Source: Nymphaea colorata
Taxonomy: Eukaryota; Streptophyta; Magnoliopsida; Nymphaeales; Nymphaeaceae
Length of the DNA stretch: 64,000 bases
Reading direction: 5' to 3'
NCBI RefSeq assembly: GCF_008831285.2
Contig: NC_045140.1
Coordinates: 16,242,370-16,306,369, forward strand
Below, piece after piece: positions 1 to 64,000 of this stretch. Each line of letters begins with the position of its first letter. The first letter of the stretch is position 1. The notes beneath the pieces were generated by a model, which searched no databases, was not told the origin of the DNA, and was given only the letters and a program-made list of their open reading frames with translations. Position numbers and translations under genes: made by a program.

Positions 1-3000
1 TCAATTCTTTTGTCCATTAGTTTTGGTTTTGAGTTTGTATAATTTATCTGTTTATTAGTAGGAAACGAAGGGTTTAATAATTGACTCATATTGTGATGTC
101 AGTTACAAGAAGCAGTAACTGAGACTCGGGTTGTAAACATATATCGATTCGCTAATAGTGATATTATATCTTGTCGAAGACTCTGTTAGAGGCCCTGCAT
201 CTATTGCTTTTCACGCGGCTGATGGTACCCATATTACAGTATTGGCACCATCTACTTAAATGCCCTGCGTCAAATTCCATGGTCACTGGGGCTACTTCCA
301 CAGAGAATGCAGAAAATTAAGGTTTCGATACCAAACCTTGGTTCTGGTGCTTCCAGGGAACGTGGGATTCCACGTTATCGCTCTTTTCCAAGCGGATATG
401 ATGCAGTCAATCGGATTAATTCATGGTCCTAGACATCAAAATCAGTCGGAGACGGGATAAAAGAAACGGAATTAACAACGAAACAATCTAAATTAACGAA
501 ATAGACAACGGAACTACAAAGCAATAAGCAATCAAAGAGGAAGCTAATGTTTCCAACGTGTCAAAACAGATGAATGGCTTATCCATTTACAAATGAGATA
601 TCTTACCAAAAACGAAAAAGAAAAAGAATAATAACCTAAAGTAATTATTTTTGATCTGACTGTTGAATATTAAGTTAAATAGCGATTTGATAAGAAAAAC
701 AAGAAATACAAATAAGATAACATTCTAAAAAACGTGAATTTTTACACGTTGATCCATGATCGATTTAGATTTTATATATTCAAAGAAAAATCCAGAAAAA
801 AAGAACTATCAGATCCCAGAAGAACTAATGGAACCAAAAAAGGCCTCATCTGCGCGTGGTTTGCGTTAGAACAATTCCCTTTCATAAAGCTCTTCAAGGC
901 GAAGATGAATTTCCAGATTGTCATGGGAAACCTCCCAAAGGTGGAACTCCATTAGCCCAATTCCGTAGAATGGTGGCTTTCCATCACATGACTTCGCTGA
1001 TTGAAGGCGGACGTGGTCAAGAAAACAATGTCCAGAATCTTTCTTCGTTTTTGCTTACCAAATTTAACTCCCGCTTATGATCGAGGGACACATCAATTCC
1101 TGTCTTAATTACTACCACTATGATTGGTAAATCCATTCTTAAACACCCTTATTCCTAGTCCATCGTTTTGTTGAATTACCGTGGTCTGTAGTGTTGTACG
1201 TAGCTAATGGGTTTATGGCGTCATGAGATTCCGTAATAAATTTGGAACAATGCTTGCTTGCCTTCCCAACCACGCGCTTGTGCTGTCAACAGCTGACGCT
1301 ATCTAAGTACCAACCCATAATTTTCTTATAGATGGGGAGACGTGGGCTTTTTTTTAAGTATTAGATGAATATTCCTGGCAGCTTTTGCAAGTCAACGATT
1401 CATGGTTGCTTTGAGGTTTAAGTTTAAGTGGACCTATAATACACTCTTTAACTCGAATGTCGGACCCTTATATATCAATGTAATCTTAAGACAAAAATTC
1501 AAAGCCCCTCTAAAGGCAGGCTGGTGCACCGACAAACAACATTGACTCCAATGAGCATTCACCCCTATGCATAATGCTGAAGAAACAGTCGGTAAGAGGT
1601 GGGAGATCCCAAGTCTCCAAGTTGCCGGCGGCAACGACTGAAAAGACACCTTAGCTGGTTGCTTTTGACGTAGCTGGTTGGGTCGTCAGCGCCTGGCATA
1701 TCTCTTTCGTTTTTTTTTTTTACTTGACATAAGAGCCTGTGGATATTGAAATTAAACTCCATAGTCTTATACCCACCCAATAAATTGAATTTAGAAAGAA
1801 AAGAAAAAAAGAACAAGTGAATCTTCGAGGAGTCATGCCATGTCAACCTTACTGAATTCACATAGCAAAGCGCCTTTAAGCGAAGGAGCCCTGGGTTCAA
1901 TAGCCAAAGTAGATTTTCTAACGCTAGATGGTGTAAGCCTGCCTAAACTCAGGGTGCCGAGCCTGAAAGGAGATGGGCATAGTTTTTGATCAACGGTCGT
2001 TATTTCAACTCTACATATATCAGCTCTATATACACGCTGAAACATGTATAAGGGAACATTGTCTACTCGCGCATGCACTTATGCAGTGCTGAACTGTGGG
2101 GACAAACGAAAAACAGAGCTTCAGCTCTTTTCCGAACAGTAGGATATACTCCTTTTCACTTGAAAATAAAAAGGGTCCTTTGTCTATTTTTTTTCCCCCT
2201 CAAATCATCTGCAAGGAAGACGGGTTCAAATTGATCCTTGAAGTTCTATTCGATCATGCTGCTTTTCATTCAATAAAATGACACCAGCGGGCCTGAAAGA
2301 AAGAAAGCAATAAGTTACCCAGATGGAATGACTCAAAGTCCACTTGCTTGTCATCGGCCATGGTGTGAGTGGGTTTCAACTTAATTGACAAAAGGGAGGA
2401 GCTTGCGTTGGAAGTGCAAATGTCGGGAATGAGTTTGTCACACAACAAGCAATGCATGAACGTGTCAATTACCCTAGAAATCAGAACGAATTTGAGGATG
2501 ATTCTTTATTCACTTAACTAATACGATAGGAACCAAGTTAGTTAAATAGAAGAAAGCTCATATTTGAATTGATGGCTGTTATTTATTTTCACGACGCTAT
2601 AATTTGTGTCAGAACAAGTTTCTTTTTCTTTTTTTTTCCTTTCCTTTAAATTAGATTTGACGTCAAAACTAATCTTCTAACATGGGTTTTAACTTCTTCC
2701 GGTTGGATAATTAATCCTTCACGGTACGAACAAATCAAAGCGAACCTCTTTTATTTTTCATTTCGATATCGTTTGCTTTGCCAGGCGTCGTGCACATGGA
2801 GGCATGTGCCGTCAATGATCGCAATTCATGGCATTAAGGTGAACCCTTCGCGTCACATTCCAACTTGGATTTCAAACATTTGAGATCACCTTTATTTAGA
2901 CACAAGTGACATTCATGGTGATAATAAACCTTGCATCTCCTGTTTGTAGTAGAAAAGGAATAATGTTTATAGGAATCAAACTGACGATCAAACTTTACTA

Positions 3001-5731
3001 TGCCCATTGAAATATGGGGACACTTACTCACGGTCCACACTAGTTTTTCTCTGATTTTCTTTTAACGTCAATTAAACATATATAATGTTCACCAATTTGT
3101 TTTTCTAAAAGACATTAACTTTGACAATTTTGAAACTGATAAGAAAAATGTTCCTGTTGCATTGAAGATTTGCATTAAAGACTTGTCGCATTGGAAATTA
3201 GTAGCAAGCAAATCAAATTAATTTTGATCTAGAACGCGTTTGGGTGACACCTGCAAACATTTTTTTTATCACCAAAAAACAAAGTTTTAGAAACTAATTG
3301 AAAAAGCCAAGTAGTTTTTTCACAAAACTAAGATATCGTCCAAACACAACCTTACGACAAAATGTCGCAAACACGTTCTCTCTAAATCCAACGGCCTTCG
3401 TTCATATTCCCACCTACGTTGAATTCAGATCTGGGTCCGGACGAGCCACGGTTCCGCCTCTATTGGATCCGTTTGCCTGAGGAAAGCAATCGCACCAGCG
3501 ACCCGAGTCTCGAAAGCAACGGTTACCACAAAACCGCCCAGGACAAAAGTGCCCTTGCTCCAAACACGGCCACACGCCAGGACGCTTCCTCAGAGGGCGA
3601 GGACGTTCGCGTGACTTTGGTCAGTCTCGAAGGGCGATATCGTCAGTACAAAAATTGCATGAGGCCCGCCCAACTCGTCCGGTGCCGCGGCGGTCCTCCT
3701 CCTTAACATCCCCATTTGTAGTAATAGTTCTCAAATTCTGGAAAAAAAAAGAATAAATCTAGAATTTTCTTAAAAAAATAAAAATCTCCAAAAAAACTTC
3801 GAATTCGTGGACGGCAGCAGGCATTTCGCTTGATTGAATTGCAAAATGTTTCGGTAATTCGAAAAATTAAACTGCTTTTGGAATTTGTGGGCATGGTCCA
3901 GGATTTTCCAACAACCCAAAATGTTGTTGTCACGAATTTCATTTTCAGGAAACGTGTTCGTTTTAAGTTTTTCTTCTTCCTTTCGTGTTTTCGACATCTA
4001 GGGGAAACATCATCATGCAACAGGAAGGGTGCTCCTATTAGCTCGATTTCTCAACACAAAACGATATTTCTTAAATAATTAATTGTTGAACCATGACGTA
4101 GTTTCCACTTGTCTTTGCTAAGTACAAGTGTGAAACAGCTGACACAAAACAATACGTGGGGCAGATGATGATTTACATTTAAAACGAGTCTATGAATGTT
4201 ATTGCGCATGATATACAACAGTGATCAAACAAATAATTGGAGAGTTTAGATGGTATTTTATGAAAACCAAGTTTTTGCATTTGCGAGATAAAACAAAGTT
4301 TCTCATGTTTGGAAAACCCCTTCCGTCGAAACAAATTCTTTCAAACTCAATTTCAACACATAAAAACATGTTTTCATGCTGTTTTAACAAGAGAAGTTTT
4401 GGAGTTCGATAGAATATGGCTACCATCCTAGCCATTCAGTTTCTTATCCAGCTCTACTTTCTTCCTTTTTGGATGAAGTAGGCTTGGGAATACCAGCTCC
4501 AGCACAAGATAAGATTTCGTATTGAAGAAAGTAAGACACTTATAGTCTCCTCAATATGTTTGTGTGATGAATGAATGTATGGCAAGCGTGAGATTAGTGG
4601 TTACGAGTCCTAAAAGCAAGTTCCAACCACCGAACATACGCTTACCAGAAAAGCAAGGAGCTCCAATCTCATGCTCTCTAAATATAACACCTCTTGGGAT
4701 ATGTGGCACCCTATTGTTCTAGTGGGTTGTGTACGTCTTAAAAAAAAGTCTACCAAAGTTCGAAAGTCTGAAACAAGGCATCCGTCCATCAATTGCCGTG
4801 GCGAGAAGCTTTCACGACACTCAAAAAGGAGAGCGACCCGAGACTTTTTTACACCAACCACGAGTTGAAAACATAAACACGGGGTACACGCCACATGACA
4901 TTTTGAGCCGCCGAGTTTTCGGATCTTTGCTTCTTCCTCAGGGACGCGTTTGGACGGCAGGACATTCTTCACTTCGGGTGGAGAATGTCTGCGATGTGGT
5001 ACGCCCCTTTACACTGGACAAGTTGTCTAACTTCTCCGTGAAAAGGGAGGAGGAGGAGGAGGAGGCTGGAAGGGATTATTCCACGAGACTTGTCCCTTTT
5101 ATTACGCTACTCAAACACGGTGTCAGAGAAGATGAGAAAATCCTTTCCTTTCCTTTTTTTGTCGATGACTTGAGTTATTATTCATGTTAGACCAATTCAA
5201 GTAGAAAAGGAGTTCCACTTCCATTACTTACTTACCCAAAGTGGGCAGTTTTAGGAACACCTAGCCTTTAGCATAACCGGCTCCCATTCTATATTATTAC
5301 ATCTACCCACTGCTTACGTTACATGTGTGCTGATAGGTTCCGTTGTTTTTACTTAAAATAACACTTTTGCCCTTCAGTAGAGCTCCTTCTCTCTCTTGTG
5401 TAAATAACTCCAATTCTTCAAGGGCATCAGAGTCAATTTCAGAGGACAGACGTCAAACCGAGTGAGTAAAATCGCAAAATGTGGCGGCCAATTGTCAAAG
5501 ACTAAAATGCTAGACCGTTTTCTGTAAATTGCGCGAATAAGAAGATGAACGAAGAAAAGAAAAAACATCCTCCCGTCAACAAGACTCCGCTCTCGCTCCC
5601 TTCCGCTTCCTTCTTACCGAAAACCTCCGCTCAAAAGCTTCCGCCATCGCTCTCACCAAAACCCTAAATTCCTCCTTCCCTCACTCCTTTCTCCCCGCGG
5701 AGTCTGAGACCAGGAAGCGAGGCGAAGCGCC
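1..5731. other. Intergenic region, no supported gene
   Basis: I see no recognisable protein family on either strand. A short open stretch at about 135-258 (+) ends in a stop and could be a decayed exon, but it has no start and no clear splice acceptor. Two somewhat GC-richer islands at 3400-3710 and 4610-5190 stay open in a frame, but their longest frames lack an ATG start. The remainder is AT-rich with homopolymer runs. The last 100 bases are pyrimidine-rich and probably belong to the promoter and 5' UTR of the Aux/IAA gene. Confidence 0.6.
5658..5667 (+). promoter_or_regulatory. Telo-box in the IAA33 5' leader region
   Basis: The sequence AAAACCCTAA lies about 65 bases before the IAA33 start codon in a pyrimidine-rich stretch. 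AAACCCTA telo-boxes are common near plant transcription starts. That it acts on IAA33 is inferred from position only. Confidence 0.4.
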
Positions 5732-6429
5732 ATGGCGGATCTCAACAGCCACAAGCGCAAATGGGACGACTCGCTCGACGCCACCAATGCCACCTCCAAC
5801 ATCTATGCGAGGCTCATCGGAATGATGCCCGCAGCCTCGCCCGCGTCCGTGACGGCCGCGGTTCCGCCGACTGTCGCTGGGAAGAACAACAGCCTGGCGA
5901 GCTTCTCGGTGATGGACGACCTGGCGGCGTCCGTCGTCCCGCAGGTGACCGTCGTCATGGACGGCCGGTCCATCTGCCAACGCATCGACCTCCACCGCCT
6001 CGGGAGCTACGAGAGCTTCGCTCGCGCGCTCCGCCGGATGTTCGTCGACGACGACGTCTCCTCGCGGCCGGCGCCCGAGTCCGACGCCGACTGCACCCTC
6101 GCCAACGCCATCCCGGGCTACATGATCGCCTTCGAGGACATTGAGAACGACCTCCTCCTCGTCGGAGACCTCGATTGGAGGTAATGCTGTACGCAATCTT
6201 CCTCCTTCATTCTCCTTCATTGCATTGCGGAGCCGTGAAAGTTTCTTTCTTTCTCGCTCTCTCCCCCCGATAGGAGAAGGAAAAAAAGAAAAAAAAAAAA
6301 AAAAAAAAAAACAGATGTGGAATTCACGCCTGGTTGTGATTCTTTGATTGTTTTCTTCGTAGGGACTTCGTGCGAGAGGCGAGGCGAATCAGAATCTTGC
6401 CGGCGAAGAAGAACACTCAGAAGTTCTAG
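5732..6429 (+). CDS. IAA33: IAA33-type non-canonical Aux/IAA protein (PB1 domain only)
   Basis: Two exons, 5732-6180 and 6363-6429, joined by a 182-bp GT..AG intron that splits an Arg codon, give 171 aa. Residues about 71-165 form the Aux/IAA domain III/IV (PB1) fold: a run starting VVPQVTVVMDGRSICQRIDL, then LGSYESFARALRRMF, then the acidic OPCA-like EDIEND (135-140), and GDLDWRDFV with RIRIL near the end. The wording is that of Arabidopsis IAA33 rather than canonical Aux/IAAs. There is no LxLxL repressor motif (domain I) and no GWPPV degron (domain II), so TIR1-dependent turnover is not expected. The role in auxin signalling through PB1 contacts with ARF or Aux/IAA proteins in the nucleus is known for the family and inferred here. 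The start is the first ATG (context GCGCCATGG). The exon is GC-rich and the intron holds a poly-A tract. Confidence 0.93.
6289..6311 (+). repeat. Poly-A tract in the IAA33 intron
   Basis: A run of 23 A inside the single intron, preceded by a second A-rich block. It is likely length-polymorphic. Confidence 0.9.
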
Positions 6430-9400
6430 AGACATGCGGGGGGCAGGAAAGATTCCAAGATTCCGAAAATTCTTAGGCAATTGGGGTTGGAAACAAACAA
6501 GCTAGAGGAGAAAATCGAAATTTCAAAGCTTTATTTTCTTTGTTCTCTCTTTTTCCATTTCCTTCTGTTTGGGTTCTCTGCTGGTGAATTCTACCTCCTG
6601 TAATTTCCCTCTTCCCTTGGCATGAAGAAGTCAAGTAAGTCCTCTCTTCTGTCTCCACTTGAAATTCTTTTTAGGGTTTCCGAATTCTTACTTCTCTTTT
6701 CCCTTCTTTTTCTCCTGCTTGTAACGGCAAACATAGATTAGACCTGAAAAATAGCCTTGAGGAAAGTCGCAGAAATTAGACAAAATAAAAGAGAGGGAGA
6801 AAAAAAAAAAAACATTCTGCAGACGACACGATCAGGCCAATGAGATCGGATCTCGGCCGTCCGTTCGCCAGTCCGTTTCGATGCATGTGCGGGGCACCGA
6901 CAACCTGGCGGGGTGGGTGGTTTTCGCGGGAAGCCTTTTACCGGAATGCCCCTATTTTTGCGCATTAGATTCCCACGAGCGAAGCCTCGTCGAAATTGTA
7001 GGGGCAGTCGCGTCATTAGGCTCACGTCCGATTTGCTGTTTGTTGATGAAGCCCGAGAGGCATTTATTGCCTGCTTATCTCAAGGAGATTAAAGTAAAAC
7101 CACTTGATGACGTGCGTAATCAATGCTGCCTAACTCCCTTTCTTTGGGTCGTGCCTGGTTTTAACCTTTTTAACCGGCACCCATTAAATGCCTGATTTAC
7201 CCTTAAAAGTGATGCCGTGGTGATCGGGGCACGACCGTAATTTCGAGGGCCGGGCAGCGGTATTTCCGACCGTAGCCGTTACGAAATTTGTTTTTTCAAA
7301 AAAACATACACCGACAAAAAGAGGAATTGTTGCTTCTGCGATAAGATTAGTGCACGTGTGGTTGCAAGCTGAGGGGGGAAAATAACGGAAGAGGTGACGT
7401 ACGCCGGCACGAAGTCCCACCCATTTACGGGATTACCCCTATGACTTAAAATTTTGACGAAGAAACAGGAAGGGAGCGGCTTTTCCCCCGCCATTATTCC
7501 CCATCGTCGGCATTTATCCGCCTACTTGAGCGTCTTTCTGTTTTGCCCTGGCGCCGGGGGTTGTTGCATGCCAGCTAACTTGTAACTAACTTTTAAAAAC
7601 CAGAACAAACTCTCGCTCTCGCTTTCGCTCTCGCTCTCGCTCTCGCTCTCGCCTTTGAGTGGTGAGTATTGAGTAGCACTCAGCTTGGAAGCACTTTAAC
7701 ATCCAAGTCTTAGCATAGTTTTCTTTTACCTCCGCGGTGTACCTTGCTTGTGCTTCAACCTACTTCATCCTATTACAAAATAGCAACAGTAGACGTGGAA
7801 CCACCACTGAAGATGTGTAGTATTTGATGCCATCAGCTGGACCAGCTATGCTATCCTATGCTATGCTTATCAAAGCTATTGCTACATTATTGCTTAAAAT
7901 CAAGTTCTTAACTTAGATTTTGCATTATTAGGTTCAACTGCTACCGGCACCGAGAAAAAGGCGTTCATCTCTCTTCGTGCGAACAGCACGAAGTGACGGG
8001 CATTTATACTTCCCATCATTTTGATTCTTGTATCAAAGCAAACCAAGGTTATATACGGTTTTGATTTTTTACTTGCATAACTCACAAACTGACTCAACAT
8101 ATATATGGTCATTTAAGTGCATAAAGCACGTGGACCCACCTTGCCTCCTTGATACAAGGATCTGCTTTGGCTAATGCGAGAGGTAGGCCTCCCACCCACC
8201 TGGCAGCCATGGCCGGCTCCACCCCGGCGCTCTCCCTCCCTTTGACAGACCCGCCGTTTAAACTTGTTTCGATTTGAAAAAACCAAGGACGTTTCTATTA
8301 ACAAAATGTAGCAAAAGTTGGACGCCAGATTGGTCAATCTAACGAGAAGTAAAATTATTTATTTCTTTGTCACTTCAACCAATGGATTTGGGTGTTCTTT
8401 CCCTATTGCTAGAAAATCTGACGCCTGGCAGTATCGAGCTCCTGATCTTCAAGTTTTTAATGTTCAATTCCCTGGCCGAGCATTCTGACTTCTTTACTGT
8501 GTGACTGGGAAGACATGTTAATGACTCAAGCTAGTTGACAAGCCAAGCCATGGCTAAAGCTGGTTTCCGAGCTCATCATGCCAATGGACGCGAACCCCTC
8601 TCTTTCTCTCTCTATACCTGTCTGCATGGGTATGGGTAGCCAGAAAAGTACCTGCACCAACTGGGGAGCGTACGATTGGAGTTAATGGCTTCTTTTGGCA
8701 GTGCCTGTGCTTCTACTCCGGCAGTACAGAGATTTTTTGTGTTTTATTTCTGCTGCCCTATTATTCTCTCTCTTTTTGCCTTCCCACTTCCTCTCTCTCC
8801 CCCCCCCCCCTCGAGCCTACGTACAAACGTCATAAATCAGTCCCTGTCTCGGCGATAACGACGACTGCGCGACACTGCACATGGTGGTTGTTCCAAATGA
8901 AGCAACGAGCAATAAAAGCATCCCCTCCCACCACACCATCATCTCTACCTCTACGGAAATTAAACGGCGCCATTAGCCTCTCCCCATTTGCTCTGCCAAG
9001 AAAACGCCACTCGCAATTCACCGGAAACCACACCCCAGAGGTTAGAAATATTTTGTTGTTACATCTTCCGCCTTTCAGGTTTTCATGATTCTTATTCAAC
9101 AATTAATTTACTACCACATTCGCCGTAGTACGCACGAGGAGCGAACGAACCGAATTGGCCTCATTCATGAACACTCCTCCTCCCGTAGATAGTGAATGTA
9201 GATATATAAATTGGTTGTGGATGGACAGAAGAACGTGAAAAACAATTAAAAACCAAAATAACATTAAAATATTCTTAAAAATGAATAAAAAAAAACGGTA
9301 GTATAGTACCCTGGTTAGCGGTTACTGAACTGTACGAGAAATACGAAGCATAACTTTCAGGTGGCGAAGAAAGACTCGCCGAGAAGCCGACGCCGGCGGT

Positions 9401-10519
9401 TTGCGTGCCGCTTGGGGATAGCGCCAAAACTTCGAGATTTGACTGGAAAAAGAAAAATCGGAGGCCGTAAGAGTAATTTGGCACAGAACAGGGCGCACCC
9501 GATGATCCGGAGCAGCACACGTGGGTGGAGAATGGATGACATGACAAGTAGTAGCGGGGGCGGGGATGTCGCTCTCCGTCTCGGGCTTCCAACCTCCTCA
9601 CGTCAACCTCACGCCAAACCGCCCACCCTACTTTTTTTACTTGCTTAGATTACCACTTTCTCCTCCCAAATCATCACATTTTCCGTTCGACATAATAGAA
9701 ATCCGGCCGGCGAGTCGGCCGGGAAAGCATGGACGTAATCGTTCCACCGTGCACCCCAACCAAAAAAGTAGGGAGTCTTGGTCCACCTTGTGGATCCAAG
9801 AAACTTTATTACAGTTTGGTTTGTTTTGTCTGCCAGCAGGTTGGGGATCGAAATATAAAACGGACTGACCATCAACATAAAAGAAGTCTGCCCAATGGTA
9901 CGCAGGCAGCAACTCAACTCCTCCCCCGACCACTCCTTTCACCTAGCTTTGCCTAGCAGCAAGGACCCACGAAGCTCTGAGTTGGAGCTTTCAATTGGAA
10001 CGCCAATTAATAAAGGTTGGGTAGAGTTGTCTATCATCATTATTATTAGCATTAGTCACTATTACCACTGTCGTTATTATTGTATCTGCTTCCATCCAAA
10101 TCTCTGCACCTCATTCACTCCACACAGGCAAATGTAGCTTCCTGTTTCCTTGATCAATCACCCCCCAATAAAAACAGAGGGAGGAAAGGACCAAAATGCC
10201 TCACTAACTTGCATCAGTCATCGTCACAATCGTTCACTCATTTTGGAGGATTTTTAGTTGAATGATCGATGCCCGAGAAGAAAAACAAAAGGAAAAATTA
10301 ACCTTAAATAACCAAATTCCAACTCTTGTTTGTTTTCTTCCTTCTCAGGAACATATGAGATGTACCTGATCGGCCGGCAACGAGTGATCGGGGGGGGGGG
10401 GGGTTTCTATTGAGGGCTTCAGACCAATAATCGAGGTTGGCGATCCACCTAATTTAACATCTAGCTATCTCACACTAACTCCCCACATTAAATCTTTTCG
10501 TGCAACTGTCACGCAAATT
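6430..10519. other. Intergenic, promoter-like GC-rich patches, no supported gene
   Basis: No protein family is recognisable on either strand. The stretch 6820-7560 is relatively GC-rich and resembles plant upstream sequence. 7610-7652 is a CTCTCG array followed by a possible splice donor (GTGAGT), so it could be a 5' UTR exon, but I find no coding exon after it. 9360-9600 is another GC-rich patch, with a CACGTGGG G-box-like word at 9518-9525. Homopolymers include C runs near 8800 and a G run near 10391-10404. A regulatory or non-coding transcript cannot be excluded. Confidence 0.5.
7610..7652 (+). repeat. CTCTCG hexanucleotide repeat
   Basis: About seven copies of CTCTCG, one with a CTTTCG variant. 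Pyrimidine repeats of this kind are common in plant 5' UTRs, but no linked gene was found. Confidence 0.85.
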
Positions 10520-13500
10520 GAAGGCATCATGATGGCTCGTGGCTACTGTTTCTCCGTAGAAGATGGAGCTGTATCCGGTTGAGCGTAGACCAGCCTAGAC
10601 GACTAAACATAACAAAATTATGATATTCAGATCTCGGCCACAGCCTCCATGCATAGAAGCACACATGCATGCACGCACGTGTGTGCGTGGGAGGTTGAGA
10701 GAGGGAGAGAAAGACAGCACACCCCAAGCTGAGTCTCCGCATCAATAGAACTAGTAGTCAATTTCATCTTACGTAGGCAAGGCATGACGGGGAGCCAAAA
10801 TTTAATGTCAGCCTGAGCATTTTGCAAGTGGCTTTACGCAGTCCCACCTACAACATCCTATTTCCTCTTGTAAGCACATTAGCAGAGCAAATCCGTGAGG
10901 AATAAACGGCCGACATCTTCCAGAATTGGCTTGCCAATCATCATCGCAATAATTCACTCGACGTCAAGATTCCTGAATTTGGCAGAAGAAATGCGCAGTG
11001 CAGTCCCCAACCACAAGAATTGAATAATTTATGAAATCTGAAGGAAAATAGTTAAAATACCATCAATTTAACAGAGTGTGTGTGCCCCAAGTTCTTAATT
11101 CCACAAGAAGGCAATGCACTGTAACTCACGTAAGGCCTAGTTGTTCCTACCCTTGACCATCTGGAAATGGAAGCCAGCCAAACAGTTGGCTGAAAGTCCA
11201 GCAGTCTGGTTGAAATTTGGTGTGCTTCGTTGCCGAGTATGGTGGATAAAGCATGATCTGGAACCATAACCACTGATATGCACAAAGAAAATTGTTGCCA
11301 GCAAATGCAGCCCAACGATGGACAGAGCAGTGCACACAGGCTGATGCTGTAAAAACAACAAAAGTAATCAGCACCCTTTGAGTTGCGAGGCCTGATCTCA
11401 AGCTTCTAGATGATGACTTGCTTATGGAACCAATAACATGGTTCACGCAATTGAGAATATTCAACCTGGACGAACAAATGACAAGTAACTTACCTGAAAG
11501 TGACAACGAGCGTCTGATACGAGTGTTTGTTGTGGGGGTTCCGAGAATACCACTTCATTCTGCTATGGGCTTCAGTGTGCATACACAGGGTCAACCAGCT
11601 AGTGGTTGAGGAACCTTGCCCGTAGATGGAGAGTAAAAATGAGTTTCGAGGCTCCGGCATTCATGGCTACATCCATTTTGAAGAGTCTGGTAAAGATAAT
11701 CCTCATAATCTTATAAGACTTTGCTACCACCTTAGATTAACAAAACTTTCTACTTATCGTTTCAAGGCGAAAGCATGAATCAGCTAGCAGTAGAACTTAG
11801 AACAAACCATGAGAAGAAGGCCAGCCAAATATCCTCAGATTGAAAGTTACCTTAGATCAGCGATACAGGAGAACCAAAGACATTGAAGCCTTTAAATATG
11901 CAGTTCGACATTGAACATTTTTATTATAAACGTTTTGGCATATCATCTAACTGTCCTTTTAATGCATGCGGTGGTCGCAATTTGTTGTCTTAATCTCTGC
12001 GTTAATTTTGAGGCCAATGTGTTAAATGCAAGTGCACACACATAAAATGTTCAATACAAACCAATCTATGCAGCCTTCAGATATATTGACTTACCTTGGC
12101 GGTATTCCTGTGTTCGAATTAAGAAAACAGAATAATTACTACACCTGGGTCAGCAGAGAATAGGCAGAAAGCAGGGGAGTGAGAACCAATGGTATTCAAA
12201 TTACTTACACCAGTATTCTTAGCATAGGTAACTCCTGGTGAGGTACCTTCAAACACTATTACCGTTTCTGCAGTTCGAAGCTGATCCATGATTTGTTCCA
12301 ACCAATTAATAGTAGGTTATACGTTCACCTCAAACTCAAGAAGAGTATTAAAGGAATGAGTCATACAAACAATACGATTGCAATTTTTTTTTTTCGAAAC
12401 AAAGGATGGGGGCCTCCCACGGCAGGTCTGCAGCGGAATCATACAAACTTTAGAACACTGAGATTTAATGACATAACACGACCATGATATTAATGAAGGG
12501 TATGATAATATGATAATCATGACACAATAATTTGGTCACTCGAACGCATAAGACGACAATAATCTTGAAGAAGGGTAACGCCCCAAATATTCTATCAGCC
12601 ACAAGAAATATATCTGGGGATGGTTTTCCTTGTTTTACTTCTGGATCATCATCAACAACCACATGATACATCATAGAAAAAGTCCCAACTTTCACGAACA
12701 TCTGTTGTCTTTACGTCAAAATGCCAGTCTGTGTGAATTGCAGACCGACAGCTGGGAGTTTATTTTAGACACTGGAAACATTCCCAGTAGTGGAACAAAA
12801 AAAAAAAAAAAACACAGTTGAGATAGTTTTCTAATTTAGCAGGTCAAAAGTAATTTATGCTCACAGACAGGGAGATCATCCATGTAAACGCGTCGGAGAA
12901 CATGAACATATTATGCCAACATATGTAAGTGTACACCTTCAAAGCTAAAACAAGAAAGAAGTTTGTACCTTGTCGTCACACACAGAGAGGCATTCCGTTT
13001 GCATAAAAATGATTGACCAAATGCTTGAATCAGAAGAAAAGCAAATGAAACAAATATTTTGATTTAAGATAAATTGTCATCGGTTGCTGATTTTAGGGGA
13101 TTAGCCATTGCCATTGGCAACTACAAAAGGTTCCAGGAGGAGGTTTGAGAAGCCACATTATTGTACATGCTGAGACAAGTCAGAGGCCGTCTATGCGATT
13201 GTATCAAATGGGAAATGAGGCAACTTCTTGTTCTTTTTCCTTTCTTTGAATAATTTGATATCACATTTGTAGCTCTTCATTTTCCCAGTAAGGGTAAATG
13301 AGCGATCTCAGGTGATAAAACAGAAGACTGGACCATTCAACCACCTCCTGCACCCTGAGTTTTCCCAGGGTGTGTGCTTGTTCTCGGAGGGCACAGTGAT
13401 TGGACTCACTCTTGCTTTTTACTTCTCAAAGAAAAGTTTATTACTTGCTCAGGCACATGGAGAGCTGCTTGTCATTGAAAGGACAAGCACAAGTAATGAA

Positions 13501-15760
13501 TAAGAGATTTAAAGAATACAAATTTATTGGAGACGATAGTAAAAACAATGACCTGCAAGCAAATTACATTCACTACCAAGCAATTATTTAGCAATCAGAA
13601 AGTTTAAAAAGGTAGTTTTCCTTTATGAAATCAGAAAACTAAAGAATTATGTTGAAAAAAAAAAACTAACTTATGGGTTTACCAGGAATTCTATTACAAA
13701 GAGGGAAAGTAAGTGCAAATTTTTTGTTAAATTAGAAAAATATAACATTACTGATGACATTACACTAAATTATAAGTTATTTTTCACAGTATAAAACAAA
13801 ATACTAAATTACAATATTATGATAATAGTACCATTTATGTGATATTTTGAAAAATATCATGATATTTTCCTGATAGCATCATCAGATATATTCTACTGAT
13901 AATACTGTCATATTTCAAAATATTGAAGATGCCATCTATTGCTTCACGCTAACATCTATTAGAATCGTTCTACATAATTAGTTGAGAATCGAGATCAGCG
14001 TTCCCATGCATAAAAGAAAAATGGAAAGTCAATATGGAAAAAAAAAATATAAGGGGAAAGAAAAAGAAAAATAGAAAGCAAGATGCATGCGTGAATGGTG
14101 AAGTTGACATGTCTCAATGGTGAAGAAAAGTCGTCTGTCCTCTCCCCAATTAAATGCTGTAAAGGATGTCTCATGGCACCTTCACCAAAAGCGTTTTCCC
14201 CTGTATGGTTTCTCCATTGTTCCTGACGCAGACGATGCCCGTCTCTTTCCACCCTGCAAGACCTTATGTTACATCGGGGTTTCTCCATTGTTCCTGTCGC
14301 ACACAAAATACCGCCTACTCTATCGTAATACAAATAGTTGTCTTATGTTAGCGGTTAGTGATTTTAAATGCACATGCAGTATGACCTGCACAAAGGCAAA
14401 TTTCTAGTTCAGGATGTGAATCTGATCGAGATTGAGTTCATTGGTGTACACAAAAAAGATTGGTGATTTAATATCGGAGAAGAGAAACGTCATATGAATT
14501 TATGAACAGTTTCCAATTAACAGCGACTATGTCCCATGTCATAAATTGACACTGGTGCAGAAGATTTCACAAGCTTGCATTATATCAAGGCGGTGAGGAG
14601 ATTGAAGAGGAAAATTAAACAAAGAATTTTCTAAACGTTCTAAAATCTGGGTTTTGTTATTCAATTCCACATTTTTCATTCAAAAGAGCTTACGATAGAT
14701 TACGTGCAGTTTCCAGGCTTGCTTTTATCGCCATTCGGCTGCAGAAGGGGAGAGTTAAACAGGGAAAACTCGTTTGCGTTATCTCATGAGAGGTGTTGGT
14801 TTCAGGGAATGTGGTCTATCAAAATTAAAGAATACGCGATCAGGATCCCCATTATTCTCACTTCACGTCTAAAACTGACGGTGTGCAACCGCTGCAACTC
14901 AATCTCCTGCTGCCCCATAGGAAAAAAAATGCACACAAGCTAATGCATATTGTCTTCTTCTCGCTACTCATTAGAAAGAAACAACGATTCAAACGTTGGG
15001 AAAGAGCACGAGATAATGAATGCGGGAAGCAGAGTCTGATCAAAGACATAAAGAGCTCCCACATCTCTGCAACTCAGCCGTGGAAGCTCATCAAGTCAAT
15101 GTTCCAAAAAAAAGTTATAAATGGTTACATTGATCATACTACGGCCAAAACTGATTGAAACATAATTACTCACAAGCAACAGGGCAAATGGCTTCGAAAA
15201 TTTAAGACCTTATACACGCAAATTAGAACTGGATTGACAAACGTAAAGCACCCAGACATAATTTACAAACAAAGTAATTTCATGCAACGCCAATGTAAGA
15301 GCAACGAAGGGAAGCGAAAACCGCGAAGGATAAAGAAATGCCCAGCAGCCCTATCGAAGATCACGTGTGCGATTTCTCGCTTAGTTCTGTCTCCGACGGA
15401 TCATCCGTCCTAGCTCCTGAACGATGTTGCATAGCCGTCAAAGGTTTCACTGGGAAATCCTTTAAAAAATCTTCGTCAAATGAAGCGTCCATTTTCCTCT
15501 CAGATGAGAACCATGGATTTCTATCAAAGGGAATGAAGAAAATTCAAGTACATTTTGGAAAAAATAAATTTTCCCGGAAGAAGGAAAGCAGGAGAAAGGA
15601 ACGAATTTGTATCTCGACCAACAAAATAAGTTCGGCTCCAGGTCGCCAGCGAAAATTTGAAAGACTCCAACAAAATCCCAATCACATCTGACTAATCTCG
15701 AGGGAATACATAACGCGTTAGAATGTATTTAGTATATAAATACTTTTCGACAAACTCCAT
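10520..15760. repeat. Segmental tandem duplication, left unit (carries GPP pseudogene)
   Basis: This block is diverged but collinear with 15880-21400. Matching landmarks include GGCTACTGTTTCTCC at 10540 against GGTTACTGTTCCCC at 15909, intronic text around 13190-13450 against 18520-18880, ATGACCTGCACAAAGG at 14381 against 20046, and promoter text at 15600-15660 against 21330-21390. Introns are shared, so this was a DNA-level duplication and not retroposition. The outer edges are approximate. Confidence 0.8.
11147..15408 (-). pseudogene. Decayed glycerol-3-phosphatase (HAD) gene copy
   Basis: Relics of five of the six exons found in the intact downstream copy are present in order: exon 1 at 15342-15408, exon 3 at 12969-13030, exon 4 at 12583-12737, exon 5 at 12210-12286 and exon 6 at 11147-11277. 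Exon 2, which carries the cap domain start, is not found; AT-rich sequence occupies its place. The start codon has become ACG. The DxD motif of the HAD nucleophile loop (DMDG in the intact copy) is partly deleted. Length changes break the frame in exons 1, 3, 4 and 6. Most splice sites are lost, for example donors GT to GC after exons 1 and 4 and acceptor AG changed before exons 4 and 6. The motif FEDAP has become FEGTS, losing a conserved Asp. No functional product is possible. Confidence 0.92.
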
Positions 15761-16554
15761 TTGATTGTATAGTTTTACGTCCCGAACAAATTGAAAAGTT
15801 CAAATGCTATGGAGTGTTATACAACGGATCACAGTCCATGTTTGTAAATAGCGAAATTTAGTTAGTCTCGGATTTGCTTCAAATGGAAGAAGGAATCACG
15901 GAGGTTCATGGTTACTGTTCCCCATAGAGATAAGTTGAACAGCTGCATTTATAACGAGATAGCCCAGAGCCCAGAGAGCCTCTGGTTCATGGCACATCTT
16001 GGTCAAAGGGTCTTTCATCTAAGATCCCTCTGATATTTATTTTCTTTAAATTGACACACTAGTAATTCATGTCTCTGAGACAGAAAGGGTAACCTCGTGA
16101 AAGCAATAAAGATGATCCATGATGCCGCATACTTCATTAATGTTAACAGCTTTAGACTCCGCTTCCTCACAAAACAAGCCTATAATTGCTCAATCTCAGC
16201 CATGAGCCACAGGGTCATATAGACGAGAAGTGATTGCGAGCAAACATTCAACGCAGGCCTGAGCTTTTCATAAGCGCCTTCTGCACCCCCGCAGGCAGCA
16301 CCTCGATTCCTCTTGTTAAATCCAAGAGGAAGAAAAGGTCCAAGCCTTTCAACAATTCGCATCAGTCAAATTGACACAGGCATGCTGCAGTGTTCGACAA
16401 CAAGATTGACTCATTTGTCAACTGGTAAAAGGAGAAAGTATCTACTTAACAAGAAAATTCCAAAACTTCAGAAGGAGGGCCAAGTTTTCTTGTTCCACAG
16501 AAATGGAAGCGGTCAGTACCCACTCTGTTTAACGTGCATAAGATCTTGTCGTTG
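15409..16554. other. Spacer between the two GPP copies
   Basis: The right part of the left duplication unit (old promoter of the pseudogene, to about 15760) meets the start of the right unit (about 15880), which is 3' flank of the intact GPP gene. No additional gene is seen. Confidence 0.6.
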
Positions 16555-19500
16555 TTATTCTTGACCATCTGGAAATGGGGGTAGGCCCCAATCGCTTGGC
16601 TGAAAATCCAGCAGACTGGTCAGTACTTGGTCGGCTTCATTCTGAAGTCCGATGTCTAAAGCAGGATCTGGAACCATAACCACTGACCTGCAAAAAGAAA
16701 ATGTTGACAGAAATTCCAGATCAATGAGGGACAACATTGGGTAAGAGGCTACAACCTTATGCTGTAAAAGGAACAAAATGATCGACACCCATCACTTGCG
16801 ATGCTTCTCAAGTCTCTAAAATGATGAGCAGCTTATGCATTTATTAACATGGTTGCATAGTCAGCAAAATTCAGCAGTACACTGTGAAAGGAAGCAAGAC
16901 AATGAATGTCCAAGTAACACCTGTTAAAGGTCTTCAGAATCTCACCTCATTTTGATATTCGCTTCAGTCTCTCCACAGGCTAGATCAACCAGCCTGAGGC
17001 TGAGACTTTACCTGACCATACAGATTAAGAGTGTAGATTGGGGTTGCAAATGGACTTGGAATTTGCTTTCTTGACTTAATCTAATTTAATCTCGTCTATG
17101 TATTTAGCTGGTTCATACAGGGCCAGCTTACACACAGATCTGAAAAGATTGGGTGAGATCATTTTCATAGTCTTATACAGCTAATAGCTTTGATTGCATA
17201 TTAGATTAACAAAGTTTTCCACTTCAATTTTTTACTCATAACATGACAGCAGCCATGGGTTTTGAACCTCGAACCCCTTGAATGCGAACTGCAGTACTGT
17301 CCGGTTGTGCTATGCCCCTTGAGGCACAAAGTTTTCCACTTATTCCATTAAGGCAAAAACACTTCTGAGCAAACAGAACATTGTAGCTAGAACTCCTGAG
17401 CTTGCAAAGTGTCCAATCAAATGCCTTGGCTAAAGCTTTCCCAGTGCATCTTCACAGGCAAGAAGCCAATAGAACAGAGGTCAGAAGAAACAACCATGGT
17501 ATTGCAATCTGCAATTCAACATCACATTTTTTCTTCTTGACCTTTTGGCTTGTCAATCAACTGTTTCCCCAATGCTTTTGGGGAAAGTTTACCTACCTGA
17601 CTGGTTTCGCAATGAAAGATAGACAAAAGGAATAATAACTGCATAAAATTTAGCAGAATGTGCAGAATGTATGCCTGTAAGAATAAACCAAATACAAAAG
17701 AACATACATTCCAGCACTCTTAGCAGCAGTGACTCCTACTGGTGCATCTTCAAACACTAGTACAGTCTCTGGAACTGGAGGGTCATCCTGATCCTTGATT
17801 TGTTTCAACCAACCAAAAATCAAATTAGTTATTCACGTCAATTTCAAAAAGAAATACAGAACATCAACTACAAGAAATTCCTAGGTTTCCCATATAATAA
17901 TTTTAATGAAAGGTATGATACCTGAAACCTTTTAGCAGCCACAAGAAATATATCTGGAGATGGTTTTCCATGCGTAATTTCGGGGTCATCCCCAACAACT
18001 ATATGATGCATCATTGCAAAAATTTCACCATGATTGGTTGTCTTCAGGTTGAAGTGTCGCCTGTGTGAACTGCCAAGTGACGGTTGAGAGTTTAAACACA
18101 CTGAAATATTTCAGATGAAGGAAACAAGAAGATACATGAAGAAGCAATTAAAGTAAAGAAATTGATTGTAATCATGGACATAGTGATCATTTATTTACTA
18201 TCCCTACAAAAGCATGAATATATAGTTTCCACATATGAGCTCTCCCACTGAAAACAGAAGAAAAGGAGAATTCTATACCTTGTCGCTACGCACATGGGTA
18301 TACCATTGGCATGAAGATGATTGATCAAATGCTTAGCTCCTAAAAAACAAATAATACTTTGATTCAGGATACATGGTCACTGAATGTTGATTGTGGTGAA
18401 TTCTGTTTTACAGATACAAGAACTTACAAAATTTTACGAAGAACAATACTTGCAGAATCTGCCAGATTATAAGTGGATTAGGAGATCACAATTCTGATAC
18501 ACATAAACACAAGTCAAAGGGCCTCGATGCTGTATCAAATGGGAAATAAGATGGCACGTTGTTGTCTGATCCTTCTTTTCGCAATGCCACTTTTGTAACC
18601 TTTCTAGTAAGTGTAACTATGCGATCTTGAATGGTCAAGTAGCAGGAAAGGCCATCCACCACAGGTGGAAAACAGGTCGTAGGGGGTGTTGGGTTGGGTT
18701 TTGGAAGGGTGGGGTAGTGGGGGAGTGCGCGCATGGGTGGTGTTTTGCGGATACATGGAAACTTGAGTCAAGTCCCACCCTGCACTCTGTGCCTTGAGCT
18801 TTCCCATAATCTTGTCCTCGTAGGTCTTGGCAGTGGGGGCTGACCCATGGTTTACTTCTCAGGAGCCATGCCCATGGTCAAAGAAAAGCACAAGCCATAA
18901 ACCAAGAAATTTCACAGAAAATAAATTTTTTATCCTCAATACTTCAGAAAAAACGAGTTGGCTAAACATAGTTTCGTAGTAAACTGGCACCTACATCTAA
19001 TTACCCTTCACTACAAAACAATGCCTCATCTGGATCCTTTTAGCAATAACAAAGTAATGCCAAACGAATCGGCAATGCAAAATGTGTTCAACCAGAAAGT
19101 TCCAGCACTTGAATAACATTAGAAAATCATCTGCAGGACGAAGGAGGTCACAACATCTACTAGGTTGCTGGGTGAATATCGAGAATTATTTGCCAACTAT
19201 CAAGTGTTTGTGGAGTTCACTTCTGAGGACCCCACACATAGACAAATATGTGCTAATGGAAGATGAAACATGGCCGCTGGCCATGAACAATGGAATGCAG
19301 CATCTCGGACTCAAATAAGCTTAGATTATGCAATATAATTTATTATAGATGCTTTGTGGACAACACAGAAGAAAAAAGGAAAAAGATTACCATATCAACA
19401 TTTATCAAATGTAAAGCACGCATTGACTGGTTACCATATATTTTTCCTTTTCAGAAAGCATGAAATGAAACACAGCCAAACTCCAGGAACATGTGATTTA

Positions 19501-21111
19501 AATTTGATTTTCCTTTGTTGGTGTGGTTTTAGTACCTGGTAGGAACTCACAATCTGGAAACAGGGTAAGCAACATTTCTTCTCTTTCCTTGATAAAATTT
19601 TCAGGTGAAAGAACGCCTTCAAGGCTATACTCATGAATAAGCACCATGGCAGCATCTAAGGCTTTCTTTCCCATCATCTTAGCTTTCACTGACCAGTCAA
19701 AACTTTTGCCATACTTAGATAAGATCTTCTCTTGGACGATGGTATAGAACTTTTCAGTATCTGCGGAACAAGAAATTAAATGCTTGAATTTCAGCCCAAA
19801 AGGATATTAGGTAAAAAAAAAAAAAATTCTCCAACAATAAACAAGCTTTAAACAAGAAACAGGAGGTTGAGAAGCACCTTCAATGATTATCAAATATGTT
19901 GAGCAGAAACTGGAAAATGGGGTTGGCAGTAGTCAACTTTCTGTTGACTAATAAAACCCAAAATCAAGCATTGAATAGTAACAATTCTATGGCGAAATTA
20001 AAAAGTTGCCCTCACGTTTACCCTTCTTGTTGTTAAGGGCCTAAGCGATGACCTGCACAAAGGTAATTTCCTAGATTTTTATGTGAATTTGATCCAAATC
20101 AGTTCATCTGTGATCACAAGATTTTTCATTTACTTTCTTTTGAGACAATTTTCTACTAACGGACCCCAAGGAAATGACAGATACTGACTTTTTGAGACCT
20201 TATGTTATATCAGGGTTTAGCAAAGCGACTACGGAGAAGAAACACAAAAAATTTGAAAAGCATTTGAAAATGCTTGGACTTTTGAAACACGAAAAATTTG
20301 AAGGGCATTTGAAAATGCTTGGACTTTCTCCAATTCTACATACTTTGCCTCCAATAGGGCTTATTAGCAGATTATCTACCACTTCCCCAGATTTGCCTTT
20401 GTTGCCATTCGGCTGGGGAAGAGGAGAGTTGAATAGGGAAAATTTGTTTACATTACCCTTGACTGGTCAGGAATGTAGCTATCGCAAATTACAGAGCCCG
20501 GACTTCAGGGTCCCATTTCACGTCTATAACATACGGGAACTGCAACTCAGTCCCCGACTGCACCACAGACGGGGAAATCCCACAGTCGATCGTATGCTTG
20601 TCCTCTTCTTCCTAGTCGTTATAGTTCAGAAGACAACAAACATTCAAACAATGGGAAGGAGCTCCAAGTAATGAACGTGGGGAGACGAAGCTGATCAAAC
20701 CGATGCAGTCCTCACACTCGTGTTCCACTCAACCACAGAAATCCATCAAGTGGTGTTCCAAAAAATTGTTAAAACGTGCGAATTGGTCGAGCGATGACCC
20801 AAAAGAATTGAGGAGTAAGAACCCAACAAGCAATATGGCGAATCCCTTCTACCCATAGCTTCATTTCTAAGATAAAATCCAACTAATCATCACTCCCTCG
20901 ACCGAATTTTAAGAACTCATCCTCCACATGTAAATCAATTAACAAATATAAAGCACCGGGATACCATTCACGAACAAAGCAATTCAAACGATAAAAGAGG
21001 ATGAAGGAAATCGAAAGACAAAGACAGAGAAATACCAAGCAGAAGACCGTCCATGTCGAAGATCACGTGTGTGATTGCTCGTTTTGTTCTTTTGTCCAAA
21101 AGATCACCCAT
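16555..21111 (-). CDS. GPP2: (DL)-glycerol-3-phosphatase, HAD superfamily
   Basis: Six exons keep frame across GT..AG junctions: 21036-21111, 19536-19760, 18279-18339, 17922-18069, 17708-17793 and 16555-16687, giving 242 aa. HAD motifs are complete. The nucleophile loop is [11 protein letters not shown] (residues about 19-29), the cap begins with KFYT and continues to FLPG, the conserved K lies in GKPSPDIF, and the acidic motif is VLVFEDAP. The C-terminus (VVMVPDP, then [10 protein letters not shown]) matches the plant GPP1/GPP2 (GS1) family, which removes phosphate from glycerol-3-phosphate. The only ATG in frame gives no transit peptide, so the form resembles the shorter, cytosolic AtGPP2. 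Exon 5 has two acceptors six bases apart, so a two-residue difference is possible. A tandem copy at 11147-15408 is dead. An alternative role as another small HAD phosphatase, such as an FMN or sugar-phosphate phosphatase, cannot be excluded by sequence. Confidence 0.93.
17209..17341 (-). mobile_element. Short tRNA-derived SINE with 16-bp target-site duplication
   Basis: A 101-bp insert (17225-17325) is flanked by perfect copies of ACAAAGTTTTCCACTT at 17209-17224 and 17326-17341. Read on the minus strand, it has an A-box-like TAGCACAACCGG and a B-box-like GGTTCGAGGTT about 35 bases apart, then an A-rich 3' end. The corresponding intron position in the duplicated copy (around 11737-11752, AACAAAACTTTCTACTTA) has a single target and no insert, so the insertion followed the gene duplication. 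Confidence 0.85.
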
Positions 21112-22020
21112 TTCGGCTCCTGAACGGTTGTGCAACGCCGTGCGAAATTTCTCCGATGAAACCTGGGAGCGCCTATTTCTCTTTGAAAGCACAGCCAGGG
21201 ATTAAAGAAAAGAAAAAAAACCGGCCACCAAAAAAATCAGAGCATATCCCACAGAAAGATCTCCACAATAATAATTCCCGCCAAAAAAGTCGTTGACGGA
21301 GAATCGACTTACAAGAGAAGCAGATCGAAGGAGCGAATATGTGCTCGACGAAGAACGCGGAATAAGTTCGAGTCCAGGGTCCGAGAATGAATTAATTGTT
21401 CACCAGAATGTTTAATCAGATCTAATTTTTAGTTTTAATTCCAAACGAAGACCTGACAAGTTCCCGATTTAGTTAAATCGACCGTGATTCAGAAAAATAA
21501 TTATTCTTTTTCGAAAAAAGAAACTTATAAAAGAATAAAAAAAAGTATAAAAATAAATAAAAAAATGACGCGCATTCGTTTCGAATAGGCCAATAAAGCT
21601 GATTATGGTGTTAATTATGGATTTTTAAGAAAGAGCGGTTGATATTTTTTGAAGTTATTTAAAAGCGTCCTTTTGCTCGACAACCGTAACGTAACGAAGA
21701 GATCAGAGTTCAGACCTACAATGGGTACGGTGAAAGTTTGCAATTAGAAAGCTGGCTTTGCCCACTGGACCGTTGGACGGACAGTCACGGGTTCGAATTC
21801 TTTGGGCAACAAGGCCTCAACATGCCTGCCAAGGCTTTCAGCACCAAGAGGACGGAACGACAGTCTTTTTCTCGTTGTAGATAAATGGATTTTATATGTT
21901 TGGATGTCCTAACTTAGGAATCGTTCGGCAATGGAAGCAGTTTAAGAATTCACTCCAAAGATCGAGCATCAGTGTTCACTAGTTACTAGTTAGGGTTTAC
22001 AAAACAGAGCAAGATCGAGG
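21112..22020. other. Intergenic between GPP and the MATE 3' repeats
   Basis: 21112-21400 is the GPP promoter, conserved in the pseudogene copy. 21400-21720 is AT-rich. At 21740-21800 a tRNA-like stretch ends in GGTTCGAATTC (21790-21800), a good Pol III B-box, and may be a SINE relic. No coding gene is supported. Confidence 0.5.
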
Positions 22021-22389
22021 ATGGAATTCAGGTATCTCAATGTTTAGTATGCATTTGCATTAAAACGACTTGAAAATCTGTCATAGAAAGTAGACACGAC
22101 GATATGATTTTCGATTCATCTCACACGTAGTTGATGAACATCGAGGATGGTATCTCACTGTTCAGTATGCATTTGCATTAAAACGACTTGAAAATCTGTC
22201 ATAGAAAGTAGACACGATGATATGATTTTGGATTCATCTCGCACGTAGTTGATGAACATCGAGGATGGTATTCAGGTATCTCAATGTTTAGTATGCATTT
22301 GCATTAAAACGATTGAAAATCTGTCACAGAAAGTAGACACGATGATATGATTTTGGATTCATCTCACACGTAATTGATGAACATTGAGC
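22021..22389 (+). repeat. Three tandem repeats of about 120 bp
   Basis: Units at 22021-22146, 22147-22264 and 22265-22389 share long near-identical stretches such as AGTATGCATTTGCATTAAAA and GAAAGTAGACACGATGATAT. Unit 2 lacks a few bases near its start. They lie about 240 bases beyond the MATE stop codon, so they may be in its 3' UTR or flank. No open frame is conserved between units. Confidence 0.95.
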
Positions 22390-22629
22390 AAACCCATCTT
22401 TATGAGAAGATGCTTAGTTACTCCAGAGGAACCATGCTCTATTCTAGTGCAACCGTCACCACCACCACTGGACCCCTTTCCATTTGTACATACTCCACAC
22501 GAATCATGGTAAGTCATTGACAAGAAGATGGCTAATCTAATCTTTTGTTTTCATCGTAGGGGGCTGGTTGTGCATGGAACAGAAACAATTTGAAGCACCA
22601 TATTAGCTAGGTCAAATTGGGAAGCCTGG

Positions 22630-24964
22630 TCATGCTTTGGCTGTGCTGTGCTCGTTTTGAGTTTGGCCTGTTTGAGGCTCGGCCTCGGCGGGCTCAGCTT
22701 CTGTCGCTTCAGTTGCTCCTGGTTTTGGAACGCTCCATTTCCTAACTCGAGTTCTTGCTTTTTGAGCCTGAAATTAGATCCATTTCAGAATAGTCTGTGA
22801 ATGTACTTTCGTAGCTAATGTCACTTTCTCATGTCATAATGAAGCAGGGAATCAGCCAAGATTAGAAACCAGAGGATTTCTGGACTGGAAAACGTACCTC
22901 CTTTTCCCAATCACAACGGATTACAATAATTCCCAAAATTAGTGTCTGAACAGCAGTTCCTCCGATCATTCCGCTCCACAGTCCCTGAGATTGTGCAAAG
23001 TTAATCACAAATACTTGGAACTTGTTTGATCAGTGCAATGGAGAAGAACTTAAAGATAAAGGGCTGATTGGTTATGAGAAGATGCATACAAGAACACCAA
23101 GTTTAAAAGCCCAAGAAAGTAGGGCACCAAATGGAACTCCAATAAAGTAGTAGCAGCCGACATTGATATAGGCTACAAAGGCTTGCCATCCAGAACCCAC
23201 TGCCACACCTGCAAGAAGAAGAAGAAGAAGATATACATTTACCCAAGTCAGCATAAAGTTGGCTAGCTGAATTTGAGTCTGCCATTTTGGTCAAAATGAC
23301 TGACCGGAAAGAATTGGCTGGATGCTATTGAGAAGAATTGTGAAAGCTAGCAACAAAGCCAGCTTTGATACTGCATGGAGCACAATGGCGCTTGAGGTGA
23401 AGGCAAGAGCGATTTTGTTGTGCAGGAGTAATATGAGAAGCCAGAAGAAGAGCCCAATGGCTGCCGAAGTCGCTGCGGATACAATGGTAGCGAACTTCGC
23501 TCCTCTTGGATTGCCGGCTCCAAGCTCGTTGCTCACTCTAACTCTGCATGAGTAATCGACATGATTCATACATTTTTTTGGATCAGAAAGTTTTCTACAT
23601 GGGGCGTCGCAAAAGATGCATCATCCTATATAATCTTCCATTGTCAATTATCAATGGACATGTGGTTTCATATATATGATTATTTGCTTCAAAGTGTACA
23701 TTAACTTACCCAGTAGCAGCTAAGAAGGCTATGGGGATCATCATTTCCCAGCCGTTGATGCTCATACTGATCAGCAAGAAAAGGAGACAAAAGTGAGAAC
23801 GTGGCAGAGACACTAAAAAATGGTGCAAAATAGTTAGAATTTGTAAACATGAAACAAATTTGAAGAAAAATAATTCTCTAACCATATGGAAAGGGCATCT
23901 ACTGCAACTTTTGCATTCTCCACATTCCCAGCCAGCAAGATCAAAATTTTATAGTACCAGTTCTCCAAACTGCAAAACATACACCAATGTCATGTAGCAA
24001 ACGAAATTGCAGTTAATATTTCTGTCTGGGGATATCCTACATGATGTATATATATATATATATGTAGAAGAGATCTTTGCTTTTCTTTCTTGTGTCCAAT
24101 AAGATTTTGCCCCACGTTTCTGTTTGGAGGGGAAAGCCTATTTAATAAACTTAGCTCTACATTAGAGTTTATTGTCATATTCATAGTATGATAGAATATG
24201 TGCACTAGTGGTGTACTGAATTGATTCACGGATCATATTACACTCGCATAAAAGCTGCAATTTAAAGAAAGTCGTTAACCAAAAATAATTACCATTCAAA
24301 TGGGCATATGCAAAGTTGCAAACTGTAAATTGTATGTTCTTTCGTTTTTCTTTAATTTGACCTGGATAAATTATATTTCCTTATACAGGGCCCTCCAAAG
24401 CATGCAATCCAATGCATTACACTGAGCATCCGATGCTTTACATTGGGCTGCATGTACGTGGGGCCGAATTTCATCTCCATACACACAGACATCTACATAT
24501 TTGTGTCTACCACTGCTTTAACGTTTTTTTTTCGAAGAATAATCATACAAAAGTATGGACACATAAATATGCTAAATCGAATTTATAAGCGGAGAAACTT
24601 AAAAGATGTTTGGACAGGGGTTGAAAAACGGGGGGAAAAATTTTCTCATAAAGTACAACTTGAGAGGAGAAAATTACTTTTCAGCTGGAAGAGAAAATTT
24701 TACCCCTCTTTCCATTTCTACTTATGTTTAACTTGAAAATCAGGTTAAAAAGGTTGAACCACTAGAGGAGAAAAGTTTTCACTCTATATAAAGTCCACAT
24801 CGATTGTTTGTTATTCGTCATTGTTGACCTCAAAATCACGCACAAAAACGTTTTGGAGTACACTTCGCCACAAAACCTTTTGATTTCAAAACCTTATAAG
24901 ATTGGGTTCACACACGCAATCTTCAAAATTTATTTACATGCATGATTGACTATGTTTTCTTTCT

Positions 24965-24996
<32 letters not shown>

Positions 24997-27900
24997 GTGG
25001 AAAGAGAGGCAAGATTGAGAGACCATAGCATGACGCCGGAGGCAGTCGACAACTTGAGGAACTCCCAAAGGCCAGCAAATGCTCCGACAGAGAAGCCGGT
25101 CCATGTGAGAGGGCAACCACCGCAGACGGTGTAGAGAAAGAGGCCGACGACAGGTATCCACCAGGCCACGTTGAGGGCGACGGCGGCCCCAACGAGGCCG
25201 AATTTGAGGTGGATAATCAAGAGCCAGCTGAGGAAGCAGTGGGCGGCGAAAGCAACGGCGGTGACCCAAGGGATGACCATGTTCTTCATCTGGCACTGCA
25301 GGAAGCGCTGCAGCGTGAACAAGAAGACGAAGGCGAAGTGCTGAGGGATGAACCAGATGGAGAGGGAGCCCGCCATCCGCGCGATCTCCTCCTCTTGGCC
25401 CACCAGCCTCAGAATGGGAGTCGCGAAGATGTAAAGAGGCAGGAGGAGGAGGGCAAAGATGAACATGACGATGAAGGAACGCTGCAAATAGACCCCCAGC
25501 ATATAGTGCTTCCGCGCACCGAACGCCTGCCCACACAGTGTCTCCAACGCACTCGCCATACCCAACTGGCAGCACAGAAGCCGATTCTCATGAATGTTTA
25601 GAAAGCGGAAAAGGAAGAAGTAAGAAAAAAAAAAAAAAAAAAAGAGTGCAGTGAATTAGATTGCATGTAGTTAAAAAGAAAAGTCATCGAACCACACAGC
25701 CTTGGCCTTAGATTCCAGATGAGGCAGGTTTTGGCGCCCACCTTAGACGACTTTCCTTCAGTTCTGTCACACCACCTTTCTCATATAAAATGGATTTTTC
25801 CCTGTAGAAGTTATCTCATGCGGAAGACTTTTTTCGTCGGTTCCTATCTACCTTAAAAGGATCGCAGATCGAATTCCCTTGCTTTGCTTTCCTCCAAATA
25901 AGACATGGCTTTTAGCCCATTCCAGAGTTTTGACTCCAAGTACGAAGGATCAGATTAGACAAGTCAGTTCACCAACAACATCGTGAGCACTTAAAAGTGA
26001 ATGTTTTGTACAAAAAGCCCTCACAAAGCATGTGAGCTTTGGGAGCGATTGAACAAAGAACTCACATAGCTTGTTTTCCTTTGCGACTACTGCTTATACA
26101 AAGAACTCGAAAGCTTCTTTCGCTTTTGCGTAGTGTCATGTCACGAGCAAAATCTTATTCAGTTGTCCTCTCCTTTTTTTTTTCTATGAATTTTCAGTTT
26201 TACATACTCTTCTCGAGAGATGCGCATGGAATTGAAATTACTTTTATCACCTTAAACATAAAAAACAAGTGCGTCCACGAACTACTTGGTCTCATTAAAT
26301 ACTGTAACTTTTAGAGCTATGACGTGCGAGTTTAATTTACTCCTCAGGATTAATGATCCAGAAATATTTTTTCGACCCGAGAACGAACGCCGGCCAAGGG
26401 CAGGACTAGATAGTAGATATGATCTTCTCATGATCACGATGGAATTCTGTAAGCTGAAGCTTGGTCAAAGAAGACAGAGGAGATCTAATTGTGGGCCCCG
26501 CTGGTTTGTCCTACCCAGAATGAGCCTCAAAGCTGCTCACGTGGGATGTTGGAACTGTTTAATTGTTTCACCATGATTGGGATGATCGCTACTTAGCTCA
26601 CGGTGCAAATGAATCTATATATCAAACTGCTTCAAATCAGATATATATATATATATATATATATAGGAAAATTGGTATTTCTTAGACCACTTTGGTCAGA
26701 AACAACAACGAAAAGCTCTTGAGTTCTCGACAAAAGTTATTTTAAACAAGACCACTTTGGTGATAAACAACAACCAAAAGCTCTTGAGTTCTTGAGAAAA
26801 ATTATTTTAAACAAAATATGAACAATCTACTATGATTATCAATACTAATCTAACATAAGACATGTCTTGATTGAATTTGTTTCTTAAAAAGAACACTTGT
26901 TTTTCTACCATTAAAAGTTTGATGTCATAAAAGCCGTTTATTTTTTTATATTGTTAGAAGAACATGTTGAGCTCAAAAAATGACAAAGTTAGTGTACGAT
27001 TCTCATCAAGAACATTATTAAGATCATACGTGTGTGTGTGTATAGATCTCACCTCGCCTCCATCACAATCAATCGACGATTTAGTGGATCCAATGGTAGG
27101 TTGCAAGAAAGAGGCTTAACATGGTCCACCCAGAATTTGTTCGTTCTTATCTACAAATGACTTTTCTCCACTTAACTTGCTCAGTTTCCGAACATTTTCT
27201 TTCGGAAATCCCCCGCTAACGTGAAAAGCAGGGAACCGGAGTTGCCAAAATCGGTTTCCCGGTCGATTTTTTCCTCAAATGATGGTTGAGAGAATCGTGA
27301 ATCGACCGGCGGGCCAGAACCAATTCTTTCTTCTCCATTCAAACAATTACAGGTCTACATGTTGGGAAGAATGAAGAAATAAATAAGGAAAAAGTTAAGA
27401 AAATTTAAAAATGGTTATAGAAACATTTTACTGAATGTAGAGTAACAAAACAGTCATTTAATTAAATAATAACTACAATTTAAATGGTAATCTGATCCGA
27501 CGCTACACCGTCGTTTCTAAATGTTTCATTTCAATCGAATCGGCTAGATCTTAAGAGCACCGTCACAAGGATCCCCTTTTGTTTCTTTCTGAAAAACTTT
27601 AAGTACTGCAACTTGTTGAGAAGCACGCTTGGGTACGTAAAGTACCTCATTCCCGACGATAAAAAAGGAGATGTAGCCAATTGTCCATACGAAAATAGAC
27701 AAACCAACCGTAGAAAGAGAGAGAGAGGGAAAGCCGCCAAAATGAAAATTAATTAAGAAAAACAAGTGGTGTGCAATAGCAAAATGGATGCAAACAGGAT
27801 GGAAAATAACGGGCGATGGAAGAGCTCACATTTTGTGATGCGGATATATGTTCTATAAACTGAGATTTGTATGCACTATTAAATTTAGAGAGAAGAAGAG

Positions 27901-28970
27901 AAACATGTAGCTGATATTGAAAACACAAAACACACGTATATATATATATATATATATATAGCTTTCTTTGTGAGATACTTGATAAAGTACCGTATACCGC
28001 GACATGGTGGGAAGAAAGGGCGTATTAACATGACTATGACACCATGTTCCATGTGGGAACGAACTACACAACCATGCGGAGGACCCAGATTTAGTAATTA
28101 ATAAATTTACTTCTTTGTGAGAGATAATACTGTAATGAACACATTGATGTTGATGGCACTGCATCCTGAAGAAGAGAAGTATGAACAGTGAAAAGCGACG
28201 GAAGATAGTAAGACAAGGGACTGTCTCTTGTAAGAAAAGGATACCCAAAAAAATGCAAAGCCATGGCGGCTAGCTACTATCTTTATATCCCAAATTAAAC
28301 TAATATATATAAGATCTGACTCTCACCAAATATCCTGAAACCGAACGAGTTATGACTTACCACACTCATTCTCTGAGGTATTTAAAAAAATAAAAGGAAA
28401 AGATAAATTAGATTAAATAAAATCCTTACTCTCATCAAATATCCTGAAAATAAATGAGTTATCATGATACTCGTTCTTAATTAGTTGTAGCTCAGGCATA
28501 AACACGGAAAAGATAAGCACTTTTTACAACGGCCTGAGTTCAGTAGCTTCATCAATCTTCACATATGCGAGTAGTTGAAGCATAGACGAAATGTTTTTCG
28601 TCATGCTAAGACTTGAAGGCAAGAGTAGTTCCAGCATTCGACAACCGTCAGACCTAACGATACGAACTGAAAGAGTAGAAGAGGAGACGGTATAAGGGTA
28701 GGGCGTCATGGAAATTACCATCAATCCGAAATTGAATCCCACGATGACGTTTATGGCGATGGCGACGGAGGCGAGTTCGAGGTCACCGAGATGACCGACG
28801 AACGCCTGAGTGATGACATTCATCCCGTTCAAGGCAAGCCTGGTCAACATGGCAGGTCCGGCGATCCGCCATAGCTTTCTCGATTCAATCAGTGTCCTTT
28901 GCAGCAGCGATGGTTCTCTCAGCTCCTCCGAGTTGCCACCTGCTGGTGCCTCCTGTTCTGGCTGCACCAT
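22630..28970 (-). CDS. MATE efflux transporter, DTX27-like
   Basis: Eight exons keep frame throughout: 28719-28970, 25024-25565, 23883-23969, 23710-23766, 23305-23543, 23090-23208, 22898-22984 and 22630-22767, giving 506 aa, the usual MATE length. Signature stretches in order are [15 protein letters not shown] (first half), [17 protein letters not shown] (about 85-101), [92 protein letters not shown] and a final RCDWEKE. This wording fits the plant DTX27 clade of H+-coupled exporters with 12 membrane segments, probably of the vacuolar or plasma membrane; the substrate cannot be predicted. The hydrophilic C-terminal tail is rich in Glu, Ala, Pro and Gln. Intron 1 is 3.15 kb and holds AT repeats and a 65-bp duplication. 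A CT repeat lies 30-50 bases before the ATG. Confidence 0.95.
24966..24991 (+). repeat. TTA trinucleotide microsatellite in MATE intron 2
   Basis: About eight TTA copies just inside the intron following exon 2. Confidence 0.85.
26641..26665 (+). repeat. AT microsatellite in MATE intron 1
   Basis: Twelve AT units. A second AT array lies near 27938-27960 in the same intron. Confidence 0.9.
26684..26814 (+). repeat. 65-bp tandem duplication in MATE intron 1
   Basis: Two units, 26684-26748 and 26749-26814, both begin AGACCACTTTGG or its close form, contain AAAGCTCTTGAGTTCT and end in TTATTTTAAACAA. Confidence 0.85.
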
Positions 28971-31900
28971 CTCCCCCTCACTGAGAAACAGAGAGACAGC
29001 GAGAGAGAGAGAGAGAGAGATAAAAAATACGAAAGGAAAGGAATGATTGGTTCACTACTCGGAAGTCTGACTTATAAAAACGAGAGGATAAGGGCTTTGG
29101 GGTCGTGACCACAGGTCGTTCCTTCAGCAAATGATTCAAGCGCGCTTGGGCGACACAGTCAAGGTCTTCATCTTTGTTATAATTGAGAGCAATCCTTCGT
29201 TTTCTGGGCGGCCTCCTTGGCTTCTTCCAAATTCTTTGTGAAGCCGTTGCCCGTTGCTCCTTGCTTTCCAAAAAAGAACCATCGGCCTCTCAGACGCGTC
29301 CCGAACGACCTACTGCCCGCCGACCGATTTCGGTCTGTACCGACAGAGATGTAAAGCGGTCTACCCTCTTTGTTCTACGTAGGGTCAGGACTCAACCGCG
29401 ATCTGTTCTCATTTATCGATTTAGTTATTGCGTCTGAATCGACACACACGTACCGGAGGCGGTGGCAACTCAGATAAAGCTCAGTCCCTATCAGGATCGA
29501 TCATTTTTCTCGGTGAAGTCCGCATATATTATGTGCTACGTAATTGCTGGTTTGGAAAAGTCTACGGCCTCCAACGATGGGAACTATTCGATCCTTTCCA
29601 CTTGTTGCGAGATGACAAACACTGGTCCCAAAATAAATATATCAATCCATTTTCTGGTTGAGAGAGGGACTTCGATGACGCAAGTGGGGAGCAAGTTTCG
29701 AATGTGACGTGTTGACTCTCCACCGTTCGAATCTGACGTGTTGACTCTCCATGAGATATCGCAGTTGATTCTTCATGTCTACTTGCAATACGATCTTATC
29801 ACCATTTCCAGACGTTCATGAGCAAAAATTTGACCATTCGTGTTTGATTTCACATCGTAGACGTGTTCATGACATTATGTTTCACAAAAAACTGCATAAC
29901 AGGTCGCTAGCTCTGGTGTCCCACAGCAATTCAAGAACCCTAAAAAACATCATTAATAGTCTTCTCCCCCTTCATCACTGTAAATATTTGCAGCGATCGT
30001 TGCTTAATTATTTGTTCCAATTTGCAGACAATTCGTTTTAACTTATACAAGAGTTTGGTTTTGACCATCGGATTCTCGTATCAGATGAGCAGTTCATGGC
30101 GATTGTTCTCTACGGAATTAACTAATTATAAAAGTAGCTAAGTCTCTCGAGTGTCTAAATCTCAGTCTCTCTCGATCTAGTAGTTGCATATGCTGATTCC
30201 TTTCATTGTATACCAACATGTATAACTAATATTACTTTATTTACACTTGATTTTTTAATAATATTGTATTATCTTTTTATTAAAAAGTTGTGGCTAGCTG
30301 ATGAAAAGGTTTTGGCCCACTGACAGAGCCAAACTGGTTATGTGCACACCCAAAATATATCAGGATTTCACGCCATGAATATGTTGTGTTCTTCTCAATT
30401 TGGAGAACCTAAGTTGAGAGCCTGGTCTGCTGGAAATAACTCATGCTGATAGAGATGTAAATGGGTCCAATAAAGTTCTGATTTCATTACATGTAAATGT
30501 TGGATCTGTTGTTCGTCTGGCCTCGTGAATTCCAGCTTTGAAATTAAGACCTGAATCCAAATCAAATCACTTAAAATAGTTAAATTCATTAAAGTCCGGA
30601 TCCCAATCTAAATTGCGAACAATTTACATCGGTACTTGCTTCGTTTCCGGACTTTTCTTCTCCAAAATGTCTCACCTCGCCGTGTCAGGCTGTCACTCAT
30701 CCACTTGTGACCTTGTGTGGGACTTTCGTTGTTTATTTTTTAAAGCAATTATCGTCTCTGCATTTGGTCCATCCATATATTAATGATCACTACGAATCAA
30801 CTCCTACGATTCCCTTGAGTAATATTTGAAATTATCCCTTGAACTTCACTTGTCAGTACGTGAAACTTATTTTTTCCTTAGTGAAATGAGTCAATGACAA
30901 TATATATCCAAGAAAAAGAAAGTCGAGAATGAAAATTAGAAGGTTCGCATAATGATACTTTCCAAAGCAGTAACTTTGTAGATATATTAAGTTCACCGCA
31001 TTAGAAGCGGCCTTTATTGATGCAAGTTTTAGTGATGTATGTTTGAACACGAAACAAAATGTCAATAAGGGAGCTTTTTTTTATGGTTCGGAAATTTGAT
31101 TAAAGAGCATAATTTCTCCTCAAACTGAAATGGAATAAAAAAAATTTCAGGTTTGAATTTCCTAATTCCATAAACAAAATACAGGTCAATTTGTTTAATA
31201 ATTCTAATTTCTTTAAAGCTGAGCACTTTGATTTTAAAATTCTTAGTTTTGAGATATATCAAACACCCCTCATAATTTGTGTCGCCGATGATTTAATTAT
31301 TGAATCGTCAAAACGTCAGTGCAAGAAGGAACTACTGGCGTGCAAAAACAGACAAGCATCCGAAACACAAAAAAAAAAAAAAAAAGTGTATGTTAAAAAC
31401 TCCTCCTTTGCCAACCATGCCTTTTTTTTATATATATAAATGTTTATCTAAGAAAAACAACCTTCAATGTAAAACTTCCAAAACTATCTACCGGAAATAC
31501 GTGCTTCAACTCGATATAGCGACTGCCACCAAAAGAATAATAATACAAGGCAACATGATAAACCAGAATGCCGTGAAGTTCAAATTTCAGGAGTGAATTT
31601 GATTGCTCACTCCATTAAATAAAATTGATTGCAGTGTTGAAGCAGCGGGTTCTTGTAGGATCTGTAGTCGACAATAACTTCTGTAGAGACAGATGAGGAC
31701 GCCACCGGATCGCAAACAGATTGATCACGAGCACTCGTTGGTCTGAGCATGCTTGACTTGTGAACAACGCGTGATTAAACAATCCCATTGTCAACCACAA
31801 AAAATACATAAAACCAAAAGAGGACAAATAAAATAATTGACGTGGACGAAGAAATCTCGCCATAAAAAAATATGAGTAGATAGAAAGAGGAAAAACTCGC

Positions 31901-32381
31901 GTGTCACCATTCCAGAGAGCCGTAACTTGGAAGCAAAGGAAATAGCAAACACCAATGGCCTACACATCTTCAGAAATCTGGCCCAGAACTTTAAGACCCC
32001 AAGAAGGAAAAGCAAATAGGAGGGACTTTGAATGTTGGTTGCGACTTGGTAAGAGTTCTACTTTTATATCTATCAACAGCTGCAAACAATTATTAGAACG
32101 AAATGAGGTGAGGAGTATTTTTGTCATGCAAAATTTTTTTCCTTTTCCACTTTTTATTATTGTAGTAGGATGGTTTCCTTCTTTCTCATTCATTCATGAG
32201 CATGTTAGTTATTCCTGACTCCGAACAACCATTCATTCATTCTGATGTTTGAAGCTCAAACGTATAACCTGCTCTTCATACCTACTCTATGAGAGTCCAA
32301 ATCTCAATTGAAGGTCCAATAGCTAACTGCTATGGCCCTTCCCGTGATGCCCATCCCAGATCTTGGCCTAAGTTGACTGCG
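28971..32381. other. Intergenic, no supported gene
   Basis: 29000-29450 is probably the MATE promoter. The rest is AT-rich without recognisable families on either strand. A possible MITE-like stretch near 31070-31275 has weakly matching ends but no clear target duplication. Confidence 0.5.
29001..29020 (+). repeat. GA repeat in the MATE 5' leader
   Basis: Ten GA units on +, which read as CT on the gene strand, 30-50 bases before the start codon. GA/CT arrays are binding sites for plant BPC (GAGA-binding) factors; a role here is inference. Confidence 0.85.
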
Positions 32382-32384
32382 TAA

Positions 32385-32778
32385 GAGGCTGTTCCACAAG
32401 GCCAGAATTGTGCAATTGAAATTCTTGTTTTTGAGAAGAAATGAGAATTGCATTATCAAACAAATAATTTTGATTCCAAAATCATAGGCTCATTAAATTC
32501 TATGGTTGTGATTCTACTCTAGAGGGTGGAATTATGATTAATAAAATTATACAGACATTTTTATTTATCTTTAGGGCACATAAAACACTGGTTTTAATTC
32601 AATATTTTCAGAATTTTAGTTCATGTTTTATCAAACAGGTTATTTTCAATTCTAGAATCAAAATTCCAACTGTAAAACACAAAGAAAAGCTTAAACAGGA
32701 ATTTTCGTTCTAAATCAAATGCAAGGTGGAATTTTTGTTTCTAAAATTTAATTTTAGAATCAAAATTCAAATGCCCTC
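32385..32778. mobile_element. Tourist-like (PIF/Harbinger) MITE
   Basis: A 394-bp AT-rich non-coding element begins GAGGCTGTTC and ends with GAATGCCCTC-like inverted sequence (AAATGCCCTC), flanked by TAA at 32382-32384 and 32779-32781. Internal sequence is partly self-complementary, with repeated AATTTTGATTC-like words in both orientations. TAA/TTA target sites are typical of the PIF/Harbinger superfamily. The terminal match is only moderate. Confidence 0.6.
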
Positions 32779-32781
32779 TAA

Positions 32782-34215
32782 GAAAGAATTCCTGAACTCA
32801 TAGAGGAAGCAGCGGCCCATCAAAATATTAATGCAGCTTGTTGAACAATTCAACCGCGGGCCTCTTTGTTTGCGTTCTCCGGGACAATAATGCTAGGTGC
32901 ACACTCACCCCGGTAACTAATGAGTTAGGCGAGGTCAAGGCTGCCATCAGGTTGTCACCAATGATTGAGTGAACTATGTATGGTGCGCTTCAATAAGCTC
33001 AATATACCAAAAAAATGATATCATTCAAACAAAAACTATAACATAATCATGAATAAAACATTGAAATTCAACATAAAGTTATGCCCTTAAAGTTGCTTGC
33101 CAGCATAATCATCCAAACAGGAAATTCAAAACCAACAGATTACAGGAGCACACTGATGACTTGCTCGATCTCTGAAGAGCATATGAGGCAGGGAAGGCAT
33201 ACCCATACGCTCATACCGTCATACGGACGGTAGTAAACCATGCAGCATGCATGTAATCTAGGTGTACTGTGAGTCTGTAAAGTCGATTTTGTATGGTACA
33301 TCTAGTCGCCAGCAGGGGCACGTGCGGGTGGGCCTCTCTAAATGCAACCTTGGGTTCAATCAATCCCCTTTGTTTGAAGTGGGCCATCTTCAAGTTCTCT
33401 AATTCTTTTTTATTGTACAATGGCTGCATGCTCCATGTGCAACTTGTACATTCTCTCATATCATCAGTGATCTGGCATCAATGTGCTGATGCCTTCCCAG
33501 CGTCCTTGCGGGACAAGGAAGATGCCTTATATAGCTGCAATGTTTGGTTGATGATAGGTGTTCTCGTTGGTAGGTGGCCTGATCTCATGTACAGCCACAT
33601 GGGCGTGCATATTGGGTCTGAAACAGGCCAATGGTGCAGTGGATCTGGGCGGAGGCAGGCGAGATGTTTACCAATATCATCCAATAGAATCTGAAAGAAA
33701 GGCTCCATCAAAGGAAGAGTTTCATTTTCTCTAACCAAAACAGATGGATGAATATGGTGACCGCTAGATTGGAAAGTAGAAGTCGCCTAAGGATGGCCTC
33801 GTGTGGATCAAATGGTTCACTGCTAACATTTTGTGTCGCCAGACCTTCCTGCTGGGGTTGTACACAAAATCTACATCCCACTTGCGAGGATGTGATGAAA
33901 TTGCAAGTGCCCTCTCGAACATGCAGATCTCAACAGGCTTGTGAATGCATGTTCCTCTTGTCGACGTCCAAATTGCAAATTCTTCTATCCTAAAGGAAAT
34001 TGCCTATATCTTGGTACTGCTTGCTTTCTTTCACAATAACGACGTGAATGACAAGCTTGTATGCAATATAACTACTATGTTGCACCTCTTCCTTAAGAAA
34101 CAAATAGAACTTGCTAAGAATTTTCTATATGTGCTGTTTCTTTTATTCACAGTTGACGTAAACATGTCCATATACCTATGTTCTATTGGCTTAGATGGGA
34201 TCCGAATTTGTTCAG
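32782..34215. other. Intergenic, no supported gene
   Basis: Open stretches exist around 33290-33990, but none resembles a known protein, and codon content looks non-coding. Nothing else recognisable. Confidence 0.45.
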
Positions 34216-34403
34216 CCCATCTTTAGGGGCAGAACGAGGATTTTTTTGAGGAGTGGGCCAAACGGTTGTTTGACTGGGCCCAAGGGTGAATTTATCCAAG
34301 TAGGGCTAAACTAAATCAGAATACAAAAATTACATTAGACAACTAAAAATTTTCAAATTTTTTAACGTAATTTTTTTTTAGTTAGGTAGGGTGGGGTCAC
34401 AGC

Positions 34404-36035
34404 CTAGGCGGTAGGCCTGGGCGTCGGGCCGGCCCGGTACGGGCCAGGTCCGGGCCACGCATTTTTTCTATCGGGCTCAAGTTTGGTGAGCCCGGCCCGA
34501 CCCGACGGCCTGTTTAACTCATTAGGTCAGACGATTTGGGTGAAAATTTGTGATGGTGCCATTTTTTTCTTTCCTTCCTCCCACCATCCCGTGCCCTCCC
34601 TCCCCGTCGCCATTGCCACAGCAGTGAAACCGCCTAGCCATCAGCTCTCTGGAGTTCCTGTAATGGCTGCTTTTCCCGCTGCTGTCTTCTTCTTCATTAA
34701 TCTCATTCTGCTTGGCGTTGCATTGGAAGATCTTGAGGGTAAAATGCCTGATGGTCCCCTTTCTCCTTCTTCCCATTTTTCTGTTCTTTCTTAGTCCACT
34801 GCTGTTCTTGTTTTCCTTTATCTGAGCTTGATGTAACGTTTCATGTTTACGCCCTGTTTGGTTGGAGGGAAAGGGAGGGAAAGGGATGGAGGGAAAGGGA
34901 GGGAAAGGAATGGAAAGGGAAGGGAAGGGAAGAGAAAGGGAAGGGAAGGGAATGAAAGAGAAAGGGAAGGGAAGGGAATGGAATGGAAAGAGGTGATTAT
35001 AAAAGCTTGTTTGGATAAAAGTGAATGGAATGGAAAGGAAACAATACAATTTATAATAATACCCTCAATAGTCAAAAGGTTGAGAGGCAGGGAGAAAAAA
35101 AACGTGGAGGGGTATTGTGGGCAGTCAACACTTTTGTACTTACTCCCTTTCATTTCCCTCCCAATCCGTCCGATTTGGGAGGGATTGAATTTACACTATA
35201 CAATCCTTTCCTTTCCTTTCATTTCCTTTCCCTCCCCTCCCATCCAAACAGACTTTCTCCCTTTCCCTTCCTTTCCCTCCTTTCTAATTAGCCAACCAAA
35301 CACAGGAGGGATTGCTAAATCCCTCCCTTTCCCTCCCTTTCCTTCCAACCAAACAGGCCCTTAGATATATCGAGGTTTTGGAGGCTTTTCCATTATGCGT
35401 GGATGAGCTTTTGTTATTTTTGTGTTGTTTTATGAGTCTCTTGAAGTGAAGTTTCAGGGAAGGATCAAGGATGGTGGTTATAGGCTGGTAGGGGTGGGAT
35501 CCGTTTGCAGTGGAGCTGCTTCTATGGACCACCATTAGAATATGGATAGTTAGGACGCCTAATGATTAAGGCTTATATTGTTTTCTTCTCGTTGTCTAGT
35601 TACTTCCCTCCACAAAGGAGTTTCATTTCATTTCAACTTTGCTCTTAGGTTGCAGGCGGTCTTTTCTTTTTGCCATGTTTTCCCCTTCTCTGTATTCTGC
35701 TGTTAATGGAAGCGCTCGTCTTAGTGGGTTTTGTTGTGGAAGGATAACGCAGTTGCTCCGCCTTTTCTTGTTGGTAAATAACAACGCAGTCTCGTGATTT
35801 TGCTAATATTCTTCATGTGAAGAAATTCAGGCTCGAGCCAGCCCGACCCGGCCCGAGGGTATGGCAAAACGGGTCGGGCTGGGTCTCGGTATGGTGGACC
35901 TGGCCCGACCCGTCAATATTATGGGGCCGGGCCCGGGCTTTGGGCCCGCCTCGTCAATATTATGGGCCGACCTGGGCCGGGTTTAAACTGATCGGGCCAC
36001 CCCGACCCAGCTCGATACCCACCCCTACTAGGCGG
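34404..36035. mobile_element. Inner non-autonomous hAT element
   Basis: The 1616-bp element 34412-36027 is flanked by exact 8-bp duplications CTAGGCGG (34404-34411 and 36028-36035). Termini are TAGGCCTGGGCGTCGGGCCG on the left and TAGGGGTGGGTATCGAGCTG read in from the right. Both ends carry dense GGGCC/GGCCC subterminal repeats, including twin copies of CGTCAATATTATGG near the right end. There is no transposase. The left interior has an open frame (34483-34794) with an internal ATG at 34663 that begins like a signal peptide. About 1.1 kb remain after removing the nested MITE. Confidence 0.9.
34847..35363. mobile_element. Innermost Tourist-like MITE
   Basis: A 511-bp element (34850-35360) with ends CGCCCTGTTTGGTTGG and, inverted, GGGCCTGTTTGGTTGG, is flanked by TTA at 34847-34849 and 35361-35363. 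The arms are purine-rich (GGGAAAGG) on the left and the complement on the right, so a transcript could fold into a long imperfect hairpin. There are no coding features. TTA target sites and these ends fit PIF/Harbinger MITEs. Confidence 0.88.
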
Positions 36036-36066
36036 GCCCTCCCCTCCCTCCGCCCCTGCCCATCTT

Positions 36067-39000
36067 CAACAACTACGGTAACTGTTTCATGCTGAACTAT
36101 AGGCGACATGATCTACTTGGTTTGATTAGAGAGCAGGTGGATCACGAAGACTAAGAGCAATCAGATATGCTAATTATGCATCAAGCGGGAAGCATGTTGG
36201 CCCCCTAATGGTTCTGCACATGCGGAACTCTTCTTGTTCTTTATTTTTGGATCGAAATTAATACGTACTAATGTGTAAGAATCTACAGCGGCAGTTGGAA
36301 CAATACGTTAAGAATGCTGGTCTGGAGATGCAACTTAACTATCATATATTTTCTTAATCAACCAAAAGCATACAGTGAAGGCTTGTAATGCAAACGGCTT
36401 GCAATCAGACTTTTCAACGCCAACTTTCAGAGGACAACAAACTTTCTAAACTAACTAGTTATACTAGGCGACAAGAAGAAGTAGAAGACTAAAGCAGCAC
36501 AAAGAAAATAAACCTTTTCTTCATTCGACATCAAGTGTATACAAAAACAATCGTCGCCCATTTATAGAGGCGAGAGTAGCAACGGGTCGGGTCCTATACA
36601 AGTGCCCGACCCAAACAGACCCACATAAATATCACATGAACATACGTACTTCAAAGTGAATCACAAAATAATAAAATAATATATGTAATTTAAAATTACA
36701 ATTCAACCCTTGATCCGTCTCGAGTATCTACGCAGAGGCACCTCCTCTCGTGTGTGCACTGGATCTACAGGAGATCCCACAGTTGAAGGTTCATGAACTG
36801 CACCGATGCTCAAAGGTGGAACTTGAGGCACAGAACTGGACCCAAGAAGGGTTTTGTCCTACCCTGCATCAGCTTGTCTCACGCAATATGTAATAGATTG
36901 ATGAACCACATGCGATCTATGGAAAACTGACGCCACCTAAGAATGTTAGTAGGTCAAGAGACTCATCATTCCGTAACTGTTACAAATGAGAGGAGGTCGC
37001 TCATGACTCCTACACACACTCAAACATGTCCTGAAGTTTGTGTATCCTGATTTTCATGAAAATTATAACCATGAAACAAGAAGCATGGTAAATCGCGACA
37101 ACTTTTTAGACATGGAAAACCTATCTTTTTATTTTTTTTTGGAATTTGCCAAGTTTCTATACTCTTGTGCATGGTAGACATAAAACTCTGGAAACTAGTG
37201 AAGTTTGGAACAAGCTGTGTCCAAGATGAACTACAAAGTTGGACATTCGTGAACCAAAAAGCAAAAGAAAAAGGGTTGCATATTCCCACCAACCAGGGAA
37301 GATTCAGAGCTCGATTCACAGAAACACAATCTTTATATCCTTTTTGGTATTTAAAAGGGTTGTTTAACAACGGGTAACAGTAACATATTTTTTTTATGCA
37401 TGCATCGGTCCCAAATTTAGGGAGAGCTGATTCGTGAAACGTTACAATGTGTTACAGTGTTTTATGAACCCTGCTTTAATCTTTAAAGCAAATGTTATCT
37501 GGAACAATATATTACTATTTCAATTATCAAACAAAACCCATAGGTTATATACAAGAAATTAAGTTATTGATTCGTGCTTAAAGTTGACTCCTTTGCTCCA
37601 GTTTTCGTGTTGGAAATGTTTGCAATCAAGTATCCATATCGACGCGAATCCCATAAGTTACAAAGTGACGGATTATGAAATTTGTTCTGCTGTCACTTTT
37701 TAGCAAAAAAGCGAAATGAGAAGTAGGTTTAAATAATTAAAAGTTTGAAACACAAAAGAATGAAAATCCGTATCGTCCCTCCTCGTTTGATTTTGATAAC
37801 AACAGTCAGTCTGAATTGATCTGCATGCCCAATGCTCGGATATATGTCGGCTCAATTTGGGTTCCTAGCTAGAGACAAAACATATTCCAAGTCTGTTTGT
37901 TCCAGGGGCGGCTTAGTTCCTGCAACGTCTTAATTTCCTTCTTCTGGAGTCAAGTCTCATACCTAATCCACAACACAGACTTAGTCGGTTCTCCTTGTCC
38001 TATGTTACTTTGAGGGAAAAAAGAATCTATTCCAGAAGGCGTCTTTGGAAACCAAAGCTTGTCAATATAAGTGCACAAAACAGATGGATGAGCGATGAAG
38101 GTGAGCTAACTCAGAGAAGAAAAGTCTAAAATCGAGGCTGAAAATCTACCATGATCAAGAGGCTGGATCAAATTTATGTGGCAGCTGTTTACGGATTTAG
38201 GCGTCCAAAATTTTTGGTATGGTCAAGAAAGTGACAACGGATACCGCTAGGTGGAACTACCATGCCTTAGTCTTCAAGCAATCTCTTCATCCTTGGAAAT
38301 TTATATGTCAAAGCTGGAGATGATCAAAAGTGAGAGATAAGATCTAGAAGCTTGTGATCAGCTTGCAACGTTCGCCAAAGGCGAAGCTTGTCAGGCATTG
38401 ATGGGGATTGGAAGTCGTGTAATCTTACAAATAAACTAAACCTTCCATCCATTGATGGGATCTCCTTGAAGATCAGATTGAAAATTTCCGTCGCCGGATT
38501 CCCATTTTGAAAGGCAAGTATTAATTTGACTTGAGAAGCTTTTTGGTGTGTAGAACACTTTCATTGGGACCATCATGCAAGTTCAGATCAAATCGGACAC
38601 GTCCAAATCAAGTGCGAACGATCTTGACAGACCCAACATAGATGTGGATCCAATCTTTCACTGTTTTGTTGTGGAAAGAAGGAATGTGTTATGTGTCAGA
38701 TCCAGATTTAATATGGGGACGAAGTCCCGTGAAGACAGCAAATGCATGCCGGTCCGTCGTTCTAGAAGTCCAGGCATTGATTATTGCTTCTTCAAAGTGA
38801 TATAAGACAGGGAGGCCGACTCTTCCAGTTCCTCCTCTGCGGCCCGAGCCAGACCAGTGACGTTCTCCCGTTGATAAGGAAGCTTCTTCTGGAAGGTAGA
38901 CGACGACGACGACGAAAACGCCGTGCCAAGAAATTCTCCATTAATTCTCTCACGGCAAAAAATCTTGGGCCCTTTTAAGTTCCACCGCGGAGCAAGCAAC

Positions 39001-39091
39001 TAAGGAGTGGCCCTGGATAAGAGACCACTTGTTCTGGGCTTTTCTCTTTGATCTATTCCGCTCCACCTCGGCTTACAGAAGGAAGACGACA
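36067..39091. other. Intergenic, possible LTR remnant, no supported gene
   Basis: Read on the minus strand, 36470-36600 has CCTCTATAAATGGGCG followed by GAATGAAGAAAAGG, which resembles the R/U5 part of a Copia LTR. I see no TG..CA ends, primer site or internal coding, so this is weak. 37000-38780 shows only short open frames. 38800-39091 is probably the promoter and 5' UTR of the next gene. Confidence 0.4.
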
Positions 39092-39805
39092 ATGGGGGAT
39101 GAAAGAGGCGATTGGATTCACGATAATCAAGCCGAGGAAGCTCTCTCGCTCAGGGATCTTCCCATCTCGTCGGGGTGGGTTGACGCCCCGCAAGAAGAGC
39201 GTCGGTGCTCCACATCGCTAGCCGATCTCGACGGGTTTGAGTTCGCGAACGGTGCGACAGCCGAACTCGGCGCCGCAGACGACTTCTTCTCGCCGTTGGG
39301 AGATGGAATTTTCCCCTGGAGCAGCTCCGCCGCGAAGGCTCGCGCTTCGTTCAGAGGCCGCCCGGAAGAGCCCCCATCGAAACCTGCTTCGAAGCCGGAT
39401 CGGTTGTTTCGAGTTTCTTCAGAGTCTCGGATACGGAGAGATCAGCATGGGGGATGTAGGAAACTCGAACGGGCTTGGCGATCGGTGGGGTACGGGGAGA
39501 GGCTTCGGCCGTCGGGGTTGAGGTGGGGCTTCTTCGGGCCGGCGAAGGCACCGGAAATCGAGCTCAAGGATCTTCGGTACCGTCAAAACCGAAGGATTCA
39601 GGCGGGTCCGTACGCCGATTGCGGGAGCGGAGACGGAAAGAGGACGGGCAAGGGAGAGAAGGAGTTGCCTGAGGACGTGACGGCACCGTGGAAACTGATC
39701 CGAGCGCTGACCTGCAACGGCAACGAGAGCACCGTCGTCTCCCCCTCGCTGGTCTCCATGCAACAAGCGTACCGTCCCCGTTCGTCGGCCGTTGCAAGCA
39801 GATGA
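39092..39805 (+). CDS. Plant-specific single-exon protein of unknown function
   Basis: A 237-aa intronless frame, GC-rich like the other genes here. The start is the ATG at 39092; the same frame extends about 21 codons further upstream, but the protein from 39092 begins with an acidic, family-like N-terminus. Three blocks stand out: EEALSLRDLPI (about 15-25), DFFSPLGDGIFPWSS (about 64-78), and a basic C-terminal part with RWGFFGPAKAPEIELKDLRY followed by RQNRR and WKLIRALTC. This order (an ESLSLCDLP-like motif, a hydrophobic middle motif, and a W-x-LLRAL-C motif near the C-terminus) recalls an uncharacterised plant family that includes Arabidopsis At1g67050-like proteins. I know of no established function. 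It is probably nuclear or cytosolic, with no signal peptide or membrane segment. It ends in an AT repeat 60 bases downstream. Confidence 0.75.
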   Translation: MGDERGDWIHDNQAEEALSLRDLPISSGWVDAPQEERRCSTSLADLDGFEFANGATAELGAADDFFSPLGDGIFPWSSSAAKARASFRGRPEEPPSKPASKPDRLFRVSSESRIRRDQHGGCRKLERAWRSVGYGERLRPSGLRWGFFGPAKAPEIELKDLRYRQNRRIQAGPYADCGSGDGKRTGKGEKELPEDVTAPWKLIRALTCNGNESTVVSPSLVSMQQAYRPRSSAVASR

Positions 39806-39865
39806 TCCTCACCGTCGCCGCTTGTGCAAAGCGCTGTTATTGCCGGCCGTTGGTTGTCAAAGATT

Positions 39866-39866
39866 A

Positions 39867-39902
<36 letters not shown>
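39866..39902 (+). repeat. AT microsatellite
   Basis: An almost pure AT array in the 3' flank of the single-exon gene. Confidence 0.9.
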
Positions 39903-39907
<5 letters not shown>

Positions 39908-41061
39908 TTTCTTTTTGACCCTTCATAGCGAGTCACGTCTCTATCTTCTTTCTAACTCTGTATACTCATGTTTATGAAGAAAACCGCACTTGTTTTCCAT
40001 ACCTGTATGTTCCCCGATCGTAGTAGACCTGAACTTAGATATTAATTCTATTTCGCATCCAATCTAATTCAAAGAATATCTGAGTCATTTCCGAGTTTAA
40101 AAGTTATAAACGAAAAGAAAATGCATAGGTTAAATTCCATAATGAGAGCTCAAAGGTAACTGCAAATGTGTCAGTAATATATGATACCGTCATGCAAAAA
40201 TCGTGATGAATTGCATTTAAGAAACACCGAGGTCCATTCTTTTTTAAATGAACGGAAGTAAATACCAGACGAAGGTCAATAAAAAAATTGCTGACAGAAC
40301 AAGAAGCTTGTTAATTTTTGCTTGCTTTTGATGCTGTTAGTTACTTAAGGTCAAAAGCTAAGTAGCCACGTAGTTTATAAACTCTAAATGCCGAGGATAG
40401 ATGTAACGTGCTAAACAATACCTGGCATGCATGACATGATATATTGGAACTTTCTGTTGCTCGTTTATTTTTCTTAGTGAATCATAATAATGCAACATAT
40501 ATGTTTGTCTCATGGAATGAAATGCCTACAATAATTAAACATGTAATCTTCCAGCATAAATCACAAGCTCAAATCATATTGATTGGCTTGAAATTGGGTA
40601 GCTACTAGGGAACCTCTTTGAACTTATTAGAAAGTAAGTGTTTTTAATAGAGGTAGGGGCCTAACCCCCTACAAGCTGTTACTGGGAACTTATTAGGAAA
40701 TAAGATACAGCTGAAGGCAGTGTAACTTTAATTTAAATATAAATCTTTCCCAGAACCAGGCTTGCAAGCAGGTCAGTTACACAACCCACCCAAGTTCCAT
40801 ATTTTGGGGTTTCACTTTCAATGGAAATCTGCGAGATAATAAGACCATAAATCTAAAGCCGACTCAGCAACTAATTATCCTTATGTGCTCAGAATTGAAA
40901 CGAGTTGATCCTGTACCAATTGCTTGGTGAATTTTGCATTTTCATGCCCTGGGGCCGTCGGAGATGTAAATGCTTTGGATGTTGGGTACTCAAAACCCGA
41001 ACAGACCAGCGATACAATCCAATCAATAGTTCTAAACAGTCAAAATAGCAAAAGTCATAGC
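39903..41061. other. Intergenic, AT-rich, no gene seen
   Basis: Contains the probable 3' UTR of the syntaxin-like gene at its right edge. Nothing else recognisable. Confidence 0.5.
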
Positions 41062-42133
41062 TTACGTAAAGATTGGGCGTAATAATGGAATAGAAGAGAA
41101 GTTCAGGCATCCTGAGGGGGAGAGCATCAAATGAGATTCACGCGACGCAGGTGAGTGCTGCTGCAGCAGGAGGCAGCACATCAACTGCAACTGCCCGCAA
41201 GGTCACGTCACTATCTCCATAGCAGAAACATCCACCTTCCATACTCGATACCTCTTTTTAAAAATACTTCAGAGCCGAGGTCCCAGTGGAGCACTGAGAC
41301 CCATTCTACAACTGTCCAGCATTTAAAATAGTGCCAGTCAGCACCTTCCCCAGCTCCACCAGCACGAAGATGGGCCATGTAATTAATACACAACAAGGAC
41401 GACGACGGATTGATCAACGACCCCTTTTGCACATTCCTCAATCTCAATCACGAGATTGCCCTTAAATCCAGATTCACCTCCACGAATGAAATTTCATCGC
41501 CGCAGTGTCAATCACTCGAGGATGCCATACCCAATCCCAATGCAAAAAGGAACGAAAATGCAGGCTGCATCATGGCTTAAGCACATCCAATTTACAGAAT
41601 CTGAATTCTTAATCCGAATGAATCTAACTAAGCGCAGTTCAGTAAGCACTTCTAGCAAGGGGAACTAAAACGAAGAAAGGAGTACAGGCATACGCCCTTG
41701 TTCGCGTAAAGCCTTCAGGAAGAAAAGAACTCGAGTTCAACTCCCCACATGCATGCTGAGTACCTCTGACCCATTACTGAGATTTATAACGCAAAATTGG
41801 TACTTACTGCTTCTTGTCAAAAAAAAAAGAACACAAAAATATGACAAATACAGACATTTTGACCAGCAATAGGCGATAATAGCAATGGTTGAACAGAAAT
41901 CCTCTTGAGTTCCCTGTACAATATGATTTTTCAATTTCTAGGCATCAATTGGCTTTAAGTCAAATATGTCATCCCAACAATAAAGTCCCCAAATTGAATA
42001 ACTCCTAATCTAAACTTGACTGTCAATTTGGGTATCCTTCCCTGTCCGTCAGGATCCACAAAGCCAACTAAACTACCGTCCCATGTCACAACCATATGCG
42101 GCGATGCAGGTAGCGAGAGTGAGGGAAGGAAAG

Positions 42134-42177
<44 letters not shown>

Positions 42178-45100
42178 TTTCACAAGGTAGTGTCCAAGGT
42201 TACAGTCGAACCCATCCTGCAATTGTGCAGCTGGCATCCTAGCCCTGCCCAGGAACAACTCCACAGCCAAGTAGCAACAGAACCAACACACAATAGTAGG
42301 ACTGGATGGCCAGGAAACCGACCAACCATGGACGTCCTTGTATATCTGTAGACGCCCATTTTTTTATTCTTGAGCGGATAATATTGAAGCTTCCAACAGC
42401 AACGAAGGACCTCATACTTGAAATGGTGCAGGCACTTCATTAAGACAAGTGGAGAAGCAGTTAGGTAGTCCAGCGGTTCCAACTCTTAACCCAGCCACAG
42501 CGACATCATAACCAAAAGGAAATTTAGCCTTTTATGCTAGTGTACTTGTAGGGAATGGAGACTGCCAGCGCCCAAAGCCATTGCCATTCTATTATCGCCT
42601 TGAGAAGCTATATTCAAGTTCCCTGACAATGCTGTGCTTCAACCAAATGAATGGCGCAGCGGCTACTGAGTTTGGCTCCACCATTAGCATCACTTCAGCT
42701 TACGCAAAGCACAATTGAGGCTGCACAGTAGCAGTAACAACGAAACAGGACTTCATATCAGACGATAATTCAGCTAAGTTGCAAGTTTGGAAGTTGGACA
42801 TAAGATTCCCTTGCCACCATTTCAAATAATCCAACACAGTTAACAGAATCTAGAATGGCATCAATATCCAGTCAATATTTCAATCTCCCAGTCGGAAGCA
42901 CACTAGCAAGTTGCAAAAAAAGTTCCATTCAGCAAGCATATAAGATGATACATATGGTATACATAATTTATTAAACAAACAAATTAAATCACAGCATTTA
43001 CAAAAGGAATATCAAGGACATAAAAACCAATTTCATAAAAAATGCATGCAAGCATGATGAATCAAAAAACATGATCTATATCTGGAAAAAAGACCAACAG
43101 CAGGACTTTTAATAGGAACAATTAGCTAAATCTATTTATATCAGATTTAATGAAATAATCGTTTTTTAGCCTGGGCACGTGATGGTGCATCAAAGCTAGG
43201 GAAACACTGTTCTCTCTCTGTCTATAATCAGAAAAAGAGAGAAGGGGGGGGGGGGGGGGGGGGGAGAGAGAGAGAGAGAGTTAAACATGGCAAGGATAAA
43301 AAAGAAGCATAAATGCACAAGGGCTTGGCATTGGGCTGGCCAATGAACAAAGTAGCTCATTGCTTCAATCTTCCATTTCAGCCCATATAACAATCTATTT
43401 AACGTGTTACACTAAAACATTTTCCCTATGAAAGTTTCACGAAGCACATTTTCAGCCATTCGCCAGAAAAATCTGGGACTTGAATCCACTTTGTCCCGTC
43501 GTCAATGTGGGCTTTTATGTGGTTACAGGTTCAACCAATGCAAAAAAAAGAGGCTTTTTTTATGCGTTACCATATAATGTGTATCACTATGTACTTTCAC
43601 AATTCCCAAGTATCGGCAGTCCACATCAACGGGTGTGAATTCTCAGAAATACTTCATTCCATGAGCAGAATACATCATAATGGAGTATTATCAAGAAAAT
43701 AAGCCTAGAAGTCATTGAATTAAAAGATCTACTTCTCCAAACTTACCAACAAACAAAATAGATAGCAGAACCATCAAAGTGAATTTAAGAGAGGGGTTGG
43801 ATTGAACATAATATTGTACACTTTTCAACTGCCGCCTGTATCCTTCCACACGCCCAAGAAATTGCTTAGAATTAGAAGTTTTCACATCTTCCCTGCATCT
43901 ATTGAGACAGCTCCTGCTCCTCTCTTTAAGCACGCTCATTCCCTAATCCAACAACGGAGGAAAGGATCCATTAGCGTACCTGTAGAAAATGAAAGGCATC
44001 TGCTTCCAATTTGTTTTTTTATTTTTTTAAATATTTTTAGTGAATGTCAGTGCACTACCTTTCCTTCATAGCAGAACACTTCAAAAGAATAAGAGGAAGA
44101 ACCCATAAACTATATAAGAATAGTAATACTGAATATTTTTCAAAATGGTCAGGGGCTTACATACTTATTACCATATTAATGGACCTTCTAGTTCGTAGTT
44201 TTGCTGGATATAAACAGAAGTTGGTTACCATGCAAGTTATCCACCAAAGCATATACACAGATCAATTTTGAACAGAGTTGCAAAAGTTTGTAGCAGAGCA
44301 AAGTTCAATGTTCACTCCCGAGAATACATTGTAACACCCTAAGAAAAAATATGAAAAAGGACAGCAGAATAGTCTTATATCAAACATCGGGAAAAAAAAA
44401 TCTTCTAATATTTTTATCTTCATGTGTCTTACTACCAATTGTGTTCATTCTTAACTCCTTTAGTACGAAGTGAAACCAGACACTCGGGTCAGAGTGAATG
44501 GCTGACAAAGCTCCATTGGGGAAAAACATAAGAAAGACACTTGTGCTGACAGCTAAAATGACTATAGTCGTGGACTATTTACTACCACAAACGGATTGGA
44601 CACTCTTGAACAACAACGATCATGGAGGTGCATCCTTTGGCTTGCACCAGTTTCAGGACAATTACATCCCCCTTACTAGGCTCTCACAAAGCAACCAACA
44701 TTAGAGAAAGACAATAGCATCTGACAATGATACCAGACTTGCTGGCAGCATATAAGCAAGTAGTGATCTATGAAGATGAACCTAGAACCATTCCTCAGAA
44801 TGCAAGACCACTCCCTCATTTTATACATCACAGCTGAATATAGTGCAGCCAGTAAACTACAGAAACGTAGAAAGAAACATAAGCTTGTACCTGCCTCAGT
44901 CGCTGAGATACTTGCAGGTCAAGGTAACTAGATATTCCAATCTTGTCTTGTTGACAATCAACCTTCCATTTTCTGAAGCTACTTCTGAATAAATGTATTC
45001 CTGTTCTGGCTTCGATATTTCTAAGTAAACCACAAAGCTGAAGTGTTCCCTGTGGCTGTGGCCGCGCATCCAATGCGTTATTCTCAGCATCTTCATCAGC

Positions 45101-46651
45101 AATTATAATTTTCCAATCGCCAACATCGGATGAATTCCAAGTTTTCAGAGGTTTGTCCACCTTTTCATCAGGAGAATGAACCCCATCGGCAGTTCTTAAA
45201 ATTTCTTTGTTCGCTAATTTAGGAACATTAGCATCCTGGCTAGTGGCTGTGCCTGCACCCTCCTTAAGACCATTTTGGCAAAGGGGAATTCCTTGAGCGT
45301 CAAAGATACTCTTGGTATGTTCCTTGGCAACAAGGATTGGGTATTGATTTTCTTTCAAAGCTTCTTTTGTTGAACTCCTTGTTGAAGCAATACTTTCATG
45401 TCTTACACCACGCAAGTTTTGAGGGGATCCAGAAAGAAATGCTGCTAGATCATCTTTTTCCTGTTTATCAAGCTGCACCCACCGAAAAGGTTGCTTTCCT
45501 TCCTCAGCAATAGAATCCCTTAGTGCCTTCTCGATGCGAGACACCTGACTTTCTATCGCTGCAACAAACTGTTTATGCCTGGCAATCATATTTTCTGCAG
45601 AACGACCTTGATGGCATCCTTTTACAGCCCTCTCAAACTCCTCCAACTGGCCAGCAATCATCGCAGATGGGTTAGTTTCCACATCATAAAAGTGGTCAAT
45701 CTTCTAAATATAATTTTCACATATATTGAAGAAAACAGTTCAAAGCCAATAACATAAAGACTCCTCCATCTCAATATACTCCAAGCTCAAAAAACTGAAA
45801 TTGTCAGGCAGAAAAGAATGGACTAGTACAACAAAACCCAGAAGTGAAACCTAACAAGCTACAAAGGCAAGGTTTCAAGTAGCAGAAAGCTGCCGAAATT
45901 CAAAAGCATAAACGACAACTAGAAATCGAACCTGCCATTTGGTTGTACCAAGGGCAGTATGAAGCTCCTTCCTCAATTCATCCGAATCATCCACCGCGAA
46001 ACCTTCCTTCCTCTCCCGTTCCCAAATTCTATATGCGGACTCCATTCTGAGAGCACCAAAGAGAAAGGAAAAAGGGGGAATTAAACGGCAAAGTTTATAA
46101 ACAGAAAACCTACAGGCAAAATGAAAATCTGCAGAAATTCCTTCCCACCCCCAACTTAGCCAATAAAAAATCATGAAGATGGGAAACTTTCCATATAAAA
46201 CAACGAAGGAGAAAAAAAGCAAATGAATATTACGAGAAAACATTTCCACCAGACTTAAGAAATTAATGTATGAAGCTACCAAGTAGCGAGAGGGAGAGAG
46301 AGAGAGAGGGAGACCCAAGATCGAGAAGGTCGACAGGCAAACCACGGACCCTCTATTGAGACACACCAAAAGCAGAAATCGAACGAATCGCCCAAGAAAA
46401 TGATCCCCAACCCATCCTCCTTCCAAAAGAGAAAAAATGAAATCCCAGAAACCAGGCGCAGAAAATCCGAAACAAAGCACCCAAATTTCAAAAAACGAAA
46501 CCAAACTCCAGGCATCCCAAACTGCCACAAGAAAAATCACGAAGAAAAAAAGGAGAGGCACCAAGAAAACGTACGAATCGGCCGATTCCTGCACCTCCTC
46601 TGCTGCAGAGAAGAAGGCGTCCTTCTGCCACCGATCAAACTGGTTGGCCAT
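41062..46651 (-). CDS. Syntaxin-6 N-terminal-domain membrane protein
   Basis: Four exons are secure: 46575-46651, 45932-46046, 44891-45646 and 43747-43942. They encode 381 residues in one frame. The start ATG gives MANQFDRWQKDAFFSAAEEV, then SMESAYRIWERERKEGF, ELHTALGTTKWQLEEFERAV and ARHKQFVAAIESQVSRIE. This is the syntaxin-6 N-terminal helical bundle (about 8-115) of the plant 'syntaxin/t-SNARE family protein' group (Arabidopsis At1g27700 and At4g30240 type). A long hydrophilic middle follows. Exon 4 ends in a membrane anchor starting FTLMVLLSILFV (370-381). I see no Qc-SNARE coiled coil, so a direct fusion role as in SYP61 is doubtful; a Golgi/TGN trafficking role is inference. The last exon is uncertain. 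My best candidate is 41062-41111 after a 2.6-kb intron, adding 16 residues in frame. If it is wrong, the gene ends elsewhere below 43746. Confidence 0.8.
42136..42175 (+). repeat. GA microsatellite in the last intron of the syntaxin-like gene
   Basis: About 20 GA units. Confidence 0.9.
43244..43280 (+). repeat. Poly-G tract followed by GA repeat
   Basis: 21 G followed by eight GA units, within the putative last intron. G runs of this length can form quadruplexes and are often mis-assembled. Confidence 0.85.
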
Positions 46652-46780
46652 CTCACTTCCCGTCCCCTCCAACCCCTACAAGGCAGAACAAGAGCACTAC
46701 CAACAAGATCACGCCCGTCTGTCCGAGTCTTAATCTCGCCCGGACAGACAGGCTTCCCTCGCGCACCCGACCTTAGCGGG

Positions 46781-46797
46781 AGAGAGAGAGAGAGAGG
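46781..46797 (+). repeat. GA repeat in the syntaxin-like gene leader
   Basis: Reads as CT on the gene strand about 130 bases before the start codon; probably in the 5' UTR or core promoter. Confidence 0.8.
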
Positions 46798-49497
46798 CGG
46801 AAGTCGCCTTTTTGTCCGCGAGTTCAGAGTTCAGAAACAGAGACAGAAAAAAGGAAAGGCGAAGGCGTCCCCATTATATATGCCATCAGAAGAGAGACAA
46901 AGAGAGGAATCCGCCGGCGGGGGGATTTTTTCACCGAAGGAGAATAATCGGCGGTTTCTTTACCGCACGGGCGCAAGCAAAGCCACCAAGCCGGGCCATG
47001 CGGACCCCACCGACCTTCTGGAGACGCGCAGTGGGTTATGGCTTTTCGCTACCAACAATTGCGAGCGGCCCCACCTTTCGCTTCTCAGTTCCCTCTCCGT
47101 CGCCTGAGTCGGCAAGCCAACTAACCTCAGGCGACGTTATCCCCCCAACTACCACCCCTGATCTCCTGTTCCTCTCCCTGTAAAATCCACAGGGCGTTGG
47201 CCGAATTCTTCTAAATAAGGCCCGATCGAATCATTCGGCCGCCCGCACCTAGCTAACTAAATTGCTTGGATTCCACAAACCTACTGTCATGAAAAGCAAA
47301 AGCTCTCAAGGATCATGTCCCCCATCTCTGACTGCAGCATCTTTCCTCCCTAACCTACCAATGACAGTGAAAATTGGAAACTCAACGATATGTTCATCTC
47401 GTCCTCTGCGACACGAAATCGTTCATTAGGTTATACCTAAAAAAGACCTGCAGTTATATGGTAAGAAATAGTGATTTTTAAATCTAAACTAGTTGACTAG
47501 ATGTTATAGTTTAATTGCTCCGACTAGAGAAACCTTTTTTTTTTTTTTTTTTTTTTTTTTGAAGAAAAGAGCTGGTGGTACAGCCACTCAATAATCGACA
47601 TGCGGGACATTAAAAATTTGTTTGGATCGAATCACTCGACGACCGTAAATTCCAATTGCTCCTGTGGGGTGTCAATGGCAATGTCCAGCCTGATCTGACT
47701 ATATTATATTTGCAGCAAAAGAATATATAAAACGTCCATTCTGGAAATCTAAGTCAGGTTCTCGCATTCATTCTGGACATGCTTGGTGACTCATCCAGCC
47801 CATTATTATCTCCCTCCCTTTTCAGAGGCACTAACTATATTATTTCATGACCATTTGGGTGAAATGAACGAGGTGGCAAATGCCATCTGGAAATCATCCA
47901 TCCAACTGAACTTCGTGACAGCTCAGTACGTCTATTATGGCGCGTCCTTTTATATATATATATATATGTGTGAGAGAGAGAGAGAGAGAGATAAATAATG
48001 TTTAAATATATAAACAGAAAAAGCGGCAGGTCAGGGTGCGGGCTGGCCGATGCCATACTGGCCTTGCGGCTTCGGTATGGATATCTCATCTGGTGGTGTA
48101 AATGCTAAAGCAACGTAGACGTAGGGCGAGGAAGTTGGTCGATACATCTGAAAGCCAAGTTGGGCTGCACATGGTGTTTAATGTAAGTTGGGGCCTGCAG
48201 TGGCTACACTACACAAACAATGGACAAGAGACACAGAATGTGGCGCTCCGCACATTTTAAATTTATGAAAGTACAGGTTTGCAGACCCAAACATGGTGCT
48301 GTATTGAAACATAATTAGTTCGTTAACACCACCCTTAATTTTCGAGTAAATATGAGGAGTATTTCATTCTATCCAACACCTTGTCCCCTTAAGATACATG
48401 GCTTGTTTTGGTGTTTGAAGGTGTTGCCCCATCATGCTTCAACTTGCGTATCGATTACTCTCTGAAAATGTATGCGGCTGCATACCAACCTCCACTCCGA
48501 CCATCGCGCTGACCTGACCTCCTATAGGACACAAACACGGACCTAATTAACCTGCAATTCCTGCTTCTAACAACACCCAAAACAGGAGAACATACCGTCA
48601 GTCCACTTTCTAGGCGTTTCAGAAAGGAGACAAGATACATGGGAAGTTAAAATTGCGTTGAACTCAGTTCAGTTAAGATTAAGGGAAACTCAGATCAGCT
48701 CAAAGCCATTTTGAGGTTTCAAATCCTTGGGCGTCAAAGATATTTCATCGTTTGTCCACGAAACTTCCATTGTAAGCATTAATGTCCGGTCCGTCACCGA
48801 CGAAGAGCCGAATTATGGTTTTCTTTCCAAAGAAATATGTTAGAGGAAAATTTATAAAAACATATTTTGTTTTCTTGCAGCGCACCGACAGAGGTGCTGG
48901 TCGCTAAGTTTTCTCGCGTGCATAATGTGGCACTCAACAAATGCAAAACATATATATATATATATATATATATTTGGGTAAAAGGTCACGTCCCAGACGT
49001 CACCATCTAGTTTGTAACACGCAAAAATTTTAACTTTCATAGTTTCTATGTTTTATTATATATTCATTAGTTCGGTCCGCTTATCTTAGTAGTTGTTGTA
49101 TCAAATGATGTTGGTGCAACTACTACCCTTTCATTCTTAATACTTGCTTGAAAAATAGAGAGAAATGACAGAGCCACCAATTCAAAGGTCATCCTTCATA
49201 TTCCGTTCACGGTGAAGTAAGAGGAGAGTTTCGCTTCGTTAGCTTGGCTGCAAACATTAATTAATAGGTGCGCCTAAAAGCTCCATTAGCGCAAAACATA
49301 TTTTAATCGTTTAGAAGATTTAAAATGTCGAAATATTGTCATTTTCGTTGTCAAAAGATCCCAAAAAAAAAAAATGCCAACACGCTTACATGGGATTCGA
49401 ATACAAAATATATATGTGAAACAAACAAAACTACTTTATAAACATAACATTTTTATGTTGGCCTTCTTGATGACATGGTTAAGCCTCCATCATCGAG

Positions 49498-49551
49498 CAG
49501 CCCATCCCCAGTTCAAACCCCAAGCAGCCCATCCCCAGTTCAAACCCCAAG
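49498..49551 (+). repeat. Two identical 27-bp tandem units with tRNA-like B-box
   Basis: CAGCCCATCCCCAGTTCAAA plus seven bases is repeated exactly at 49498-49524 and 49525-49551. Each contains CAGTTCAAACCCC, close to a Pol III B-box, preceded at about 49475 by TGGTTAAGCC (A-box-like) and followed by an AT tail. A SINE relic with an internally duplicated B-box is the likely reading. Confidence 0.6.
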
Positions 49552-50752
49552 CGATGTTTTATATATATATATATATAAAAATTATGGCCTTATGGGGGAT
49601 ATTGCTAGGGGGACTCTAAGCCAACAGGCCGAGCCAGCGAAAGAGCTGGGTCGAGCATTGGTCAATTGTTGACTGAAAATGCAAGCATGGCGGCGGCGGC
49701 GGCAGCGGCAAAGGCTTGACCAGGGACTGGATCGAATGGTCAAACCGTTGGGCATTTTAGACGTTGAGAAGCGACGCTTAGTCTTCCTACCATTGACGGT
49801 TCAATAAGAGGTTGACCGGAGCACTCACTAATAATGGGCCTCATTCAGACCAGATTGCACTCAACTTTTTCTCTGGTGGAGATGATCTGGTTCCCACCTC
49901 GGCAGACTTTTTAAGAGCTGATCTTGGGGGCTGCTTTAATCAAAACTCTATGTTTGGTTTAACCATAGACGAATATTTCAATTGCGTGACATAACAGGAA
50001 TATGACATTAAAATGACATGTACTAAGACGTATGTTGACAAGAATTCAATATATTGTGCTTGGGCTTTACTGACAAAATGAGCAACAATTCTGCACGACT
50101 TTTCCATTATTAAAGTACTTAGGCAATGTATGTTTGAATTTTATTACAAATCGAAATGCGGCTATGCACCACGTTGGTGCAGATTAAGGAGAAGGCAATT
50201 GTTTTTTCAGGGCCATTAAGTTGCACTAATCACAGGTGTTGCCGTCATGGGGCCGAAGATGGAGATAATTTCTTCAAGCACAGCACTAACAAAGACAATA
50301 ATCTTTTCATGCACTTGCACTTAGCGCCATTAGTCAGTCAAGTTAATTAATGCTTACCACCACTCTGTGAATGTTCCATGATTAGATTGTGGCACATATT
50401 CCTGAATATTAAGGGCATGTATTAATTAGGGCTGTGGGCTGGGCGTCGGGCCTGGGCCGGAGAAAAGCAGTCCCTGGCCAGGCCCGGGCCTGATAGCCCG
50501 GCCCGGCCCGACTCCCATGCTCCCCAGTCCCCGTGGGCCCCGTCTCCCTCTCCCTCCTTCCTTTCCCCAATCCATCTTCCTCCTTCTCCCCCTCTCCCTC
50601 TTTCTCCTCCTCCCAGCTCCCCCTTTTCCTCTCAGCTCCCTCTTTCTCCTCCTCTCCGCTCCCCCTTCTCCCTCTCCCTCTTTCTCCTCCTCTCCGCTCC
50701 GGCGCTCCCCCTCTCCCTCTTTCTTCTCCTCTCCTGTGAAGGAATTGTGAAG

Positions 50753-51101
50753 ATGGATTTGAAGTCGTCGAAGAAAGCAAAGGGCGTATCCCATCAACCC
50801 CAACATCATCAGCATGGCGGTCGGAAGCCTGAAGCCAACAAGCCCACGAAGAAGAAGCCCCACTAAAACCGATATCCAAGTCAGGAGAGGCCCATACAAC
50901 CAACCCTTCCCTCCAATTGGGACCGCTATGAAGAAGAGGGGGACGAGATGGATGAATATGGTTCAGGAAACCCCTATTCCCAAACTCCCGAGCAAGAAAT
51001 CGTGGTGCCCAAAAGCAAGGGCGCTGACTATTCCTATTTGAACTCTGAGGCCCAATCGCAGCCCCGCGGCGTGCCTTCCTTCCATGAAGTCCTACTTCAA
51101 G
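50753..51101 (+). pseudogene. Captured 5' exon of a conserved plant gene of unknown function
   Basis: The fragment starts with ATG (MDLKSSKKAKG...), has one in-frame stop at codon 38 (TAA 50864-50866), then stays open through SNWDRYEEEGDE, EIVVPKSKGADYSYLNSEAQ and SFHEVLLQ. It ends exactly at a splice-donor-like CAAG/GTTGG. The block SNWDRYEEE ... VVPKSKGADY is the conserved N-terminal signature of a plant protein family whose function I cannot name. The fragment was probably copied together with its exon border into the element. Confidence 0.6.
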
Positions 51102-51194
51102 GTTGGTTGTCGTGTTTGGTCTTGGTTAGTTTCTGCCTTTGAAAGCCGTTTCTGGTTTCTCATTATGCGTTCGCTTCAGATACATTCTGCTAGT

Positions 51195-51523
51195 TTATAT
51201 GTTTGGCCTTGTCGTGGTTCTTACTCTATGCTCTCTGTTCTGTCCTCTCCGCCGGTGGTCGAGACGAGAGAACGTTCATCGTAGGAGTCCAGAGCGACCT
51301 TAAGCCCTCCGCCTTTGCGTCCCACGAGCGCTCGTATCAGTCCTCCCTCAGGAACGTGAAACCCGCAGAGCAAGTGGCGGTAGAGGACGGAGAAGGCATC
51401 GGAATTCTGCATGTGTATGATACGGTTTTTCAGGAGTTCTCTGCGAGGATGACGCCGGAGGAGATGGGGAAGAACCCGGCGGTCCTCAAGGACATTCCGG
51501 ATGGGGTTATGCGGCTGCACACC
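51195..51523 (+). pseudogene. Captured subtilase N-terminus (signal peptide and propeptide)
   Basis: The frame encodes a hydrophobic signal-like LSWFLLYALCSVLS, then the inhibitor-I9 propeptide of subtilisin-like proteases: TFIVGVQSDLKPSAFASHE, GILHVYDTVFQEFSARMTPEE, and IPDGVMRLHT. In real subtilases this is followed by the mature enzyme with its Asp, His and Ser catalytic residues. Here homology stops at about 51523 and runs into the GC-rich element end, giving a stop at 51554-51556. There is no ATG in frame; the codon at the expected start is TTG with a TAG just upstream. It is non-functional as a protease. Confidence 0.85.
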
Positions 51524-51835
51524 CGGGCTGGGCTGGGCCTGATTTTCGATGGATAGGCCCGGCCCAGTACCCGGCAATGGCAAAATGACCCTTAAAGATG
51601 CATTTGATTGACACCCTCAAACACTGGTTTGGAGACAAAATAAGACATGTTCAGCCGAACTCCAAAACTCTAATGGGGTGGCATGCAAATTAACGACTCA
51701 CCTTGAATGTGTTAACGGAGGTAAAAGCATAATGTCACTAAGAGGTCCTTTGATTGATGGCAAGACGACACACGAAATGAAACACACATGTTCTTTTTAG
51801 TCGATTTTCACCAAACGATAAGTTGGATACGATAG

Positions 51836-51838
<3 letters not shown>

Positions 51839-51895
<57 letters not shown>
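51839..51895 (+). repeat. 57-bp AT microsatellite
   Basis: A near-pure AT array, the longest in the window. Confidence 0.95.
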
Positions 51896-51899
<4 letters not shown>

Positions 51900-51980
51900 T
51901 GAAATCAGTAACAAAAAAGGAACAAAAACAAACGTCAGACATAACATATCTGAAACAAATGGTAGACAAAAGAAACATAT

Positions 51981-52060
51981 TGTTTTGTTTTGTTTTTAAA
52001 ATCATTAAATGGTAGACAATTGTTTTGTTTTGTTTTTAAAATCATTAAATGGTAGACAAG
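51981..52060 (+). repeat. Two exact 40-bp tandem units
   Basis: Units 51981-52020 and 52021-52060 both read TGTTTTGTTTTGTTTTTAAA plus twenty further bases ending in GGTAGACAAT or GGTAGACAAG. They differ only at the last base. Confidence 0.9.
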
Positions 52061-53670
52061 AAACATTGTTGTTAACGAGGACATGACGTGATGAACATGA
52101 CGTTCTGTCTGTTCTATCCCAATAGACAACAATCAAACGATTTCTAACAAGAAATTTAGTGTATAAATGAAACATACACATTTTATAACTAAATTAAATG
52201 TCAAAATTTGGCAAGCCCTAACCTTGAAAATACATGGGTATGACCTTCCCCAAATAAGCAATAAAAAATGTCGAAATCGTTTAGATTTTTGAATCGGATT
52301 AAGGGAAAAGGTTGCAGCCATCTTGGACGTTGAGATGAGAATGATCATCATTAATAAGTGGAAGTTTGACAAAATACAGGAAGATACAACGAGAAGACGT
52401 GGAAGATTCAACCCGAGCCCTCTCTTCGGAGGGCTGCATAGGATTAATGCAATAAGTTGTATTAATACAGTAATACAGTAGGGCGTAAGTTTATTAAGGG
52501 AGGATTGCGCCTTTCATATGGCTAATACAGTAATGTGCATGATTTAGATCTACTAGATTTGGCTAATATGATTCTAATTTATATGATTAATTCGATATGA
52601 GCGGCATTCAAATAATTATTTTTTCATCCATATTTTTTTTTGACATTTCTCATCACCAATAATTCGCCGAGAGGAATTTGCGCGGGCAGGTAGGTATGCA
52701 GAAAACCCAATTAAATGGAGGAACGAATCTGTAATCGCATTTGAAAATTTCACGGCCAAAATGGTATAGGGTCAAAATATCATGCATATTTATGTATATC
52801 CAAATTCCATTGAATGTCATTCATTAAATCCAAATCCAATTTGATTTCTTAATCAGATATTATTATTTTTTTCATATCTGATTTGTTCACCCGAATATCC
52901 AACCCAAATCGAATATATTGACATCCCTACTTACAATATTTATGGTTTGGAAACTATTGCAAAGGGGGAAGAAAAAGAGGGAAAAAAAAAACTCTTGGAA
53001 TTCCTATGAATCATATTGGTGAAATATTTGAATGGCACTTCAAGATCTTATATGCAAATTATGGGGTCGATCGGCCAAAGATTTTGGTATGAATCCATGT
53101 GTTTCAACCGCATTTTATACTTTGGAAGGTACTGGAATTCATACAAAGTCGATCATGTAACACAAGTTTGACTTGTGAGTTTCATTGAGTTTTTAAAAAT
53201 AAAACGTGAAGGGAACATCGTGTTAAATATGCAGTCAAGAAAGAACAAGTTTCTAATATTTTTTATTACAAACACTTTTTTTTTTTAGAAATAATGCATG
53301 ACACATGTTTTGTATACTTTTATACAGAATAAAACATTTTTCCTCATACTCTCAAATGGTTGTAGGCTATTGACAAATTGACACATGTTCCATTGTAATT
53401 GATGCCTTTATGCTGATTGAGTATTCTTTGGTGGCACGTCCATGAATTTGTTAATTAAATTAACAATGCTTACCCTCTTATTATGGTAATATGTTTAAGT
53501 TCTCGGCGAAATGTATCTATGAAGTATGATGATTTGAAAATTATGTTAGTGAGTTTTCCAGTTAAGTCTCATTTTTCTTTACTGCATAATTAACTAATGT
53601 CATTGAAACAGAAAATAATCTGTGCGGGCAAATTTAACTTCACAAATTAGCACCCAAGTATATAGATGAA

Positions 53671-53714
53671 TATATATAAGGGGTAACCCCTTATATATAT
53701 ATATATATATATAT

Positions 53715-53767
<53 letters not shown>

Positions 53768-53779
53768 AAAGAGCAAATA

Positions 53780-53836
<57 letters not shown>
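53671..53836 (+). repeat. Perfect inverted repeat followed by TA and two GA arrays
   Basis: 13-bp arms TATATATAAGGGG (53671-53683) and CCCCTTATATATA (53687-53699) with a TAA spacer overlap a TA array (53691-53714). GA arrays follow at 53717-53761 and 53783-53836. The block lies about 340-510 bases before a GT31 start codon. Confidence 0.9.
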
Positions 53837-53839
<3 letters not shown>

Positions 53840-54091
53840 GAGGTGGTAAGCGCACCAACGAGGTTAGGCTCAACTTAGTTGCCCTTGTTGACTTGTAAAA
53901 ATGAATTAGGCCAAAAGGAGGTATAAGAAGACCGTCAACACCAGACAAGACGCGGCTTTCTTCAAATGTTCCTATAGATGCCATTCTTTACCGTCGCTCT
54001 ACGTAAGCTCAAAGCCTCGGCGACCTTACCGCGCGACGACGCCAAAAACACGGCGCCCAAGTGGGAGTCAACTCCGATTCACGTCTCTCTT

Positions 54092-54099
54092 TATATAAA
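54092..54099 (+). promoter_or_regulatory. TATA box of the first GT31 gene
   Basis: TATATAAA, 78 bases before the ATG at 54178, leaving room for a leader of about 50 bases. Confidence 0.6.
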
Positions 54100-54177
54100 T
54101 ATATCAATTCTTCTTCTCCCACCGTAAACATTTTTTCTTCCTCATCTTCTTCACAAATCTAAGCAACGAAGGCGCGT

Positions 54178-55146
54178 ATGGAGAGAGGCGCCATACCCAA
54201 AGTGGCCGTCTTCCTCACCGCCTTCCTGCTCGTCTGTCTGACCTGCGTCATCGTCTCCCTGAACGAGATGCAGCTCCAGCGAATCATGACCGCCAGCCAT
54301 TTCTCCTTCGCCACCCAGATCTCCATCAACGCCAGCGCAGCCGCCGCCGACGGCTCCTCCCCAGCACCATCTCCGCCACCCCCTGCCTTCCGTCTCCTGA
54401 TCGGAATCCTCACCCTCCCCGACCACTACCAACGCCGCAACATCATCCGCCTCGTCTACGGCTCCCAGAAACCGAAGATCTCCCAAATCGACGTCAAGTT
54501 CGTTTTCTGCAACCTCACCAAGGAAGAGCAGAGGGTGCTGGTGGCGCTGGAGATCATGCGCTTCGATGACATCATCATCCTCAACTGCCAGGAGAACATG
54601 AACAGCGGCAAGACCTTCACCTTCTTCTCGAGTCTGCCGGGCATGCTCGGATCCCCCGCCGGGTCGAGGCCGCCGCCCTACGACTACATCATGAAGGCCG
54701 ACGACGACATATTTTTCCGGCTGAACCGGCTGGAGGAATCCCTCGTGGACAAGCCCCGGGAAGACATGTACTACGGATTTGTCATACCCTGCGACAGTAT
54801 GGACCCTTTCGATAAGTACATGTCCGGCATGGGATACATCTTGTCGTGGGACCTGGTGGAGTTCGTCACCAACTCCAGCTTCGCCCGGAACCACACCGCC
54901 GGACCGGAAGACATGATGACCGGAGAATGGCTGAGTGCCGGCCGCGTCGCCAAGCACCGGTACAACAACAAGCCGGCGATGTACGACTACCCGATCCCGG
55001 TGCCGATAGACTCGTGCTCGCACGATTTCATCCCGGACACCATCGCCGTTCACCGGCTCAAGGACCACGCCAAATGGGTCCGCACCCTCAAATACTTCAA
55101 CTTCACCAACAACCTCAAGCCATCGAAGCTTTACCACATTCCATGA
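54178..55146 (+). CDS. GT31 galactosyltransferase-like protein, copy A
   Basis: A single-exon, GC-rich gene encoding 322 aa. It is a type II Golgi-style protein: a short cytosolic N-terminus, a membrane anchor at about 8-28, a Pro/Ala/Ser-rich stem, then a GT31 catalytic domain from about 70. Seen motifs are FRLLIGILTLP, YQRRNIIRLVYG, DVKFVFCNLT, DDIIILNCQENMNSGKTF, the metal-binding DDD in KADDD (175-177), DMYYGFVIPCDSM, YMSGMGYILSWDLVEF, GPEDMMTGEWL, and IAVHRLK near the end. This matches the small plant GT31 group of Arabidopsis At5g57500 type. Members are annotated as beta-1,3-galactosyltransferases, but acceptor and product are unproven. Several N-glycosylation sites (NAS, NLT, NSS, NHT, NFT) are present. 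It is clearly more diverged from copies B and C than those are from each other. Confidence 0.92.
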   Translation: MERGAIPKVAVFLTAFLLVCLTCVIVSLNEMQLQRIMTASHFSFATQISINASAAAADGSSPAPSPPPPAFRLLIGILTLPDHYQRRNIIRLVYGSQKPKISQIDVKFVFCNLTKEEQRVLVALEIMRFDDIIILNCQENMNSGKTFTFFSSLPGMLGSPAGSRPPPYDYIMKADDDIFFRLNRLEESLVDKPREDMYYGFVIPCDSMDPFDKYMSGMGYILSWDLVEFVTNSSFARNHTAGPEDMMTGEWLSAGRVAKHRYNNKPAMYDYPIPVPIDSCSHDFIPDTIAVHRLKDHAKWVRTLKYFNFTNNLKPSKLYHIP

Positions 55147-58100
55147 GCAAGTGTCCGTTTATTTTTTCTTTATTCAATTCTGTTTTAATCCAATTGGGCA
55201 CATCCCGATCCCGGTGTGAGTATTTGTACATTCAGGCCGATCTATACTTTTCCGGTAGAAACTCTCCAATTTCAGGTGTTTCTTGGCAGTAGATCGAAGG
55301 GATGGTCCGGTGGTATCAAGGTCAACAATATGCTCACTATGTAAGCAACTTCATATCACGTGATATGCTTGAAAGTTTTTAATACAGATTCGAACACAAG
55401 ATTTTGACTAATAAACAACAACTAGACTACTCAACGTGTAGAATACGGAAAAGGTGGAAAACTGTATTATTGTTCAATTCATCGGCAAAATAATCACCAT
55501 ATTTGATTTCGTTTTCGAGAACTCCAATCACTGCCAAACGTTCGTAGACCTTCAAAGAAATACCTCCACATTCTTCAGCAAAATCATAATGCATAAGCAA
55601 CGAAGTTCCCTCAATTTAAGAGTTTAACCGATCATCAAAACTTTAAATTGAACGCGGCCAAAATTTCAACTCCTCTTTGTTGACACCACCATTGACATAA
55701 ACTGACAATAGGGGCCTTTCGATATTAGCGCACAAAAATAAGATTTGACATCCTTGATATTAAAGTATTTTATAGCCTATGTATAACAATTTTTGAAAAT
55801 GGTTCATTTAATTTGAGAATATATTTGTTCAGAAATAAATTAAAGTCTTTCCCATTTAAGTTGGTTTTATCTTGGTTTAACGCTAGCTTGAAATCCAAAT
55901 GTTACTACATGTGTTCTTAATATATAATTAGGAGAGGGTCCTCTCCTCCAAGTTTCAAACACTTAGCTTGACTGGGCGGCGGCAACATTGTCTCAAAATT
56001 TTTTTATGGCACTCTTAATAACAAAATATCGCGACAAGTAAATATTGTAAAACGTTTGAAGAAGAAAAAAGTAAGTGTCGCTGATATTCAGGCTGGTGTT
56101 TGTTTATGCTCTTATACGTGCAGTAGAAACAAGCTATCCCGATCATCTGTTTTGAGATTCCTTTTATTTTGGATGGTTATATACTGCCTGATATTTCTCG
56201 CATTTGGTACTTGTTTTTGAAGTTTACCATTCCCTTGCAAGTTTCTAAATTCACTCTCTCTCTCTCTCTCTCTCTCTGTTTCCCTTCGGTCTTGAATGTT
56301 TGAATGTATCAATTTTCACCATGTAAATAACCCCAAAGTTACACTTTAATCTTAGTAAGCCATGTGTTAATGAGTAATGCGTGAGTATGCCGGTGCCATA
56401 TATAACTGTTTCTTAAGAAGATAATAAAGTGAATATGATTCTTTTGCTGAGAGAGCTGCACTCAATAATTTTTAGTGAACGTCTTTGTGCTTATTTATAA
56501 AGTTTTTTAATTTAAGAGCGCCGATTTAGATATAATTTTATGGAAATGCCTTCATTTCTGGTTTACCAGAGGGAACCTTTCTTTTGCTGAGAACCACCAA
56601 AGAGTGGCATCACCTTGGAACTTCTGAAATTCTGCACATCTTCTCTGTCCCTTCAAACCGAATCTCTCTTTTTTTCCTTTCTTTTTGTTTTTGATCTAAA
56701 ACAAAGAGTGTCTTCATTGTTGGTGCACGAGTAAAGAAGATTCAAACTGGCCATAGGATTGAACTTAATAAGAAGGACAAAATAACCACTTTATAAGGAC
56801 AAAAAGGCAAAACTGAAAACGTTTTTTTTTTTTTTCTCTTTTGTAAAAGTTTAAATTATCCTTCATAAAAAGGAAAATAATATGAAATGAAAAGAACAAT
56901 GCCCCCGTTGTACCGACTTCCATCATTTGCAAGTCGCATCGATATTGCACCATTCAAAGAGAACTTGTAGAGAATAAAAAAAAATGTAAGGTTATTTCGG
57001 AAGTTGAGTTAATAACAGAAAAATCTGAAATGTAAAGCCGATCTGCCCGCAAATTAAAATTTCCCATATTGATGGGCGTACAAAAATTTGCACATATGCC
57101 AGCTTTTCTTAATCTTCGAACGTGCACCACAAAAAATAAAAGTTTCTGAATTTGCAGAATGCTTTCCATAATAAAAAGGTGAAAATATTCAAAAATGAAT
57201 TTACAGAATACTCTTGTGGATTTTTGAAATATAAGGGAAGGAAACCTAGATCTGATGCGTTGATTCGATGATGCTGAACGCTAATAATGGGCTGTTATCT
57301 TTCGTTATAATATAATGAATTGTATAGTTTATATATGTTGTGCATGATCTCATTATATATGAATTTAATGCACAAAATGCAGACTTGCACATTGTTCACC
57401 TTGGCTTGCACAAGACCACAAACCCATTTATCTGTCGATCGATGCATGGCCTATGATTTGTTGATGGCCCTGTGCTTGAGCACCCTTGCAATAAAGCTTG
57501 ATTTTGTTCCCTGTTCTTGAATTGTAAAACTTTATTTATGAAAAAATGTCTATTTAGAAACAAGATCTTATGAAGAACGTTCTTGTTACATTGATCTGTT
57601 GTAGTTATCGTATCCATGTGGGAGTTTATCATGAAGAATCATAGGAAGACGCAAAAAAGATGACTACAACAGTTGCGATATTAGCAGTTGTACAAAAGGA
57701 GTTTTTTTATGTGGCAAATATTTGAAGAGTGTTCAGCAGATGCCCGTAATTCAGTTTCCTAATTATGGTATTTGTTCACTTTCTGCTGTTTAGATCCATG
57801 CCATATTACCTTTAGTGATGTACCTCCATTTATTGTGCTAAACATGCATGGTTTTCTTTTCTCAATTCAACCGTAATTTAACTCCTTTGTTTGTTTAGCT
57901 GTCATTGATTTCTATAAACACGGTTGAGAAACTCGTTATGGTCATCCAAACAAAAACTTGAAGGAAGCAAATCCTGGTTTTTTGTTTATCACCCAAACAT
58001 CAATACAGAGATTTTAAAAACCAGGTTTGTACTTTCAAAAACCAAATTTTTGAGGGTGTCATCCAATCTCATATAGTTCACCAAGTGTAAGAATATTACG

Positions 58101-58170
58101 CAATTAATCATTGGATTAACAAAAGTAACAAGTCAAGCACATGATTGACATATAAGGTACCAACCGGCGT
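55147..58170. other. Intergenic between convergent GT31 genes
   Basis: AT-rich, with a CT array at 56250-56278. A stretch at 55290-55400 has weak A-box and B-box-like words (GGTCCGGTGG, GATTCGAAC), possibly an old SINE. No coding gene is seen. Confidence 0.45.
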
Positions 58171-59148
58171 TTAAGGGATATGGTAAAGTGAAGATGGTTT
58201 GACGTCCTTGGTGTAGTTGAAGTAGGAGAGCACCAGCATCCAGTCCCGGTTGCTCTTCACCCGGTGGACGGCGACGGTGCCGGGAATGAAGTCATGGGAG
58301 CAGGTATGCTCTGGGCCCATAGCGCCGGGGAAGTCATACATAGAAGGCTTGTTGTTGTATCTGTTCTTGGCCACCTTACCAGCTCTGAACCAGTCGCCTA
58401 CCAGCAGGTCCTCATGACCAACCTTGTGGTTCTGGGCGTAGCTGGAGCTCCTGATCCACTCCCCCAGGTCCCATGACAGTACATAGCCCATGCCTGACAT
58501 GTAGCCGGGCTTCAAGGTGTCCACGTTATCGCAGGGAGCCAGGAAGCCGTAGTACAGATCTTCTCTAGCCGCATCTTTTAGGGTCTCCTCCAGGCCGGCC
58601 AGCCGGACAAAGGTATCGTCGTCCACCTTCATCACGTAGTCGTAAGGTGGCGGACGGGTGCCCGGCGGTGATCCGAAAAGGTCCGGCAGGCTCGAGAAGT
58701 AGGTGTAGGTCTTGCCGCTGTTCATGTTCTCCGTGCAGTTGAGGATGATGATGTCGTCGTAGCGCTTGATCTCGAGCGCGATGAACGCGCGGTGCTCCTC
58801 GTTCGTGAGGTTGCAGAAGACGAACTTGACGTCGATGCGGGCGATCTTTGGCGTCTGGAGGCCGTAGACGAGGCGGAGGAGGTTTCGACGCTCGTACTTC
58901 TGGGGCACGGAAAGGATTCCGATGAGAAGGCGGAAGGCAGGTGGCGGTTTGGTTCTGTTGGAGGGGTGCGCCGTCGGTGGGGAGGCTTGAGCGGAGAACT
59001 TGCCGATGACGGCAAGGCCCGCGTTCAGTAAAGCCTGGTGTTCCAGCTGGCTCATGGAACTGAAAGACAGGATCACCACTATGACAATGAGGACGAAGAC
59101 TCCAGCGGCAACCCGCCCTGCAAATATCTTCTTCCTTTGCTTCTCCAT
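58171..59148 (-). CDS. GT31 galactosyltransferase-like protein, copy B
   Basis: A single exon of 325 aa with a membrane anchor at about 12-30 after a basic MEKQRKK N-terminus. The catalytic part begins near residue 72: FRLLIGILSVPQKYERRNLL, DVKFVFCNLTNEE, DDIIILNCTENMNSGKTYTY, DDD in KVDDD (176-178), DLYYGFLAPCDNV, YMSGMGYVLSWDLGEWI, GHEDLLVGDWF, NRYNNKPSMYDFPG and VAVHRVK. It is probably a Golgi enzyme of the same group as copy A, acting on an unknown glycan. It is close to copy C throughout (about four of five residues identical by eye), and the two share their 5' flank. The KV rather than KA before DDD is the main motif difference. Confidence 0.93.
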   Translation of the reverse strand: MEKQRKKIFAGRVAAGVFVLIVIVVILSFSSMSQLEHQALLNAGLAVIGKFSAQASPPTAHPSNRTKPPPAFRLLIGILSVPQKYERRNLLRLVYGLQTPKIARIDVKFVFCNLTNEEHRAFIALEIKRYDDIIILNCTENMNSGKTYTYFSSLPDLFGSPPGTRPPPYDYVMKVDDDTFVRLAGLEETLKDAAREDLYYGFLAPCDNVDTLKPGYMSGMGYVLSWDLGEWIRSSSYAQNHKVGHEDLLVGDWFRAGKVAKNRYNNKPSMYDFPGAMGPEHTCSHDFIPGTVAVHRVKSNRDWMLVLSYFNYTKDVKPSSLYHIP

Positions 59149-60816
59149 TGAGCGGGTGTTGTGAACAGCGAGCTGCTAGCGGACGACCTTAAAAGCATGG
59201 ATGGAGCGAGCGCATCAGTCGCATCCATGGACGAAGTCCGCCGTTGCCGATTTGTCAACTACATGACAAAGTGGCTCTCTTTGGAAGCAAAGGCAGCAAG
59301 GAAGATAACATTAAAGCAGTCACCAACCCTCCATCTTTCGTTGATGGACGGACCGGACCCTCTCCTCACATGCATTGGCTGAAGTCAAAATTGGAACATA
59401 GATTTGGCGAGGCCAGAGTGCAGCTGGCATGGCAGAGTGCTTCCGGCGAAAGGCTACAGGAACATCGACCCAAGAGGTTAACCCAGCTTTTTACTCGTCA
59501 ACTTCAAATTGATGAACAAGCTTGATGTGTTACATGATTGAAAAGAAACGTCATATGTGCATTCATTAACATTGAGACATGGTTTTTCTTTAAGAAAAGT
59601 AGCACGTTTTTAATTGAAAGTGGTAGCAGTAATTGGAGTCTGGCTTCTTCGTCGAACTCTCATATGCGCAATCGATCTTGTGAATAAGACTAAGAGAAGA
59701 TATCTACCTGATTACATGATCTACAACCTCTTTCTGCATGAGCCGACCCACATGATGTTTCACTTGTTAAGGGTATCGGACAAAGTAATGTGTTCAGACT
59801 AAAACACACGACACAACCTCTCATGTTATTGCAGACAGAAGTGAAATGCACTCTAAGCCCATTATTTTTTTAATGCAATCCACAAGTTTGAAAACCTAGG
59901 ATGGAGAATAATCACCAAACCAGCTTCATCGGTCTGGTCATTAGCTTCATCGCGGATCTGTGGTCGAAATTAATTTTCTAGTGCAAAGCAGGAATCATCA
60001 AGGCCACAAGCACAAGGTCCACGTTTTCCAAGGAATCACTTTCGTAAATTGGTCGGTTTCGAAAATATATAATTTTAAATCCATCGTCGTTTCTGGATAA
60101 AAAACTGAATTTTAGCCCACACTATGGGCTTCATTGCTCGCGTAATCAGATCCGATGGTTCTGGTCAAGGAACTCCAGCTTTGCTAAGAAGCCATCCGAC
60201 TATTTTCCCGTCGATGCATGGATAACATTTCCTTCCGACTATTTTCGCCGGTCGACGGAACTCCTTCTCTCCGTTAGACTACCTACATTGGTTGAGAATT
60301 GAATTTTCTTCAACATCTTCATTCTAACTCCATCGTCATGGCACATATTGCGAGATTTTTGCTTGACACTCTTCTATCGATGCATGTTAGGCTTTGGTTC
60401 ACCAATAAGCAATTGAACATTTAGCAAGCAATTGCAATAAGTCCTCAATATTCCTCTCTCTCTCTCTCTCTCTCCGTGTTTTCAATTTTTGAATCGCCAA
60501 TAAGCATCCGCTCATTTGGCCTGTCTTCTTCTTCCTTCTTTTTGTTTTTGCATATCAAAGGCATTCTGATCATTTGAAACCCCGTGCATGCACTAGGTCA
60601 ATGCATATAACAAGCTGGGTCAAGAACCACACTAGTTTGTGGCCACGCTTTTTGAACTCAAGGGAGGCACAAGTGAGAAATTGGATCGAGTTTTCTAGTT
60701 TGAATATGTTTACAGTTTAATAACTATAACAGAATAACTTTTAATCTGACGTTTAGATTGGCAAAAGCAAAATGCATGTTAAGAAAGAGTTAAACACTCA
60801 ATTCACCAACCAGCAG
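59149..60816. other. 5' flank of GT31 copy B and spacer to copy C
   Basis: 59149-59480 and 59560-59945 resemble the flank upstream of copy C (61792-62070 and 62733-63090). 59950-60816 is unrelated AT-rich spacer with a CT array at about 60450-60474. No further gene. Confidence 0.55.
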
Positions 60817-61791
60817 CTAGGGAATATGGTAAAAAGAGGATGGCTTGATGTCCTTGGTGTAGTTGAAGTAGGAGAGCACAAGCAGCCAGTCCCGATTGCG
60901 CTTCACCCGGTGGACGGCGACGGTGCCGGGAATGAAGTCATGGGAGCAGGTGTGGTCTGGGCCAACAGCACCGGGGAAGTCGTACATAGTAGGCTTATTG
61001 TTGTACCGGTTCTTCGCCACCTTACCAGCTCGGAACCAGTCGCCCACCAGCAAGTCCTCTGGACCTACCTGGTGGCTCTTGGCGTAGTTCGAGCTCCTGA
61101 TCCACTTGGCCAGGTCCCACGACAGCACGTAGGCCATCCCTGCCATGTAGTTGGCAGTGAAGGCGTCCATGTTGTCGCAGGGAGCCAGGAAGCCGTAGTA
61201 CATGTCTTCTCTAGCCGCATCTTTCAGCGATTCCTCCAGGCCGGCCAGCCGGACGAATGTATCGTCGTCCGCCTTCATCACGTAGTCGTAAGGCGGCGAA
61301 CGGGTGCCCGGCGTAGGGCCGAAAAGGTGCGGCAGGCTCGAGAAGTAGGTGTAGGTCTTGCCGCCGTCCATGTTCTCCGTGCAGTTGAGGATGATGATGT
61401 CCTCGTAGCGCTTGATCTCGAGCGCGATGAACGCGAGGTGCTCCTCGTTCGTGAGGTTGCAGATGACGAACTTGACGTCGATCTGGGCGATCTTTGGCGT
61501 CTGGAGGCCGTAGACGAGGCGGAGGAGGTTTCGACGCTCGTACTTCTGCGGCAGGGTGAGGATGCCGATCAGAAGGCGGAAGGCGGGGAGCGGTGCGGAG
61601 CAGTTGGATGAGGGTGCCGTCCGTGAGGTTCGAGAGGTGAATCTGTCGATGACGGCAAGGCCAGCGTTCAGTAGAGCCCGGTGTTCCAGCTGGTTCATGG
61701 AACTAAAGGACAGGACGACAACAATGACGATGAAGACGGAGAGTCCCGCGGCAGCCCGCCCTACAGCAATCTTCTTCCCTGGCTTCTCCAT
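60817..61791 (-). CDS. GT31 galactosyltransferase-like protein, copy C
   Basis: A single exon of 324 aa in head-to-tail tandem with copy B. It has the same plan: basic MEKPGKK start, membrane anchor at about 12-30, a short Ser/Thr-rich stem, and a GT31 domain from about residue 70 with FRLLIGILTLPQKYERRNLL, DVKFVICNLTNEE, DIIILNCTENMDGGKTYTY, KADDD (DDD 175-177), DMYYGFLAPCDNM, YMAGMAYVLSWDLAKWI, GPEDLLVGDWF and VAVHRVK. All key motifs are intact, so it is probably active. Compared with copy B it has MDGG for MNSG and MAGMAY for MSGMGY, changes that may affect substrate fit (inference). Confidence 0.93.
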   Translation of the reverse strand: MEKPGKKIAVGRAAAGLSVFIVIVVVLSFSSMNQLEHRALLNAGLAVIDRFTSRTSRTAPSSNCSAPLPAFRLLIGILTLPQKYERRNLLRLVYGLQTPKIAQIDVKFVICNLTNEEHLAFIALEIKRYEDIIILNCTENMDGGKTYTYFSSLPHLFGPTPGTRSPPYDYVMKADDDTFVRLAGLEESLKDAAREDMYYGFLAPCDNMDAFTANYMAGMAYVLSWDLAKWIRSSNYAKSHQVGPEDLLVGDWFRAGKVAKNRYNNKPTMYDFPGAVGPDHTCSHDFIPGTVAVHRVKRNRDWLLVLSYFNYTKDIKPSSFYHIP

Positions 61792-64000
61792 TGAGCGGGT
61801 GTTGTAAACAGCGAGCTGCGAGCGGCCGACGTTAAAAGCATGGATGGAGAGAGCGCGTCAGTCGCATCCGTGGGCCATGGCTGAGGTCCGCCGCTGCCGA
61901 TTAGTCAACTACATGACGAAGTGGCTCTCTTTGAAAGCAAAGCTAGAAGGGAAGATGCACCAACTTCCATGCATTGGCTGAAGTCAAAATTTGGAGATAG
62001 ACTTGGTTTCGTCAAAGTGCAGCTGGCATGGCAGAGTGCTTCCGCCGGAAGGCGAGGGTGACATCGACCAATCCCATCGGTAAGAAGTTACAAGAAATCA
62101 AGCGGCTTCTAACTGAGGGTGCTTGAAACTGCCCGGTATTTGGCACTTGGAATTTTTCTTTTCTGGAATTTTTATTCCATCTTTCATTTCTCCCATATTA
62201 TTTGATTCGTGATACTTTTGTTCTGCTTATAATTAAGAAGTTAATGTGCAAAAAATTTCTTCCGACACCAAAGTTTGGTATTGAAGTTCCATAATGGCAC
62301 TAAAATTCTCAGTATTAAGAACTTTCCATGGAGTTGCTGTTCAAATTCAACTTTCTTGTATTCAAAAGGGCCCCTACAGTCATTTGAAGATAATGGGGAG
62401 AAGATTTTATGGATCCCAATCCCAAATAGTTTTGCTCGTGCTTAGGTCATTGACACCCTTGTGAGATTGTTCTTTTCTCCGACCTGAGCTTTTCAGAAAC
62501 AAAGATTTCCGGCTCACCCAAACATAACTTAAAAGGTCGTCAGCTATAAACACCCCCTCATGCTTTTCAAGTAGTTTATCTATAATACTCTAAGAAAGGA
62601 AAATGTCATAAGCTTCTGGAAAATGTTTCTGGACCGCCCATGAAACTACAAACAATGATTTTCTCCAACCATTATGCATGTGAACTACATACGTAGATTA
62701 TTGAAGACACACAAAACAAAGAGAGCATGATTAACATTGAGAAACTTATCTAACCATGATTTTCTTTTATGGATCAAAGCGGTAGTATTTGGATGGTTTA
62801 ACAGCAGCATCCCGATTTGTCTTGAGAATGTGACTAAGGCAAGTTATCTACCCTACATGCATGATCTACATACTGACATATTTTTTCTGCATGAGCCTAA
62901 CTACGAGATGTTTCTCTTGTTAAGGTACTTAGAAGACAAAAATAATGTGTTCCGCCCAAAACACACGATATGAGATCGAATGCTATTGCGTACTTTGTGA
63001 AATGCATTTTAAGTCAATTATTCTTTTTAACGCAATCCACAAGTATGAAAACCTGGGATTGAGAATAAACACCAAACCGGCTGGTTCGGTCCGCTTATTA
63101 TATAAATTAAACCTCATGAATCTCAAAACGGATTTGTGCCCACAACCATGAATTATATATATATATATAACGAAATCTGAAACCCACTTAATCAGGTCTG
63201 GAATCAGGTATGTGTCATCCAAAACTGCAACAGTAACCTTCCATAGTCTATAGATAAAGAACGTACTTAGTATAAAACTCTTCTTTTGTGTGAAACAAGT
63301 TATGAGCACACCAGAATACGTTTGTTTAAGTGGAAAAGAAGCTTTTTAGAAGCTTAAAAATGGATTATGAAAAAAGTTAAAAGTCTAAATATATATTTTT
63401 CATAAAAATTTTTGAAAAGACCCCAACCCCTCTTCTTTTTTGCTGGCAACTCAATCTCTTGTTTATGTGTATGTGAACATAAGGAATCCAATGGGGTCTA
63501 TCAAACTTGTAGTTACATTTACAAGATCGAAGCTGATTTCATTTAAGATTATGAAGTACTCCAAATATGAGCCGAACGAGTCATGCACTTCCTTCGTCGA
63601 CGAGTTTGCTTCAAGAGAAAAGTCCAAGCGAGAAGAGACCTGTAAATGCACCCCGGAAGAACATGCTCGCAGGTATCTTTTTGGGGTACGTCTTGGTCTG
63701 CTACTCCATAATCGGACGTACGCATGGGCAAACCCTGTTCGGCTCTTGGGCTCCCAGGTTCATGTGGACTTACGTTGAGAAGTATCGACTTGGACACACA
63801 GCAATTGAAAACAATGAAATATTTGATTTGAATATCACTGGAGAAACCACACTCGATTTGATCGCTTCTAAAAGTCTTACAAGCATTTGATAAGAAAATC
63901 CCTTGTTGTAAAACACTTTCATTAAAAAAAACTTGGGAGCTCCGTTTCTTTCGCAGGAACAGCGGCAATATGTCAACAACTGCGTCATATTTTTCGTGGT
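61792..64000. other. 5' flank of GT31 copy C and terminal intergenic sequence
   Basis: 61792-63090 is the upstream flank described with the tandem duplication. From 63100 the sequence is AT-rich with an AT array near 63150-63168. An ATG-started frame at 63567-63890 (+, 107 aa) contains one hydrophobic segment (MLAGIFLGYVLVCYSIIG) but resembles nothing I know. A partial gene running off the window end cannot be excluded. Confidence 0.4.

Follow-up and report, generated by a model that had tools for sequence, protein, structure and literature searches.

Helitrons and MULEs are the classical gene-capturing elements. Gene capture by hAT elements has also been published, in grapevine for Hatvine-6 (PMC2528002), in maize, where the cargo of Pack-TYPE elements often derives from more than one locus (PMC8903248), and in animals, where 208 of 370 Pack-TIRs are hAT elements (PMC8277862). 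For these animal elements, single-copy cargo was explained by gap filling and multicopy cargo by template switching followed by transposition (PMC8277862). The initial annotation of the locus studied here had regarded hAT capture as little documented, which is contradicted by these three papers (PMC2528002, PMC8903248 and PMC8277862).

We analysed a 64,000-nucleotide stretch of Nymphaea colorata DNA (the window; G000:C3:16242370-16306369) against the plant's own genome, which comprises 407,766,735 bases in 783 contigs. The element under study lies on the + strand at window positions 50427-51578, from a TAGGG at 50427 to the point where similarity to its family stops. Very probably it belongs to a non-autonomous hAT family of the gene-capturing (Pack-TYPE) kind and has since decayed. 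Its layout is a GC-rich left arm, a CT tract, a first gene fragment, a 5-bp filler, a second gene fragment and a truncated right motif, with arm, CT tract and motif representing family sequence. The left end (50427-50537, +), consisting of the terminal and subterminal GC-rich family arm that begins with TAGGG, was delimited by family matches at query positions 11-308, by an end-pattern scan and by alignment with the family locus L009, and by eye its tip carries an extra 7 bp relative to its relatives. The adjoining CT-rich tract (50538-50732, +) contains internal repeats and characterises one branch of the family. As it has dozens of matches elsewhere that do not contain the cargo of this copy, we ruled out that it is the leader of the captured gene. 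On the other side, the right subterminal family motif (51524-51578, +), recognised by the L009 alignment and with two mismatches to the motif pattern, has lost its terminal part; the end-pattern scan found no terminal inverted repeat past 51578 and no end pair. Thus, of the hAT-like ends that had been proposed on both sides, the left one is recognisable but the right one is truncated at 51578. With only the left terminus recognisable, no 8-bp duplication is visible in this copy. Reading the 1.15 kb in six frames revealed only the two gene fragments and no transposase. A second copy of the element within the window was ruled out, since only short and weak matches were present.

Several other repeats were observed in the window. 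Next to the element, and near a long TA repeat, lies a perfect 40 bp tandem duplication (51979-52058). Three related stretches (54371-55142, 58159-59470 and 60805-62069), the first inverted with respect to the other two, are 73% and 83% alike. Colinear matches of 66-77% between 11131-15438 and 16539-21141 perhaps reflect an old tandem gene duplication, and at 22011-22388 there is a tandem repeat of about 120 bp per period, with 92-94% similarity.

Donor loci longer than the captured pieces were found for both fragments on other contigs of the same genome. Fragment 1 (50733-51200, +), from the gene with the SNWDRYEEE motif, corresponds to G000:C1:37212895-37213362 on the - strand, with 441 of 468 positions identical in a gapless alignment (94%; E 1.1e-206; K2P 0.060). 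It consists of exon 1, extended by 20 bp ahead of the ATG on one side and by about 99 bp of what is presumably intron 1 on the other. Its coding part (50753-51101, +) starts with the ATG at 50753 and is interrupted at codon 38 by a TAA, in place of a sense codon in the donor; the exon frame at the C1 locus is present without this stop. No Pfam family was matched by either the fragment or its C1 donor. The fragment and the donor differ at 14 codons, ten of them non-synonymous (including the stop) and four synonymous, counted without polarising the changes. The initial annotation had a fragment ending precisely at a donor-like site. This holds for the coding part of fragment 1, which ends at a donor-like AAG^GT near 51101, but not for the captured DNA, which was copied for about 99 bp more, up to 51200. 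Judged from the sequence, these 99 bp presumably represent intron 1 of the donor. As the fragment retains them beyond the exon, the capture involved genomic DNA, and a retrocopy (processed pseudogene) is disfavoured, the splice site itself being presumed from the sequence.

Fragment 2 (51206-51523, +) represents the signal/propeptide region of a subtilase and carries a 12-bp and a 9-bp deletion. The first match, covering 51213-51523, was to G000:C5:25750548-25750867 on the - strand (295/320 with gaps; E 3.1e-130), and the donor region extends a few bases beyond it. After realignment the fragment starts at 51206, with 302 of 318 aligned sites identical (95%; K2P 0.052). Its frame is stop-free over 106 codons (51206-51523) and matches the Pfam family Inhibitor_I9 (PF05922; E 4.3e-08, 34.2 bits against a cut-off of 21.2). 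The C5 donor has an open frame of 815 aa, which starts with GTG as listed and contains an ATG 28 codons later, and it encodes Inhibitor_I9, Peptidase_S8, PA and fn3_6 domains; this subtilase gene appears to be intact. Divergence from the respective donors is similar for the two fragments (0.060 versus 0.052). Between them, neither donor matched the 5-bp filler (51201-51205, +) at the junction, and the roughly 2 bp of shared bases at the junctions are within chance and uninformative on microhomology. Together, the donors on C1 and C5 and the family ends bear out the initial reading of a Pack-type hAT element with fragments of two unrelated host genes, both on the + strand, in the order SNWDRYEEE gene and then subtilase.

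The whole-genome search with the element gave 76 matches, and the best 40 of 247 candidates were scored. Among these best 40, no other element carried the cargo of the focal copy; the remaining matches consisted of the left arm with the CT tract, or of the right motif. Allowing at most two mismatches, the right-motif pattern occurred at 101 places genome-wide (53 and 48 on the two strands), compared to a single place for the reversed control. The motif of the focal copy is one of these 101, some of which, by the spelling of the motif, probably belong to a related subfamily. We fetched 56 family loci, namely 20 of the 101 right-motif places and 36 chosen from the search with the focal element, and both ends were present in 46 of them. 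The 8-bp flanks were identical in 27 of these 46 two-ended loci, of which at least one (L017) has an AT-rich interior, and agreed at seven or more of the eight positions in 37. When left flanks were compared with the right flanks of other loci, 0 of 2,070 pairs agreed at eight of eight and 8 of 2,070 at seven of eight positions, a null that mimicked incompletely the choice of the best end pair per locus made by our script. A perfect duplication was absent in 19 of the 46 loci, nine of which scored six or fewer of eight. For L053 and L063 the low score stems from a wrong choice of ends by the script, as identical 8-bp duplications are visible by eye. Sister copies have TA(A/G)G... ends with an inverted partner, and thus short terminal inverted repeats, which are imperfect in several copies. 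A check for other copies had been suggested at the outset, and many were indeed found with the same kind of ends and 8-bp duplications, the focal copy itself lacking the right terminus.

These family data bear on whether the focal fragments belong to a mobile element at all. They could have arrived in or beside a GC-rich repeat that never moved them, by another kind of repair or duplication such as filler DNA at a double-strand break or a segmental duplication. This would agree with the missing right terminus and duplication of the focal copy and with its right flank, for which the right-flank search found no second copy in the genome and hence no empty site. However, the CT tract and the right motif border the cargo exactly, an arrangement also found in sisters that have 8-bp duplications. 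Moreover, a repair step is also part of the model that we prefer, and the sole difference is whether the focal copy transposed after capture. We therefore consider a repeat that never moved the fragments unlikely, and favour a captured cargo within a hAT element.

At least 150 matches to Dimer_Tnp_hAT were found in the genome, and two of them lie near right-motif places, at L067 (C14) and L068 (C12). L067 encodes hAT-like_RNase-H and Dimer_Tnp_hAT domains (PF14372 and PF05699), is broken by stops and has no clear left tip, while L068 has an RNase-H domain in an open stretch of 472 aa and no recognised left tip. We compared the flanks of L067 with 57 sequences, the 56 loci and the focal copy. 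The left region matched nine of the 57, with 80-86% identity over 112-124 bp in L047, L052, L053, L063 and L064, and did not match the focal copy. The right region matched 30 of the 57, with 78-90% identity among the 14 matches listed. Several cargo-bearing sisters have both of these regions in common with L067, a decayed hAT transposase copy. Three of 96 transposase matches have an uninterrupted frame of 657 aa. Among them is L069, whose right end is related and whose left tip was not located. L070 has a partial variant motif, and no motif was present in the 1.5 kb read at L071. In none of L067-L071 were both tips and a duplication seen together with the transposase. We grade a hAT source for the family as probable, short of a complete transposase element.

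The classical status of Helitrons and MULEs as capturing elements might suggest that one of them had collected these genes. The family, however, has 8-bp duplications and terminal inverted repeats, neither of which is found in Helitrons, and it has hAT transposase domains beside matching ends. Capture by a Helitron or MULE is therefore extremely improbable, and the hAT assignment is retained.

To compare cargo across the family, we clustered 28 elements (20 right-motif loci, L009, L011, L012, L014, L019, L034, L036 and the focal copy), which fell into 13 cargo clusters; L062 was grouped with the PAL-bearing copies via flanking parts only, and L009 and L019 have some cargo in common. The cargo of L060 is an antisense fragment of PAL (PF00221, E 1.4e-12), for which 18 candidate donor matches exist; patatin, considered for the same cargo, fell below the cut-off (E 0.015) and was replaced by PAL. 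L062 carries DUF641 (E 1.5e-20) and L009 carries DUF3475 (E 1.5e-08). The antisense cargo of L066 was identified as V-ATPase subunit D by a solved-structure match (E 3.6e-06), with no Pfam match, and that of L047 and L063, also antisense, as a HAD acid phosphatase via its donor (PF03767, E 5e-26). The cargos of the L048, L011 and L057 groups and of L052, L053, L055 and L056 are unnamed; a resemblance of the L053 cargo to a U11/U12-31K-like gene was considered and not confirmed. The cargo-bearing copies that were examined are short, and no transposase was seen in them.

The antisense orientation of the PAL, V-ATPase D and acid phosphatase cargos, together with the 94-95% identity of the focal fragments to two apparently intact loci, could indicate that the focal fragments were retained for a role, for example as a source of small RNAs regulating the donor genes. 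Both focal fragments, however, are sense to the element, with no hairpin arrangement, and the ten non-synonymous differences among the 14 changed codons of fragment 1, one of them a stop, fit decay. A retained role is thus very unlikely, and we regard the focal fragments as decaying cargo, which would have no protein function.

Two sister cases illustrate how cargo may be acquired. In L062 (G000:C4:1455032-1456486), the two outer parts (1-320 and 851-1132) correspond to PAL-bearing copies, with low-complexity CT sequence accounting for some of the left match. Its middle corresponds to a DUF641 gene on C12 (95-100%, with two internal gaps). This comparison of sequences shows one cargo in place of another between shared flanks, in a direction that is unpolarised. 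L047 (G000:C1:2062931-2064385) and L063 (G000:C4:6603416-6604870) contain the same two-donor chimera, in which a 441-bp piece from C13 replaces 100 bp inside the acid-phosphatase fragment from C1. As their 8-bp flanks differ (that of L063 read by eye), the chimera was formed once and moved as a unit.

Host-gene fragments between family ends with sources elsewhere, the defining trait of Pack-TYPE elements, were found in the focal copy, in L062 and in L047/L063. Copying of cargo by transposition was seen in L047/L063, whereas among the best candidates the focal cargo occurs in one element. Because of this, and because it lacks the right terminus and shows no duplication, the focal copy's own transposition is something that we infer. 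In the model that we propose, a related hAT transposase would have mobilised the family. Cargo would have come in during the repair of a break, or of the gap left by excision, between the arms, with other loci being copied. Repair may have involved template switching, with two templates used in succession in the focal copy; its two serial templates, filler and small deletions would fit this same route. The right terminus would have been lost later, leaving the copy immobile. A more specific idea sees in the family a hAT lineage specialised in collecting genes, with constant GC-rich and CT-rich arms, a cargo slot refilled repeatedly by break repair, and cargos that are swapped and stacked; it is tentative and in our judgement rather doubtful.

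A literature search on Nymphaea colorata and hAT transposons or gene capture found no description of this family among the titles listed, and within that scope it appears to be undescribed; hAT gene capture and multi-locus Pack-TYPE cargo are already published. What the family offers is a Pack-hAT system whose donors can be traced, with a probable source of transposase and, in its exchanged cargo and nested donor, its own evidence on acquisition. Since a single genome contains arms, cargos and donors alike, each copy can serve as a test of the gap-repair model of capture. Hatvine-6 resembles this family in having common ends and a variable interior that matches genic introns and exons, but its copies have a common transposase coding sequence (PMC2528002), whereas the cargo copies here are short and none was seen. 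Maize Pack-hAT elements (PMC8903248) are likewise non-autonomous, have 8-bp duplications and contain coding DNA that was captured. They are set apart, by description, by their Bg/Ac-type ends, whereas GC-rich ends and a CT tract of its own mark the family here. The Pack-TIRs of PMC8277862 were described in animals; the present family is from a plant and contains cargos of both kinds, single-copy and multicopy.
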